Assembly (NCBI GenBank): GCA_951812775.1
Contig: OX638326.1
Span: 384,335-448,334, forward strand
Direction: 5' to 3'
Length of the DNA: 64,000 nt
Source: an uncultured Alphaproteobacteria bacterium
GTDB taxonomy: Bacteria; Pseudomonadota; Alphaproteobacteria; MPNO01; UBA2964
The first letter of the stretch is position 1; the number at the start of each line of letters is the position of its first letter. This document shows, piece by piece, positions 1-64,000 of the stretch. Below the pieces are notes generated by a model, which was not told the DNA's origin, did no database searches, and saw only the letters and a program-made list of their open reading frames with translations. The translations under genes were made by a program, and so were the position numbers.

Positions 1-7
1 GATAATT

Positions 8-42
8 GAAAAAAGAGGGTGTTAATTAGCGCCCTCTTTTTC
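8..42 (-). terminator. Rho-independent terminator of the rpsB-lpxB gene run
   Basis: Read on the minus strand, an AAAGAGGG arm and a CCCTCTTT arm form a stem around a loop of about 12 bases and are followed by a run of T. The 5' arm lies inside the last codons of lpxB and the stop codon is in the loop, so the terminator overlaps the gene. It would end the long minus-strand transcript. Confidence 0.75.
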
Positions 43-1239
43 TTCACCCCGGTGCGCTATCGTCAATATTGATTTAGCCGCGACTTCGCTTGGTAATTCA
101 TCGCCAGCTTTCAACAGTTTGATTGCATCATCAGCCGCAAGTTGTTGAGCTTGGTATACTAGTTCGTTCTTCAACAAATCTTCCAGCGCGGAAGCTAACT
201 GACCACCGGTGCATTTGCTCTGAATAAATTCAGGAACCGCCTCGCGATTGAGTAAAATATTCACTAGGTTTGCATAGGGGGTCTTAATTAACGCCTTTGC
301 AATCAACGCAGTAACCCAATTCACCCGATATGCTATTACAGCGGGCACACGTGCCAATGCAAGTTCCAGAGCGACGGTTCCAGAAGCCGCCACCGCTACA
401 TTTGAAGCTGCCATAGCGTCGAACTTTTCTTTCTCTCTCTCAACGACGAGTACCTCGTCATGCCAACTTCTGACGACGGAATTAATCTCCTTCGACAATA
501 CCGGTATCGTTAGAATACATATACGAAGCGAAGGAAATTGTTTTTTTAGCAACTGCACCGCAGAGCGAAATGGCGCCATATGACGTTTTACCTCGCCCAA
601 ACGGCTCCCTGGCAATACACAGAGAAGTGGAACGTCCTTTCCGATTCCGTATCTTTTGCGAAAGCCAACGCCATCTGCGCCCGATAATTTGCTTTCGATA
701 ACAGCGTGCCCGACGAAAGTAGACGGAAGTCCAACCGGTTCAAAATATGCTGGCTCAAAGGGCAAAAGCGTAAGCAAATGATCAAACTCACGAGTAAATT
801 TATGGACCCGCTCAGGACGCCATGCCCATACGCTAGGGGCGACATAATGGATACGCTTTGTATCGGGGTTGCTTTTTAGGCGTTTGAGGACCGCAAAACA
901 AAAACCGGGAGAGTCGATAGTAAGCAAGACATCTGGTGAAAACTTCTCAATCGCCGCTGCCGTCTCACGGATTCGACGGCGTAAATTAAAGATCCGAGGA
1001 AGGATCTCTGCTAAACCCATCACTGAAATTTCAGCCATGGGGAAAACGCTATTGAGTCCATTGGAGGTCATCAGCTCGCCGCCAACTCCCTCAAAGCTTA
1101 CTTCCTTTCCAGAATGACGTTCGAGCGCTGCCATGAGACGGCCTCCGAGAAGATCACCAGAAGGTTCGCCTGCTATAATAAATATCCGCATTGCTTTGGG
1201 AACTGTCGGGCGTAGAGCTTCATCCTTACCACTATCCAT
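22..1239 (-). CDS. lpxB: Lipid-A-disaccharide synthase LpxB
   Basis: This glycosyltransferase (family GT19) joins UDP-2,3-diacylglucosamine and 2,3-diacylglucosamine 1-phosphate to make the lipid A disaccharide at the inner face of the inner membrane. The 405-residue protein carries the family N-terminal motif GEPSGD at residues 24-29 and later typical stretches such as YVAPSVWAWRPERV and LPGSRLGEV, and its length is normal. The start at 1239 lies two bases after the lpxI stop; an internal ATG at 1191 (MRIFIIAGEPSGD) is an alternative and would be closer to most homologues. It is the last gene of the lpxD-fabZ-lpxA-lpxI-lpxB set and uses the product of LpxI next door. Confidence 0.95.
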   Translation of the reverse strand: MDSGKDEALRPTVPKAMRIFIIAGEPSGDLLGGRLMAALERHSGKEVSFEGVGGELMTSNGLNSVFPMAEISVMGLAEILPRIFNLRRRIRETAAAIEKFSPDVLLTIDSPGFCFAVLKRLKSNPDTKRIHYVAPSVWAWRPERVHKFTREFDHLLTLLPFEPAYFEPVGLPSTFVGHAVIESKLSGADGVGFRKRYGIGKDVPLLCVLPGSRLGEVKRHMAPFRSAVQLLKKQFPSLRICILTIPVLSKEINSVVRSWHDEVLVVEREKEKFDAMAASNVAVAASGTVALELALARVPAVIAYRVNWVTALIAKALIKTPYANLVNILLNREAVPEFIQSKCTGGQLASALEDLLKNELVYQAQQLAADDAIKLLKAGDELPSEVAAKSILTIAHRGEEKEGAN

Positions 1240-1241
1240 GG

Positions 1242-2054
1242 CTAATCGCCTGGGACGCCGACCACAAAAATGCCTGCCTCATCCGCTATTTTCTTCATCT
1301 CATCGGCATTGATAACCAATGCCCCACCGGCTTCGACAGCTATTCCAACCAACCCGGCATCTTTGACGGTATGCACTGTCGAAACGCCAATAGTCGGTAA
1401 ATCAACACGTCGGTCTTGCCCAGGCTTCGGAAATTTAACGAGTACACCGCCATTTCCTCTAAGCAATGGCTTACAGCGCTTTATCATAGCGTCAGTACCC
1501 TCTGCGGCCTCTACAGCAACTACAATTCCTTGCTGGATTACGACTGCCTGGCCTATATCTTGAGCACCAATCGCGGAGATCACTTCTCGTCCACGCCTAA
1601 TATCGGACCACGCAGAATCATCAAGCTCAATTGATCCATAGATCCCTTCTTTTGAAACAAATTCGGCAAGGAGTGTCTCCGGAGAAACGATTGAAAATCC
1701 CTCCTTTTCAAGCTCCTTCATTACGGCGGACAATATCGAATTATCGCCAAACCAGGATAGCCCTAACCGCGCCAAAAATGCTGCCCCTCTCGCGTCAGGT
1801 CTTAAGTCGTTAAGATTCGGTCGCCGAACAGTGCCGGCAAACACCAGCTCGCTTACATCATTATCATGAAGCAGGTCGAGGGTTTTCCCCCAATCACCAA
1901 TTCGAATGGTAACATCTGGTGGATAATCGCATTTAACATCGGCATGACCATCCAAAGCTAAAAAGAAGCTTTCCCGTCCGTTGGCGCGACACGTATCCCG
2001 TAATAACCAGGGTAGATCGCCGCCGCCTGCGACGATTGCGAGTTTAGACACCAT
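1242..2054 (-). CDS. lpxI: UDP-2,3-diacylglucosamine pyrophosphatase LpxI (DUF1009 family)
   Basis: LpxI hydrolyses UDP-2,3-diacylglucosamine to lipid X and UMP, the step before LpxB, and replaces LpxH in many alphaproteobacteria. The 270-residue protein begins MVSKLAIVAGGGDLPWLL, the usual N-terminus of this family with its GGG-DLP loop; the C-terminal half contains KFPKPGQDRRVDLPTIG and ends in EAGGALVIN-type sequence, as expected. I chose the ATG at 2054, which overlaps the lpxA stop by 11 bases; the frame stays open upstream to 2129, but that part lies within lpxA and has no family match. It sits between lpxA and lpxB, fitting its order in the pathway. Confidence 0.93.
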   Translation of the reverse strand: MVSKLAIVAGGGDLPWLLRDTCRANGRESFFLALDGHADVKCDYPPDVTIRIGDWGKTLDLLHDNDVSELVFAGTVRRPNLNDLRPDARGAAFLARLGLSWFGDNSILSAVMKELEKEGFSIVSPETLLAEFVSKEGIYGSIELDDSAWSDIRRGREVISAIGAQDIGQAVVIQQGIVVAVEAAEGTDAMIKRCKPLLRGNGGVLVKFPKPGQDRRVDLPTIGVSTVHTVKDAGLVGIAVEAGGALVINADEMKKIADEAGIFVVGVPGD

Positions 2055-2844
2055 GCTCCGTTCTGGGTTGGCAAATTGAACGATTGGAGTCACCGCGGAT
2101 AAAATCAACGATGTCCATGACCGCTTCATTTTCCTTATACATCTCCGAAACGTCGATCAAACGCTCGGACATCGATCCCTCTTCAGCAAACAGAAGCCTG
2201 TAAGCCTTTCTTATATCCGCAATTTCACTTCGGGAAAACCCTCGACGCCGAATGCCAACAACGTTCAAACCAGCCAATCTCGCACGATTGCCGAGGACCG
2301 AGCCATAGGGAATAACATCTTGTTCGACGCCGGACATTCCGCCGATCATAGCGTGACAACCAATACGCACGAACTGATGAACAGCACAAAGCCCCCCCAG
2401 GACAGCATAATCTTCAACAATTACATGCCCTGCGATCGTAGCGTTGTTTGCAAAAATTACGTGGTTGCCAACGATTCCGTCATGAGCAACGTGGGCACCG
2501 ACCATAAAAAGACAATTGTTTCCGACCCGAGTGACCATTCCACCGCCCTCGGTCCCCGGATTCATCGTCACATTCTCGCGAATAATGTTGTTCGCACCAA
2601 TCTCGAGTGTTGATGCTTCACCCTGATATTTCATATCCTGAGGCTGATGTCCGATGGATGCAAAGGGATATATATGGGTGTTAGCCCCAATAGTTGTCCT
2701 ACCAGCCACGACAGCGTGAGAAACAAGACGGCAGCCATCGCCAAGTGTTACATCAGAACCGATCGAACAAAACGCGCCAATAGTTACGTTCTCTCCGAGT
2801 TCCGCACCTTTTTCAATTACAGCGGTGGGATGGATATCTGTCAT
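2044..2844 (-). CDS. lpxA: UDP-N-acetylglucosamine acyltransferase LpxA
   Basis: LpxA transfers a 3-hydroxyacyl chain from acyl carrier protein to the 3-position of UDP-GlcNAc, the first step of lipid A synthesis in the cytosol. The 266 residues start TDIHPTAVIEKGAELG and show the left-handed beta-helix hexapeptide pattern over about 190 residues, with the general-base histidine at about residue 121 in the AHVAHDGIVGN segment. The C-terminal helical part has the family RRRGFSRSEI motif. Length is normal. It follows fabZ by four bases and overlaps lpxI. Confidence 0.96.
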   Translation of the reverse strand: MTDIHPTAVIEKGAELGENVTIGAFCSIGSDVTLGDGCRLVSHAVVAGRTTIGANTHIYPFASIGHQPQDMKYQGEASTLEIGANNIIRENVTMNPGTEGGGMVTRVGNNCLFMVGAHVAHDGIVGNHVIFANNATIAGHVIVEDYAVLGGLCAVHQFVRIGCHAMIGGMSGVEQDVIPYGSVLGNRARLAGLNVVGIRRRGFSRSEIADIRKAYRLLFAEEGSMSERLIDVSEMYKENEAVMDIVDFIRGDSNRSICQPRTEHGV

Positions 2845-2848
2845 ACTC

Positions 2849-3316
2849 TTATTCGTCCATTATCATTGCAGCATATCTGGCTTCTGCAACAACGGTTTCG
2901 TCAACTTTGGCTTCAGAATTGAATTTCCAGACGTTCCCACGCCGTGCGTGTCGACTAACATGGATATGCATCTGATCTCCAGGAGTCACTGGTTTTCTGA
3001 ACCGCGCATTTTCGATTGTCAGGAAATAAACGAGCTTGCCTTCGGAAGCAGCGCCTAATGTGTTAACAACCAAAGCAGCCGAAGTTTGAGCCATCGCTTC
3101 AATTATCAACACGCCAGGGAAAACCGGCGTCTCGGGAAAATGTCCCTGAAAACAGGGTTCATTTACCGTCACATTCTTGATGCCAGTTGCACTCTCACCA
3201 GGAATGATATTAATCATTCTATCAATCATTAAGAATGGGTAACGGTGTGGGATGAGCTCCTTAATCCGGTCAATATCAATTTCACGAATGACGGACTCTT
3301 TATCGACACTATCCAT
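2849..3316 (-). CDS. fabZ: 3-hydroxyacyl-ACP dehydratase FabZ
   Basis: FabZ dehydrates 3-hydroxyacyl-ACP during fatty acid elongation and competes with LpxA and LpxD for the same substrate pool, which explains its place in the lpx genes. The 155-residue hotdog-fold protein has [11 protein letters not shown] at residues 23-33, and the catalytic dyad is His59 in [11 protein letters not shown] and Glu73 in EAMAQT. The start overlaps the lpxD stop by eight bases, so the two are translationally linked. Confidence 0.96.
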
Positions 3317-4337
3317 CTTTGCTCGCCTTCTTTTTACCCATAGATCGTATCATTGCTGCCTGTTTCAGCCATTGCCGCATCGGAACCGCGGGTGAACCGG
3401 AATATTTACCGCCAGCAGGCAAATCGTTCATTACACCTGACTGCGCCGCTATCTGGACGCCTTTGCCAATCTTAAGATGTCCTGTGAACCCAACTTGGCC
3501 ACCAACGACAACATAGTCATCCAAATGAGTACTGCCCGAAATTCCTACTTGCGATACAACAATACACCCCCGGCCAAGAATCACATTGTGTCCAATTTGA
3601 ACTAGATTATCGATCCTGCAACCTTCGCCGATCACAGTGTCTGCAGCGCTCCCTCGATCAATTGTCGTATTGGCGCCCACTTCTGTTCCATCACCAATAA
3701 TGACTCTTCCAAGTTGCGGCACGGTTACGTGACCTTCGTTACCTGTCGCAAAACCAAACCCTGCTTCACCTATTCTGGCACCAGCTAAGAGCCTTACTTT
3801 TGAACCGATTTTAGAATATTGCACCGAAACACAAGGTCCAATTATAGAGTGGTTACCTATAACAACACCTGCTCCCACCACTGCATTTGCCCCGATCTCG
3901 CATTCGCTGCCAATTTCTGCATGAGCCCCAATTACGGCGCCAGGACCCACTGTGCTCCCTTTGCCGATCACAGCTGTTGGATCAATGAGGGAGGACGAAA
4001 CAGACTCCACAAGATCGGTTTCTGAGTAAAAGGCCTTTGCGATCTTAGCGTAAGCCAAATACGGCGTTTCTGATAATAGGAGAGTCATACTGCTGGGAGC
4101 GGCTCGAGATCGTTCTGGGTGTACAACACAAACGCCGGCTGCACTTTCCGAAAACGCAGCCAGGTAGAGGGGGTTATCTAAAAAACTTACATCCCTTTCG
4201 CCCGCGCTCTCGAGCGGTGCCACATCAAATACTTTCCTGTCAAAGGCCTCCTTGTCACCGATCTGTGCTCCCGAAATCGATGCCAATTCAGATACGGTAA
4301 AGGGTCCTGCAGACCTATAAAACCGAGGATCAGGCAT
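3309..4337 (-). CDS. lpxD: UDP-3-O-(3-hydroxyacyl)glucosamine N-acyltransferase LpxD
   Basis: LpxD adds the second hydroxyacyl chain, to the amino group, in lipid A synthesis. The 342-residue protein has an N-terminal uridine-binding domain of about 100 residues followed by a hexapeptide-repeat beta-helix from about residue 105, with the segment [16 protein letters not shown] that contains the catalytic histidine, and a C-terminal region with the [13 protein letters not shown] motif. Length is typical. It lies four bases after skp and overlaps fabZ. Confidence 0.95.
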
Positions 4338-4340
4338 AGG

Positions 4341-4913
4341 TCATTTCTTTGCTGGGGTAGGTTTGCTCTTTGGCATCACCACCTTGACAACTGGAAGCCG
4401 TTTGTTCAAGCGACGCGCCACTTCAGGCGTTATGTCGAATTTTTTCTCATAAAATATCAATACACGTTTTGGAACAACGATCTGCAAGGACCGCTCTAGG
4501 GCGAGCTCTTTCGTAATAACCCTCAATGTTTTATGAACCTGCCGCATCGCATTTGCCGACGCCCTGTCTAACATTCTGTTGACTGCTTGTACTTGGCGCC
4601 GCGTGTCATTTACCCGACGTTCAAATGCTTTCCGGCGTTCCGTATATCCTTCAGGTAAAATTGTGCGCTCACGCTCTAAGTCTTGTTTTGCTTTGAGTAA
4701 ATTAGCCTCAGACTTTTTAAAACGCTTCTGATAATCAGCTTTAAGTTTTTCCATTTGCGGTCTAATGGAGCGTGCTGCCACGGATGAACGTAATACTGAT
4801 TGCACATCAATAACGCCGACGGTAGCACCCTGTGACCGCGCCTTTGTAACGTCAACAAAGTAAATTGAGAGTACGATTAAGCCGCCGAGGCTCAGGTTCG
4901 TCAAAAATTTCAT
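4341..4913 (-). CDS. skp: OmpH/Skp-family periplasmic chaperone
   Basis: Skp-like proteins hold unfolded outer-membrane proteins in the periplasm and pass them to the BAM complex. The 190-residue product has an N-terminal hydrophobic signal (about residues 8-24), a VGVIDVQSVLRSS start of the mature domain that is typical for OmpH proteins, then a long charged helical stretch (about residues 55-130) rich in Lys, Arg and Glu that would make the coiled-coil tentacles, and a basic, Pro/Lys-rich tail. It lies directly downstream of bamA, the usual place. Confidence 0.88.
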   Translation of the reverse strand: MKFLTNLSLGGLIVLSIYFVDVTKARSQGATVGVIDVQSVLRSSVAARSIRPQMEKLKADYQKRFKKSEANLLKAKQDLERERTILPEGYTERRKAFERRVNDTRRQVQAVNRMLDRASANAMRQVHKTLRVITKELALERSLQIVVPKRVLIFYEKKFDITPEVARRLNKRLPVVKVVMPKSKPTPAKK

Positions 4914-4923
4914 TTAATCCGTC

Positions 4924-7209
4924 CTAGAATCTAGCGCCGAAATCGAATCTTAAGACTTCTGTTTTATCGAAATCTTTCTTAAGCAATGCCTTCGAGAAAT
5001 CAATTACCAATGGCCCAAACGGCGATATCCAAGAAATACCAAGACCTACTGATGCCCTCAGAGATTTGTCGTCCGTAATCGTGGCAAGTGTCGATTCTGA
5101 ATTTGAAAGCGACCCTATATCTGAAAACAACCTCCCTTTAATACCAAACTCGTTTGGTAAACCTATCGGGAACGTTAATTGTGCAGTGCCGGTATAAATA
5201 AGTTTACCACCAACGGCATCATCCGTTGCTTCGTCACGAGGTCCCGCCCCTGCCACCTCAAACCCACGTAAAGAAGGACCGCCTAAGAAAAACCTATCTA
5301 CAATTCGAACATCCCCACCGAGACCAACAATATACCCGGCAGAGCCGCCGATACTGGCGATAAATTTTTCTGTTATTGGAAAGTACCTCGTCGCACGCAA
5401 TTTGGTCTGTATATACTTTACGCTGCCCCCCAGCCCCGCTAGATTAGTATTAAATCTGGTTACAAAGCCTTTCGTAGGCAGAAACCTATCATCTCTGCTA
5501 TCATAAGTGAGGATCTGAGATATCTCAGATTTTACGGCGGAGCCCTCTTGTTCTTGAACTGCAAGTGAGGCTGTCGACGTAACATCGGTTAACTCTTCCC
5601 GACTAATTCGATAGTGCAGTCTTTGTCTCAGGTTATCTGAATACTCGAACCTTAACCGTAGCCCAGCTCCCAAAGATTTTTGTTCGAAGGAACTTTCATC
5701 CTGTAAGTCCCTGGTGGTACGGAAAAGATCTATCCCAGCCGCCAATTTTCGATCAAGGAAATAAGGCTCTGTAAATTGAAGATCGATCTGGCTCGATTCA
5801 GCGGCGATCGTAGTTTTTAGGAGTAAGTCCTGCCCTCTTCCAAGCAGATTTCTTTCCCTAATACCGACATCACCCAGTAAGCCAACAGAAGAAGAAAATC
5901 CCGCACCAAATGATATTTCACCTGTCGAACGTTCCCTGACTTTCACTTGCAGAACTGTCTTATCCGACCGAGATCCCCGTACATTTTTGACGTCTATTTT
6001 TTCGAAAAAACCCAAATTACGTATACGTTTTCGAGCGCGCCGCATCTTCGATGCATTAAATGCATCACCTTCGACTAAAGTCATTTCCCGACGAATTACC
6101 GGATCTATTGTTCGTACATTTCCAGTAATATTGATGCGTTCGACAAAGACCTTGGGGCCTTCCCGAATCTGAAAAGTGATATCGATAACGCGTTTTTTCT
6201 TATTCCTTTTGACGCGTGGGCGAATATCAACAAAAGCATACCCAAGAGTACCAACAACATCTGTTAAATTTGAAACGACATCCTCAACGGAATCAGCATT
6301 ATACCAATCACCATCCTTAATCTTTATGTGTCCCTTTAACTGATCGGACGCTAAGTCACGAAGTTTCGCTGCTACATCAATTTTACCAAAGCGGTAGCGT
6401 TTCCCCTCCTCTATTGTAAATGTGATAAAGAAACCTTCTCGGTTTGGGGCCAATTCAGCAACCGCAGAAACAACACGAAAATCTGCATACCCCTTGCTCA
6501 GGTAATACCGCCGAAGCAATTCACGATCAAATGTTAGGCGATCAGGATCATACGTATCGTCAGCCGATAGAAACCGATACCAAGCGCTTTCCTTTGTCCG
6601 AACAACCGACCTAAGATCGCTATCACTGAAAATTTGGTTACCGACAAAACTGATGCGGCGAATTTCAGTTACAGGCCCTTCCTTGATTTCAAAGACCAAA
6701 TCCACACGATTTTGCGGGAGCTGAATTACTTTGGGCTCAACACTCGCCGCAAAGCGTCCGTTACGTCTATAAACATCAATTAAGCGCTGAACGTCATTCT
6801 GGACTCTGGTACGCGTATAAACGATTCGAGGACGCAATTTGACTTCGTCCTGCAATATTTCGTTCGAAATTCGTTTGTTTCCTTCAAAGGCGATCCGGTT
6901 GATAATTGGGTTTTCAACAACCCTAATAACTACTGCAGTTCCTTCCCGGCGTACGATGACGTCGGCAAATAGTCCTGTTGCGAATAATTTTTTGAGAGCT
7001 TCATCCATCGCTTGGATCGTAATTTTCTGACCTGTGCTAATGGGTACATAGGATCTTACTGTATCTGCCTCAATTAGTTGAGCTCCCTCAACACGAATTT
7101 CCGTGGCACCCTGAGACTGTGCAAATGAATAAGTTGCGGGCAGCAATGCTATCCCAATCCATATGGCTGCAGCAGCTCTATAGAAAAAATAACTGTATCG
7201 ACGGAACAC
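4924..7209 (-). CDS. bamA: Outer membrane protein assembly factor BamA
   Basis: BamA is the essential outer-membrane insertase of the BAM complex. The 761-residue precursor has a signal peptide (cleavage probably after AQS near residue 33), five POTRA domains in about residues 35-420 and a C-terminal 16-strand barrel of the surface antigen type, with FLGGPSLRGFEVAGAGP containing the conserved lid-loop RGF motif and a terminal phenylalanine in LRFDFGARF, the usual insertion signal. It stands between rseP and skp as in most Proteobacteria. Confidence 0.96.
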   Translation of the reverse strand: MFRRYSYFFYRAAAAIWIGIALLPATYSFAQSQGATEIRVEGAQLIEADTVRSYVPISTGQKITIQAMDEALKKLFATGLFADVIVRREGTAVVIRVVENPIINRIAFEGNKRISNEILQDEVKLRPRIVYTRTRVQNDVQRLIDVYRRNGRFAASVEPKVIQLPQNRVDLVFEIKEGPVTEIRRISFVGNQIFSDSDLRSVVRTKESAWYRFLSADDTYDPDRLTFDRELLRRYYLSKGYADFRVVSAVAELAPNREGFFITFTIEEGKRYRFGKIDVAAKLRDLASDQLKGHIKIKDGDWYNADSVEDVVSNLTDVVGTLGYAFVDIRPRVKRNKKKRVIDITFQIREGPKVFVERINITGNVRTIDPVIRREMTLVEGDAFNASKMRRARKRIRNLGFFEKIDVKNVRGSRSDKTVLQVKVRERSTGEISFGAGFSSSVGLLGDVGIRERNLLGRGQDLLLKTTIAAESSQIDLQFTEPYFLDRKLAAGIDLFRTTRDLQDESSFEQKSLGAGLRLRFEYSDNLRQRLHYRISREELTDVTSTASLAVQEQEGSAVKSEISQILTYDSRDDRFLPTKGFVTRFNTNLAGLGGSVKYIQTKLRATRYFPITEKFIASIGGSAGYIVGLGGDVRIVDRFFLGGPSLRGFEVAGAGPRDEATDDAVGGKLIYTGTAQLTFPIGLPNEFGIKGRLFSDIGSLSNSESTLATITDDKSLRASVGLGISWISPFGPLVIDFSKALLKKDFDKTEVLRFDFGARF

Positions 7210-7224
7210 GCGTCTACGAACTCC

Positions 7225-8355
7225 CTAAGTTACTAACCCTATAACGTATTCGATGAAGCGCAACTGCACCAGATCGTTCCACGTAACAAATACAGTTAAG
7301 CATAAAATAAAAGCTAAACCGATATTTAAACTATACCCCATCGCCCGCTCGCCTACCGGACGACCACGCAATGCCTCAATACCATAAAAAACCAAATGAC
7401 CGCCGTCCAAAAGTGGGATCGGGAATAAATTAATGAGCCCAAGATTGATGGACAATATCGCCACAAACTGAATAACCATAACAAAGCCAGCTTGAGCCAT
7501 ATCACCAGAAATCTGCGCTATACGAACCGGACCACCGAGTTCCTTGGCATTTCGCTGACCGGTACTGATTTGACCTAAAGCATCTAGGATATTTCCGGTT
7601 AAAACCACCGTACGAACTGAAGCTTCCCAAATGGCTGTGACTGGATCATGTCGAACAAAAACCATGTCGCCACCAGTACGGGAGACACCTAGTTGTCCTA
7701 TCGTTTGTTCAGAACCAAATTGCGTAACTTTGACTGCCTCTGGGACAGCGCTAATCGTAACTTCTTTATCGCCCCGTTTAACAACTATGGATATCTGGCG
7801 CCCAGGTGAAAGTTGAACGATTCTTCTGACCTGTTCAAATCGTTCGATTTTTGTTGAACCGATTTTTACAAATAGATCTCCCGGTTTTAACCCGGCTTCC
7901 TCTGCCGCACTTCCAGGAACAATTTTGCCAACGTCTGCTGGCGTATATGGCTGACCGACAATGCTAAACAGTCCTGCCAAAATCACGATGGCAAACAAAA
8001 AATTTGCTAAAGGTCCCGCAAATACAATCCATGCCCGTTGACGCAAAGGCTTACTATAAAGTGAAACATCAATATCGTTGTCTGATCTTTGCCCGTCATC
8101 AGTAAGATCATCGGGGGCACGTTCTCCATACATCCGAACATAACCACCGAAGGGAATTGCACTGAATTTCCAACGTGTACCGGTTTTACCCGTAAACCCA
8201 TAGATTTCTGGCCCGAAACCAATCGAAAAGACTTCTACTCTAACACCACACCGCCTGGCGGCTAAATAGTGTCCAAGTTCATGAACAAAAACGAGAACGG
8301 TGAGAACCAAAATAAACGGCAGGACATACGTCCAAATAGCAGTAAGGAACTCCAT
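7225..8355 (-). CDS. rseP: Site-2 intramembrane zinc metalloprotease RseP
   Basis: RseP cuts membrane proteins within the bilayer, classically anti-sigma factors after a first cut by another protease. The 376-residue protein shows the zinc-binding HELGH at residues 25-29, a PDZ domain near residues 125-205, and the second active-site motif NLFPIPLLDGGHL near residue 315, inside four predicted membrane segments. I chose the ATG at 8355; a TTG one codon earlier also keeps the frame. It is co-linear with dxr upstream and bamA downstream. Confidence 0.95.
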   Translation of the reverse strand: MEFLTAIWTYVLPFILVLTVLVFVHELGHYLAARRCGVRVEVFSIGFGPEIYGFTGKTGTRWKFSAIPFGGYVRMYGERAPDDLTDDGQRSDNDIDVSLYSKPLRQRAWIVFAGPLANFLFAIVILAGLFSIVGQPYTPADVGKIVPGSAAEEAGLKPGDLFVKIGSTKIERFEQVRRIVQLSPGRQISIVVKRGDKEVTISAVPEAVKVTQFGSEQTIGQLGVSRTGGDMVFVRHDPVTAIWEASVRTVVLTGNILDALGQISTGQRNAKELGGPVRIAQISGDMAQAGFVMVIQFVAILSINLGLINLFPIPLLDGGHLVFYGIEALRGRPVGERAMGYSLNIGLAFILCLTVFVTWNDLVQLRFIEYVIGLVT

Positions 8356-8368
8356 CAAACTACAGACC

Positions 8369-9568
8369 TCAAACCGTAACTACCGCACAAGCAGACAGGC
8401 TCTCCATTGCAATCTGCCGTGCTTCACCATCAATCGAAACAACATCATCCAAGGCCCCAATTGAGTATCCAGACAATTTCGAAAGAGTAGTCTCAACAGT
8501 TCTTGCAATATCTAAAAAACCGATTTTCTGCTGAAGAAAGGCCGCAACCGCAATTTCGTTTGCCGCATTCAAAATCGTTGGTGCAGCCCCACCATCCCGC
8601 AACGTTTGTCTGGCCAATTCAATTGCAGGAAACCGCTCAGAATCAGGTTGCTCAAAATTTAATGTCCCAACTGAAGCAAGGTCCAACTTTTGGCTAGGAG
8701 CAGGAATCCGGTTGGGCCAACCTAAAGCATAGGCAATCGGGGTCCTCATATCTGGCGAGCCAAGTTGAGCCAGTACCGAACCGTCAATATACGCGACCAA
8801 ACCATGAATGATTGATTGTGTGTGGACCAAAACATCAATTCGATCTTCGGGCATAGCAAATAGATAATGCGCCTCAATCAGCTCCAACCCCTTATTCATC
8901 ATAGTGGCTGAATCTACCGAAATTTTAGCCCCCATATCCCAATTGGGATGAGCTATCGCTTCTTCTGGGGTGGCTTTCGCCATATCAGCCAACGACGTTT
9001 TCCAAAAAGGGCCACCGGAAGCTGTCAAAATAATTTTCTCAATCGCCTGACGCTGCTCAAACTCAAATACCTGAAAAATTGCATTATGTTCTGAATCAAC
9101 GGGCAACAAGGCTGCTCCTGATGAAGCGACTTCAGAAAGCATCAACTCTCCGGCGCAAACCAAACATTCTTTGTTAGCCAAGCCAACAGCAGCCCCACGT
9201 CTCACTGCTGTCAATGTCGGTTCAAGTCCAGCAGCCCCAACGATTGCTGCCATAACCCATTCCGCTGGTCGGGATGCCGCCTCTATTACAGCAGAACGAC
9301 CTGCTCCAACCTCGACATCGGTGTCTTTCAACGCATCCTTCAACGCAGCAAATTTGTTTTCATCAGCGACAACAGCAAATTTGGCATTCATCTCCCGCGC
9401 TTGCGAGGCCAGCATCTCAACATTGGTGTTAGCTGTTAAAGCTTCCACTTGATACGCCTCTCGATCCCGTTGAATTAGATCAAGGGTATTGCAGCCAATT
9501 GAACCGGTAGACCCCAAAATTGTTATGCGTCTGGGCGAATTATCGGGCCCACTTTCCATCATGACCAT
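8369..9568 (-). CDS. dxr: 1-deoxy-D-xylulose-5-phosphate reductoisomerase Dxr
   Basis: Dxr makes 2-C-methyl-D-erythritol 4-phosphate with NADPH, the committed step of the MEP isoprenoid pathway. The 399-residue protein has the nucleotide-binding motif ILGSTGSIG near residue 18, the metal- and substrate-binding stretches LPVDSEHNAIFQ and TASGGPFWK, and SVDSATMMNKGLELIEAH. The start at 9568 overlaps the cdsA stop; it has GGGAG ten bases upstream. ATG codons at 9562 (giving an ATGA overlap) and 9559 are alternatives. It supplies precursors for the UppS product two genes upstream. Confidence 0.96.
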   Translation of the reverse strand: MVMMESGPDNSPRRITILGSTGSIGCNTLDLIQRDREAYQVEALTANTNVEMLASQAREMNAKFAVVADENKFAALKDALKDTDVEVGAGRSAVIEAASRPAEWVMAAIVGAAGLEPTLTAVRRGAAVGLANKECLVCAGELMLSEVASSGAALLPVDSEHNAIFQVFEFEQRQAIEKIILTASGGPFWKTSLADMAKATPEEAIAHPNWDMGAKISVDSATMMNKGLELIEAHYLFAMPEDRIDVLVHTQSIIHGLVAYIDGSVLAQLGSPDMRTPIAYALGWPNRIPAPSQKLDLASVGTLNFEQPDSERFPAIELARQTLRDGGAAPTILNAANEIAVAAFLQQKIGFLDIARTVETTLSKLSGYSIGALDDVVSIDGEARQIAMESLSACAVVTV

Positions 9569-10353
9569 AGGGATATATCTCCCTTGGTTATGGCCAACGA
9601 CATAGCGACAACTGGAACTGCGCCAATGAATCCATCCATTCTGTCCAAAACTCCGCCATGCCCAGGGATTATGTTACCAGTATCTTTTGCACCAAACCTG
9701 CGTTTAACGAAAGACACACAAAGATCTCCCAGTTGCGCGAGAATGGCAGTGCCCCCACCAATAATCGCCAAAGCAAAAATGCTACCGATACCAGTCCAGT
9801 AGGACCATACACCACTCCATAATGCAGCCCCCAATACCCCTCCAACTAGTCCCGACCAGGTTTTATTTGGACTAATTGTTGCCGCCAATTTTGGGCCACC
9901 CAACGTTCGACCAACAAACAATGCGCAAATGTCTGTCATCCAAATTGCAAGCATTAGCCACAAGACGACCAAAAACCCGCTATCTCCAGATCCCCTTAGC
10001 CAAACAAGACCAATACCCAAACATCCAACTGAAATAACACCTGGGACAAACCAAACACTTGTGTTTTTGATATGGCGATGTGCCATTACCCACACAAGCA
10101 AAATTCCTACACCCAACCCAACTGTCGCCCAACGAGCACCATGAATAAATGCTGCAATGATAATCAAAACAACAATCGAAACTCCGAAATGACCTAGAAA
10201 ATCCAGTTTGCCATTGTTACAGAGTTGACGCCACTCGGCGGTCATTATCCCAGCCGTAATGGCGACGACACAGAGAAAATATAGACCGCCCAAATAGAGC
10301 ACGCCAATAATAAGGGGGGCGAGAAAAAGCGCCGATATCACACGTGATTTCAA
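9559..10353 (-). CDS. cdsA: Phosphatidate cytidylyltransferase CdsA
   Basis: CdsA makes CDP-diacylglycerol from phosphatidate and CTP for phospholipid synthesis in the inner membrane. The 264-residue protein is very hydrophobic with about seven or eight membrane segments and carries the family C-terminal signature around KDTGNIIPGHGGVLDRMDG, plus SPNKTWSGLVGG. It lies between uppS and dxr as in other Proteobacteria. Confidence 0.94.
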   Translation of the reverse strand: MKSRVISALFLAPLIIGVLYLGGLYFLCVVAITAGIMTAEWRQLCNNGKLDFLGHFGVSIVVLIIIAAFIHGARWATVGLGVGILLVWVMAHRHIKNTSVWFVPGVISVGCLGIGLVWLRGSGDSGFLVVLWLMLAIWMTDICALFVGRTLGGPKLAATISPNKTWSGLVGGVLGAALWSGVWSYWTGIGSIFALAIIGGGTAILAQLGDLCVSFVKRRFGAKDTGNIIPGHGGVLDRMDGFIGAVPVVAMSLAITKGDISLWS

Positions 10354-10374
10354 TGGGGCACCGCGACTAAGCGT

Positions 10375-11109
10375 CTAACCCGTTGCACCATATCGTCGGT
10401 CACGACGATGGTACTCATTTATCGCATCCCGGAGATCCTCTTGAGAAAAATCCGGCCAAAGTGTATCGATAAACACGAGTTCTGCGTAAGCAACTTGCCA
10501 CAAAAGAAAATTGCTAATGCGCTGTTCTCCACTGGTCCGAATAACCAAATCAGGATCAGGCATTCCTGCAGTTTCCAAGTGCTGGGAAATCACTGTTTCA
10601 TCTATAGTTGAATCATCCAATTCGCCCGACGCAACACGTCGAGCGACACTTTGTACGGCCGCCGTGATTTCCTGTCTGGCACCATAACTTAAAGCAACGA
10701 CAAGATTGAGCGCCGTGTTTCCTTTGGTCTGTTCTTCTGCTTCCTCAATAAGAGATACAATATCGTCGGCAAGTAACGGCCTTTGTCCAATAAATCGCAT
10801 ACGAACACCGCGTTGATCGAGCGCCTTTATCTCCTGACGGAGATAAAGGCGTAGCAATCCCATCAGCGAGCTTATTTCCGCCGCGGGTCGCTTCCAATTT
10901 TCAATCGAGAATCCATATAGTGTAAGATATTCGACACCGAGCTCAATACTGCCCTTCACGACTTCTCTTACTGTTTCCATGCCCCGGCGGTGGCCTTCTA
11001 TTCTCGAACGGCCACGGCCCTGAGCCCAACGACCATTGCCGTCCATTATTATGGCGACATGGACAGGAGGCGGAGGCGTTGTTTCACGCAATGAGGAAAC
11101 CGATTTCAT
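10375..11109 (-). CDS. uppS: Isoprenyl transferase (undecaprenyl diphosphate synthase) UppS
   Basis: This cis-prenyltransferase extends farnesyl diphosphate to the C55 carrier lipid needed for peptidoglycan and lipopolysaccharide. The 244-residue protein shows IIMDGNGRWAQGRG with the catalytic Asp at residue 23, followed by GHRRG, and the C-terminal motifs DLVIRTSGEQRISNFLLWQ and ELVFIDTLWPDF. All family motifs are intact. It starts 4 bases after frr. Confidence 0.96.
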   Translation of the reverse strand: MKSVSSLRETTPPPPVHVAIIMDGNGRWAQGRGRSRIEGHRRGMETVREVVKGSIELGVEYLTLYGFSIENWKRPAAEISSLMGLLRLYLRQEIKALDQRGVRMRFIGQRPLLADDIVSLIEEAEEQTKGNTALNLVVALSYGARQEITAAVQSVARRVASGELDDSTIDETVISQHLETAGMPDPDLVIRTSGEQRISNFLLWQVAYAELVFIDTLWPDFSQEDLRDAINEYHRRDRRYGATG

Positions 11110-11113
11110 AACA

Positions 11114-11671
11114 TCAAACCTGCATTATTTCTGCTTCTTTTGATGCCAAAGCCTCGTCAATTTCTTTAATAAATCCATCCGTGAGTTGTTGCAGATCATC
11201 TCCCCAGGCGCGCTGTTCATCCTGAGAAATTTCACCGTCTTTTTCTTGCCGTTTAAGTTTATCCATACCATCACGACGAATATTGCGTACGGCAACACGC
11301 GCTTGTTCACAATATTTATGTGCAATTTTGCTCAACTCAACGCGGCGCTCTTCGCTGAGCTGAGGAATTGGAACACGAACGGAGTTCCCATCCGCTAAGG
11401 GATTTAACCCAAGGCCCGAATCGCGAATTGCCTTCTCAACGGATGCCACGAGCCCTTGGTCCCAAACTTGAACAGAAATCATTCGGGAGTCACTGACGTT
11501 TATGGTTGCAACCTGGTTCAAAGGCATACTCGAACCATAAGCATCCACCGTTACAGGCTCTAACAAAGCGGTCGAAGCACGCCCAGTTCTAAGACCACCA
11601 AATTCGCCCATCAAAACATTGATCGCACCCTGCATTCGACGTTTAACATCATCAATATCCGGATCAGCCAT
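11114..11671 (-). CDS. frr: Ribosome recycling factor Frr
   Basis: Frr works with EF-G to split the post-termination ribosome. The 185-residue protein is of normal length and has the family stretches [20 protein letters not shown] and [14 protein letters not shown], corresponding to the two-domain L-shaped fold with its three-helix bundle. It follows pyrH by two bases. Confidence 0.96.
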
Positions 11672-11673
11672 AT

Positions 11674-12399
11674 TTATCCACCCTTACGTATAACCGTGAA
11701 GCGGCCTTGCCCCTTCACGACATTCGCAAATTCACCTGAATTGTGTAGAGAAAACACAAGAATCGGAATCTCATTTTCGCGCGAAAGTGAAATCGCCGAT
11801 GCGTCCATCACTTTCAAATCCTGCGTCAAAACATCGTGATATGTAAGGCTGTCATAGCGAACAGCATCCGCGACTTTATGCGGATCTGCGGAATACACAC
11901 CATCAACCTGCGTACCTTTGAATAAGGCATCACATCCCATTTCAACTGCTCTGAGGGCCGCTGCGGTATCGGTCGTGAAGTAAGGGCTACCGGTGCCTGC
12001 AGCAAAAATTACCACGCGGCCTTTTTCCATATGTCTGTTTGCCCGACGACGGATATAAGGTTCGCAAACAGTCGACATAGGGATTGCAGATTGTACACGG
12101 GTATGGACGCCAATTCTTTCAAGCGCACCCTGCATCGCTAGTGCATTAATAACGGTCGCGAGCATGCCCATATAATCAGCTGTCCCACGCTCTAAACCTT
12201 GGCTTGCGGCTTCAATTCCTCTGAAAATATTGCCGCCACCAATGACCAGGCAAACTTCACAACCCAGATCAAGGACGCTTTTTACCTCATTCGCGATTCG
12301 TCCCACTGTGTCGGTTTCCAGACCGAATTCGCGATCACCCATCAAAGCTTCACCAGACAGCTTCAACAATATCCGTTGATATTTTACGTCCTCTGGCAC
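11674..12399 (-). CDS. pyrH: UMP kinase PyrH
   Basis: PyrH phosphorylates UMP to UDP in pyrimidine nucleotide synthesis. The 241-residue protein belongs to the amino-acid kinase fold and shows [11 protein letters not shown] at the N-terminus, [10 protein letters not shown] for the UMP/ATP site, [16 protein letters not shown] and [10 protein letters not shown]. Length is typical. It stands in the rpsB-tsf-pyrH-frr order found in most bacteria. Confidence 0.96.
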
Positions 12400-12456
12400 C
12401 GCGATCCTCGTGGAAAATTACTGATAGGTCGTTAGCTATATTATTCCTAAAAGGTA

Positions 12457-13380
12457 TTAGGACTGAACTGCCGCAGCTACTTCCGCTGCAAAATCACTTT
12501 CTTCCTTCTCAACACCTTCACCCAGAACATACCGGACGAACCCCTTTAAGGAGACCGGTCCTCCTGCGTCCTTGCCTGCCTGTTCCAGGACCTTGGAAAT
12601 TTTGGTTTCACCATCAATTACCGAAGTCTGCTCCAGAAGGACTGCTTCTTCATAGAATTTTCTGAGTCGGCCCTCGACCATTTTAGCGATAATTTCCTCG
12701 GGTTTACCTGAATCTTTCGCCTGATCTGTTAGGATGGTCCGCTCTCGATCAAGCTCACCTTGATCAACCTCATCGATAGTAGTCCAACGCGGGGAAGCAG
12801 CAGCAACATGCATCGCCATCTGTTTTCCGACACCTTCAAGAACAGCGGCATCTCCGGAGGATTCAAGAGCAACCAAAACAGCAATTCTACCCAGTCCCGG
12901 CGCTGTCGCATTGTGAATGTAACTGCTGACGACACCGCTATCGACTGACAATGCATCCGCACGACGCAAATTCATATTTTCGCCAATGGTCGCGATCAAA
13001 TTGTTCAATGTATCTTGAACACTGACACCATCGCCGAAGTCAGCCGCTAAAATGCCATCAATATTATCACCCTTATCCAGCGCTATTCCTGCCACCGCAG
13101 AAACAAATGACTGAAATTCTTCATTGCGAGCAACGAAATCTGTTTCTGCATTAATCTCAACAGCAGCACCAGTATTTCCCGATGCGCTAACAACAACCAG
13201 CCCTTCAGCTGCTACTCTGCTCGCCTTCTTCGCTGCTGCCGCTAGCCCTGATTTGCGTAGCCAATCTACTGCTGTTTCCAGGTCCCCATCTGTCTCTGAC
13301 AGGGCCTTCTTGCAGTCCATCATGCCTGCGCCGGTTTTTTCACGCAGATCCTTAACCAACGAAGCCGTAATTTGTGCCAT
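12457..13380 (-). CDS. tsf: Elongation factor Ts
   Basis: EF-Ts is the nucleotide exchange factor for EF-Tu. The 307-residue protein has the N-terminal UBA-like domain with [16 protein letters not shown] near residue 12 and the core motif [13 protein letters not shown] near residue 77, both part of the EF-Tu interface. The length is typical of alphaproteobacteria. It is separated from rpsB by 43 bases and from pyrH by 57 bases. Confidence 0.96.
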
Positions 13381-13423
13381 GACGTCGTCCTTGAATTAGA
13401 AAGTGTTACTGTAATTTCGTTCG

Positions 13424-14248
13424 TTAACCTGCGGCGGCCTGATCACCATCAGTAGATGCTACCACTTCAGCATTCTCTTTGGCACCATCTTCTGCCGGGG
13501 GAATTTCTTCGGCGGCGGGTACATCTGCTTCGGCACCGATGTCCGTCCCAGCTGCAATTGCCTCCTGTTGTAGCCCATCAAGTACGGCGTCAGAAATAAG
13601 CTCGCAATAAAGTGCAATAGAACGAATTGCATCGTCATTTCCAGGAATTGGATAGGTGATCCCTCCTGGATTGCAATTGCTATCAAGTACTGCAATCACC
13701 GGAATACCGAGTTTTTGTGCCTCTTTGATGGCAATACTCTCTTTATTCGTGTCGATGACAAAGAGAATGTCTGGAAGGCCACCCATTTCCTTGATGCCAC
13801 CCAGCGCACGCTCAAGTTTATCGCGATCACGAGTCCGCATCAGGAGCTCTTTCTTGGTCAGACCAACATCCTCCTGCGAGAGTAGTTCGTCATAATCCCG
13901 TAACCGTCTAATCGAAGCCGTGATTGTCTTCCAATTCGTCAGCATTCCGCCGAGCCACCTGTGGTCAACGTAGTACTGGCCACAGCGCTTAGCTGCATCC
14001 GCGATTTGTTCGCTGGCCTGGCGTTTGGTTCCGACGAACAGAACACGTCCTCCGCCACTGACAACGTCGCGCACCGCCTGCAATGCGGCGTGTAACATCG
14101 GCACGCTCTGGCGCAGATCGAGAATGTGGATACCGTTGCGAACCCCGTAAATGTAGGGGGCCATCTTAGGATTCCGACGTCTGGTGTGATGTCCGAAATG
14201 AACGCCTGCTTCAAGCAATTGGCGCATAGAAAAAGTAGGCAAAGCCAT
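13424..14248 (-). CDS. rpsB: Small ribosomal subunit protein uS2
   Basis: S2 is a primary protein of the 30S subunit. The 274-residue product has the usual N-terminus ([22 protein letters not shown]), the FVGTKRQA and [13 protein letters not shown] motifs, and IDTNKE and NDDAIRS near the end. After about residue 225 there is a 45-residue Ala/Glu/Asp-rich tail with no fold signature; such acidic tails vary widely among relatives. GGAGAA lies just upstream of the ATG. It is the first gene of the run that ends with lpxB. Confidence 0.96.
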
Positions 14249-14382
14249 TGTAAATCCCTTTTCTCCGGTTGGTGCGTCCGCGGTACAAGTTCGACCAGAT
14301 TAACTCTGATTCAAACACCGGAACGACGTCCCCTATGTAGAATGAGGCCGTCGCAAGACCGCGTGCGGTTTAAAGTAGGGGC

Positions 14383-14411
14383 TTGATAGACTGTGATGAG
14401 AAGAAATTCAA
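14383..14411 (-). promoter_or_regulatory. Possible sigma70-type promoter of rpsB
   Basis: On the minus strand TTGAAT and TATCAA stand 17 bases apart, each matching four of six consensus bases. It would give a leader of roughly 130 bases before the rpsB ATG at 14248. The 213-base gap between dnaE and rpsB is the only space for a promoter of this run. The match is modest. Confidence 0.35.
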
Positions 14412-14461
14412 GCAATTTTGCTTAAAAATCAAACTCATGGCTATTTCGCACCCACTCTCAG

Positions 14462-17400
14462 CTAAATATCTCTAAGATCAACAACACCAGGCACAGATTC
14501 GATCACTGATCGCATATCGGCGGAGATGAGATAATGACCTGGCAAAGCCAATTCCACCGATTGCTGGCGATCGATATCCAAAACCAGCCTGACCTGTCCC
14601 CGCCCCTTTTTTCCTCCATTGAGTGTGTTCTTTAGGGCAACCAGGCTGTCTTCACGATTGATATGCACTTTCAGCCCGGCTCCGGTGCGCGCGACGGCGC
14701 TTTCCAGATCGACAATGGAACTTGCATTCAGCTTAATTTCATCGTTATCGGCTCTAACGTCGCAACTCGCTAGGACGATACTACCTGTCTGCAGCAAATC
14801 CCGGCTAGCTGCGAGCACTTCAGAGAAGATTACAACCTCAAACTGGCCTTCTTTGCTCGACAATTTAACAAAAGCGAATTTATTGCCTTTCGCTGAGGTT
14901 CGCTCTCTTACATCCTCCACAACACCCGCCAGTTTGGGCCTGCTACCAGCGGAAGCAGGAGTAAGAGAGGTATGAGGTACAACACCAAGCCGCTCCAGGG
15001 CACCACCATATGAATCCAGAGGATGCTCCGAGAGATTAAACCCGACTGCGTCAAACTCCTGACTTAATCTTTCCATTTTGAGCCAATCACTAATCTCCGG
15101 GAGCGATTGCTGCTGAGCGTCTACGAGGCCGGCATCTCCACCGAAAAGGCTTACCTGATTGTCTTCGCGCTCCCGTTCAGCGGCAGAAGCCGTTTTCAAA
15201 ACAAATTCAACACCTTCCATCAGTTTGCGACGATTTTGGTCAAGGCAATCGAAAGCACCGGAACGAATTAAATTCTCCATAAGACGTTTATTGACGACCT
15301 TTCCGCCAACTCGTTCCGCGAAATCGAAAATTCCTAAAAACGGTCCGCCATTCGTTCGTTCATTAACCAATGCCTCCATGGCCTGAACACCAACATTTTT
15401 GACCGCAGCAAGTGCATAACGAACAGCGCCCTTCTCGCCTGCCTGAGACGGTTGTCGAACTGAAAATGTGGCAAAAGACTCATTAACATCAGGAGGAAGT
15501 AACTCTATCTCCTGATCCATCAGTTCCTGACGGTAGATACTCAGTTTGTCGGTGTTGCCCATATCGAGCGTCATTGACGCCGCCAGAAATTCAACGGGGT
15601 GGTTCGCCTTTAGCCATGCAGTTTGATAGGCCACCAACGCATAGGCAGCAGCATGGGACTTGTTAAATCCATAGCCTGCGAACTTGTCGACTTGCTCAAA
15701 AATTTGCACTGCTTGGGCTCCATCGACACCTCTCTCTTTCGCGCCCTCAACAAAAATATTTCGTTGGGCATCCATTTCGGACTTGATTTTTTTACCCATA
15801 GCGCGACGCAACAGATCGGCATTGCCAAGAGTAAAGCCCGACAAGACCTGAGCGATCTGCATGACCTGTTCCTGATAGATCATCACGCCAAACGTTTCGG
15901 TCAAAATATCTTCGAGGTCCGGATGCAGGTAATCCGGCTCTTCCTCGCCGTGCTTGCAGGCAATATAGCGCGGTATATTGTCCATCGGACCAGGGCGATA
16001 GAGCGCTACAAGTGCGATAATGTCTTCAAAACAGTCGGGTTTCATTTGTCGAAGGACGTCACGCATTCCGGTACTTTCCAGCTGAAACACGCCCACCGTG
16101 TCCCCTTTGCCCAGCATTTCGAAAGTTTTTTCATTATCAAGTGGCAGCGTTTCCAAATCCAGCGTGACGCCACTTTCCTTCAAAAGCCCCACTGCTCGAT
16201 CCAGGACGGTCAGTGTCTTTAGCCCAAGAAAGTCAAACTTCACGAGCCCCGCCGCTTCCGCGTATTTCATGGAAAACTGCGTTGCCGCCATATCGGAGCG
16301 AGGATCGCGATACATCGGCACAAATTCATCAAGCGGCTGATCACCGATGACCACCCCAGCAGCATGTGTCGAAGCATGGCGATACAATCCCTCTAGCTTG
16401 AGGCCTATATCGAGCAAACGGGAAACTTGCTCGTCCTCTTCTCGCAATCGACGCAACTCTGGCTCACCATCTAGAGCCTCTTGTAACGTTGGAGGGTGCG
16501 CGGGATTGAAGGGAATAAGTTTACAAATTTTGTCGACATACCCGTAAGGCATGCCCAAAACTCGGCCGACATCACGAAGGACCGCCCGTGCCTGCAATTT
16601 TCCGAAGGTTATAATTTGGGCAACGCGGTCTTTACCGTATTTTTCCTGAACATAATGAATAACTTCGTCCCGCCGGTCCTGACAAAAATCAATATCGAAG
16701 TCAGGCATCGAAACCCGTTCAGGATTAAGAAACCTCTCAAATAGAAGACCAAACTTGAGGGGATCCAGATCTGTGATGGTCAGGGCCCAAGCAACTACCG
16801 ATCCCGCCCCCGAACCACGACCTGGGCCAACAGGAATGCCTTGATTTTTTGACCATTGGATAAAATCAGCAACGATCAAAAAATAACCCGGAAATCCCAT
16901 CTCCAAAATAACGCCAAGTTCAAAGTCCAGTCGTTCCTGATACGGCTTGGCGTTGGCACCCTTAATACCCAGAGTTTCCAGCCGCGAAGCGAGACCATCC
17001 TCCGCTTCCGTACGCAATTGCTCAGCTTCACTCCGTCCGTCCAAAGTCGGGAATGCGGGTAAAATAGGCGCGTGCTCTTCAGGCATAAAGGCACAGCGTT
17101 GCGCGATTACAACCGTATTGGAAATAGCCTCAGGTATGTCGGCAAATACTTCCTGCATTTGTTCTTGCGATCGGAAGCCATGGAGTGGCGTCAAACGGCG
17201 ACGATCCTCTTGGTCGATATGGGCGCTATCCGCGATGCATAACAAGGCATCGTGAGCCTCGTACATTGATTTATCAGAAAAATAACAGTCATTAGTCGCG
17301 ACGACCGGAAGATCATGGGCATAGGCCAAATCGATTAAGGCGCTGTCTATCTGATCTTCTTGTTGGAGCCCGTGCCTCAGGAGTTCAACATAGAGGCAGT

Positions 17401-17926
17401 CTGGAAACAGCTCTTTGAGTTTCCCGGCCATAAGGTTAGCTGCCGAATCCTGTCCTTCAGCGAGTAATCTGCCCAACGCCCCTTCTGGCCCACCTGTCAA
17501 GGCGATAACGCCATCTGTGTGATCGCTGAGATCAGAAAATTCAATATGCGCCTTTTCCTCTGGCGGGGTTTCCAAAAATGACCGACTGACAAGTTTTACA
17601 AGGTTTCGGTAGCCTTGTTGGTTTTGGGCAAGCAACACCAGTGTATCAAAAGCAGATTGCTGTCCATTAACGCGATGCCCCGATTTCCCACCGCAGTCCT
17701 CAGGACGTGCTATCAACAGCTGACACCCGATTATCGGCTGCAGGCCGGCCTTACTGGCAGCAATCGAAAACTCCAACGCACCAAACAGGTTCCCGGTATC
17801 CGTCAAGGCCACGGCGGGCATGTCGTGTTGATCGCATAGGGCGATCAGGTTTGGGATTTTTATCGCCCCTTCGGAGAGCGAATAGGCTGAATGAACGCGA
17901 AGATGAATAAATTCGGGCTTGGACAT
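14462..17926 (-). CDS. dnaE: DNA polymerase III alpha subunit DnaE
   Basis: This is the replicative polymerase subunit. The 1,154-residue protein has an N-terminal PHP domain starting FIHLRVHSAYSLSEGAI, a polymerase core with the catalytic aspartates in PDFDIDFCQDRRDEV at about residue 400, the fingers motif GPGRGSGAGSVVAW, KFAGYGFNKSHAAAYALVAYQTAWLK, a helix-hairpin-helix region and a C-terminal OB fold near residues 970-1050. It is a DnaE1-type alpha subunit and its length is normal. It follows lolD after a 173-base gap that contains a DnaA-box-like palindrome. Confidence 0.97.
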   Translation of the reverse strand: MSKPEFIHLRVHSAYSLSEGAIKIPNLIALCDQHDMPAVALTDTGNLFGALEFSIAASKAGLQPIIGCQLLIARPEDCGGKSGHRVNGQQSAFDTLVLLAQNQQGYRNLVKLVSRSFLETPPEEKAHIEFSDLSDHTDGVIALTGGPEGALGRLLAEGQDSAANLMAGKLKELFPDCLYVELLRHGLQQEDQIDSALIDLAYAHDLPVVATNDCYFSDKSMYEAHDALLCIADSAHIDQEDRRRLTPLHGFRSQEQMQEVFADIPEAISNTVVIAQRCAFMPEEHAPILPAFPTLDGRSEAEQLRTEAEDGLASRLETLGIKGANAKPYQERLDFELGVILEMGFPGYFLIVADFIQWSKNQGIPVGPGRGSGAGSVVAWALTITDLDPLKFGLLFERFLNPERVSMPDFDIDFCQDRRDEVIHYVQEKYGKDRVAQIITFGKLQARAVLRDVGRVLGMPYGYVDKICKLIPFNPAHPPTLQEALDGEPELRRLREEDEQVSRLLDIGLKLEGLYRHASTHAAGVVIGDQPLDEFVPMYRDPRSDMAATQFSMKYAEAAGLVKFDFLGLKTLTVLDRAVGLLKESGVTLDLETLPLDNEKTFEMLGKGDTVGVFQLESTGMRDVLRQMKPDCFEDIIALVALYRPGPMDNIPRYIACKHGEEEPDYLHPDLEDILTETFGVMIYQEQVMQIAQVLSGFTLGNADLLRRAMGKKIKSEMDAQRNIFVEGAKERGVDGAQAVQIFEQVDKFAGYGFNKSHAAAYALVAYQTAWLKANHPVEFLAASMTLDMGNTDKLSIYRQELMDQEIELLPPDVNESFATFSVRQPSQAGEKGAVRYALAAVKNVGVQAMEALVNERTNGGPFLGIFDFAERVGGKVVNKRLMENLIRSGAFDCLDQNRRKLMEGVEFVLKTASAAEREREDNQVSLFGGDAGLVDAQQQSLPEISDWLKMERLSQEFDAVGFNLSEHPLDSYGGALERLGVVPHTSLTPASAGSRPKLAGVVEDVRERTSAKGNKFAFVKLSSKEGQFEVVIFSEVLAASRDLLQTGSIVLASCDVRADNDEIKLNASSIVDLESAVARTGAGLKVHINREDSLVALKNTLNGGKKGRGQVRLVLDIDRQQSVELALPGHYLISADMRSVIESVPGVVDLRDI

Positions 17927-18009
17927 GTCCTATTGATTCCATAGCTTCTCACGCCTGTCATCAGAACAAAGCATGAATTACGCTATATAAAGTGGTTGAC
18001 ACGGAAGAA

Positions 18010-18031
18010 ATCCACATTATGTTGTGGATAA
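18010..18031. promoter_or_regulatory. DnaA-box-like inverted repeat upstream of dnaE
   Basis: ATCCACA and TGTGGAT form a perfect 7-base inverted repeat with a 6-base spacer. The right arm extends to TGTGGATAA, which on the minus strand reads TTATCCACA, an exact match to the DnaA-box consensus. It lies about 85 bases upstream of the dnaE start. Only one exact box is seen, so an origin is unlikely; a control site for dnaE is possible. Confidence 0.4.
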
Positions 18032-18099
18032 CTTTCCACTAAAGCACTGAATTACCCTAATTATTTTATGGAAGAACGAATCGCTAACTATATTTGATG

Positions 18100-18783
18100 T
18101 TAGCCATCCACTAATAGGCCGTCCCGTAACATCACAATCCGGTCCATCCGGTTGGCAAGATCCATGTTGTGGGTCGCAATTAATGCTGAAACCCCCTGTT
18201 GACGTACAACATTCATCATTACATCAAAAATTGTCGTTGCCGTTCCTTCGTCCAAATTTCCGGTCGGTTCATCAGCTAACAAGACGCTTGGTCGGTTCGC
18301 TAGAGCCCGCGCAATAGCGACCCGTTGTTGCTCTCCTCCGGAAAGTTCGGCAGGCCGATGAGAACGGCGTTCCGCGAGACCAACTTCTTCTAACAACTCA
18401 CCTGCACGTTTTCGCGCGGATGATTTATCAACATGAGCAATCATTTGCGGCAAGATTACATTCTCCTCCGCTGAAAATTCGGGAAGCAAATGATGGAATT
18501 GATAGACGAAACCCAGTCGTGTCTGCCGGATCGTTGTCCGGGCCGTATCGTCCATCTCCGTGCAATCCTGTCCGTCCAAAAATACCGTTCCATCAGTAGG
18601 TTGTTCCAGCAAACCGGCAATGTGAAGAAGCGTCGACTTACCAGTCCCCGAAGGACCGACAAGTGCGGTAATTTCACCCGCGTTCAGGGAAAGGGAAACG
18701 CCGCGCAAAACCTCAAGTCGGCCCGTACCTTGTTCGAAAGAACGTTCAATAGACTCTAGCTGAAGTGAGGGGCTATCACTCAT
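18100..18783 (-). CDS. lolD: Lipoprotein-releasing ABC transporter ATPase LolD
   Basis: LolD powers extraction of lipoproteins from the inner membrane for transport to the outer membrane. The 227-residue protein has Walker [10 protein letters not shown], signature [14 protein letters not shown] and Walker [14 protein letters not shown] chose the ATG at 18783 ([11 protein letters not shown]), which overlaps the lolC stop by eight bases; the frame runs 20 codons further upstream inside lolC, without family similarity. Confidence 0.94.
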
Positions 18784-20029
18784 ATCGAAGGGCTTCGACC
18801 GGATCGAGCCTCGCCGCCCGCCAGGAAGGATATATTGTTGCAAGAAAGGATAGCCCGAGCGCCATACCCGTCACTGTCGCGACCTCCACGGGATCAACCT
18901 TGGCTGGCAATTGAGAAAGAAAATAGATCTCTGCCTGAAACAGCTTGCTATCCGTCAAGGTCTGCAACCATTGCCGGATAGTCTCAATGTTAAGGGAGAA
19001 CGCCAACCCCAAGAGAAACCCAGCCGCCGTTCCGATAACACCGACCGCCATTCCAGATAACAGAAAGATTCGCATAATCATGCCACGCGTGGCACCCATG
19101 GTACGCAGAATGGCAATATCCCTTCCCTTATCGTTCACCATCATAATAAGCCCTGAAATGACGTTGAAAGCGGCCACCACAATGATCAACGTCAAAATCA
19201 GGAACATTACGTTGCGTTCGACCTGAATAGCATTGAAGAAACCCGCATTGGTTCTTTGCCAATCCAGGATACGAACTGGCACGCCCGCCTGCTTTGCGAT
19301 CTGCGACCTTTTTGCGCTTACCAGATCAGGACTCGTCAACATAACCTCAAGGTTGGTGATTTTCCCCGCGCCTGTCTTGAAGAAAGAACGGGCTGCATTA
19401 AGAGTGGTAAACAAGAACGAGCTGTCATACTCGTACATTCCTATTTCAAATACCGCTCTGACCCGAAAGCTCTTTAAACGGGGAACTGACCCAAATGCCG
19501 TAACCCGGCTGCTTGGCGCAATAAGCGTGATTTTTCCGCCTACAGACAAGCCATATCGTTCCGCAAACCGATTGCCGACGACAATATCACTATCGTTTTT
19601 AAAGTTCTTCAGATTGCCCCGAACGATATTCTTTCCCAGCGACGGGTGTTTAGCGATGTCAGCCGGTCGAATGCCGCGAACCAGGGCGCCGCTGGCCGTC
19701 CCACGAACCGTGGCCATCGCCTGACCTTCGATAATGGGCGTCACCCGAACGACTCCATCGATCTTGCGCAATCTCTCCGCAACTGCATCGAAATCCTTAA
19801 GACCATCGCCAAACGGTGCCGAAACGCCGAGATGACCGTTCAGACCCAAAATGCGTCCCATAAGTTCCGCCCGAAACCCGTTCATCACGGCCATTACAAT
19901 AATGAGGGTTGCAACACCAAGCCCAATGCCCGCCAGGGAGAAACCCGCTATGACCGAGATAAATCCCTCGCGGCGGCGTGCCCTTAAATATCGGCGGGCT
20001 ACCATGCGCTCGAATGCTGAAAAGATCAT
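18776..20029 (-). CDS. lolC: Lipoprotein-releasing ABC transporter permease LolC/LolE
   Basis: This is the membrane partner of LolD. The 417-residue protein starts FERMVARRYLRARRREGFISVIAGFS, has one membrane segment near residues 25-48, a large periplasmic domain of about 220 residues and three further segments in the C-terminal third, ending [18 protein letters not shown], a hallmark of the family. Only one permease gene is present, as is common in alphaproteobacteria where a homodimer (often called LolF or LolC) serves. It sits 12 bases downstream of proS. Confidence 0.93.
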   Translation of the reverse strand: MIFSAFERMVARRYLRARRREGFISVIAGFSLAGIGLGVATLIIVMAVMNGFRAELMGRILGLNGHLGVSAPFGDGLKDFDAVAERLRKIDGVVRVTPIIEGQAMATVRGTASGALVRGIRPADIAKHPSLGKNIVRGNLKNFKNDSDIVVGNRFAERYGLSVGGKITLIAPSSRVTAFGSVPRLKSFRVRAVFEIGMYEYDSSFLFTTLNAARSFFKTGAGKITNLEVMLTSPDLVSAKRSQIAKQAGVPVRILDWQRTNAGFFNAIQVERNVMFLILTLIIVVAAFNVISGLIMMVNDKGRDIAILRTMGATRGMIMRIFLLSGMAVGVIGTAAGFLLGLAFSLNIETIRQWLQTLTDSKLFQAEIYFLSQLPAKVDPVEVATVTGMALGLSFLATIYPSWRAARLDPVEALRYE

Positions 20030-20041
20030 CGTTTTAACTCG

Positions 20042-21355
20042 TTAAGCGCACAGTTTTGAAAGAGCTGACTCAATCGATAATTCTTCGCGTTCACCCGTTG
20101 CACGATGCTTGAGTTCAATTACGCCGTTCTTCAGGCCACGAGGACCCATGATCGCCTGCCATGGCAGGCCAATGAGATCCATGGTCGCAAATTTCGCGCC
20201 CGCTCGCTCGTCCCGATCATCATAGAGGACATCCTGACCGGCTGCTTCCAACTTGTTCACAATGTCTGCGCAGGCATTATCACAATCTATATCACCAGTT
20301 CTCAAATTCAGTACGCCGACTGAAAACGGGGCCACACTATCGGGCCAGACAATTCCATCATCATCGTGATATGCCTCGATTATGGCACCAACAAGACGTG
20401 ACACACCGATCCCATAGGACCCCATTTCCGGATGAAGCTGATCGCCTTCGGGGCCGGTTATCGTCGCACCCATGGCCTTGGAATATTTGGTTCCGAAATA
20501 AAAGATATGCCCGACTTCGATCCCACGTGCACTGATGAGGTTGTCGCCCAATTCTGCAGCTTGTCCAGGATCGTGTTTCTCGTCTGTTGCAGCATACAAG
20601 CTCGTCCATTTATTGACCACCGGCCCAAGATCGCCTTGGTAATCAGCAACTTCGGCGAGTGCATCAAAACCCAGATAATCCTTATGGCAAAAAACGTCGC
20701 TTTCACCGGTATCAGCAAGAATGATGAATTCATGGCTGAGATCGCCACCAATGGGTCCCGTGTCTGCCTGCATCGGAATGGCCTGCAACCCCATGCGGGC
20801 AAATGTTCTAAGATAGGATACGAACATCCGATTATATGACTCACGCGCGCTTTCATAATCCAGATCAAATGAGTAAGCGTCTTTCATCAGAAATTCGCGG
20901 CCGCGCATTACACCAAAGCGAGGGCGTACCTCATCCCGAAATTTCCACTGAATATGATACAGAATTTTCGATAAATCTTTGTAGCTTCGGACCGACTGCC
21001 GAAATATGTCGGTAATGAGTTCCTCGTTTGTCGGACCATACAGCATTTCGCGATCATGCCGGTCGATGATGCGGAGCATCTCCTTGCCATAGCCATCATA
21101 TCGGCCACTTTCCTGCCAAAGCTCCGCAGCCTGAATCGTCGGCATTAGCAATTCCTGCGCGCCAGCTGAATCCTGCTCTTCACGGACAATTTGTTCGACT
21201 TTGCGTAAAACCTTTAGACCCAACGGCAACCATGAATAAATTCCCGCACTCGCTTGTTTCACCAAGCCCGCACGCAGCATAAGACGATGCGACACAATTT
21301 GCGCTTCGGCAGGGTCTTCTTTCAATGTCGGTAAGAAATAATTTGATAACCGCAT
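20042..21355 (-). CDS. proS: Proline-tRNA ligase ProS, short form without editing domain
   Basis: ProS charges tRNA-Pro. The 437-residue protein begins [15 protein letters not shown] and shows class II motifs, including [26 protein letters not shown] (motif 2) and [16 protein letters not shown] (motif 3), then a short anticodon-binding domain. The roughly 180-residue editing insert seen in E. coli ProS is absent, as is normal for alphaproteobacteria. I chose the ATG at 21355; the open frame continues to 21403 with no family match. It starts the proS-lolC-lolD run. Confidence 0.95.
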
Positions 21356-21449
21356 AAGAAATTTTCCCGAAAAGCGGCCCATAACCGCAATAGTAGCGGG
21401 CAACGCGGTCAGACTTTAGGGAAAGCAGATTGCCAAGGCAATGCCGCGC

Positions 21450-21869
21450 TCAGCGTTTGGTCGTCATTTGTTTCTGGCAAAGTCCAGAAAGTTTCGCGGC
21501 CTCTTCGCTTTGCAAAGGCTGATCATTAAAACAGGCGCGACCATTTTTGAATTTAACAGTCCCAACGGTAAAATTCCGGGTTTGAAATTTATTGGGGTCT
21601 ACAGGCAGACCTAATGATTTTTGCAAATCCACTGTTATCGGAATGCTGAATTCAGTGGGCATATTGATCTGCAGCCCGCCGTTTAAATCCGCCGGGGCGA
21701 CCTTTCTCCCATAGACATCAACTCCCGGCCTGTATGTAACGTCATTACTGGGGGTGTATGTGACAAGCCGCGTGCAATCAGCCGCCATAACGGTCACGGT
21801 TTGGGCACCCGCCGAGTAAATAATCAAGATGGCAAAACAGAATATTGCCGTGGTCACAAAACCTCGCAT
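21450..21869 (-). CDS. Small exported protein of unknown function
   Basis: The 139-residue product has a clear signal peptide (about residues 1-22, hydrophobic core FVTTAIFCFAILIIYSAGA) and should be periplasmic. The mature part has three cysteines after the signal (near residues 32, 113 and 130), no membrane segments and no motif I know. It lies 94 bases upstream of proS on the same strand, so it may share its promoter, and diverges from the purine permease. Function is unknown. Confidence 0.7.
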   Translation of the reverse strand: MRGFVTTAIFCFAILIIYSAGAQTVTVMAADCTRLVTYTPSNDVTYRPGVDVYGRKVAPADLNGGLQINMPTEFSIPITVDLQKSLGLPVDPNKFQTRNFTVGTVKFKNGRACFNDQPLQSEEAAKLSGLCQKQMTTKR

Positions 21870-21921
21870 AAATACACTTTAGGGGTGTAGGCCTAAAGAT
21901 TGCTTAACCGAATCATTCATA

Positions 21922-21951
21922 TATGCGACAATTTTGTATGCGACAATTTTG
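21922..21951 (+). repeat. Perfect 15-base tandem duplication upstream of the purine permease
   Basis: TATGCGACAATTTTG occurs twice with no gap. It lies 27 bases before the chosen permease ATG, in the putative 5' untranslated or promoter region. It may be a recent slippage event or two copies of a binding site. Confidence 0.85.
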
Positions 21952-21977
21952 TTACAGCAATAAAATCGGGGGAAATC

Positions 21978-23279
21978 ATGCTGAATAAGATGTTCCAACT
22001 GGACACTAATCAAACAACGGTCAGGACCGAAGTCTTCGCAGGTCTGACGACCTTCCTGACGATGGCATACATCATCTTCATCAACCCGGACATCCTGTCC
22101 CTCGCGGGGATGGATAAAAACGCCGTATTCGTTGCAACCTGCCTGGCTGCCGCGTTTGGCTCACTTGTCATGGGCTTCTACGCCAACTACCCGATTGCGC
22201 TCGCACCGGGTATGGGATTAAACGCGTTTTTCACCTTTGGTGTAGTAAAAGGCATGGGGGTCAGTTGGGAGATCGCGTTAGCGGCCGTCCTAATTTCCGG
22301 CATTCTCTTTGTTATCCTGAGCGTATTACCAGTCCGCGAATGGATCATAAACAGCATACCCAAATCACAAAAACTGGCGATCGCCGCTGGCATAGGCCTT
22401 TTCCTGGGCTTTATCGGCCTTAAGAGCGCTGGTCTTGTTGTCGATCATCCTGCCACACTTGTGCAGATGGGTGATCTGGTTTCCTTAAAAGTATTACTGG
22501 CGGTCCTTGGCTTCATTGTTATCGTCGCTCTCGATTACAAGAAAATTCCGGGAGCTATCATTATCGGCATCCTGCTTGTTGCCGTCGTTGGCATGATGAC
22601 TGGATTGGCCAAGCCACCGACAGCGATTGTCAGCATGCCGCCAGATCCCTCACCGACTTTCCTGGCACTCGATTTAGCGGGATTCTTTAAACTTGCCGGG
22701 GTCACAATGTTGATCCTGGTCTTCAGCTTCCTTTTGGTCGATATGTTCGACACGGCCGGAACGCTTATCGGTCTTGGACATCAAGCCAAGCTACTGGACA
22801 AGGATGGCAACCTTCCGAATATCGGCAAGGCACTTGTAGCCGATAGTAGCGCAACTGTAGCAGGTGCTGCTTTTGGCACCTCTTCTACAACCAGTTACAT
22901 TGAGAGCGCCTCTGGTATCCGCGCTGGTGGTCGTACCGGTCTAACCGCTGTCGCCGCAGCCTGCTTCTTCCTCCTGGCGCTCTTTTTCGCGCCAGTGGCA
23001 ACCTCGGTACCCGGTTTTGCCACTGCACCGGCCATCGTCTTTGTCGCCTGTATGATGGCTCGTGGATTGGCTGAAATTGACTGGGACGATGTCACCGAGT
23101 TCGTACCAGGTGTCATTACAGCCTTAACCATGCCTTTGACGTTCTCGATTGCTACAGGGATAGGGCTCGGCTTTATTTCCTACGTTGCGATTAAACTGGC
23201 GTGCGGCAGGTTGGCTGATATCAGCGCCGCAATGTGGCTGGTATCGATTACCTTCCTGATCTACTTCATCGCCGTTTAG
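21978..23279 (+). CDS. NCS2-family purine (adenine/guanine/hypoxanthine) permease
   Basis: This is an AzgA/PbuG-type proton symporter for purine bases in the inner membrane. The 433-residue protein has about 12 to 14 membrane segments and the AzgA-type motifs TEVFAGLTTFLTMAYIIFINPDIL, NYPIALAPGMGLNAFF, VDMFDTAGTLIGLG and GTSSTTSYIESASGI. I chose the ATG at 21978, preceded by GGGGGA; an upstream in-frame start at 21900 would translate the tandem duplication. The exact substrate cannot be read from the sequence. Its terminator is the point where the mobile element inserted. Confidence 0.9.
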   Translation: MLNKMFQLDTNQTTVRTEVFAGLTTFLTMAYIIFINPDILSLAGMDKNAVFVATCLAAAFGSLVMGFYANYPIALAPGMGLNAFFTFGVVKGMGVSWEIALAAVLISGILFVILSVLPVREWIINSIPKSQKLAIAAGIGLFLGFIGLKSAGLVVDHPATLVQMGDLVSLKVLLAVLGFIVIVALDYKKIPGAIIIGILLVAVVGMMTGLAKPPTAIVSMPPDPSPTFLALDLAGFFKLAGVTMLILVFSFLLVDMFDTAGTLIGLGHQAKLLDKDGNLPNIGKALVADSSATVAGAAFGTSSTTSYIESASGIRAGGRTGLTAVAAACFFLLALFFAPVATSVPGFATAPAIVFVACMMARGLAEIDWDDVTEFVPGVITALTMPLTFSIATGIGLGFISYVAIKLACGRLADISAAMWLVSITFLIYFIAV

Positions 23280-23286
23280 GAAGTTT

Positions 23287-23337
23287 AGCGCGTCTCAGTT
23301 CACCTCATATGAGGTGGGTTGAGGCGCGCTATTTTTT
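23287..23337 (+). terminator. Terminator of the purine permease, also the left flank of the mobile element
   Basis: AGCGCGTCTCA and TGAGGCGCGCT arms, with an inner CACCTCATATGAGGTG palindrome, form a long stem followed by ATTTTTT. The T-run is the left copy of the 8-base target duplication (23330-23337). Read on the minus strand, the same DNA encodes the lost C-terminus of tag. Confidence 0.8.
23330..23337. repeat. Target-site duplication, left copy (TATTTTTT)
   Basis: The 8 bases directly outside the left terminal repeat are identical to the 8 bases directly outside the right one (25900-25907). Eight-base duplications are usual for the IS1595 family. Confidence 0.85.
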
Positions 23338-23362
23338 GGCGATTGTATATTTGACAAACCCA
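23338..23362 (+). repeat. Left terminal inverted repeat of the IS1595-type element
   Basis: The 22 bases at 23341-23362 (starting GATTGTATATTTGACAAA) are the exact reverse complement of 25875-25896. Adding the outer GGC, the match to the right end is 24 of 25 bases. Confidence 0.9.
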
Positions 23363-23469
23363 GCAATGATAGAGAGTTTATCTGACCGCCGAGCATAGCT
23401 GGATCAGTCGTCTTTCTTGTCGTCGTCGAGCTTCTTGCCAGCCTTAGCGATCTATTTGGGATTTATCAG

Positions 23470-24039
23470 TCATGGAAGCAAGCTCGGTTGTTCGTGGATA
23501 GGTTCGCATCTTTTTAGATCAACTGCGCGCTTAAGAATTTCAGTTTGCTCCACGCCTTCAAGCCATAGGTGATAGTCAAGAAGCGGCACCCCACGACCCT
23601 CTGGATTGCCCTTGCCACGTCCATTGTCGTAAGTGTGAAACGCATCAAGGTTCACACCATAGGTCTCTTCAATCTCCAAGGCAGTAGACAGCATGATTGC
23701 GTCGCCAGTTGTCAAAACCCGATTGTTGGAGTCTTGTCGCTTGTAAGCCACGTCTTTCAATAGGCCTGCGTTGATGTTTACATGAATTCCGCTCTCAACA
23801 ACAAATATGGAGCCACGAAAGTCTCCCAGAAACTCTTGAAATGAACCGTGAGAGGATTTCTTGAGTCTTTTTGGTGTGATCTCAGCCAAAGCGATGGCGG
23901 AAGTGTAAATCTTACTCCCGTTCTTTTCTTGGGTTTCAGAAATAAACTTCGCTAAGCTGGCTGTATCATATATGTGGCTGTCATCGTTGAGGTACGCAAT
24001 GAATACACACGAATCCCAGAAATAGTGCTTCCCTGCCAT
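23470..24039 (-). CDS. PIN-domain protein, transposon passenger
   Basis: PIN domains are Mg-dependent RNases, best known as VapC-type toxins. The 189-residue protein has the pattern of acidic residues expected of the fold: Asp9 in YFWDSCVFIAYL, Glu53 in SAIALAEITP, Asp113 in TTGDAIMLSTAL and Asp138 (or Asp132) in the DAFHTYDNG stretch. It is longer than a typical VapC (about 130 residues), with about 50 extra C-terminal residues. I chose the ATG at 24039, which forms a TAATG overlap with the stop of the upstream 269-residue gene; a TTG two codons earlier is possible. Its partner is not a VapB-like antitoxin by size or sequence, so the role is open. Confidence 0.75.
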   Translation of the reverse strand: MAGKHYFWDSCVFIAYLNDDSHIYDTASLAKFISETQEKNGSKIYTSAIALAEITPKRLKKSSHGSFQEFLGDFRGSIFVVESGIHVNINAGLLKDVAYKRQDSNNRVLTTGDAIMLSTALEIEETYGVNLDAFHTYDNGRGKGNPEGRGVPLLDYHLWLEGVEQTEILKRAVDLKRCEPIHEQPSLLP

Positions 24040-24848
24040 TACCAAATGTCCTCAGAACTAGGGTATGGGAGATGATCGAAACCACCTCTCCAATTCATTA
24101 AGCTTCCAGCGTCACCCAAGCGATCAATTCTACGAATCTCGATTTGTTCGGGCAGACGGTCATTTCCATTGTAGTGCGCGAGAGCGGACACGGTTACACG
24201 TTGGTCCAAAGCGTCTTTAAGGTTTTCAACTGTGACGGAATTACAGGTGCAATCCAGCTCTCGGCCCCCAACATTCAGGATTAACTTTGCGCTAGCTACG
24301 GTCCCTCTAAGGTCAACTTCCTTTAGCTCTCCATCAAATGTTCCATACGCGACACCCTCAAAGAGATTCACGATATTGCTAGAAGCTTTGTACTCTCTGA
24401 ATGCTCTTTCAGCCTTCTTTTCAAAAAACTTGTCAACTCTAACAACTGTGTCGGGCTGGCCTTTCACACCTATTTCACCGTGGGAGAAAGCCTTATCCGC
24501 GCCGCGACCAAACATAGAGAGTACGCTCGCAATTGTCGGGCTGGTTTCTTTCGGGATACCTCTGCCATCCCGAACGCTAACCGCCACATCTTGGACCACC
24601 AATACGCTGGAGGTTTTTGGAAATTTCTTGGTGCTATAAGGACGCTCTGCCACGGCGGCGAATGCGCTGCCGTACTCAAGATCGCTAATGAAATAGTCAA
24701 AGGTCTTGTTGCCGTGACTCTGGCGGTCAGCAGCCTTCAGGGCTTTAATCAATTGAGACAACTTTTTAGCGAAGACATTCGCGCGCACGTCCTCACCTTC
24801 ACCCTTAAGGCCAAACAGTTTAAGTTCTATTTGTTCATTCTTAGCCAT
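24039..24848 (-). CDS. Protein of unknown family, transposon passenger upstream of the PIN gene
   Basis: I do not recognise this 269-residue protein. It has no signal peptide and no membrane segment. The N-terminal third has a strand-like IELKLFGLKGEG, then an amphipathic Lys/Ala helix (about residues 25-42), then YFISDLEYGSAFAAVAERP, and the C-terminal third contains VENLKDALDQRVTVSALAHYN. It starts 26 bases after the transposase stop with GAGGAG about ten bases upstream of the ATG, and its stop overlaps the start of the PIN gene, so the two passengers should be made together. It might control, bind or immunise against the PIN protein, but nothing in the sequence proves that. Confidence 0.65.
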   Translation of the reverse strand: MAKNEQIELKLFGLKGEGEDVRANVFAKKLSQLIKALKAADRQSHGNKTFDYFISDLEYGSAFAAVAERPYSTKKFPKTSSVLVVQDVAVSVRDGRGIPKETSPTIASVLSMFGRGADKAFSHGEIGVKGQPDTVVRVDKFFEKKAERAFREYKASSNIVNLFEGVAYGTFDGELKEVDLRGTVASAKLILNVGGRELDCTCNSVTVENLKDALDQRVTVSALAHYNGNDRLPEQIEIRRIDRLGDAGSLMNWRGGFDHLPYPSSEDIW

Positions 24849-24874
24849 AAAATCATGCTCCTCTGGCGTAGATT

Positions 24875-25830
24875 CTACGCGCCCAATGAGTCCCTATACA
24901 GTACCCGTTTTCCTACAATACTCATCAATGCGACATTTGCACGGCCTAAATCGTCCACACCGTTGGCGATGAGATTGTTATACCGAAATTCAAATTCTGC
25001 CGCATAACGATGAAGATGTTGTTTACCGCAATGCTGATAAACGCCCTTCATGCCGCGCTTGAAGATGCTGAAATAGCCCTCAATCGTATTAGTATGGACA
25101 ACACCGCGGCCATACTCGCCCTTGCTGTGTGTCGTGAAATCGTGGTCTGCAAAGTGCTTACTAATGCCAGTGTATTGCTTGGCTTCGTCAGTGTAGACCG
25201 TCGCCTCTTTCGCGATGTTTGCCTATAAGGATCGGCACCAGAGTTGCTTTTGTCACGTCCTTAACGACGAAAGACTTAGATTGACCAGTCGTGCGATCCA
25301 CAAGGGAAAGCATGGCGTTCTTGTGAGCGTAGCCACGCGCGTCTTCTTTCTTCTTGTACTTTTGACCAATGAATGTCTCGTCAACTTCTACAACGCCACC
25401 GCCAAACATAGGGCCACCATCGGAGCGCATAGCCTCACGAATGCGATGAGACATGAACCACGCGCTCTTATAAGTGATTTCCAGAACGCGGTGTAGCTGG
25501 TGGCTGCTTACGCCCTTCTTGCTGGATACCATGAGGTGAATTGCTTGAAGCCACTTGTGCAGTGGAATGTGGCTTTCTTCGAAGATTGTGCCAATGCGTA
25601 CCGTGAATTGCTTGCGGCATTCCGCGCACTTCTTGAGGCCGTGACGTTCGACGCCTTCTGGGTTCTTCTTAGACGGCTTGGAGCGAACGCCGTTCAGGAC
25701 GTAGATTTTATCGCAGTTGCCGCAGTGGGGGCAGTGGGGGCAAACTGGGCCGGTTAACCCAAAGCATACCTTCAACATGCTTAAACGCTGCGGCTTCGTC
25801 GTACATATGTGCTTTGGACAGAACAGACAT
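24875..25830 (-). pseudogene. IS1595-family transposase with two frameshifts
   Basis: Three consecutive frames together give a full-length protein of about 315 residues. It starts MSVLSKAHMYDEAAAF (ATG at 25830, with AGAGGAAA upstream), has a zinc ribbon (CPHC...CAEC), the segment KGVSSHQLHRVLEITYKSAWFMSHRIREAM and an ISXO2-like DDE core (VEVDETFIGQ, YTDEAKQY, NTIEGYFSIFKRG), and ends at 24877-24875. A one-base insertion near 25752 separates the start from the zinc ribbon and another near 25222 splits the catalytic domain; a 9-base duplication at 25722-25739 repeats Pro-His-Cys in the zinc ribbon. The longest open piece is 25188-25778. As written the enzyme is not made; either the element is dead or the bases are assembly errors. 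Confidence 0.88.
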
Positions 25831-25857
25831 TTCGATTTCCTCTAACTCTATGAGAAG

Positions 25858-25886
25858 AATATACGAAACTCACTTGGGTTTGTCAA
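25858..25886 (-). promoter_or_regulatory. Strong promoter of the element, formed by its right end
   Basis: On the minus strand TTGACA (25881-25886, inside the terminal repeat) and TATATT (25858-25863) are 17 bases apart; the first is a perfect -35 and the second matches five of six -10 bases. It points at the transposase ATG about 20 bases downstream of the predicted start and would also drive the two passenger genes. Confidence 0.7.
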
Positions 25887-26403
25887 ATATACAATCACCT
25901 ATTTTTTTGAATACCGGACAAGAAACGGTATGGGCTCCTGGTAAATACCCCGTGCTCATCAGGAACTCACCGGTTATCTCCCCACCAGTAAAAAGAAACG
26001 TTTTCTTGAAGAGCTTAACCCATTCGTCTTTTTCTAGCGGGTGATGATGATCGAGCCAGTTTCCAAACGACCCATTCTCGTTTTGTAATTCAAGAATTGT
26101 GCGAGCGTTCTCGATCACTGCAGTGACCTTGAGTTTGTTCCGTATGATGGCGGCGTTGCTCAACAAACGCTCGCGATCATCTTCGCCGTAATTGGCGACG
26201 CGACGAATATCAAAACCTTCAAATGCTTCTCGAAACCCTTCCCGCTTTTTCAGGATAGTAAGCCAGGAAAGTCCCGCCTGATTGATTTCAAGGACAAGCC
26301 TCTCGAAAAGAACGTTGTCATCAGTAACCGGAAAACCATATTCCAGGTCATGGTACGGGCCGTGAAAAGGATGCCCAGGTGCGATCTCGCAATAATGGGG
26401 CAT
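25870..26403 (-). CDS. tag: DNA-3-methyladenine glycosylase I (Tag), C-terminus replaced by transposon sequence
   Basis: Tag removes 3-methyladenine from DNA in base excision repair. The 177-residue protein has the family's YHDLEYGFPV, the catalytic-site stretch LVLEINQAGLSWLTILKKRE (Glu39), and apparent zinc ligands Cys5, His18, and the His and Cys of PGAHTVSCPV near residues 158 and 162. The last nine residues (GDCIFDKPK) are read from the end of the IS1595-type element. Removing the element and one target copy restores KKIARLNPPHMR and a stop, and LNPP is typical for this family's end. The zinc site lies before the break, so activity may survive. It follows the DUF1467 gene by five bases. 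Confidence 0.9.
   Translation of the reverse strand: MPHYCEIAPGHPFHGPYHDLEYGFPVTDDNVLFERLVLEINQAGLSWLTILKKREGFREAFEGFDIRRVANYGEDDRERLLSNAAIIRNKLKVTAVIENARTILELQNENGSFGNWLDHHHPLEKDEWVKLFKKTFLFTGGEITGEFLMSTGYLPGAHTVSCPVFKKIGDCIFDKPK
25875..25899 (-). repeat. Right terminal inverted repeat of the IS1595-type element
   Basis: This is the reverse complement of the left end, with 22 identical bases inside and one mismatch in the outer three. It carries the -35 box of the element promoter and now encodes part of the altered tail of tag. Confidence 0.9.
25900..25907. repeat. Target-site duplication, right copy (TATTTTTT)
   Basis: It is identical to 23330-23337 and directly abuts the right terminal repeat. 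It lies within the tag reading frame. Confidence 0.85.
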
Positions 26404-26408
26404 AAGAT

Positions 26409-26657
26409 TTAGGCGTTTCGGAAAGAGGCAATGTCCGAGACGATTACCCAGTGAATCAAACCCGTAATGAAGCCCGAAATCACGGTTGCTGCGAGCACTT
26501 TCTTGAATAAATGCGGACGGACAGGAGCACCTGCTTCATGTCCGGCTTCCGCCTGCTCACCTTCCTCGTGAGGCGGTTTCACACCTATAGGCAGGGCCAT
26601 AAAAAAAACCAGCCACCACGTCATCACGTACACGACTATTCCGGAAGTCCATGTCAT
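26409..26657 (-). CDS. DUF1467 family membrane protein
   Basis: This 82-residue protein has two predicted membrane segments (about residues 5-23 and 55-75) flanking a charged loop rich in Glu, Gly and Ala. The start SGIVVYVMTWWLVFFMALPIG and a position right after RNase J are typical of the alphaproteobacterial DUF1467 family. Function is unknown. Confidence 0.8.
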   Translation of the reverse strand: MTWTSGIVVYVMTWWLVFFMALPIGVKPPHEEGEQAEAGHEAGAPVRPHLFKKVLAATVISGFITGLIHWVIVSDIASFRNA

Positions 26658-26664
26658 CAGAAAT

Positions 26665-28320
26665 CTAAATCCTTACAATGTGCACCTGCACGATTGGTCG
26701 TTTGCCGGTTTCGGCACGAAATACACGCCGTGCCGCCTGGCTCACCGCACCTTCGAGTTTCCCATCGTTAAAACGCTGGTGACGCGACATCGAGCCAACA
26801 GCATCAACAATTGCCGAAATGGCTTCCTCATGCATTACCACATCTTCGCCAATACCATCCACGATTCCCGGTGCCGAAAGCTGCGGGGTCTTGATTAATT
26901 CGCCATCCTCATCAAGGACGACCGTCGCGACAGCCACCCCACTGAAAGTCATTCGACGCCGCGCGCGAACAACATCGCCATCAACTGGAACGAGACGTCT
27001 CCCGTCTACAGCGTATCGCCCGGATTGAACCTGCGCCAAAATTTCTGGTTCGCCCGGCGCCAGACGAAGCATTTCACCATTTTCCGCCATCGCCGTCTTC
27101 GCTATGCCATTCTTCTTGGCGAATTTACAATGCTCAATGAGATGCCGTGCCTCTCCATGGATGGGCACCAACATCGGTGAATTTACCCAGCCATACAATT
27201 CCTGAAGTTCATCACGCGCGGGGTGACCCGAAACATGGACAAAGGCGTCGCGTTCCGTGATGACATCAACATTTAGGCGCGCGAGCTGATTTTTAAGGCG
27301 ACCGATAGCCCTTTCATTTCCGGGAATTTCTCGCGACGAAAATATAACCGAGTCCCCTTCCGACAATGAAATATCCGGATGGTCGTCAGCTGCTATGCGT
27401 GCCAGAGCCGCGCGTACCTCGCCTTGACTACCAGTGACCAGCATGAACACTTCATCACGAGGCAGATAGCCAACGTCACGCGCATCAACGAATTCAGGAC
27501 AACCTTTCAGGTAACCGCACTCTTTCGCAATCTCAGCAATCCGCCAAAGCGAGCGTCCCACAAGGGCCACCCGACGGCCGGTTGCCTCCGCGACATGCAT
27601 CGCACTTTCCATACGTGCAACGTTTGACGCAAAACACGCGATGGCGACGCGGTTCTTACAATTCTTAACGACATCATTAAGGCTTGTGCGTAAAGGGCCT
27701 TCAGATCCCGTGCGCCCCTCTACAAAAACATTAGTAGAGTCGCACATAAGAGCAACGACACCATCATTACCAAATTTGCGAAGAGACTTCTCGTCCGTCA
27801 CGGTCCCGACCAAAGGGTCGGCATCCAGTTTCCAATCCGTTACATGCAGAACAGTGCCAGCGGGCGTCTTGATTGCGAGAGCTTGGGTCTCCGGTACGGA
27901 ATGCGCCAAATTTATGAATGATACCTCAAACGGCCCAACTGAAAAATTTCCGCCCGGGCTCACCTCATTTATAGGAACAGTACCATTGAGACCTGTTTCC
28001 GGTAATTTCCTGCTTAATAGCCCTGCAGCAAAGGGCGTTGCGAAGACCGGACAATTCAATTGCCGCCAGAGATATGGGATACCACCAAGATGATCTTCGT
28101 GAGCATGCGTAACAACAACACCGACAAGATCCTTGGCGTTTTCAACAACAAAAGCAGGGTCCGGAACCATTACGTCAACGCCCGGTGTCAAATCATCGCC
28201 AAACGTTACTCCGCAATCCACCATCAGCCATGAGCCGCCATAGCCGTACAACCCCATATTCATTCCGATTTCGCCACAGCCACCAAGCGGCAAAAACACC
28301 AATTCATCGGGTTTATTCAT
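26665..28320 (-). CDS. rnj: Ribonuclease J
   Basis: RNase J is an endo- and 5'-to-3' exoribonuclease of the metallo-beta-lactamase/beta-CASP family, acting in RNA decay and rRNA processing. The 551-residue protein has the zinc motif HAHEDHLGG at residues 72-80, further metal ligands in NLAHSVPET and CDST, the beta-CASP stretch IACFASNVARMESAM and HVSGHPARDEL, then a C-terminal domain. It lies between coaX and the DUF1467 gene, a conserved alphaproteobacterial order. Confidence 0.94.
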   Translation of the reverse strand: MNKPDELVFLPLGGCGEIGMNMGLYGYGGSWLMVDCGVTFGDDLTPGVDVMVPDPAFVVENAKDLVGVVVTHAHEDHLGGIPYLWRQLNCPVFATPFAAGLLSRKLPETGLNGTVPINEVSPGGNFSVGPFEVSFINLAHSVPETQALAIKTPAGTVLHVTDWKLDADPLVGTVTDEKSLRKFGNDGVVALMCDSTNVFVEGRTGSEGPLRTSLNDVVKNCKNRVAIACFASNVARMESAMHVAEATGRRVALVGRSLWRIAEIAKECGYLKGCPEFVDARDVGYLPRDEVFMLVTGSQGEVRAALARIAADDHPDISLSEGDSVIFSSREIPGNERAIGRLKNQLARLNVDVITERDAFVHVSGHPARDELQELYGWVNSPMLVPIHGEARHLIEHCKFAKKNGIAKTAMAENGEMLRLAPGEPEILAQVQSGRYAVDGRRLVPVDGDVVRARRRMTFSGVAVATVVLDEDGELIKTPQLSAPGIVDGIGEDVVMHEEAISAIVDAVGSMSRHQRFNDGKLEGAVSQAARRVFRAETGKRPIVQVHIVRI

Positions 28321-28323
28321 AAA

Positions 28324-29100
28324 TCACAGGCTTTGCGTGTTGCGGCGATAAATTTCCGAGAGACCACGTAGAGTAAGGTCGTTATCAAGATGTTCTATTG
28401 CGTCAATTTCTTCAGCAAATAGCGGCGCAAGCCCGCCAGTCGCGACGACACCCATCTTTACGCCATACTCGCCTTCAATGCGAGAGAGCAGACCTTCAAT
28501 TAACCCCACATACCCCCAATAGACACCGGACATCATTGCCGGAACTGTTCGCGTCCCGATAACGGCCTTTGGCTTTTGGACGGCAACACGGGGAAGTTTT
28601 GCCGCTGCCATATGAAGGGCATCCAGAGAAAGATTGATTCCAGGGGCAATGACACCGCCGCAGTAACAGCCCGTCTCGTTAACAACATCAAATGTTGTCG
28701 CCGTTCCAAAATCAATAATGATCAATGGTCCACCATACCGACGGTGAGCGGCTGCGGCATTGACGAGCCGATCTGCGCCAACCTCCTCAGGCTCGTTGAC
28801 AAGAACATCAACGCCAATTTCGACGCCCGGCTCACCAACGACCAAGGGTTCTGTTTTAAAATACTTTCGACAAAGGTTTTTCAGACTGAATAAAGACTCC
28901 GGTACCACAGTTGCTACGATAGAGGCGGTAATATCGGCAACTTCTAGCTTCTCCAACGCCATCAAGTGGGTAAGCCAGACTCCGTACTCGTCGGCTGTAC
29001 GCTTGGCATCGCTTGACGCCCGCCATTCACCCTTGAGGGTTTCCCCGTCATACACCGCGAACACGATGTTGGTGTTTCCGGCATCTATGGCAAGAAGCAT
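28324..29100 (-). CDS. coaX: Type III pantothenate kinase CoaX
   Basis: CoaX phosphorylates pantothenate, the first step of coenzyme A synthesis. The 258-residue protein starts MLLAIDAGNTNIVFAVYDG (phosphate loop) and has VGADRLVNAAAAHRRYGGP and IIDFGTATTFDVV, the family signatures of the ASKHA fold. Length is normal. It sits ten bases after birA. Confidence 0.95.
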   Translation of the reverse strand: MLLAIDAGNTNIVFAVYDGETLKGEWRASSDAKRTADEYGVWLTHLMALEKLEVADITASIVATVVPESLFSLKNLCRKYFKTEPLVVGEPGVEIGVDVLVNEPEEVGADRLVNAAAAHRRYGGPLIIIDFGTATTFDVVNETGCYCGGVIAPGINLSLDALHMAAAKLPRVAVQKPKAVIGTRTVPAMMSGVYWGYVGLIEGLLSRIEGEYGVKMGVVATGGLAPLFAEEIDAIEHLDNDLTLRGLSEIYRRNTQSL

Positions 29101-29110
29101 TTAAAACCCG

Positions 29111-29833
29111 TCAGTCCGCGAAAAAGATTTCACCCGCAGCAATCTTTCGAGTACTGCCATTACCTCTTTCCAACACCAGTGCCCCCATTCCGTCAATACC
29201 CAGAAAAATGCCCTGATCCTCAGATCCATCCGGAAATCGGGCAACAATCGGTTTATCGATACCATGTGCGCTCGCCAACCATGCATCTCTTAACGCTGAA
29301 AAACCAACATCTTTCCAAATATTGTTCCAGTGCTGAAATTCGGAAACCACTGCGACAAGCAATTCACCTGGCCCGACAGAAACGCCAGTATCGGCCAACG
29401 AAATTGCTTTGTCAGAAATAGAAGTCGGTACACCCACAAGATTGACTCCGATTCCTACTACATAAAATTCGTTTACTGCTTCGATCAAAATGCCCGATAG
29501 CTTTTGTCCGTTGAGAAGCAAATCATTTGGCCATTTGCAGGAAATCGTTGTTGTATCATCAAGATGATTGATTACCGCATCACGTATAGCCAACGATGCA
29601 ACAAAGGCCAACTGTCCAGCCTGACGTTGATCAAAGACCTTTGTAATGAGCGTCAGATACAGGTTCCCGGCAGGGGACTCCCAGCTGGCATCACGACGAC
29701 CGCGACCAGCCGTCTGGCGATCAGCAAAAATAACGACCCCATCAGAGGCTTCCCCCGAAGCAATCAGCCGGAGTGCTTCGCTATTCGTACTGTCCAGACA
29801 ATCATATGAAAGGAGAGTGATACCTTGAGGCAT
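29111..29833 (-). CDS. birA: Biotin-[acetyl-CoA-carboxylase] ligase BirA
   Basis: BirA attaches biotin to the carboxyl carrier protein. The 241-residue protein is the short form without the N-terminal DNA-binding domain, so it is not expected to act as a repressor. It has DSTNSEA near the start, the biotinyl-AMP site in DRQTAGRGRRDASWESPAGNLY, KWPNDLLLNGQKLSGIL and GIGVNL. I chose the ATG at 29833 (MPQGITLLSYDC); a TTG at 29872 overlapping the nuoN stop is an alternative. It stands directly after the nuo genes as in many relatives. Confidence 0.93.
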   Translation of the reverse strand: MPQGITLLSYDCLDSTNSEALRLIASGEASDGVVIFADRQTAGRGRRDASWESPAGNLYLTLITKVFDQRQAGQLAFVASLAIRDAVINHLDDTTTISCKWPNDLLLNGQKLSGILIEAVNEFYVVGIGVNLVGVPTSISDKAISLADTGVSVGPGELLVAVVSEFQHWNNIWKDVGFSALRDAWLASAHGIDKPIVARFPDGSEDQGIFLGIDGMGALVLERGNGSTRKIAAGEIFFAD

Positions 29834-29861
29834 TTCGGGAAGGTCGCCCACTCCCTGCCCT

Positions 29862-31328
29862 CTATCCGGCAAGCAGCATCCGTGCTGCAGTTTCCGCGCT
29901 TCCTACGACGATATCCGGACGAATGATAAAGAATGTAACAAAGAGCGTGGTGCCGACCAGAATAGTTTTCGTCTCGCCACTCAATGTGCGATCAAAGGCC
30001 TCAGCAGGTTCATCAAAATACATGATTTTGATTATCCGGAGATAATAGTAGGCACCAATAACACTCGCCAGAACGCCAATGATCGCCAACGTATAAAGCC
30101 CGGATTCAATTGCCGCGAGGAAGATATAAAGTTTACCAAAGAAACCGGCCAATGGCGGTATACCTGCCATTGAGAACATCAGAATAGCGAGCGCGAGGGC
30201 AAGCATAGGCTGGCTCCGGGCCAGACCCGCCAGATCTGAAATGCCCTCGACCATTCGGCTGGTGCGGCGCATTGCCAGAACACAACAGAACGTGCCGACA
30301 TTCATGGCCAAATAGATGGCCATATAAACCAGAATTCCGCGTATACCTGCTTCGGTGCCGGCAGCCAGGCCAATAAGAGCGTACCCGACATGTCCGATAG
30401 AGCTATAGGCAAGCAGACGCTTGATATTGTCCTGCCAGATAGCGGCCAAAGCGCCCAAAACCATAGAAGCAATCGAGATCAAAATAATGACCTGTTGCCA
30501 TTCCGCTATAAGAACGCCAAACGGCCCTGTCAGGACACGAATAAATAACGCTATAGCAGCTATTTTCGGGGCCACTGCAAAGAACGCTGTGACCGGTGTC
30601 GGGGCGCCCTCATAGACGTCGGGTGTCCACATATGAAACGGAACCGCCGAAACCTTGAAGGCAAGCCCGGCAATCAAGAAAACCAACCCAACGATCAAAC
30701 CCACGCTTGGGCCGGTGCCACCCAGCCCTTTGAAGAGAGTCGCCAATCCCTCAAAACTCGTCGTCCCGGCGAAGCCATATATCAAGGAACAGCCATAAAG
30801 CAGCATACCCGATGACAACGCCCCAAGGACGAAATACTTCAGCCCGGCTTCGGAGGATCTAAGCGAGTCCCGACGAAATGCCGCCACGACGTATAAAGAA
30901 AGACTCTGAAGTTCCAACCCGACATATAGAGATATCAGATCATTTGCCGACACCATCATGAACATACCAAGTGTCGCAAACAGGATCAGAACCGGGTATT
31001 CGAAACGGGCGATGCTCTCCTGCTCATTGAAATTGATCGACATAATAATGGCGAAAGACGATCCGATGATGATCAGCCACTTCATAAAATGCGCGAAATC
31101 ATCGACGATAAACTGGCCGCCAAAGGCCGTCATACGTCCGCTCTGAACCGACGTCAGAACGATCCCAACGACCACGAGCGCGAGAACCGCGATCCAGGAT
31201 ACCGGACGTGTTGAACTATCCCCCCTGAAGACACCAAGCATCAATAGAGCCATGCAGGTGCAAGCAAGAACGATCTCGGGCAATGCAGGCATCAACTGGT
31301 TCAACGTCAACATCGATACCTCACTCAT
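29862..31328 (-). CDS. nuoN: NADH-quinone oxidoreductase subunit N
   Basis: NuoN is one of three antiporter-like proton-pumping subunits in the membrane arm of respiratory complex I. The 488-residue protein is almost entirely hydrophobic with about 14 membrane segments, and has the family segments [14 protein letters not shown] and [17 protein letters not shown], with lysines and a glutamate within membrane segments. Its ATG overlaps the nuoM stop as ATGA. Confidence 0.95.
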
Positions 31329-32839
31329 TGTCCCGCGACCGACAGCGCGTTGATCGCGATCATTGCGGTTTTATGCTGATCAACCAGATTGGCGACCGAC
31401 ACTTCGATAATCTCCAGAAACGGTCCGGGATAGACGCCCATCAATATCGTCAAAACCAGTAATGGCGTGAAAACCGCCACTTCCCGCCGGTTCATATCCA
31501 TGATCGATTTCAAGTCGTCCTTGGTCAGCTTTCCAAAGATCACCCGACGATAAAGCCACAGCATATAAGCGGCCCCGAGAATGACACCCGTCGCGGCGAG
31601 GGTTGCCGCCCAGGTACTTACCTGGAACAAACCGACCAGAACCAATATTTCGCCGACAAAGCCACCTGTTCCGGGAAGACCGACACTTGCCAGCATAAAG
31701 ACCATAAAGAAGAAGGCATAAACCGGCATTCGTTCTACAAGCCCGCCATAGCGCTCGATATCACGGGTATGCATTCGGTCGTAAATAACACCAACACAAA
31801 GGAATAAGGCGGCTGAAACAATACCGTGGCTTAGCATCTGATATATCGCGCCGGTAACGCCCTGCTGGTTGAGCGTAAATATACCCAGCGTGACAAAACC
31901 CATATGGGCGACCGATGAATAGGCGATAAGCTTTTTCATATCGAGCTGCACAAGAGCGACCAGCGACGTGTAAATCACTGCAATGATGCTGAGGCCAAAA
32001 ACCATTGGCGTAAAGAAGTCCGTTGCAACCGGCAGCATCGGGACCGAGAACCGCAAGAATCCATAAGCGCCCATTTTCAATAATACGCCGGCCAGGATAA
32101 CTGACCCCGCAGTCGGTGCTTCAACATGTGCGTCGGGTAGCCAGGTGTGAACCGGCCACATTGGAACCTTGACTGCAAAACTCGCAAAAAACGCCAACCA
32201 GAGCCAATACTGAATATTGGCTGGCAGCGCATATTTCAGAAGTGTCGGCAGGTCCGTCGTTCCTGCCTGTAAATATATTGCCAGGATCGCCAACAGCATC
32301 AAAACCGAGCCTGTCAGCGTATACAAAAAGAATTTGAACGCTGCATAAACGCGGCGCTGACCACCCCATACCCCGATGATCAGGAACATGGGGATCAGGA
32401 CACCCTCAAAGAATATATAGAACAGAACGAAATCGAGCGCGCAGAACATGCCAACCATCAGGGTCTCGAGGACCAGGAAGGCAATCATATATTCTCGTAC
32501 CCGAACCTTAATGGCCTCCCAACTTGCCAGAATGCAGATTGGTGTCAGCAAGGTTGAAAGCAGAACGAACAGAACCGAAATCCCGTCGACACCCATGTGA
32601 TAGTTGATGCCGAAACTCTCGATCCATGGGTGTTTCTCAACCAATTGGAAGGCTGCTGTCTTACGATCAAAGTCGATCCACAGCATCAAGGACAGGAAGA
32701 AAGTTATTAAAGAGGTCCAAAGCGCCGTGTTACGGGAATTTCGTGCGACGACTTCTTCGTCCCCCCTGATAATAAGAATAAACAACGCACCTACTAAGGG
32801 CAGGAAGGTGACGAGGCTCAGGATGGGAAAATCACTCAT
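31325..32839 (-). CDS. nuoM: NADH-quinone oxidoreductase subunit M
   Basis: NuoM is an antiporter-like proton-pumping subunit of complex I. The 504-residue protein has about 14 membrane segments and typical stretches [46 protein letters not shown] and [11 protein letters not shown]. Length is normal. It lies seven bases after nuoL. Confidence 0.96.
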
Positions 32840-32846
32840 GCGCTTC

Positions 32847-34778
32847 TTATCCTTGCGTATAGAGGTAAAGCGTTACCAGGCCAGCAACACCGATCAGCAT
32901 GGCAAAGGCGTAATGATATACGTAACCGGACTGAAGTTGGCTCACACGGCCCGCAAGGTTCCGAACAACAGCCGTGATCCCATCGGGGCCAAGCCCATCG
33001 ATCATGGTGCCATCGCCCTCTTTCCATAGTCCCTGACCAATATATTTTGCCGGGCGCACGAAAAGACGATCATATAGTTCGTCGAAGTACCATTTGTTGT
33101 AGAGGAACAGATAAACCTTCCGGAACCGGGCTGCGACTTTCGCCGGCAAATCCGTCCGGGCGATGTACATGTAATACGCCAGGGCTATTCCGATCAGACC
33201 AACGACAATTGGAGCAACTTTGACCCAAAGTGGGACATGATGCGCATCAACAATCGCCGTATGTGTTGGAAGGACAAGAATTGCTTTGCCCCAGAAGGCA
33301 TTCATGCCATCGCCAACGAAGGCATCGTACCCTGCATATCCGGCAAACAATGCCCCCATGGCCAACACGATCAGCGGTATTGTCATAACCTTGGGCGATT
33401 CATGGACATGCGCCATGGTCTTTTCATCGGCGCGTGGTTCGCCATGGAAGGTCATGAACAACAGTCGCCAGGAATAGAACGCAGTCATTATCGCTGCGAT
33501 CATGCCCATCCAGAACGCGTACGTCCCAACACCGCTATCGGCGGCGAAGGCAGATTCCAAAATCATGTCTTTTGAGTAGAAACCTGCGAAGAATGGCAGA
33601 CCTGCAAGAGCAAGGCTTCCTATCCACATCATCGTATAGGTCAATGGAATGAGGCGCCAAATTCCACCCATGTTCCGCATATCCTGCTCCGATGACATGG
33701 CATGAATGACGGAGCCCGCGCCGAGGAACAGCAAGGCTTTAAAGAATGCATGCGTAAACAAATGGAAAATGCCAGCTGCGTAGGCAGAAACACCACAGGC
33801 GAAGAACATGTACCCAAGCTGGCTACAGGTTGAATAGGCAATCACCCGCTTAATGTCGTTCTGACACAGACCGACTGTGGCGGCAAAGAATGCGGTCGAC
33901 GCACCGACAACGCAAACCACGTTGAGAGCGAAAGGCGCAAACTCAAACATTGGCGACAAGCGGGCAACCATAAAGACGCCAGCGGTCACCATCGTTGCGG
34001 CATGGATTAAAGCCGAAACGGGTGTCGGACCTTCCATGGCATCCGGAAGCCAGGTGTGCAGGCCTAATTGCGCTGACTTGCCCATCGCTCCCACAAAAAG
34101 CAGGAGACACAGTACGGTCAGCGCATGCCACTCGCCACCAAGGAACTCCATTGTCGCGGCGGCTTTTGCAGGGGTCGCATTGAAGACTGTATCGAAATCA
34201 ACGCTACCGTAGAGCAGGAAGACACCCAGAATACCGAGAGCAAATCCGAAATCGCCAACCCGATTGACGAGAAACGCCTTGATCGCTGCTGCATTGGCAG
34301 ACGGTTTTTCATACCAGAAACCGATGAGCAGATAAGATGCCAGACCAACCCCTTCCCAACCAAAGAACAGCTGCAGGAAATTGTTGGAGGTCACCAACAT
34401 CAGCATGAAGAAGGTGAAAAGACTTAAATAGGCAAAGAAACGCGGAACCGACGGATCATGGTGCATGTATCCAATCGAATAAAAATGCACGGCACAGGAC
34501 ACAACCGTCACAACCACCAGCATCACTGCTGTTAGCGTATCAAACCGCAACGCCCAATCGACTTCAAAACCACCTGAAATAATCCAGCTAAACATCTGGA
34601 TCGTTTGTGGCTCATGCCTGAGGGCAACCTCATTGAGAATGATCAGGGAGAAAATCGCCGACAATAACATGGCGCCACAGGTTACGAATTGTGCGCCTTT
34701 GTCCTTGAGCCAGGGACCAAACAGACCGGCAATTGTGGCGCCGACCAAGGGCAGGAATATTGCAAGTACGTAAATCAC
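32847..34778 (-). CDS. nuoL: NADH-quinone oxidoreductase subunit L
   Basis: NuoL is the distal proton-pumping subunit of complex I, with the long lateral helix along the membrane arm. The 643-residue protein has about 16 membrane segments and the motifs [48 protein letters not shown] and [12 protein letters not shown]. Length is normal. It follows nuoK by four bases. Confidence 0.96.
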
Positions 34779-34782
34779 GCCC

Positions 34783-35094
34783 TTAGCCCTTCATCAGATT
34801 GATATCTTCGACGGCGATGGTGCCGCGATTTCGGAAATAGACAACAATAATTGCCAGCCCGATGGCCGCTTCAGCTGCCGCTACCGTTAGAACCAACATT
34901 GCAAAAATCTGACCGGTGAGGTCCTGCAAGTGAACGGAAAATGCAACGAGATTGATGTTTACAGCGAGCAGGATGAGCTCAACCGACATCAAAATGATGA
35001 TGACATTCTTTCTATTGAGGAAAATTCCAAAAATTCCCAACGTAAAGAGGATCGCAGCAACAGCGAGGTAATGGGAAAGACCGATTTCCAGCAT
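34783..35094 (-). CDS. nuoK: NADH-quinone oxidoreductase subunit K
   Basis: NuoK is a small membrane subunit with three helices and two conserved glutamates in the proton path. The 103-residue protein shows [29 protein letters not shown] and [19 protein letters not shown], which hold these glutamates. Length is typical. Confidence 0.96.
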
Positions 35095-35096
35095 TG

Positions 35097-35711
35097 TCAG
35101 ATCCCACTCCCTGATTGAACTTTTTTGATCTCAATCGCATCTTCAGGGCGGCGATTAATTTGATCTGAGATTTTTTGTTTCCGAACACCCGGGCGGGCCC
35201 GCAGCGTCAAGACAATCGCACCGATCATGGCAACCAAAAGAACCATCCCGGCGCCTTGGAACAAATAAATATAATCGGTGTAGAGAATCTTGCCGATGGC
35301 ATGAGTATTCGTGACCTGATCGATCGGTGGCGCAGGGAAACTTCTTACAGTTTCAGTTGCGGGTGCGATAACCCAGCTTCCACCGATCATCAGAAGTTCG
35401 GCCAGCAACACGATCCCAACAAGTCCCCCGATCGGCAGATATTGCAGGAAGCCCTGACGTAATTCAGTAAAACTGATATCCAGCATCATTACGACAAACA
35501 GGAACAACACTGCGACCGCGCCGCCATACACAACCACTAGGATCATCGCGATAAATTCGGCACCGATAAGAACAAACAGTCCCGCAGCATTAAAGAAAGC
35601 CAGGATCAAAAACAAAACGGAATGAACGGGATTACGCGCAGAAATAACCATCACTGCGGAAGCAATCGCAACAAAGGAAAACAGATAGAAGCTCAGCGCC
35701 TGAATAATCAT
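35097..35711 (-). CDS. nuoJ: NADH-quinone oxidoreductase subunit J
   Basis: NuoJ is a membrane subunit of complex I with five helices. The 204-residue protein has [50 protein letters not shown]-type sequence in its first 100 residues, the typical family core. I chose the ATG at 35711; a TTG at 35726 keeps the frame. Confidence 0.95.
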
Positions 35712-35770
35712 GAGGCGCCCCACCAAAATTTATGTAACCTGACAAACATCACTGTTCTGTCACACTCCGA

Positions 35771-36259
35771 TTATCTGTATGGCGCATCGGCGTTTAACCG
35801 ACCCGACAATTCGGTTTCCCAGCGGTCACCATTCGCCAGCAATTTGTCCTTGTTGTAGAGAAGCTCTTCGCGAGTCTCCGTCGCAAACTCGAAATTGGGC
35901 CCCTCAACGATGGCATCAACAGGACAGGCTTCTTCACAGAAGCCGCAATAAATGCATTTCGTCATGTCGATATCGTATCGTGTCGTTCGACGGCTGCCGT
36001 CCGCGCGAGGTTCAGCTTCAATGGTAATGGCCTGCGCCGGGCATACAGCTTCACAAAGTTTGCAGGCGATACATCGTTCTTCACCATTCGGATAGCGCCG
36101 TAACGCATGTTCTCCGCGAAAACGAGCGCCAAGCGGCCCCTTTTCAAAGGGATAGTTAACGGTGACCTTCGGCTTAAACATATAGCGGAACGTAAGAGCC
36201 ATGCCTGAGATCAACTCGCTCAGCAGCAGCATTTTTGTGGAACGTTTCATCAGGCTCAT
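35771..36259 (-). CDS. nuoI: NADH-quinone oxidoreductase subunit I
   Basis: NuoI carries the two [4Fe-4S] clusters N6a and N6b that pass electrons towards quinone. The 162-residue protein has two complete ferredoxin motifs, [12 protein letters not shown] and [12 protein letters not shown]. Length is normal for alphaproteobacteria. Confidence 0.97.
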
Positions 36260-36299
36260 GATCGGTTCCTTCTATCCGGGGATCGCAGCATTCGTTTCA

Positions 36300-37310
36300 T
36301 CATTTCGGCAACCACCCCATCGCTACGAGGAAACCTGCAGTGACAACAACCCACAGAAGTGAGAATGGCAGGAAAACCTTCCACCCAAGACGCATGAGTT
36401 GATCGTATCTGTACCGGGGGAATGTTGCGCGTACCCACAGAAAACAGAATAAAACGGCAGAAATCTTAAGAGCAAACCAGATAGGACCTGGAATCCACGT
36501 GAAGGGCTCGAGGTTGATCGGCGACAACCAGCCGCCGAGGAACAGGATCACCGTCATCGCGCTCATCAAAATCATATTCGCGTATTCACCCAGGAAGAAC
36601 AGAGCGAACGTCATTGACGAATATTCAACGTTATAGCCAGAGACCAGCTCCGCTTCGGCTTCCGGCAAATCAAACGGCGCCCGGTTGGTTTCCGCCAGGC
36701 CGGAAATAAAGAAAATCACAAACATCGGCAGTAGTGGAATGCAGAACCACATTCCGCGTTGCGCTTCCACGACGTCATTGAGATTCAAAGAGCCAACGCA
36801 AAGCAACACGGTGATGATGACAAACCCGATGGAGACTTCGTAGGACACCATCTGGGCAGCAGACCGCAGCGCGCCAAGAAATGGATAAATTGAGTTGGAT
36901 GCCCAACCGGCCATGATAATGCCGTAGACGCCAAGCGAAGAAATCGCGAACAAATACAAAATGCCGACATTGATATCCGCCAGCACCATGTCGTGATCAA
37001 AAGGTATTACGGCCCACGCCACCAAACTGAGAATAAAAGTGATCATGGGCGCAGCGACAAATACAATCCTGTTCGCACCCGATGGAATAACGGTCTCTTT
37101 AAACAACAGTTTGAGACCGTCTGCCAAAGGCTGCAACAGACCAAAGGGGCCGACGACATTCGGCCCTTTGCGAAGCTGCATTGCTGCAATCACTTTACGT
37201 TCCGCAAGCGTTAAATAAGCAACTGCCGTTAGCAATGGCACAATGATTGCCAAAATATAGCCAACGATCTTGATCGTCGGAAATGCGTATATGGTCCAAA
37301 ATTCAGCCAT
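36300..37310 (-). CDS. nuoH: NADH-quinone oxidoreductase subunit H
   Basis: NuoH forms much of the quinone-binding chamber at the base of the complex I membrane arm. The 336-residue protein has eight or nine membrane segments and the family motifs [33 protein letters not shown] and [25 protein letters not shown]. It overlaps the nuoG stop by eight bases. Confidence 0.97.
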
Positions 37311-39369
37311 TGGTGCCGGTCTTCTCCTCTACCGATTGAACCAATGACTTGGTGCAGGCCGCCATTGTCTCTGATGCCCGACTGATCGTATCGGTCATGT
37401 AGAAATTTGACACCGGCGAGACAAAAGCATCGCCGTCAGCCGTTCCCAATTCGCCGAACTTATCCCAATCGCTCGGCCGCAATTCACCGACAATTTCAAA
37501 AACGGCATTTTGAAGGGCCATCCGGCGGCGAACCCCGGCGAGATCGTCATAACGCAATGTCTTGTCCAACACACCGGAGAGCGCGCGGATAATCGTCCAG
37601 TCCTCGCGAGCTTCACCCGGCGGGAACACAGCGCGCCAGGCACGTTGTACGCGGCCCTCGGTATTCACGTAGGTCGCATTCTTTTCTGTGTAAGCCGCAC
37701 CGGGCAAGATAACCTCCGCGCAATGCGCGCCAACATCACCATGATGGCCCTGATAAATTACAAACGCTTTTTCCAACTTGCGGGTATCAATTTCGTCTGC
37801 ACCAAGCAAATACACTGTCTCAATATCACCAGCTTCTACACCATCAAGAATACCAGCAACATCACGACCATCCGGTCCAGGCACAAAACCAATATCAAGT
37901 GCTCCAACACGGCCCGCCACTGTGTGCAGAACGTTGAAACCATTCCATCCGTCAACGACGAGACCACAATTTTCAGCGATCTTGCGGGCAGCAGAGAGGA
38001 CCTTTGCGCCATCAGCTCGGGCAAGTGCGCCCTGCCCCAGAATTACCATTGGCCGTTCCGCGTTCTTTAGCGTCTCACAGAATTTATGTGAGCCATCGGC
38101 AAGTTCGTTTAGCGTTTGTCCACCGGCGCCCAGATAATCATAGGGATAGGTCAGATCAGAATTGGGGCCGACAACGCCAACCGAAAAACCACCACGAAGC
38201 CAGCGTTTACGAATTCTGGCATTCACGAGGGCCGCTTCAACCCGTGGATTGGTGCCAATTAGCAAACAGGCATCTGCCTCTTCGATACCGGCGATCGTCG
38301 AATTAAAGATATAGGAACTTCGTACAGTCGCATCGAGCTTTGCGCCATCCTGACGGCAATCCGTATGAGGGGAATCAAGCCCCTCCATAAGGTCCGTCAA
38401 CGCCATGACTGATTCACAATCTACCAGATCTCCAGCGATAGCAGCGACTTTGGAACCATCCTTTCTCTTCAGATTATCCGCAATTGCAGCGAACGCTTCA
38501 TCCCAACTCGCTGCTTCAAGCGACCCATTGCGACGAACATAAGGTGTATCCAGTCGCTGACGTTTCAAACCATCGCAGGCATAACGCGTTTTATCCGAAA
38601 TCCATTCTTCATTGATGTCCTCATTAATTACAGGAAGCACACGAAGAACTTCCGAACCACGGGCATCGACACGAATATTACTGCCAACCGCATCCATAAC
38701 ATCAATGGTTTCCGTTTTCGTGAGCTCCCAGGGACGTGCCACAAACGCATAGGGTTTTGACGTCAATGCGCCCACGGGGCACAGGTCTATGATGTTTGCC
38801 GAAAGCTCGGAGGTCAGCGCTTTTTCGACGTAAGTACCGACTTCCATGGTTTCGCCACGTCCTGTCGCGCCAAGCTCTTCAACGCCAGCAACTTCCGTCG
38901 CGAACCGGATGCAACGCGTACAATGTATACACCTGGTCATCTGTGTCTTGACCAGAGGGCCTAGCTCTTTGTCACGAACAGCGCGTTTGTTCTCATCATA
39001 GCGAGAATTACCGCCGCCAAATGCCATCGCCTGATCTTGAAGATCACATTCGCCGCCTTGATCGCAAATCGGGCAATCGAGCGGGTGATTGATCAGCAAG
39101 AATTCCATGACACCTTCACGGGCCTTCTTGACCATCGGCGAATTTGTCTTAACCGTCATGCCATCGCCAACTGGCAGCGCACAGGAAGCCGCCGGTTTAG
39201 GCGGTCCCGGTGCCACTTCTACGAGACACATCCGGCAATTACCGGCGACCGACAGGCGTTCGTGATAACAAAATCTCGGAATCTCCACGCCCGCCAACTC
39301 GCAGGCCTGCAGAACCGTAATGCCATCCGGCACGTCGATTTCGACATCATCTATGGTGAGTTTCGCCAT
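37303..39369 (-). CDS. nuoG: NADH-quinone oxidoreductase subunit G
   Basis: NuoG is the 75-kDa-type iron-sulfur subunit. The 688-residue protein has an N-terminal [2Fe-2S] ferredoxin domain ([29 protein letters not shown]-type pattern), the His/Cys cluster motif around [17 protein letters not shown], a [4Fe-4S] motif [10 protein letters not shown], and a C-terminal molybdopterin-oxidoreductase-like domain without the molybdenum cofactor role. Length is typical for alphaproteobacteria. Confidence 0.96.
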
Positions 39370-39383
39370 TTCCTCTAATCCGC

Positions 39384-40670
39384 TCAGGCTGCCGCTACGG
39401 TGCTTTGTTTACGGGTATTGATACGGTCTTCAATTTCATCACGAAAATGACGTACCAAACCCTGAATTGGCCAAGCGGCCGCGTCACCGAGGGCGCAAAT
39501 CGTGTGCCCCTCTACCTGACTGGCAACATCCAGCAATGTATCTATTTCGTCGATCTCGGCGTCCCCAATCACCAGCCGCTCCATGACGCGCCACATCCAG
39601 CCCGTACCTTCCCGACAAGGCGTGCACTGACCGCAGCTTTCATGCTTGTAAAATTTTGATAAGCGGGCAATCGCAGCAACAACATCGGTAGATTTATTCA
39701 TCACGATGACGGCCGCAGTCCCCAAACCGGACCGCACTTCTTTCAGTGAGTCGAAATCCATCAACACGGTATCGCAGGTTGATTTCGGTAAGATCGGAAC
39801 CGATGAACCGCCCGGGATAACAGCTTTAAGATTATCCCAACCGCCAATAACGCCCCCGGCATGTTTCTCAATGAGTTCCTTCAAGGGAATGCCCATCTCT
39901 TCTTCAACATTGCAGGGGTTGTTGACGTGGCCGGAAATGCAAAAGACCTTCGTGCCGGTATTGTTTTCACGCCCTAATGAAGAAAACCAGGAACCGCCGC
40001 GTCGTAAAATCGTCGGCGCGACGGCGATCGTCTCAACATTATTTACCGTTGTCGGACAACCATATAGCCCCATTGCTGCCGGAAATGGGGGCTTCAATCG
40101 AGGCATACCTTTTTTGCCCTCAAGACTCTCGATCAGTGCCATTTCCTCGCCGCAGATATAAGCGCCGGCACCACGATGTACATAGATATCGAAGTCGTAC
40201 CCCGAACCGCAGGCATTCTTGCCAATCAATCCTGCTTCGTAAGCCTCACCAATGGCGAACTGCAAATTTTCGGCTTCGCGATAAAACTCGCCCCGAATGT
40301 AGATATAGGCGGCATCGGCTCCCATACCGAAGCCTGCCAAAAGGCAGCCCTCGACCAGTTTATGAGGATCATTCCGCATCATGTCGCGATCTTTGCAGGT
40401 GCCGGGTTCTCCCTCGTCCGCATTGACCACCAGATAGTGTGGCCGCCCAGTCGGCTCTTTTGGCATAAACGACCATTTAAGGCCGCTTGGGAAACCTGCA
40501 CCGCCACGGCCCCGCAACCCGGATGATTTTACTTCCTCGACAATCCAGTCGCGGCCCTTGGCCATAATTTCTTTTGTCCCATCCCAGTCGCCGCGTCGAC
40601 GCGCCCCTTCGAGGCGCCAGCCATCCATGCCGTACAGGTTGGTAAATATCCGATCAGAGTCTTTGAGCAT
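39384..40670 (-). CDS. nuoF: NADH-quinone oxidoreductase subunit F
   Basis: NuoF binds NADH and FMN and carries cluster N3. The 428-residue protein has the NADH/FMN loop [16 protein letters not shown], the FMN stretch [20 protein letters not shown], and the [4Fe-4S] motif [16 protein letters not shown] chose the ATG at 40670 ([14 protein letters not shown]), ten bases after the nuoE stop; an upstream extension to 40703 has no family match. Confidence 0.96.
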
Positions 40671-40680
40671 AATCTGTCTC

Positions 40681-41289
40681 TTAACCCCCTGCCCCAGCAG
40701 CACTATCAGTTAACGTTGTCAAACCGCCGGCAGGTTCTGACCCTTTACGATCACTTTGTGGACCGGGCTCAGGGGCTTCACCATTCCGCAGCGCCTTCAA
40801 CACGGCTTTTGTGCTGTCGGCATCAAGGTCTTCATAATAGTCATCCCCGATTTGCATCATGGGGGCATTCACACAGGCACCGAGGCATTCGACCTCCTGC
40901 AGGGTAAATTTGTTGTCCGATGTGGTTTCACCAACATCGATGCCGAGTTCTTCGCGACAGGCGTCGAGGATTGCCTCGCAACCGCGTAACGCGCAGGGCG
41001 TCGTTGTGCATACCTGGACAAAATTTTCGCCAACAGGCTCCAGATTATACATCGTGTAAAAGCTGGCTACTTCATAAACCCGAATAGCAGGCATCTCGAG
41101 GACGTCGGCGACATGGTTCATAGCGGCTGTCGGCAGCCAACCGCCATGTTGTCGCTGCGCCAAATCCAACAGCGGCATTACAGCACTCGCCTGTCGACCT
41201 TCGGGGTAGCGCGCAATGATCTTCTGCGCTTCAGCACCATAAGCATCATCGAAAGCGAAATCGTCTGGTTGCTGACTATGCGCTGTCAT
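40681..41289 (-). CDS. nuoE: NADH-quinone oxidoreductase subunit E
   Basis: NuoE is the 24-kDa-type thioredoxin-fold subunit with the [2Fe-2S] cluster N1a. The four cysteine ligands are visible in [11 protein letters not shown] and [10 protein letters not shown]. The 202-residue protein has a Gly/Pro/Ser-rich C-terminal tail of about 40 residues, which varies among relatives. Its ATG overlaps the nuoD stop as ATGA. Confidence 0.96.
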
Positions 41290-42464
41290 CGGTCAATCTC
41301 ACCAAAAACGATATCCATGGAGCCAACAATCGCGACGACATCCGCCAGCATATAGCCCTTGCCCAGGAAATCAGTGGCCTGCAAAAAGGCAAACCCCGGC
41401 GCCCTGATCTTGCAGCGATACGGCTTGTTGCTGCCGTCTGATACAACATACACACCGAACTCACCTTTCGGAGCCTCTACCGCGTTGTACGTTTCGCCTG
41501 GCTCTACGTGATAACCTTCCGTGTACAATTTAAAATGATGGATCAGTGCCTCCATCGACGTTTTCATTTCCGCGCGGCGCGGCGGAGAAATCTTGGGATC
41601 GGTGGAACGAACCGGACCTTCTGGCATTTGTTCAAGGCACTGCTTCATAATTCGCAACGACTGGCGCATCTCTTCAAGCCTGACGAGATAACGGTCATAA
41701 CAATCGCCGTTTTTACCAACAGGGATATCGAAATCCATCTTGTCATAAACATCGTATGGTTCTGACTTGCGTAGATCCCAGGCAACCCCCGAACCACGCA
41801 GCATCGGACCGGAGAATCCCCAATCCATCGCCTGCTCAGCTGTCGCAATTCCGATATCAACAGTGCGTTGTTTAAAAATCCGGTTTTCCGTCAGCAAATT
41901 CTCAACGTCGTCAATCATTGCTGGAAAGCGCTCGATAAACTCCATGATGTCTTCGGCAAGGCCATCTGGCATGTCTCTGTGGACCCCGCCAGGACGGAAA
42001 TACGCGGAATGAAGTCGCGCACCGGACACACGCTCATAAAACTCCATTAGAACTTCGCGTTCTTCAAACCACCATAGCAATGGTGTCATGGCACCGACAT
42101 CCAGTGCGAATGCAGAAATGTTCAGCAGATGATTCAGGATGCGCGTTATCTCGGAATACAGCACGCGAATATATTGGCCGCGCAAAGGTGGAGCGATATC
42201 AAGCAACTGTTCGACGGCCAGCGCAAAAGCGTGCTCCTGGCACATCGGCGAGACGTAATCGAGCCGGTCAAAGTACGGCACAGCTTGTAGATAGGTCTTG
42301 TGCTCAATCAGCTTTTCGGTGCCGCGATGGAGCAATCCGATATGAGGGTCAGCGCGCTCGACAATCTCGCCATCCATTTCCAGAACAAGACGAAGCACAC
42401 CATGCGCCGCAGGATGCTGCGGCCCAAAATTCATCGTCAGGTTCTTGATTTCGGTGACAGCCAT
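41286..42464 (-). CDS. nuoD: NADH-quinone oxidoreductase subunit D
   Basis: NuoD is the 49-kDa-type subunit that lines the quinone site. The 392-residue protein starts [23 protein letters not shown], which holds the quinone-site histidine loop, and continues with [13 protein letters not shown] and [11 protein letters not shown]. The ATG at 42464 overlaps the nuoC stop by one base (TGATG). nuoC and nuoD are separate genes here, not fused as in enterobacteria. Confidence 0.97.
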
Positions 42465-43084
42465 CAACTGCCCCCGTCAGCGGCTTCATCCGCCTTTTCG
42501 TCACCAGGAAGGATGTACTCGGCACCTTCCCAGGGGCTCATGAAATCGAAACTCCGGAAAGCCTGTGTCAGTTTGACAGGCTCGTATAGGACGCGCTTTT
42601 GCTCTTCGTCATACCGAACTTCAACATAGCCCGTCAGCGGGAAATCCTTCCGAAGAGGATGGCCGTCAAAACCATAATCTGTCAGCAGACGTCGTAGATC
42701 GGGGTGGTCGGAGAACATGATACCGTAGAAATCCCAGGTTTCTCGCTCATACCAATTGGCCGAGCTGAAGACACCCGATACTGACGGAATGATATCACCT
42801 TCGCCACACTCCACTTTAACCCGAATGCGTTGGTTCAAACGCAGGCTTTGAAGATGGTAAACGACTTCAAAACGCTTTTCACGTTCGGGAAAATCGACGC
42901 CACAAATATCGAGAAGAACTTTGAACAGACAATTTGAATCATCGCGCAAATACGTCAAAAGCGCCGCAATCTCATCCGCTTTACAAACCACGATCAACTG
43001 ATCACGATCATAGGTCACCGTTTCAACGGCATCCGGTATCGCGTTCTTTAAATAATCTCCGAGGTCCTGGAGGTTTTGATCCAT
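42464..43084 (-). CDS. nuoC: NADH-quinone oxidoreductase subunit C
   Basis: NuoC is the 30-kDa-type peripheral arm subunit. The 206-residue protein has the family signature [48 protein letters not shown]-type region in its second half, where the hydrophilic loop meets NuoD. Length is normal. Confidence 0.96.
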
Positions 43085-43105
43085 TATTTTTGTGCCAGTT
43101 ACCGA

Positions 43106-43627
43106 TTACCGTGCGATCGTACTTGTTCGCCGAATTTTCTTTTGCAGTTGCAATACGCCATAGAGCAAGGCTTCAGCGGTCGGAGGACACCCCGGAACAT
43201 AGACATCGACGGGGACAATCCGGTCACAGCCCCGGACGACAGAATAGGAGTAATGATAATAGCCACCACCATTGGCGCATGATCCCATTGAAATGACCCA
43301 GCGTGGCTCTGCCATCTGGTCGTAAACCTTGCGCAAGGCGGGGGCCATTTTATTGGTCAGCGTTCCCGCAACGATCATGACGTCTGACTGACGCGGGCTT
43401 GGCCGAAACACGACACCGAACCGATCAAGGTCATAACGACTTGCGGCGCTATGCATCATCTCAACCGCACAACAGGCAAGCCCAAACGTCATTGGCCAAA
43501 GTGACCCGGATTGTGCCCAGCTCACAAGTTTATCAAGCTGCGCTACGACAAACCCCTTGTCGGAAATCTCATCAGTTACGCGCTTAAGGATGGCGGCCTG
43601 ACTCTGATCCTGATCGGTCACTCCCAT
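43106..43627 (-). CDS. nuoB: NADH-quinone oxidoreductase subunit B
   Basis: NuoB (PSST type) carries cluster N2, the last cluster before quinone. The 173-residue protein shows the paired cysteines in [11 protein letters not shown], and the remaining ligands in [21 protein letters not shown] and YVPGCPP. I chose the ATG at 43627, overlapping the nuoA stop; a GTG at 43648 and a GTG at 43621 are alternatives. Confidence 0.96.
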
Positions 43628-43983
43628 TCCAGCGCACCCTTCTTCCACTCGTAAATAAAGCCAATCGTCAAAATGCCGAGGAAAATCATCATCGACCAGA
43701 AACCCAACATCCCAATTGCGCCGAGCGAGATCGCCCAGGGGAACAGAAAGGCCACTTCAAGATCGAATATGATGAATAAAATAGCGACGAGGTAAAATCT
43801 CACGTCAAATTGCCGGCGGGCGTCATTGAATGGCGCGAACCCGCACTCGTAAGGAGATTCTTTTTCGGGGTCCGGCTTTTGCCGGGCGACGATGTAGGAC
43901 GCGGTGACGATAACCATCGCCAGTCCTACCGCAATTCCCAAGAATATTAGGATTGGGAGATATTCTCGCAACAAAGAGTCCAT
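43618..43983 (-). CDS. nuoA: NADH-quinone oxidoreductase subunit A
   Basis: NuoA is a small membrane subunit with three helices. The 121-residue protein contains the conserved loop [43 protein letters not shown]-type sequence, which contacts the quinone site. It is the first gene of the complete 14-gene complex I set. Confidence 0.96.
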
Positions 43984-44078
43984 CGGGCCTCTTACCCACT
44001 AAAAACCGGCACTCGGAATGAGCCCCGGACAACCCCTGAAAATGGTCGTTGCCTTTATTTACAGGAACTTCTTATGCT

Positions 44079-44104
44079 GCATGGTTAACGAGCATGGTTA
44101 ACGA
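44079..44104. repeat. Perfect 13-base tandem repeat with TTAACCAT motifs
   Basis: GCATGGTTAACGA occurs twice without a gap. On the minus strand each copy contains TTAACCAT, an 8-mer that has been linked with CtrA-controlled promoters in Caulobacter. It lies about 95-120 bases upstream of nuoA, in the right range for a control site. Confidence 0.75.
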
Positions 44105-44257
44105 TCCATTAAACAACCAGACAACAATTTAAAGAAATTTCCCCGACTGGCTTCCCCACAAATCAAAAGTCGCCCGCTTTATACGAGTAATTGCCGCCGA
44201 TATCAAACCCTTACAGGGCAATTCGGAGATCATTTTGTACTGATCACTGGTCGAAAT

Positions 44258-44286
44258 TTGACCCGACTATCTCCGGTTCGTACATT
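44258..44286 (+). promoter_or_regulatory. Sigma70-type promoter of the bicupin gene
   Basis: TTGACC and TACATT are 17 bases apart, matching five and four of six consensus bases. Transcription would start near 44293, about 27 bases before the ATG at 44320, which supports that start. Confidence 0.55.
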
Positions 44287-44319
44287 GCCTTCAATAACAG
44301 CAAATCTGTGGAGGCTTTA

Positions 44320-45444
44320 ATGGCTAACGACGTCGCCGACGACAAGACCCGGGTATTTCTGCACGACAACTTCCTGGACTGGTGCGAGAAAGAACCCGTC
44401 CCCGTTCACGAGGATTTTGGCATTAATCTGATGAAAATTGATGTCGCCCCCTGGGACCGATATGGAATGCATGGCGCAGTTTGCCTGCTAAAAGGCCGAG
44501 ACGACTTCAACTCCATATTTTGCTTTGAACTGCCGCCCGGGGGCAGCTCCAACCAGATGCAGCACATATATGAAGAAGTGGTCTACATCATCGAAGGAAG
44601 CGGCTCGACAACCATTGAAACCCCGGACGGCCAGAAGCACAGTTTTGAATGGGGCCGGAATTCCCTCTTCGCCGTCCCTGTCAATTCCAAGTATCAACAT
44701 TTCAATGGATCAGGCCAGGAACCTGCCCGATTCGCCACGGTTCACAATTTCTCGTTTCTGATCAATCTCTTCCGAAATGAAGAGTTTATTTTCAACAATC
44801 CCATGACTTTCCCGGAACGGTTAGGTCCTAACGGATATTTCACGGGGGACGGGCAGATGATCGAAATGCGCCCCGGCAGCCACCAGTGGGAAACCAATTT
44901 CGTCGCAGACATTACAAATTTTGAGCTCAAAGACTGGGCAGCACGTGGCAAAGGTTCTTCCAGCCTGCGCTGGATCCTCTCGGATGGCACAATTGGCTGT
45001 CATACCTCCCAAATTGTCACCGGCACCTATAAGAAGGCGCACCGTCACATGTGCGGTACCAACGTCTTTACGATTGATGGCGAAGGCTATTCCTTACTCT
45101 GGTATGAAGATGGCGAAGATGACATCGTTCGCGTCGACTGGGATCATGGAGTTGTCGTGACACCCCCTGAACAGATGTTCCACCAACATTTCAATACCGG
45201 CTCAACACCCTCGCGTTATCTGGCCCTCCAATTTGGCACGGTCCGCTACCCCATGACCTGGGCGAAAAAGGAAATCTGGAGCGGCAACGTTGATAAGTCG
45301 GTCGAGGATGGCGGTGCGCAAATCGAATATGAAAACCAAATGCCACAAATTCACAAAATTTGGCTCGATGATATCGACAAAAAAGGCATACCATCGGAAA
45401 TGGGCGATATATTCGACGAAGACAAGATACGGGCGGGGAACTGA
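44320..45444 (+). CDS. Bicupin protein of the gentisate dioxygenase-like type
   Basis: The 374-residue protein has two cupin domains. The N-terminal one (about residues 65-145) has QHIYEEVVYIIEG and YQHFNG, so one of the usual metal histidines is replaced (Gln81 before His82). The C-terminal one (about 225-310) has a full set: His241 and His243 in AHRHMCG, and His288/His290 in FHQHFN. This fits a metal enzyme such as a ring-cleaving dioxygenase with one working site, but the substrate is unknown. The ATG at 44320 follows GTGGAGG by a proper distance; the open frame extends to 44191 without similarity. It diverges from nuoA and lies near a UbiD decarboxylase and acyl-CoA ligase, which hints at aromatic acid breakdown. 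Confidence 0.75.
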   Translation: MANDVADDKTRVFLHDNFLDWCEKEPVPVHEDFGINLMKIDVAPWDRYGMHGAVCLLKGRDDFNSIFCFELPPGGSSNQMQHIYEEVVYIIEGSGSTTIETPDGQKHSFEWGRNSLFAVPVNSKYQHFNGSGQEPARFATVHNFSFLINLFRNEEFIFNNPMTFPERLGPNGYFTGDGQMIEMRPGSHQWETNFVADITNFELKDWAARGKGSSSLRWILSDGTIGCHTSQIVTGTYKKAHRHMCGTNVFTIDGEGYSLLWYEDGEDDIVRVDWDHGVVVTPPEQMFHQHFNTGSTPSRYLALQFGTVRYPMTWAKKEIWSGNVDKSVEDGGAQIEYENQMPQIHKIWLDDIDKKGIPSEMGDIFDEDKIRAGN

Positions 45445-45503
45445 TTGAGTTTCGCGTAAATTATTAAATAGAATCCTGCGTTCTCGTTAAAGGAGGTACT
45501 ATC

Positions 45504-45958
45504 TTGGTGGACCCCAATTTAGAATTTGAAGTATGGAAAGCAAAATTTGAAGAATGGAAGGCTTAAAAGATACCGTTTCCTTTGCGTTAGCCGCCCTGAA
45601 AGCGATCACAATTTCTAATGGTGCAGGGGTGTTGGCTTTGCTTGCATTCTCAGGGCAAATAGTTGGAAGTGAAAGTTCTTACGCAGCTGTCTCTATCGAT
45701 GCACTTTCCACTCCGATGACACTATTCGCTTTCGGAACAGCCTGGGGAATTATAGCAACTGCTGTATCATATCTTGCACAAGTGTGCTTTACAGAAATAA
45801 CGAGAAAAGATAAAAAGGCCAGTCGCTGGGGTATCGCTTTTCGATATGCCGCAGTTATCTTTTCTATAGCAGGGATACTTTTTTTTGTTTGCGGTATCAT
45901 TGAAAGTAGCTGTGCTTTCAATGATATTGCGAAATCGCCGCACTCAACCCAACAATAG
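45504..45958 (+). CDS. Small membrane protein of unknown function, probably frameshifted near its start
   Basis: The main frame, 45554-45958, encodes 134 residues with three predicted membrane segments (about residues 20-40, 52-78 and 92-112) and no motif I know. A textbook AGGAGG lies before a TTG/GTG at 45504/45507, which opens a 20-codon frame (VDPNLEFEVWKAKFEEWKA) that stops at 45564-45566, 13 bases inside the membrane protein frame. Adding one T in GGCTTAAAAG would join the two into EEWKALKDTVSF. So either the gene has lost one base, or a short leader frame is coupled to the ATG at 45554, which has no good ribosome site of its own. Confidence 0.5.
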
Positions 45959-46007
45959 ATCCCAAATAGGCGGAATTAGAGCCTAACGGAACCAACAGTT
46001 GGAAAAG

Positions 46008-46084
46008 TGGCGGGAGTGACGGGACTCGAACCCGCGACCTCTGGCGTGACAGGCCAGCGCTCTAACCAGCTGAGCTACACCCCC
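46008..46084 (-). tRNA. tRNA-Asp (anticodon GTC)
   Basis: The minus strand folds into a full cloverleaf: acceptor GGGGGTG/CACTCCC, D arm GCTC-AGCTGGTTA-GAGC, anticodon stem CTGGC/GCCAG with loop CTGTCAC, T arm with GGTTCGAGTC, discriminator G and an encoded CCA. It lies between nuoA and the ligase/UbiD pair. Confidence 0.96.
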
Positions 46085-46114
46085 GCGACAGGTGTGGCGC
46101 ATGGTGTATCCACC

Positions 46115-47566
46115 CTACCCACATAAGTCAATCTTTCCTGTACCTATTTTATTTCTGCAGTGTTTCCAGGTCTTTAACCTGGCCTTATCGACCTTACCTG
46201 TAGCGCCTTTCGGCAGGTCAGGCACGAAATTTACGATACGGGGATATTTATAGGATGCCATATGCGATTTACAGAACTCAATTATGGTCTGTTCCGTACA
46301 TGTCGCTTCCGTTCGCAACACCGCAAAAGCGCAAATCTCTTCACCCAGATCACGGTCAGGAACTGAAACGACAGCAGCTTCGCTAACATCAGGGTGACTG
46401 TTCAGAACGGTTTCCACCTCGCCCGCCGCAACTGTATAACCGCCCCGCAGGATGACCTCCTTTTTTCGTCCGACAATGCTCACGAGGCCCTCAGGGCTAA
46501 TTGTCGCCAGGTCGCCTGTCTTAAACCAGCCTTCCTGCATCACCGCTGCGGTTTCTTCAGGACGGTCCAGATACTCCGTCATGCAGGAATCACTCTTTAT
46601 CCAAAGCTCCCCGGTCTGATTTCCATCCAGACTATTCCCGTCATCGCCAACAATTCTTAGAGATACACCTTTGGCCGCATGTCCAATCGATTGTGGTGTT
46701 TCCAACGTATCTTCAGGGGAGTAGCAAACCGGACGGAACAATTCGCTCATGCCATAGCCACGAACAATCTTAACACCCGTACTCTCGCGCCACTCCTCCG
46801 CTAACTCCCAAGGACACGGCGCGGCGCCACTTGTTGCAAAGCGCAGAGTAGACAAAGCATCTCGGTTTACTTCGCCATTATCCAGGATTCTCCGGAACAT
46901 TGTCGCGACACCACAAAATATTGTCGCGTCACTCTTCTCGATCGCCGCCAACACTTCCTCAACACCAAACCTTGGCAGAACGACGCTGCTAGCACCTTTA
47001 AGCAATGGTGCCATCACTGTCCCGAAGAGGCCGTATGAGTGCGCGAGAGGTAACACTGATAACACGACGTCATCGGCTTCGATCGCAAGCGATGAATGGC
47101 ACCACATGTCCAGACCAACAGTTACAGAGCGGTGCGACAGTACGGCGCCTTTAGGGATCCCGGTACTCCCCGAAGTAAACAAAATAATAGCCGGGTCCTC
47201 GGCATCGACATTTTCAGCGGAAAGCCCTTCAACACCTTCTGCGATTGAATCGAGCACAAATGCCGGGTTCAGTTGTGACAAGATCTGATCACGCTCATCT
47301 TCCCTGAGACGGACATTAAACGGCGTAATGACGCCGCCTGCCTTAAGGCCACCGAATACACCGACAATCGTATCGAGGGGATCATCCAGGCAAATTGCGA
47401 TCCGCTGCCCCGGTTTCACCCCTGCACTTTTTAGAGAGGCAGCAACCGCACCAGCCTTTAGGTCCAACTCTCGCCAGGTAAAGCTTTCCTGATCACCGAT
47501 CAGAACCGTTCTGTCGGAAAACCTCGCAGCAGCTTCATCAAACAGGGACGCTATATTGCCTGTCAT
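46115..47566 (-). CDS. AMP-dependent acyl-CoA synthetase/ligase
   Basis: This is a class I adenylate-forming enzyme that would activate a carboxylic acid as an acyl-AMP and then a CoA thioester. The 483-residue protein has the phosphate loop FTSGSTGIPKG near residue 130, GYGMSE, the KTGDLATISPEG and GRKKEVILRGGYTVAAGEVE hinge region, and the catalytic lysine in LPKGATGKVDK. The substrate cannot be read from the sequence. It starts four bases after the UbiD-family gene, so the two probably form one pathway unit, for example for an aromatic or unsaturated acid. Confidence 0.85.
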   Translation of the reverse strand: MTGNIASLFDEAAARFSDRTVLIGDQESFTWRELDLKAGAVAASLKSAGVKPGQRIAICLDDPLDTIVGVFGGLKAGGVITPFNVRLREDERDQILSQLNPAFVLDSIAEGVEGLSAENVDAEDPAIILFTSGSTGIPKGAVLSHRSVTVGLDMWCHSSLAIEADDVVLSVLPLAHSYGLFGTVMAPLLKGASSVVLPRFGVEEVLAAIEKSDATIFCGVATMFRRILDNGEVNRDALSTLRFATSGAAPCPWELAEEWRESTGVKIVRGYGMSELFRPVCYSPEDTLETPQSIGHAAKGVSLRIVGDDGNSLDGNQTGELWIKSDSCMTEYLDRPEETAAVMQEGWFKTGDLATISPEGLVSIVGRKKEVILRGGYTVAAGEVETVLNSHPDVSEAAVVSVPDRDLGEEICAFAVLRTEATCTEQTIIEFCKSHMASYKYPRIVNFVPDLPKGATGKVDKARLKTWKHCRNKIGTGKIDLCG

Positions 47567-47570
47567 CCCG

Positions 47571-48929
47571 TCACGACAGGATCGAGTTTACATCAACGCC
47601 GTCCCAAACATCTTCCGGGAAACGATGACGCGGTGTAAATTCGTTCAGGAGAGGCTTTGCCGTCGCATCCATACCCCATTTTGACGTGAAACCATCATCG
47701 CCTGCGGTAGAAGGGTCGAGATCGGAGCCCCGAGCATTATTGATAACAACCAGATCCCTGTCAGGTTGGCTTCTCGTCGCCAACGCCCAGTTGATCTGTC
47801 GTTCATCGTAAATATCAACGTCGTGATCAACGACAACGACACGCTTGATATATAGATCAGCTCCCAGAACCGCCATGATCGCGTTCTTGCCCTGCCCTTT
47901 GAGCCGCTGCTCAATTGACACAAAACAGGTGAAGGGGCTTGGAACGCGCACCGCTTTGACAGACGGCACCATCGACCGAACGGCCCGGAACAGGTTGGCT
48001 TCCATCGGGATTGTCGATAGCAGCATGTGATCCAGGTGGCCAACATTCATATCGTAAAAATACGCGCCCTTACGATGCGTAATAGCTTTGACCTTAACCA
48101 CTTCGCGTTCCCGGGCGCCCAGGCTGTACCCGGTGAACTCCCCAAATGGCCCTTCATCTACTGTTGCCCCCGGTAGGATCTCTGCTTCGATGATCATTTC
48201 AGCATGGGCAGGAACCGAAAGGTCAATTGTCTCGCAACGCACCATCTCGAGCGGCTCTTCAAACAGTCCACCCATGATGTGGGTTTCATCTTCATCTACA
48301 GACCCTATCGAAAGAGCACCAAGAGCAATCGCAGGGTGCACGCCGATGGCAAAAGCAACAGGCAACGCCTCTCCTTTCGCCTCGGCCATCTTGTGAAATT
48401 CCCACAAATGCTTGCCGAGTGTCAGATGAATTGATGTCGTGTCCTTGCCGGTAATCATTAGCCGGTTGTAAGCACAGTTATAAATGCCGGTCTCCGGGTC
48501 TTTGGCAAAAGAGATCGCGGCCGTGATGTAAGGCCCTCCATCATCGCCATGGTGGACGACCTGCGGCAACGCCCGCATGTCTACATCACCGCCTTTGATA
48601 ATCACATCCTTACAGGGGCCGGTATTGACCTCCTTCGGCGGAATAGGGTTTTCCATTGCCGCGAGAAATTTCTTTTGCATCGCACGAGGGCCCACACCGA
48701 GCGCCATCCCGAGCCGTGGACGGCTGGCATGAAGGTTGGTCATCACTTTGAAGTCAGTGCCCTTCACATTCTCAAAAACAAAGACCGGGCGTTTCTTGGC
48801 TTCCTGCTCGGTTTTTACGACTGTCGCCGTAATCGTATGCGCGGGATCAATCTCATCTGAAACTGAGATAAATTCATCCGGGCGTTCAGCCTTAATCTTG
48901 TCAATAAAAGAGAGGAAGTCTTGTGCCAT
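47571..48929 (-). CDS. UbiD-family decarboxylase
   Basis: UbiD-type enzymes use prenylated FMN for reversible decarboxylation of aromatic or alpha,beta-unsaturated acids. The 452-residue protein has the family stretch NRLMITGKDTTSIHLTLGKH and the active-site segment EAEILPGATVDEGPFGEFTGY with its glutamates. No ubiX gene for the cofactor is present in this window. Pairing with an acyl-CoA ligase rather than ubiquinone genes argues against a role in quinone synthesis and for catabolism. Confidence 0.88.
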   Translation of the reverse strand: MAQDFLSFIDKIKAERPDEFISVSDEIDPAHTITATVVKTEQEAKKRPVFVFENVKGTDFKVMTNLHASRPRLGMALGVGPRAMQKKFLAAMENPIPPKEVNTGPCKDVIIKGGDVDMRALPQVVHHGDDGGPYITAAISFAKDPETGIYNCAYNRLMITGKDTTSIHLTLGKHLWEFHKMAEAKGEALPVAFAIGVHPAIALGALSIGSVDEDETHIMGGLFEEPLEMVRCETIDLSVPAHAEMIIEAEILPGATVDEGPFGEFTGYSLGAREREVVKVKAITHRKGAYFYDMNVGHLDHMLLSTIPMEANLFRAVRSMVPSVKAVRVPSPFTCFVSIEQRLKGQGKNAIMAVLGADLYIKRVVVVDHDVDIYDERQINWALATRSQPDRDLVVINNARGSDLDPSTAGDDGFTSKWGMDATAKPLLNEFTPRHRFPEDVWDGVDVNSILS

Positions 48930-49072
48930 TACCGCTTGTCACCGATTTACTGAATGGAAGGAATGTCTTTGAAGGCCGCACAACATACTAATTAAGTCGG
49001 GTAGTCAACAAACCCACCTAACGAGTGAGAAAACACTCTTTTGGACAGCCGCTTATCAGTTTGGGGATTTAC

Positions 49073-49148
49073 TGGTGGGCGGTGACGGGATCGAACCGCC
49101 GACATCCACGGTGTAAACGTGGCGCTCTCCCAGCTGAGCTAACCGCCC
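49073..49148 (-). tRNA. tRNA-Val (anticodon TAC)
   Basis: The minus strand folds into a cloverleaf with acceptor GGGCGGT/ACCGCCC, anticodon stem CCACG/CGTGG around loop TTTACAC, a T arm with GGTTCGATCC, discriminator A and encoded CCA. It sits downstream of hupB on the same strand. Confidence 0.96.
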
Positions 49149-49210
49149 TCTACTCAGTCAACGCGCACCCTATAGCACAGGGATCAATATAGAAGAAAAG
49201 GTTTTTCGAG

Positions 49211-49246
49211 AAAAAACAAAACCGGCCGCCTTTCGACGACCGGTTC
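49211..49246 (-). terminator. Rho-independent terminator of hupB
   Basis: On the minus strand AACCGGTCG and CGGCCGGTT form a stem, followed by TTTGTTTTTT. It begins about 27 bases after the hupB stop and separates it from tRNA-Val. Confidence 0.75.
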
Positions 49247-49272
49247 TATGAACTTCCCAAGAAAAACGCTGA

Positions 49273-49545
49273 TTAATTAACAGCGTCTTTGAGACCTTTA
49301 CCGGCCCGGAATTTAGGCTGGTTAGAAGCCGGGATCTGAATCTTTTCGCCAGTCCGCGGATTACGGCCTTCAGACGCCTTACGCGCCGTTACAGTGAAAG
49401 TACCAAACCCGACAAGACGAACTTCATTTCCGCCCTTCAGCGATGCTGTAATGGATTCAAAAACCGCATCAACAGATTTTGCAGCATCCGCTTTGGAAAG
49501 TCCTGCACTTGAAGCCACATTGGCCACGAGATCATTCTTGTTCAC
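49273..49545 (-). CDS. hupB: DNA-binding protein HU
   Basis: HU is a small nucleoid protein that bends and packs DNA. The 90-residue protein has the normal fold pattern: MNKNDLVANVASSAGLSKADA at the start, VRLVGFGTFTVTARKASEGRNPRTGEKIQIPAS containing the DNA-binding arm with the conserved RNPRTG-x-I-x-IPA sequence, and FRAGKGLKDAVN at the end. It lies downstream of lon as in most Proteobacteria. Confidence 0.96.
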   Translation of the reverse strand: MNKNDLVANVASSAGLSKADAAKSVDAVFESITASLKGGNEVRLVGFGTFTVTARKASEGRNPRTGEKIQIPASNQPKFRAGKGLKDAVN

Positions 49546-49675
49546 AATACGCCCCCTCTAATCATGAAAGATAAAAAAAAATGGCCTTTATTAGAGGCCG
49601 CTACGCCACGGTTATAATCGTTTTAACACAGCAGGAGCTAAGGATAGGCGTTCAGTTTCTTTCCCGTCAATCGCA

Positions 49676-49720
49676 GAAACCGCCGATTTTTGGCAGAATT
49701 CGGCGGGTTTTAGCGGGTTT
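49676..49720 (-). terminator. Possible terminator of lon
   Basis: The palindromic pair CCGCCGA and TCGGCGG around a 13-base loop lies about 55 bases after the lon stop. On the minus strand it is followed by TTTC, and on the plus strand by TTTTAG, so the T-run is weak. The rest of the 220 bases between hupB and lon shows nothing else clear. Confidence 0.4.
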
Positions 49721-49765
49721 TCCGAATCACCTCGCGGGAACAGGGCGATTCGATATGATTTTAGG

Positions 49766-52168
49766 CTAGTGCGTAACCACGCCGCCGGTATCTTTGTCAG
49801 CCTGTTCAGACGTCGATACGGGATCAACATCCGGCCATTCGATGGGGACAAGCTTCCGCACCAGCGCGTGATCCAGGACCTCATCTGCCGTCGTTACAGG
49901 AATAATCTCCAAACCACGTTTTACATTATCCGGGATATCGGCGAGATCCTTTTCGTTATCTTTCGGGATCAGTACCGTTTGTATCCCGCCCCGTAATGCA
50001 GCCAGCAGTTTTTCTTTAAGGCCACCAATGGGAAGAACGCGGCCACGAAGCGTAATTTCTCCCGTCATCGCAATATCCTTGCGAATTTCGTTTCCGGTAA
50101 GAGCCGATACGATTGATGTACACATCGCAACACCCGCTGATGGGCCGTCTTTTGGCGTCGCCCCTTCCGGTACATGCACATGGATATCGTTCTTTTCAAA
50201 AACCTTTGGTGAAATACCGAATTCCACTGATCGCGACCGGATAAATGAGCGAGCCGCCTGCACGGATTCCTTCATGACATCGCCAAGGGTACCGGTATGG
50301 GCAACATTACCCTTGCCAGGGATCACAACGGCTTCAACCGACAGCAACTCACCGCCGACCTCGGTCCACGCAAGCCCGGTTGTCACCCCGACAAGGTCAT
50401 TCTCTTCGACCATGCCATAACGATAACGGTGAACGCCGGCAAATTTCTCCAGGTTCCGTCGCGTCAGACGAACGGTTTTTGCTTTCTTCGTCAAAACATG
50501 GCGAACCGCCTTACGGGACAGGTTCGCAATCTCACGTTCAAGATTTCGGACACCTGCCTCACGCGTGTAATACCTAATCAGATCACGCAGGGCGGCGTCA
50601 GAAATTGACCACTCACCTTTTTTGAGCCCGTGCGATTTGACCTGCTTGGGAATCAAATGTTGCCTGGCGATTTCAACCTTTTCATTCTCGGTATAACCGG
50701 AGATGCGGATGACCTCCGTACGATCCAACAACGGTGCCGGAATACGGAGCGTATTTGCCGTAGTGACAAACAGAACGTCTGACAGATCGTAATCGACCTC
50801 GAGGTAGTGATCGTTGAAAGTGTTGTTCTGTTCCGGGTCCAGCACCTCCAGTAGGGCTGAAGATGGATCGCCTCGCCAATCAGAGCCAAGCTTATCGATC
50901 TCATCAAGAAGAAAGAGTGGATTAGATTTTTTGGCCTTCTTCATGCCCTGAATAATCTTGCCGGGCATGGACCCAATGTAGGTCCGCCGATGCCCTCGGA
51001 TCTCCGCCTCATCTCGGACGCCACCAAGTGAAATCCTCACGAAGTTTCGACCCGTCGCGGCGGCAATAGATTTACCAAGGGACGTTTTACCGACACCGGG
51101 AGGCCCAACAAGACAAAGGATCGGACCTTTTACCTTACCCACCCGCTGCTGCACCGCAAGATATTCCAGGATCCGTTCCTTGACCTTCTCGAGACCGCAA
51201 TGATCCTTGTTCAGAATGTTTTCAGCAAATTTCAGGTCCTTTTTGACCCGGCTGCGTTCTTTCCAGGGTATACTCAGGATCCAGTCGAGATAATTCCGAA
51301 CGACCGTCGCTTCAGCAGACATGGGGCTCATCGCCCGCATTTTCTTGAGTTCCGCCGTTGCTTTCTCTTTAGCTTCTTTGCTCAGCTTGGTTTTCTCGAT
51401 CTTCTCTTCGATTTCACCTGCTTCATCGCGACCATCTTCGCCCTCGTCAAGCTCTTTCTGAATGGCCTTCATCTGCTCATTCAAATAATACTCGCGTTGA
51501 GTCTTCTCCATCTGCCGCTTGACCCGATTTCGGATCCTCTTTTCAACCTGAAGAACGCCGATCTCGGATTCCATCAGCGAGTATTCACGCTCGAGGCGTT
51601 CTGTAATCGTCGGAAGCTCTAAAAGTTCCTGTTTTTCGGAAATTTTTAATGCGAGGTGCGAGGCGACTGTATCAGCGAGCTTACTGGGTTCCTCTATCTG
51701 ATTAAGGGATACAAGAACCTCGGGCGGGATCTTCTTATTGAGCTTAATATATTGCTCGAACTGAGAAATAACTGAGCGGGCAAGCGCTTCATGTTCTTCT
51801 GGATTATCGTCTGAATCCGGCAGCAGTTCAGCTGTAGCTTCAAAAAACTCTTCATTGTCCGAAAATCCGGAAATCGCGGCGCGTTGGGTCCCTTCGACAA
51901 GAACCTTAACGGTACCGTCAGGGAGCTTCAAAAGCTGAAGAACTGTACCAACCGTTCCAACTGAATAAATGTCATCGGGTTTCGGGTCGTCATCTCCGGC
52001 CTTTTTTTGCGCAACAAGCAAGATTTGCTTGTCATCCTTCATTACATCTTCGAGAGCACGAACTGATTTCTCGCGACCTACGAAAAGCGGCACGATCATG
52101 TGGGGAAAAACCACAATATCGCGCAAGGGCAAGACGGGGAAAATTGAACCTTGGGCCAACTCCGACAT
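49766..52168 (-). CDS. lon: ATP-dependent protease Lon
   Basis: Lon degrades misfolded and regulatory proteins. The 800-residue protein has the N-terminal substrate domain ([15 protein letters not shown]), a coiled-coil region, the ATPase with Walker [10 protein letters not shown] and Walker [12 protein letters not shown], and the serine protease domain with PKDGPSAG carrying the catalytic Ser and the Lys further on near [10 protein letters not shown]. Length is normal. It follows clpX after 101 bases that contain a clear RNA hairpin. Confidence 0.97.
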
Positions 52169-52191
52169 GATACCTCTTACTCTAAAGCTAT

Positions 52192-52209
52192 GTCGGTGTT
52201 ACCACCGAC
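52192..52209 (-). promoter_or_regulatory. Stem-loop with GUAA tetraloop in the lon leader
   Basis: On the minus strand GTCGGTG and CACCGAC form a perfect 7-bp stem around GTAA, a stable GNRA-type loop. There is no T-run, so it is not a usual terminator. It ends 24 bases before the lon ATG, where it could affect mRNA stability or translation. Confidence 0.5.
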
Positions 52210-52269
52210 GACCAATGAAATAACCTAACCGTTAGATGGCGTTGCGTGATTTGAAAATCAACTGCCTCA

Positions 52270-53535
52270 TCAGGCACTTGTTCCAAAATCCTCACGGCGG
52301 TCAGAATAGATGTAGAGCGGTTTAGCTCTGCCTTCGACAACCTCACCACTGATGGCAACTTCCTCGATACCTTCAAATCCAGGTAGTTCGTACATCGTAT
52401 CCAGCAAGATTGCTTCGAGAATAGACCGCAGACCTCGGGCACCGGTTTTGCGTTCGATCGCTTTTTTGGCAATCGAATGCAACGCGTCGTCAGCGAAGGT
52501 CAAAGCAACTTCTTCCATTTCAAACAATGTAGAATACTGCTTCACGAGGGCATTTTTGGGTTTCACCAAAATCTCGACCAGTGCGTCTTCTTCCAACTCC
52601 TCAAGAGTTGCAATCACCGGCAACCGACCGACAAATTCGGGAATAAGACCAAACTTCAAAAGGTCTTCGGGCTCAATCTCCCGCAAAATCTCCCCGGTCT
52701 TGCGTTCATCGGGTCCGGTTACGTCGGCACCTATACCGATGGAACTACCTTTGCCTCGCGAACCGATAATCTTTTCCAGACCGGCAAACGCTCCACCACA
52801 GATAAACAGGATATTTGTCGTGTCTACCTGAAGGAACTCCTGCTGGGGATGCTTGCGCCCGCCCTGTGGGGGAACGCTTGCAACCGTTCCTTCCATAATT
52901 TTCAGCAGCGCTTGCTGGACGCCCTCACCCGATACATCACGGGTAATCGAGGGATTATCTGATTTTCGGGAAATCTTATCGACTTCATCAATATAAACGA
53001 TACCGCGCTGGGCGCGTTCAACGTTGTAATCCGCCGCCTGCAGCAGCTTGAGAATTATATTTTCGACATCCTCGCCAACGTAACCAGCTTCAGTCAACGT
53101 TGTCGCATCCGCCATCGTAAACGGAACATCAAGAATGCGTGCGAGTGTTTGCGCCAAAAGTGTCTTGCCGCACCCCGTCGGTCCAATCAGAATGATATTG
53201 GATTTTGCAAGTTCGACTTCGTCATTCTTGCTACTGTGAGACAGACGTTTGTAGTGATTGTGAACGGCGACAGAGAGCACCCGTTTGGCGTAAAACTGGC
53301 CGATGACATAATCATCCAGAACCGAACAAATATCCGCAGGCGTAGGAACGCCGTCCCGGGATTTTACGAGCGTCGTTTTGTGTTCCTCACGGATAATATC
53401 CATGCAGAGCTCGACACATTCATCACAGATAAAAACTGTCGGTCCAGCTATGAGCTTTCGGACTTCGTGCTGACTCTTTCCGCAAAACGAACAATAAAGG
53501 ACGTTTTTTGCGTCTCCATTCCCGGACTTACTCAT
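52270..53535 (-). CDS. clpX: ClpX, ATPase subunit of the ClpXP protease
   Basis: ClpX unfolds proteins and feeds them to ClpP. The 421-residue protein has the N-terminal zinc-binding domain ([11 protein letters not shown]...CDECVELC), Walker A GPTGCGKT, Walker [11 protein letters not shown], the ClpP-docking loop in the family IGF-type position (SSIGIGADV region is nearby) and the sensor segment ARGLRSILE. Length is normal. clpP lies upstream after 190 bases with no other gene. Confidence 0.97.
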
Positions 53536-53725
53536 CGATACTCCATTGAACTCGGTATCACAGGGTTATGTTAACGAAGCTTTTCGCGAGCGTCCATCGA
53601 CAAAACAGGGGAGATTTCCTAGGGTTTTCATCTCCGAAACAGTCTTGCGTCATGCGATTCCCGTACGAAACGCTTTCCGGTCTCCTGGGTCACCAGACAG
53701 AATTCAACAATCAGTTAATTCGCGC

Positions 53726-54382
53726 CTATTTGTCATCAGTTTCTTCCGGCGTGACGTCCCCTCTTGAATCGACGACATCGTCGATAAGACCAAAATCCTT
53801 GGCCTCCTCCGGTGACAGGAAGCTATCGCGGTCCATTCGCTGCTCAATGACGTCAATCGGTTGACCGGTATGATTCACATAAATCTGATTCAAACGAGCG
53901 CGTAAATTCAGAATTTCGCGGGCGTGGATATCAATATCCGTCGCCTGCCCCTGGAAACCGCCAGAAGGCTGATGGATCATAATGCGAGAATGCGGCAAAC
54001 CGTATCTCTTGCCTTTGGTTCCGGCGGTGAGCAAGAGAGATCCCATTGAGGCCGCCTGACCAAAACACACTGTCGAAATATCCGGCCGGATGTAATTCAT
54101 CGTGTCATAGATAGCGAGACCCGCGGTCACAATCCCACCAGGTGAATTGATATAGAACGAAATATCTTTCGAGGGATTCTCTGATTCAAGATACATCAAC
54201 TGCGCGCAGATCAGGCTCGACACATGGTCATCCACGGGCCCAGTCAGAAAAATAATTCGTTCCTTTAACAGTCGCGAATAAATGTCATATGCGCGTTCAC
54301 CACGGTTCGTCTGCTCGACGACCATAGGAACAAGAGCATTCATACGCGGTTCGTTCATATTTAACTCGTCCATTTCGTTCAC
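53726..54382 (-). CDS. clpP: ClpP protease subunit
   Basis: ClpP is the serine peptidase ring of ClpXP. The protein (up to 218 residues) has the catalytic Ser in [14 protein letters not shown], His in [13 protein letters not shown] and Asp in the [12 protein letters not shown] region. The start is uncertain: GTG at 54382, or ATG codons at 54373 and 54358, all in frame. The GTG overlaps a TGA that closes an out-of-frame Lys-rich tail following tig. It has a typical place between tig and clpX. Confidence 0.95.
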
Positions 54383-54445
54383 TTTTTATCAGCGGCTTTA
54401 GCGCCTGTGCGCTTTTTCGCCTGGGATTTCGATTTCGCCTTTGAA

Positions 54446-55789
54446 CTACTCTTCTTCTTTTTCCGCCGCTTCTTCCGGATCGCGCGACAGTTCTTCTACA
54501 GTTGTTTCAACCTCAGTAACGGTGGCCATCTCAACAATAAAATCAACCACCTTGTCTTCAAAAATTGGTGCCTGAAGCTCCTGCATCGCTTCCGGGTTGT
54601 TCTGATAATATTCAAATACTCGCGCTTCGTGCCCTGGCAAACGCGCCGCCTCAGCCTGCATCGCCTTATTCAGGTCATCCTGGGTGACGGTAATATTGTT
54701 AGATTGCCCGACCTCTGAAATCAGTAAACCCAAACGCACCCGACGGGACGCTATTTCGCGATAACGCTCTTTGAGCTCCTCCTCACTCTTTGCCTTATCA
54801 TCTTCGTCCAGCGCATCACGCTCCTTGGCGTCCATGACCTGCTGCCAGATGGCGTCAAACTCACCATCGAGAATGCCCTCCGGCAGTTCAAAGTCATGTG
54901 CATCGGAAAGCTCATCCAAAAGGCTACGTTTTAAATGCGCCCGTGAAAGCTGACCATATTCGCGGCCAAGTTCTTCGCTTACCGCAGCCTTCATGGCGTC
55001 CAAATCTTTCACACCATTGGCTTTTGCCAGTTCGTCATCAACCGCGACCGGTGATGCTTCACGGATTTCCTTTACGGTGACGTCGAAAAGAAGCTCCTTG
55101 CCTTTCAGCTGGTCATTGGGATGGTCTTCGGGCATCGAAACTTTAACTTCTTTGTTATCATCTGCCTTCATGCCGGTGATCTGCCCTTCGAAGCCAGGCA
55201 AGAAACCACCGGTGCCGAGTTCCAGTTCAAAATCTGTCATGGAACCACCGGCGAACTCTTCGCCATCAACAGTGCCATTAAAATCGATCACGACCTGATC
55301 GCCCTCTTTCAAGGCACGCTTCCCGCTGATCGCCGCGAAGTTTTTGCGGCTCTCTGCCAGGCGCTGCAGAGTTTGATCAACTTCATCATCACCTACTTTT
55401 ACGACCTTGCGTTCAAGCTTGAGCGTTGAGAAATCAACCGGCTTGATTTCGGGCATCAATTCAACATTGAGCTTATACTCGAGATCGGTGCCTTCTTCGA
55501 AGGTAACGATCTCAACTTTCGGCTCGGATGCAGGCTTCAGCCCTTCTTCGGTTAATGCTTGTTGCCAACTTTCATTAATTGTTTGTTCAAGGACCTCGCC
55601 ACGCACAGCTTCGCCGTAGCGTTTGCGCAGCAACGCTGTTGGAACTTTGCCGGGTCTGAAGCCAGGTATCGATACGGTCGCACCAATTTCCCCCAGGCGT
55701 GTGACGAGTTTCGCCTCTACATCATCTACGGGCACCACCACGGTGAATTCACGTTTTAGCCCTTCGGCGCTGGTTTCTGTTACTTGCAT
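54446..55789 (-). CDS. tig: Trigger factor
   Basis: Trigger factor is the ribosome-bound chaperone and prolyl isomerase. The 447-residue protein has the N-terminal ribosome-binding loop in GFRPGKVPTALLRKRYG (near residue 43), a central FKBP-type isomerase domain (about residues 160-245) and a helical C-terminal chaperone domain. It ends in a Glu-rich stretch EEAAEKEEE. The 63 bases between this stop and clpP remain open in the +1 frame and encode a Lys/Ser/Ala tail, which may be the original C-terminus. It follows tRNA-Leu. Confidence 0.95.
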   Translation of the reverse strand: MQVTETSAEGLKREFTVVVPVDDVEAKLVTRLGEIGATVSIPGFRPGKVPTALLRKRYGEAVRGEVLEQTINESWQQALTEEGLKPASEPKVEIVTFEEGTDLEYKLNVELMPEIKPVDFSTLKLERKVVKVGDDEVDQTLQRLAESRKNFAAISGKRALKEGDQVVIDFNGTVDGEEFAGGSMTDFELELGTGGFLPGFEGQITGMKADDNKEVKVSMPEDHPNDQLKGKELLFDVTVKEIREASPVAVDDELAKANGVKDLDAMKAAVSEELGREYGQLSRAHLKRSLLDELSDAHDFELPEGILDGEFDAIWQQVMDAKERDALDEDDKAKSEEELKERYREIASRRVRLGLLISEVGQSNNITVTQDDLNKAMQAEAARLPGHEARVFEYYQNNPEAMQELQAPIFEDKVVDFIVEMATVTEVETTVEELSRDPEEAAEKEEE

Positions 55790-55865
55790 CGACTTCCCTG
55801 CACATTTTCTGCAGATTTAATCGCATCTGCCTGGAGTATGACCGCGCCGCTGGCCTCGTTAACTG

Positions 55866-55950
<85 letters not shown>

Positions 55951-56039
55951 GCTGAAACAGAAAATTCCATCTCCGATACCGGCAGCGGCGTGCCTTATAA
56001 CACAGTTATGACAGTTGAAAACACACACGTGACAAGACG

Positions 56040-56066
56040 AAAAAAACCGCGACGACAACGTCACGG
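56040..56066 (-). terminator. Rho-independent terminator of the 107-residue protein gene
   Basis: On the minus strand CCGTGACG and CGTCGCGG form an 8-bp stem with one G-U pair around TTGT, followed by seven T. It starts about 27 bases after the stop at 56093. Confidence 0.85.
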
Positions 56067-56092
56067 CCCAACCCTCCAAATTTTATACTCAA

Positions 56093-56416
56093 CTACGCCA
56101 AAACACGCTCTTTATAACGGTCAGCAAAACTCCGTAAGGTCAGCATCCGACTGCCCTCGTCATAGGTAAATCTATTCGGACGTGAAAAACTCACTTTGAA
56201 TTTAACGTGGGGAATACCATAGGCATCAGTCGCGACCGACTCGACCTTAGCGGTTTCCAAGAGTTCATCATCGTGGACGCGCTGAAACATTGAGCCAGGA
56301 CGTACATATTCCAACGCGCGACCACGCTTGAAAAACATACTCGCTAGCCTTCTGCCTTTATCTTCGCTTTGCCAACCCATGCCAGCACCGCCATTCCTAC
56401 TTCGAGACTGGTTCAT
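56093..56416 (-). CDS. Conserved-looking small cytosolic protein of unknown function
   Basis: The 107-residue protein has no signal peptide or membrane segment. After a Ser/Gly/Arg-rich start it contains FFKRGRALEYVRPGSMFQRVHDDELLETAKVES, a possible small beta-barrel, and FSRPNRFTYDEGSRMLTLRSFADRY near the end. I do not recognise the family. I chose the ATG at 56416, preceded by a GGGGGG run; the frame extends to a TTG at 56437. It has its own terminator. Confidence 0.65.
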   Translation of the reverse strand: MNQSRSRNGGAGMGWQSEDKGRRLASMFFKRGRALEYVRPGSMFQRVHDDELLETAKVESVATDAYGIPHVKFKVSFSRPNRFTYDEGSRMLTLRSFADRYKERVLA

Positions 56417-56560
56417 ATCATCCCCCCAATCTAGCAAGGCGAGGTTAATAGCTTATGAAGAGTTTATGTGCAAGTGATTGTTTAAAATGGAAAAACAGGG
56501 TTTTCCATAGAGCATGTATATTTCACAAATTTCTTCGGGTTTCCAAAACAATTACTCAGA

Positions 56561-58060
56561 TCAAGTTGCTCTGAATAATTCTTTTAACACTGGCGGCACG
56601 CACTGAGGCAGGTCGCTGGCTATTAGACCTGGCCCAAAACGAGTGGCAGCCTCGCCGTGAATCCAGCAAGCCGCACAGGCTGCTGTGAATGGCTTTGTTC
56701 CCTGCGCAAGCAAACCACCAATCAAACCAGCTAAGACATCGCCCGCCCCTGCGGTTGCAAGCGTCGGTGGGGCGTTCGCGTTAATGACCGCGCGTCCATC
56801 TGGGGCTGCAATTACAGTATCCGGCCCCTTCAATAAAATTACTGCATTAGCTAGTGCAGCAGCTGCCCGACACCGTGAAAGCTTATCGCCTTTAAAATCG
56901 AACAAACGAGAAAATTCTCCTTCGTGAGGTGTCATCACAACTGGAGTATTTTTGGCCGCGTCAAAAAGTTTTTCGCGTTGATCTTCGAAGACAGTCAATG
57001 CATCCGCATCGAGAACAACCGACTTTCTCGCTACCAGTGCGGCCAAAGTCATTTCTGCGGTTGGGGAGTTTACACCCCTGCCGGGCCCGAGGACCAATGC
57101 CTTAAGACGGCTATCGCCCAACAATCCCATAAAATCATTTATATCCGTCATCTGGTGGATGAGGAAACTCGGGTCGTCGGCGGCGTATATGCCCATAGCT
57201 TCACTGGGCGCCGCTATACCTACCATTCCTGCACCAACCCGAGCGGCGGCACGGGCTGCCAAACGCGCAGCCCCGGTCATCTTCGCGCCACCGCCTATAA
57301 GCACATACCCACGGCTATATTTGTGATCAATATCCGTCGGTGACGGAAACCCGGACACCCAAAGTGACGGTGAGTTTTGGGCCAATCCCGATCCGATAGC
57401 GGGAAGCACATTCTCGTCGATACCAATGTCCGCCACCAAGACATCGCCGCAATACTCACGTGCGGGATAGAGGAGGTGCCCCGGCTTCCGACGAAAAAAG
57501 GTGACGGTTAGTACGCAATTTGGCGCTAAATCAAGAACTTCTCCCGAATTGCCATTAATACCGCTTGGGAGATCTACAGCGACACACGGCGTCTTTCGTT
57601 TATTAATTTCCGCGATCACATTCGTAACGGTACTATCAGGCAGCCTGGTCAATCCCGCGCCGAAAAGTGCATCAATAAAAAGCTCTGCGCCCTCAAGTAC
57701 GGATGTGTTTAGGGGTTCAACAACTCCGTCCCACAATGCAGCCATCTTTGCTGCATCACCTTTAAGGGCGTCTACCTCTCCCAAGAGGGCGAGTTTCACA
57801 GGCCACCCGGCTGAGGCAAGCAAACGAGCAGCAACAAATCCATCCCCACCGTTATTTCCCGGTCCGCACAAAATTGAAACTGGTCGGGTCGACCAGCGAT
57901 CCAGTATTGTTTTGACGATGGCGCGCCCCGCATTTTCCATCAATAAATGGCTTGGCGTCCCGCTAGCAACGGCAGCTGCATCTGCAGCATACATTTCACT
58001 GGTTGTAAGGAGCTCCAGCCCTGTTCCAGCGAAGCTTCCAATGTTTTCATTTGCACTCAT
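56561..58060 (-). CDS. nnr: Bifunctional NAD(P)HX epimerase/dehydratase
   Basis: The enzyme repairs hydrated NADH and NADPH. Its N-terminal YjeF domain (about residues 20-215) epimerises NAD(P)HX, with MENAGRAIV and CGPGNNGGDGFVAARLL; its C-terminal domain (about 225-495) is an ADP-dependent dehydratase of the ribokinase-like fold, with PGRGVNSPTAEM, TPHEGEFSRLF, KGPDTVIAAPDG and the active-site ATAGAGDVLAGLIGGLLAQG. The 499-residue length is normal for the fusion. I chose the ATG at 58060; the frame is open to an ATG at 58132, which would add 24 residues. Confidence 0.93.
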   Translation of the reverse strand: MSANENIGSFAGTGLELLTTSEMYAADAAAVASGTPSHLLMENAGRAIVKTILDRWSTRPVSILCGPGNNGGDGFVAARLLASAGWPVKLALLGEVDALKGDAAKMAALWDGVVEPLNTSVLEGAELFIDALFGAGLTRLPDSTVTNVIAEINKRKTPCVAVDLPSGINGNSGEVLDLAPNCVLTVTFFRRKPGHLLYPAREYCGDVLVADIGIDENVLPAIGSGLAQNSPSLWVSGFPSPTDIDHKYSRGYVLIGGGAKMTGAARLAARAAARVGAGMVGIAAPSEAMGIYAADDPSFLIHQMTDINDFMGLLGDSRLKALVLGPGRGVNSPTAEMTLAALVARKSVVLDADALTVFEDQREKLFDAAKNTPVVMTPHEGEFSRLFDFKGDKLSRCRAAAALANAVILLKGPDTVIAAPDGRAVINANAPPTLATAGAGDVLAGLIGGLLAQGTKPFTAACAACWIHGEAATRFGPGLIASDLPQCVPPVLKELFRAT

Positions 58061-58194
58061 GGAAAAACCATAGCGCTTCCTCAGCTGTGGCGGAACCGTG
58101 GGCGGAATGGTCGCAGGCTCAGTCACGCACACCGGCTTGACGAAATTCAGGCCTGACGATCACAATCGCGTAACGACAAACCTGGAGAAAGTTT

Positions 58195-59007
58195 ATGGCT
58201 GAAGACGGATACAAGAATATCAAATTCACATTGGAAAATGGCATCGCACATATGATTTTGGCGCGCCATGACATCCGAAACGCCTATTCAGAACGCGATT
58301 TTACCGATGAGATCCTTGATGTTTTGGCCAAAGTCCAGGTTCATCCCGAAGTCAGGGTCTTTGTCATGTCCGCTGAAGGTACAGCTTTCTCGGCCGGCGG
58401 AAATATCAAAGACATGAAAGATAAGAAGGGCATCTTTGGTGGCGGCACCGCTGGCGTACGTAGAGGCTATATCGAAGGAATTCAGCGCATACCAAAGGCT
58501 CTTTATGCCCTCGATATCCCGTCAATTTCCGCAGTCCAGGGCCCGGCAATTGGCGCTGGTTGCGATCTTGCCCTCTATTGCGACATCACAATCTGTTCCG
58601 CTGAAGCCAAATTTGGCGAGACGTTTATCAATGTTGGCATCATCCCGGGAGATGGTGGCGCATGGATATTACCCCGCCGGGTCGGCATGCAGCGTGCGGC
58701 GGAACTCACATTCACCGGTCGCATTGTAGAAGGACCAGAAGCCGCGGAAATCGGTCTGGCACTGGAATGTGTCGATCCTGATCAGCTTATGCCACGTACG
58801 CTCGAACTGGCAGAAAGCATTGCGGCCCGACCGCCAATAACAGCACGTATGCTCAAAACATTGTTTCGGCAGTCTCAAAGCTCTCATCTCAGCGATTTTC
58901 TTGATAATTGCGCTTCTATTCAGGCAATTTGTCATTCGACAGAGGATCACCTTGAAGCTGTTTCGAGCATTCTCGAAAAACGCACACCAACCTATAAAGG
59001 TCAGTAA
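58195..59007 (+). CDS. Enoyl-CoA hydratase/isomerase (crotonase) family protein lacking both catalytic glutamates
   Basis: Crotonases act on acyl-CoA thioesters. The 270-residue protein has the oxyanion-hole segments FSAGGNIKDM and GPAIGAGCDLALYCD and the region FGETFINVGIIPGDGG. By comparison with rat enoyl-CoA hydratase, Glu144 corresponds to the Asp in GAGCDLAL and Glu164 to the Phe in GETFINVG, so a normal hydratase reaction is doubtful. Another superfamily reaction (isomerase, dehalogenase, hydrolase or lyase) is more likely. GGAGAAAG precedes the ATG. It diverges from nnr and has no obvious partner gene. Confidence 0.85.
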   Translation: MAEDGYKNIKFTLENGIAHMILARHDIRNAYSERDFTDEILDVLAKVQVHPEVRVFVMSAEGTAFSAGGNIKDMKDKKGIFGGGTAGVRRGYIEGIQRIPKALYALDIPSISAVQGPAIGAGCDLALYCDITICSAEAKFGETFINVGIIPGDGGAWILPRRVGMQRAAELTFTGRIVEGPEAAEIGLALECVDPDQLMPRTLELAESIAARPPITARMLKTLFRQSQSSHLSDFLDNCASIQAICHSTEDHLEAVSSILEKRTPTYKGQ

Positions 59008-59116
59008 CAACAGTGCACGGCAGAATCTGCAGCAAACAGGAAATTACAGCCGACCGTTTCTAATATTTTATATTAAATATATTACATAACCTATTGATAT
59101 TGTTTTATTTAGATTA

Positions 59117-59132
59117 TGGCACAGATCGTGCG
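59117..59132 (+). promoter_or_regulatory. Possible sigma54 promoter
   Basis: TGGCAC at 59117-59122 and TGC at 59129-59131 have the exact -24/-12 spacing (10 bases between GG and GC) of sigma54 promoters; the consensus T before TGC is G here. It lies 42 bases before the ATG at 59174, in an AT-rich stretch. Confidence 0.45.
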
Positions 59133-59173
59133 TATAAACATACGATTGAGGAACACTATTTCTGGAGAATTGT

Positions 59174-59566
59174 ATGTCTGCCGCACTCGCCGAACAGCAA
59201 ACTAATACCCCCAAATCCGTTGAAGCCGCCATCCCTGCTGATGTCGTCGGCTTCCCGGGTGCCGGTGATCGCGATCCACAGGTTATTTCGCAGGATATCA
59301 TCGAGAATGCGATGGCAGGCGTTGAAAACCTGCTGAAAATGCCTCCCGATGAATTACGAGAAGTTATTGCTAAACGCGTCGAACTGCTCGACACCGAATT
59401 GAAAGAACGCGACGGACGTCGTAAAGCCATCGAAGAGGCACTATCAGCACAGCGTGTTTTGGACACCAAGCGTCAACAGGCCAAGCGTATAAGACGTAAA
59501 GTCAACATAGGTAGCTCCGTCGCAGCGGCTGCATTTACAGGAATTATCATCGTTTCGATGTTCTAA
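59174..59566 (+). CDS. Small protein with coiled coil and C-terminal membrane anchor, function unknown
   Basis: The 130-residue protein has a soluble N-terminal part with DVVGFPGAGDRDP, a charged helical stretch (about residues 50-105, KRVELLDTELKERDGRRKAIEEAL and on) likely to form a coiled coil, a basic cluster KRIRRK and a single hydrophobic segment at the very end (VAAAAFTGIIIVSMF). It looks like a tail-anchored inner-membrane protein. CTGGAGA precedes the ATG. It is a single-gene unit with a sigma54-like promoter and a strong terminator. I do not recognise the family. Confidence 0.7.
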   Translation: MSAALAEQQTNTPKSVEAAIPADVVGFPGAGDRDPQVISQDIIENAMAGVENLLKMPPDELREVIAKRVELLDTELKERDGRRKAIEEALSAQRVLDTKRQQAKRIRRKVNIGSSVAAAAFTGIIIVSMF

Positions 59567-59586
59567 TTTTTGTGCCGGCACAAATA

Positions 59587-59618
59587 AAAAGCGCTCCATT
59601 CCGGAGCGCTTTTTTTAT
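59587..59618. terminator. Bidirectional Rho-independent terminator
   Basis: AAAAAGCGCTCC and GGAGCGCTTTTTTT form a perfect stem with a short loop. T-runs on both strands let it serve the small plus-strand gene and the facing isochorismatase-like gene. Confidence 0.9.
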
Positions 59619-59636
59619 GGACGACACTGTTTAGAT

Positions 59637-60335
59637 CTAGGCCACTTTTGGGGTTGGAATATTTTGCAAATGTTCGACGACTTCATCAACTTTCATGACA
59701 TCGGCATATTTGTGATGCATATCGAACAGACTGACCTTGTGAATGATTTCTGAGCGGTCGAACACACATTCCTCGACGACAGAGACGTGCAATCCATACA
59801 TATGGGCCTCAAGCACACTCGCTCGGACACACCCCGATGTGCTTTCCCCACATACAATCAGGCTATCAATGCGGCGTTGATTAAGATGCGCGATTAAAGG
59901 TGTGCCGAAAAACGCGCTGGGACGTTCTTTTCGGAAGACAACATCTTCTGGTTCAGGCGCAAAATCATCCCGGATTTCGCAGTCTTCCGCCGTCGTTTTC
60001 AGGTGCACCCGCTTGGTGGAATTCACCCGGTGAGGATTAAACTGGGCGGTTACATAATAAACAGGAACACCAACTGCACGCGTAGCCGCAAATAACCGTT
60101 TTGTCGGTTCAATAGCGTTATGGGCATAAACACCGCAGCTGTTGGGATACTCATCATCCAGCTCATGAGGCAAGCCAGATCCACCTTTGTAAACGAGGTT
60201 ATAAAGATCGATGCAGAGGAGCGCCGGATTTTTGCCGATATAAGTCTCCCGGGCGTATGGAGAATAGGTTTTGATATCCTCTGTCGGAATAACATCCTTC
60301 CAGCAATGGTCCTCAAATGCGTCCGCTTTTGCCAT
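59637..60335 (-). CDS. Isochorismatase-family cysteine hydrolase
   Basis: Members include N-carbamoylsarcosine amidase, nicotinamidase and isochorismatase. The 232-residue protein has the expected catalytic triad: Asp in LLCIDLYN, Lys in FRKERPSAFFGT and Cys in CGESTSGCVRAS. The last motif and FFGTPL resemble the carbamoylsarcosine amidase-like group more than nicotinamidases, but the substrate is not certain. I chose the ATG at 60335 with GGGAG upstream; an extension to 60389 lacks similarity. It lies 62 bases after the histidine kinase. Confidence 0.82.
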   Translation of the reverse strand: MAKADAFEDHCWKDVIPTEDIKTYSPYARETYIGKNPALLCIDLYNLVYKGGSGLPHELDDEYPNSCGVYAHNAIEPTKRLFAATRAVGVPVYYVTAQFNPHRVNSTKRVHLKTTAEDCEIRDDFAPEPEDVVFRKERPSAFFGTPLIAHLNQRRIDSLIVCGESTSGCVRASVLEAHMYGLHVSVVEECVFDRSEIIHKVSLFDMHHKYADVMKVDEVVEHLQNIPTPKVA

Positions 60336-60397
60336 ATTTTTTCTCCCTAAATGAACCGGAAGTTTGAGAGAAAAAATTGGCTCATGCAAGTAGATGG

Positions 60398-61601
60398 TTA
60401 TGCAACAAGGCGCATGGGCGGAAACTCCAGCGTAACCTTGGTTCCTTCGCCCGGTTTACTCTGCAATTCCAACCGTCCCCCATGATGTTCAACTAAAGAT
60501 TTGGCGAGAGGCAGCCCTAAACCCGTCCCGGTTATATCTGGCTTGTTCGCCGCCATAACCTGTCCGAAGGGCGTCAGAGCCGTTTGCAGATCCTCCTGCC
60601 TCATACCGATGCCAGTATCATTTACCCTAATTCTCAAACCGGATTGCGCGCTTACACTTGCCAAGATACTGACTTTGCCGCCATCTGGCGTAAATTTTGA
60701 AGCATTTAAAACCAGATTGAAGAGCACCTGGCGAATACGCCGGTCATCACCCTTCAAAGCGGGTAAATCCTTGCCAATTCGAACGGCCAGTTTAATTTCT
60801 CCCGTTTCAGCGCGGCGCTTCAATAACGCTGTGCTCGCCTCAATAACCCGTGCAACGTTGACTCGTCCGCGTTTGAATTTCATTTGACCAGCTTCGATCT
60901 TGGAAAGGTCGAGAATATCGTTGATCAAAGAGACAAGATGCGCCCCACTCGCGTGGATATCCGCTGCATATTCACGATAACGTCCGGTACCGATGGGGCC
61001 AAATATTTCTTTTTCTATAACCTCAGAAAACCCCATGATCGCATTCAGCGGGGTTCTGATTTCATGACTCATATTCGCTAAGAACTCGCTCTTGGTTCGA
61101 TTCGCGTACTCCGCGCTTTCCTTAGCTTCAACAAGAGCTTGCCGCCCTTTCACACGCGATGATATGTCCCTAATGACGTTTAGCGCTGCTGGCTTGCCAT
61201 GCCAGGTGATGCCAATGCCAAGAATTTCGACATCCACCACTGAACCGTCCAACCGAAACCTTTGCTGCTCTTATGGAGACATTGCCATTCGCAACCAGCA
61301 TTCTCCGGTGCGTTGCGAGACGATCTCGTTCCTCTTCTGGAACAAAATCCGCCGAATGACGGCCAATAATCTCTTCTGGAAACTCGGCGCCAAAAAGTTT
61401 TACAGCAGCGTCGTTTACGTAAACAACGACACCGTCACAGGTTATGCGAACAGCGTCCGGCATACTCTGGACGAGCAATCGGAATCTGTTGTCACTTTCC
61501 GTATAGGAACGGGCATTCTCGAGATCGAAGACCCGTTTCCTTAGAGTCTCTAATTCGTTCAGAAGCTCCGTCTTTGTCTTTCGAACATCTTGCATGGGCA
61601 T
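60398..61601 (-). pseudogene. PAS-domain sensor histidine kinase, split by a frameshift
   Basis: The first part (61601 to about 61256) encodes an N-terminal coiled coil (KTKTELLNELETLRKRVFDLENA) and a PAS domain (FRLLVQSMPDAVRITCDGVVVYVND). The second part, in another frame down to 60398, encodes the end of PAS (LDGSVVDVEILGIG), the HisKA domain with SEFLANMSHEIRTPLNAIMGFSEV (phospho-acceptor His) and the ATPase domain with VLFNLVLNASKFTPDGG, NDTGIGM and GTGLGLPLAKSLVEHHGG. Removing one T near 61256 (AAGGTTTCGGTTGGAC) rejoins the frame as AAKVRLDGSVV. There is no membrane segment, so the kinase would be cytosolic. No response regulator gene is adjacent. The break may be real or an assembly error. 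Confidence 0.85.
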
Positions 61602-61639
61602 TTGACCAACCGTTGGTAGAACAATGCCCCCATTAATCT

Positions 61640-61670
61640 TTCTTAACCATGACAATAATATGGTTAAGAA
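61640..61670. promoter_or_regulatory. 11-base inverted repeat with TTAACCAT motifs upstream of the histidine kinase
   Basis: TTCTTAACCAT and ATGGTTAAGAA are perfect reverse complements separated by 9 bases. The site lies 39 bases upstream of the kinase ATG at 61601 and is a good operator candidate. The same 8-mer, TTAACCAT, makes up the repeat near nuoA. Confidence 0.6.
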
Positions 61671-61716
61671 GACGTTAACGAAAAAACGCCTTCACACTGC
61701 ATAAATCTGACCAGAA

Positions 61717-62949
61717 TTAATGACCGAGGATGCCATTATAATCGATTTCTTGATTGATATTTAGGGACCGCTCAACCTGCGGCATTGGGTACTTTAGCCC
61801 CGTAGCACAGTTGAAAAGGACGCATTTATCCGACCGGTCAACCTGGCCGTTCTTCAGCGCTTGCTTGTAAGCCGCAAAGGTAGCGGCACCTTCAGGACAT
61901 AGTAACAACCCGTCACTATGGGCTATTTCGGTCCGCGCCTGCTCAATCAATTCATCGTCGACAGCTATCGCAAATCCGTGGCTTTCCCGAATAGCACGTA
62001 GGATCAAGAAATCTCCAATTGCAACCGGCACGCGAATTCCCGCGGCGTAGGTTTGGGCATTCTCCCAAGGGGATGCATGCTCGGCCCCCTGCTCCCAGGC
62101 GCGGACAATTGGTGCACAACCCGACGCTTGCACGGCGACCATTTTTGGTCGATTGCTACCGATAAACCCGATTGCCTCTAACTCATCGAATGCTTTCCAC
62201 ATACCGATGAGGCCCGTACCACCACCCGTAGGATAAAAAATGACGTCTGGCAGCGTCCAGCCAAGCTGCTCTGCCAGCTCAATCCCCATCGTTTTCTTGC
62301 CTTCAATACGATAGGGTTCTTTAAGTGTTGAGCAATCAAACCAGCCGCCTGGTTCTTGGCCCTCGCCCACAATTCGACCGCAATCATTGATCAAGCCATT
62401 TACGAGAAATGTTTTCGCCCCTTGAAGTTCGATCTCCCGTGCGTTTACATCTGGCGTGTCGTCAGGACAAAAAACATAGCTTTCGATGCCTGCAAGCGAA
62501 CAATACGCGGCAAGAGCGGCCCCTGCATTGCCGTTTGTGGGCATTGCGATACGTTTGACATCAAATTCCCTGGCCATTGAGACGGCCAGTGCCAGGCCTC
62601 GCGCCTTAAAAGAACCAGTGGGAAGCCTTCCCTCATCCTTAACCAAAATCGTTTCTACGTTGAGGTCTTGAGAAGTGGTTTCTAGCGGAATGATCGGTGT
62701 CGTAACTTCTCCCAGCCGCATAACGTTTGTTTCTTGCCGAACCGGTAAGAACTCTCGGTATCGCCAAAAACCACCTTCCAGTTTTGCAGCAAGGTCATCT
62801 TTGTTCACCGCCTCACGCAAACTGGCCAAATCATAACGAACCAGAAGAGGTTTTCCCGTATCCGAAAGATTATGAAGCTGGTCAGCGGGATAATGTTTAC
62901 CGGTCTCACTGCACTCCAAATGTGTTGTGAAAGTCTGGATCTCCACCAT
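61717..62949 (-). CDS. thrC: Threonine synthase-type PLP enzyme
   Basis: Threonine synthase converts O-phosphohomoserine to threonine. The 410-residue protein has the PLP lysine in PTGSFKARG (Lys115), the phosphate loop in PTGGGTGLIGM, PTNGNAGAALAAYCSLAG and an N-terminal Cys-containing segment HLECSETGKHYPADQLHNL. This architecture fits the shorter class of threonine synthase; related fold-type II lyases cannot be fully excluded. It lies ten bases after an amino-acid ABC transporter ATPase, an unusual pairing. Confidence 0.82.
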   Translation of the reverse strand: MVEIQTFTTHLECSETGKHYPADQLHNLSDTGKPLLVRYDLASLREAVNKDDLAAKLEGGFWRYREFLPVRQETNVMRLGEVTTPIIPLETTSQDLNVETILVKDEGRLPTGSFKARGLALAVSMAREFDVKRIAMPTNGNAGAALAAYCSLAGIESYVFCPDDTPDVNAREIELQGAKTFLVNGLINDCGRIVGEGQEPGGWFDCSTLKEPYRIEGKKTMGIELAEQLGWTLPDVIFYPTGGGTGLIGMWKAFDELEAIGFIGSNRPKMVAVQASGCAPIVRAWEQGAEHASPWENAQTYAAGIRVPVAIGDFLILRAIRESHGFAIAVDDELIEQARTEIAHSDGLLLCPEGAATFAAYKQALKNGQVDRSDKCVLFNCATGLKYPMPQVERSLNINQEIDYNGILGH

Positions 62950-62959
62950 GTAAAACCTT

Positions 62960-63700
62960 TCAGTGTTGCAAAATTCTGCTCAAAAACTGCTTTGTGCGGT
63001 CAGATTTTGGTGCGGTGAAAAATTCTGACGGCGGAGCTTCCTCGATGACCCGTCCTTCATCCAGGAAAACGATGCGGTCAGCCATCGCACGTGCCAACCC
63101 CATCTCATGAGTTACGCAGACCATTGTCATACCGCCATCTGCCAATTCGGCAATGACACCAAGTACCTCCTTAATCATTTCTGGGTCGAGCGCCGAGGTT
63201 GGTTCATCAAACAACATAATTGCGGGCTCCATGCAGAGCGCACGGGCAATTGCCACACGTTGCTGTTGGCCCCCCGAGAGCTGTAGTGGAAATTTCTTGG
63301 CCTGTTCAGGAATATGAACGCGCTCCAAATACTCTTTCGCACGCTCCTTTGCGACACTTTCTGAAAGCCCCAAACTGCGGACGGGTGCCAGGCAAAGGTT
63401 CTCTTCAACTGTCAGATGGGGGAAAAGGTTAAATTGCTGAAAAACCATCCCAACAGTTTTGCGAACCTGTTCAACCGCCAACGGCCCCTCTGCTAAATCA
63501 ATCTGATTTACCGTAATGCGGCCGGAATCAGTGGATTCAAGTCTATTGATGCATCGGACAAGAGTCGATTTCCCTGAACCAGAGGGTCCGCACACGACAA
63601 TACGTTCTCCGGACTTTACATTCAGGGTTACGCCATCCAATGCCTGATGGGTGCCAAACCATTTATGGACGCGTTCAACAGCTATTACCGGTTCTGACAT
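62960..63700 (-). CDS. Polar amino-acid ABC transporter ATP-binding protein
   Basis: This is a GlnQ/AapP-type ATPase that powers uptake of polar amino acids. The 246-residue protein has Walker A GPSGSGKST, signature [15 protein letters not shown] and Walker B IMLFDEPTSALDPEM, and the family stretch GMVFQQFNLFPHLTVEENL. It follows the permease gene by 12 bases. The exact substrate is unknown. Confidence 0.92.
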   Translation of the reverse strand: MSEPVIAVERVHKWFGTHQALDGVTLNVKSGERIVVCGPSGSGKSTLVRCINRLESTDSGRITVNQIDLAEGPLAVEQVRKTVGMVFQQFNLFPHLTVEENLCLAPVRSLGLSESVAKERAKEYLERVHIPEQAKKFPLQLSGGQQQRVAIARALCMEPAIMLFDEPTSALDPEMIKEVLGVIAELADGGMTMVCVTHEMGLARAMADRIVFLDEGRVIEEAPPSEFFTAPKSDRTKQFLSRILQH

Positions 63701-63712
63701 CTGATACCCAAT

Positions 63713-64000
63713 TCAAACACGATGTGTGTTGCTCCGCAGCTCAATACCTTTGCTCATTCGGGACAGGCTGAAGCAAATCGCCCAATATATAATTCCTGCG
63801 AAAACATATCCTTCCGCCGCAAGACCGAGCCATTCCTGATCATTAAGGCTTGCCTGAATGATACCAAGAAAATCAAACATGCCGATGATCAGTACCAACG
63901 TCGTATCCTTGAACAGGGCGATAACGGTATTCAATAGCCCTGGAATTACGTGCCGAAGGGCCTGCGGCAGGATCACATAATACATCGTCCGCCAGTAACC
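63713..64000 (-). CDS. Amino-acid ABC transporter permease, partial (C-terminal part)
   Basis: The reading frame is open to the end of the window, so the N-terminal part lies outside. The visible 96 residues contain the permease signature around MYYVILPQALRHVIPGLLNTVIALFKDTTLV, the loop that docks the ATPase, and the last one or two membrane segments. It belongs with the ATPase downstream. Confidence 0.9.
   Translation of the reverse strand, partial: GYWRTMYYVILPQALRHVIPGLLNTVIALFKDTTLVLIIGMFDFLGIIQASLNDQEWLGLAAEGYVFAGIIYWAICFSLSRMSKGIELRSNTHRV

What the first reader, a model, noticed from the sequence alone, without database searches (positions are those of the whole stretch)
23338..25899. 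IS1595-type element carrying two non-transposase genes, with intact ends and target duplication
Seen directly: 22 identical inverted bases at 23341-23362 and 25875-25896 (24 of 25 with the outer three), flanked on both sides by TATTTTTT. Inside are a transposase plus 1.4 kb of intact cargo. The ends enclose the cargo, so it is part of the mobile unit and not a neighbour. IS1595 members are known to give 8-base duplications and sometimes to carry passengers.
Basis: partly seen in the sequence, partly recalled or inferred. Interest (0 to 1): 0.75.

Follow-up and report, generated by a model that had tools for sequence, protein, structure and literature searches.

The report
Small transposon carrying a nuclease pair
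This is a real 2.56-kb jumping gene of the IS1595 family whose own transposase is now broken but whose two passenger genes (a PIN-type nuclease and an unnamed partner) are open; it belongs to a branch in which every complete copy found carries passenger genes, often restriction or toxin-antitoxin genes, usually beside an undescribed tiny protein.

Summary
Two same-genus genomes have the empty site with one TATTTTTT, in the T-tract of a terminator. The transposase is IS1595 but has two frameshifts. The cargo is an open two-gene operon: H (269 aa, no known family) and a PIN nuclease with its acidic residues kept. The same tnp-H-PIN order lies between IS1595 ends in Roseomonas (empty-site proof, 697/697), Methylobacterium and two more genomes; H-PIN also occurs without IS1595. 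A survey of 65 related loci found 41 complete elements, all with cargo (1.8-4.3 kb), 16 with Pfam-supported restriction-modification, toxin-antitoxin or nuclease genes; 34 of 41 also carry one of four tiny protein types, whose type follows transposase ancestry more closely than cargo does. Cargo-bearing IS1595 elements ('tIS') are known. The H-PIN cargo and tiny accessory proteins appear undescribed in what I could search. Best reading: an immobilised tIS that delivered a toxin-antitoxin-like or defence module. Function is inferred, not tested.

The parts
23330..23337 (.). left target duplication TATTTTTT (T-tract of the permease terminator)
   Evidence: sequence; empty site with one copy in two same-genus genomes
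23338..23362 (.). terminal inverted repeat, 25 nt
   Evidence: same end type in related elements
23404..23473 (-). probable remnant of a type A tiny-protein gene (MTDKSQIDR* ... AKAGKKLDDDKKDD*), start overlapping the PIN stop
   Evidence: three-frame reading resembles L022 small protein MTDKKTQLDRF...LAKQKADDKKADD; same gene position as in L002; DNA alignment only weak: suggestive
23470..24039 (-). PIN-domain nuclease gene (189 aa), open; acidic residues D9, E53, D113, D138 kept
   Evidence: PF01850, E 0.0024, below cut-off alone; relatives in L002, L024, L061, L064, L018, L020 pass the cut-off; alignments
24039..24848 (-). H gene (269 aa), partner upstream of PIN, open; stop and PIN start overlap (TAATG)
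   Evidence: no Pfam/NCBIfam/PADLOC hit; homologues beside PIN in six other loci
24875..25830 (-). IS1595-family transposase gene, two frameshifts (25753-25739 and 25227-25219)
25875..25899 (.). terminal inverted repeat, 25 nt
25900..25907 (.). right target duplication TATTTTTT
23286..23337 (+). intrinsic terminator (hairpin -35.9 kcal/mol, z -8.1, plus T-tract) of the upstream permease gene: the insertion target, not part of the element
   Evidence: conserved in same-genus genomes

Best explanation
A cargo-carrying IS1595 element (a 'tIS') that inserted into the T-tract of a terminator between two convergent genes, duplicating 8 bp. Its transposase and probably its tiny accessory gene have since decayed, so it can no longer move by its own enzyme. 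The cargo operon H-PIN is still open and most likely encodes a two-protein toxin-antitoxin or abortive-defence module: PIN the RNA-cutting toxin or effector, H its co-translated partner that restrains or aims it. Shown: mobile unit, insertion, broken transposase, open cargo, recurrence of the trio in other elements. Inferred: that H-PIN is expressed, that PIN is a toxin, that H controls it, and that it was kept because it is useful or addictive.
For: Ends, duplication and empty sites. IS1595 transposase in three frames. Same gene order tnp-H-PIN in Roseomonas marmotae p1318-1 (ends 20/24, TSD TATCTTTA, joined flanks 697/697 identical to an uninterrupted IS30 copy), Methylobacterium oryzae pMOC1 (TSD AATCGGAA; PIN annotated as VapC), L061 (TSD 7/8) and L064 (TSD 8/8). 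H partners are one family by profile comparison (E 2e-8 and 6.5e-11). PIN active-site acids invariant in the seven-sequence alignment. H stop and PIN start overlap. H-PIN also stands alone in two genomes, one beside another transposase, as TA and defence modules do. Other elements of the same branch carry DUF433/PIN_10, SocA/Panacea, MTase+BglII, MTase+NotI, HsdM+HsdS-like and GmrSD+HEPN genes. H and PIN stay open while the transposase is broken.
Against: No function was tested. The window PIN scores below the Pfam cut-off by itself. PADLOC has no model for H or PIN. H is far larger than usual VapB-type antitoxins and shows no known DNA-binding domain. AlphaFold models from single sequences were too poor to use (pLDDT 31 and 35). 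Frameshifts could in principle be sequencing errors. 'Cargo open, transposase broken' is one copy, not a selection test.
Confidence: 0.6

Rival explanations
1. H-PIN is part of the transposition machinery or its control rather than cargo: the PIN nuclease trims transposition or transcript intermediates and is needed for movement.
For: Overlapping operon downstream of tnp in the Roseomonas copy; same order in five elements.
Against: Only 5 of 41 complete elements carry H-PIN; nearest transposases (L022, L023, L060) lack it; H-PIN is not clustered on the transposase tree (4 changes, shuffled mean 4.9); H-PIN exists without IS1595.
Confidence: 0.08
2. Anti-phage or anti-plasmid defence module without addiction: H senses an invader and activates PIN.
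For: Branch cargo is rich in restriction-modification, GmrSD and methylase-Mrr/PD-Lambda-5-like genes; H is large enough to be a sensor.
Against: No defence model hits H or PIN; gene order partner-then-PIN and overlap also fit a toxin-antitoxin pair.
Confidence: 0.25
3. Ordinary IS1595 inserted beside unrelated genes; cargo is only a neighbour captured by chance ends.
For: None beyond the general possibility.
Against: Same-genus genomes lack the whole 2.56 kb; chance control 0 of 108; same trio between ends elsewhere.
Confidence: 0.01
4. H-PIN is neutral debris: the element is dead and the cargo has simply not decayed yet.
For: Single copy, broken transposase, apparent decay of the tiny gene.
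Against: Both cargo frames (810 and 570 bp) are open with PIN active-site acids kept, while the 956-bp transposase has two frameshifts.
Confidence: 0.2

Closest known systems
IS1595-family transporter IS (tIS), e.g. MTnSag1/tISSag10, tISCpe8, ISNha5 (described in PMC5704250, PMC11891212; tIS in general in PMC7986276; original Siguier et al. 2009, title seen only in reference lists)
   Same: IS1595 transposase, GG-ending inverted repeats, 8-bp duplications, passenger genes inside the ends
   Different: Cargo is H-PIN, not lincomycin resistance or a regulator; transposase broken in this copy; relatives usually carry a tiny lineage-specific protein not mentioned in the passages read
Tn3-family transposons with toxin-antitoxin pairs (Lima-Mendez 2020, PMC7157771)
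   Same: Transposon carrying a two-gene module with a PIN or HEPN toxin, several independent acquisitions
   Different: Different transposase family, no resolvase here; antitoxins there are known families (Phd, AbrB and others), here H is a 270-aa unknown family
VapBC toxin-antitoxin systems
   Same: PIN nuclease downstream of and overlapping with a partner gene; one relative annotated VapC
   Different: Partner H is about 270 aa with no known DNA-binding domain; toxicity and neutralisation untested

Membership tests
IS1595 insertion sequence family | IS1595-type DDE transposase | tested here: met
   NF033547 E 1.1e-30, score 107 over cut-off 75; 70% identity to annotated IS1595 transposases; gene frameshifted
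IS1595 insertion sequence family | 8-bp target duplication, inverted ends beginning GG | tested here: met
   empty sites; 8-bp duplications as a family feature are stated in PMC8101967
IS1595 insertion sequence family | transposes | not testable with these tools
   single copy, broken transposase; a sister R-M element in the same genome has two full-length identical copies and two further partial matches at other places
tIS (IS with passenger genes) | passenger genes inside the ends, not needed for transposition | tested here: met
   inside the ends; absent with the element from empty sites; other elements of the branch lack H-PIN, so it is not required by the branch; not tested at the bench
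VapBC / type II toxin-antitoxin | PIN toxin with conserved acidic residues | tested here: met
VapBC / type II toxin-antitoxin | small antitoxin with known DNA-binding domain | tested here: not met
   H is 269 aa with no family hit
VapBC / type II toxin-antitoxin | toxicity of PIN and neutralisation by partner | not testable with these tools
   bench test needed
known anti-phage defence system | match to a PADLOC model | tested here: not met
   no hit for H or PIN

The most novel reading that the evidence does not exclude
This branch of IS1595 is a standing shuttle system for defence and toxin-antitoxin genes: every element carries a swappable one- or two-gene module, and each transposase lineage is paired with its own tiny basic protein (types A-D, about 45-65 aa, no Pfam family for the two types tested) that is part of the transposition machinery or its control, so that these minimal transposons are two-protein systems, with some lineages favouring terminator T-tracts as harmless landing sites.
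Probability: 0.3. Interest if true: 0.75.

Novelty: new variant of a known kind. Interest (0 to 1): 0.57.

Why it matters
It shows how single-module restriction, toxin-antitoxin and nuclease genes can move one at a time on very small transposons, without plasmids, phages or large islands. It names a concrete, testable PIN partner family (H). It also raises the question why a simple IS would need a tiny lineage-specific partner protein, which can be tested with a mating-out or excision assay.

Tried and rejected
Close-relative scans for H and PIN in genome contigs and viral contigs found nothing, nor H in phages. H against solved structures: only chance-level hits; PIN profile: none. AlphaFold2 on single sequences of H and PIN: unusable, so no fold search. 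Searches for papers on IS1595 with restriction, defence or toxin cargo found none describing this pattern in titles and abstracts shown; Siguier 2009 is not held. Hypothesis 'cargo swaps freely while only the tiny protein follows the transposase' was weakened: cargo class is also clustered (8 changes vs 17 shuffled), though less than tiny type (5 vs 25). The terminator control restricted to non-ORF positions is crude because six-frame ORFs mask nearly all of a GC-rich genome; one search is the fairer control.

Full report
OBSERVATION. As a control, the same search (arms >=18/24 and duplication >=7/8) found nothing at 43 anchors downstream of the elements and nothing in 65 shuffled loci, but found 41 pairs at 65 real transposase loci. 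The insertion is shown directly: in two same-genus genomes (G300, G210) the permease gene, its terminator and the glycosylase gene are contiguous with one copy of the octamer site. The terminator hairpin folds at -35.9 kcal/mol, z -8.1, and the element sits in its T-tract.

ANATOMY (minus strand). Transposase 25830-24875: IS1595, but aa 1-26, 28-202 and 205-320 of the nearest relative align in three different frames, so this copy is a pseudogene unless the sequence has errors. H 24848-24039, 269 aa, no Pfam, NCBIfam or PADLOC hit. PIN 24039-23470, whose ATG overlaps the H stop (TAATG); Pfam PIN at E 0.0024, below the cut-off, but homologues pass it and the four acidic residues are invariant. 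Behind PIN, 23473-23404, is what looks like the two ends of a tiny gene with the middle missing; this is suggestive only.

OTHER COPIES. The window's element is single in its genome. A tblastn of H against plasmids found one place: Roseomonas marmotae p1318-1, with IS1595 transposase, H (30%) and PIN (39%) in the same order, ends 20/24 and TSD TATCTTTA. It sits in an IS30 transposase gene, and its joined flanks are 697/697 identical to an uninterrupted IS30 copy on the same plasmid. Methylobacterium oryzae pMOC1 (TSD 8/8), L061 (TSD 7/8) and L064 (TSD 8/8) also carry tnp-H-PIN between ends. H proteins of these five are one family by profile comparison. Two further genomes hold H-PIN with no IS1595 transposase found beside it; in one it lies beside a different transposase.

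THE BRANCH. A profile of the transposase hit 69 of 385 genomes of the same class (the tool does not name the class, the nearest named records are Alphaproteobacteria). I fetched loci for the strongest hits and searched 65 loci, plasmid records and the window included, for ends and duplications. Of these, 41 gave complete elements, 1833-4306 bp, median 2562; none is transposase-only. Pfam supports restriction, methylase, toxin-antitoxin or nuclease cargo in 16 of 41: the five H-PIN elements (for the window's own PIN through its homologues), L063 (DUF433 + PIN_10), L077 (SocA/Panacea), L029 (D12 methylase), L104 (C5 methylase + GIY-YIG), L109 (D12 methylase + NotI), L110 (N6 methylase + type I specificity domain), L112 (methylase + BglII, own genome), L087 and L090 (GmrSD, with HNH or HEPN), L108 (GIY-YIG), L083 (NYN). 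PADLOC adds PD-Lambda-5_B and mad2-type matches among the cargo proteins scanned together, without saying which member. Many other cargo proteins are unknown.

TINY PROTEINS. An all-against-all comparison and profile search found small basic proteins recurring beside the transposase or cargo: type A (RFKEAARELETDDDEARFNERLRKLAK, same strand as tnp) at 20 loci, type C (RDEVLRRMLNTPPKPH plus a lysine-rich tail, opposite strand) at 25, type D at 4, type B at 3; no locus has both A and C. Among the 41 complete elements 34 carry one. Types A and C have no Pfam hit. In 142 genomes type A has 9 hits and type C 18; an IS1595 transposase lies within 1.5 kb in 7 and 13 of them. On the transposase tree the type needs 5 changes (25 when shuffled); four cargo classes need 8 (17 shuffled); H-PIN needs 4 (4.9 shuffled). 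So the tiny gene travels with the transposase lineage, cargo somewhat less so, and H-PIN appears to have been gained or lost several times. Labels were assigned by sequence similarity (a few type B by motif only) and the tree was a quick search.

TARGETS. Duplications of the 41 are AT-rich (65% vs 38% at random positions), and 10 of 41 lie in terminator-like T-tracts against 16 of 820 control positions. Controls are mostly coding DNA, so part of this is a preference for intergenic DNA.

KNOWN AND NEW. IS elements with passenger genes (tIS), IS1595 members among them, are established (PMC5704250, PMC11891212, PMC7986276), and toxin-antitoxin pairs in Tn3 transposons are described (PMC7157771). 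I found no text describing H-PIN cargo, the defence-rich cargo of this branch or the tiny proteins, but the founding IS1595 paper is not held and ISfinder could not be searched.

VERDICT. A real, now probably immobile, cargo-carrying IS1595 element; the cargo is most likely a toxin-antitoxin or defence module. New variant of a known kind; the wider pattern is the interesting part.

Noticed in passing
G000:C1 about 1.037, 1.516, 3.613 and 4.046 Mb (L113-L116): Four loci of the host genome carry the same IS1595 transposase (100%) of an element with a DNA methylase and a BglII-type restriction gene; two are full-length and identical (2748 bp), the other two matched at the right end only. One has TSD AATTTTAA; the left flank of a second (AATCCATA) matches the right flank of a third, suggesting recombination between copies.
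   Followed up: partly
L022, L023, L002, L024, L060-L112: Two families of tiny basic proteins (types A and C) with no Pfam model recur in elements of this IS1595 branch; type follows transposase ancestry.
   Followed up: partly
23286-23337: The element and about a quarter of its complete relatives sit in T-tracts of terminator-like sites (10 of 41 vs 16 of 820 controls).
   Followed up: partly
L066, L074, L078, L081, L086, L091, L092, L100, L027: Recurrent cargo proteins of about 170-265 aa falling in one BLAST cluster, possibly HEPN-like (only L078 gives a weak HEPN hit).
   Followed up: no
L022:4966-5232; L063 and L086 similar small ORFs: Small possibly Cas2-like proteins as cargo (L022 weak CRISPR_Cas2 hit, E 0.005).
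   Followed up: no
L020/L021 (G461:C37): H-PIN pair directly beside a different transposase (ISNCY-like by my reading) in another genome of the phylum.
   Followed up: no
L002:3700-6700: The Roseomonas H-PIN element interrupts an IS30 transposase gene, of which uninterrupted copies exist in the same strain.
   Followed up: yes
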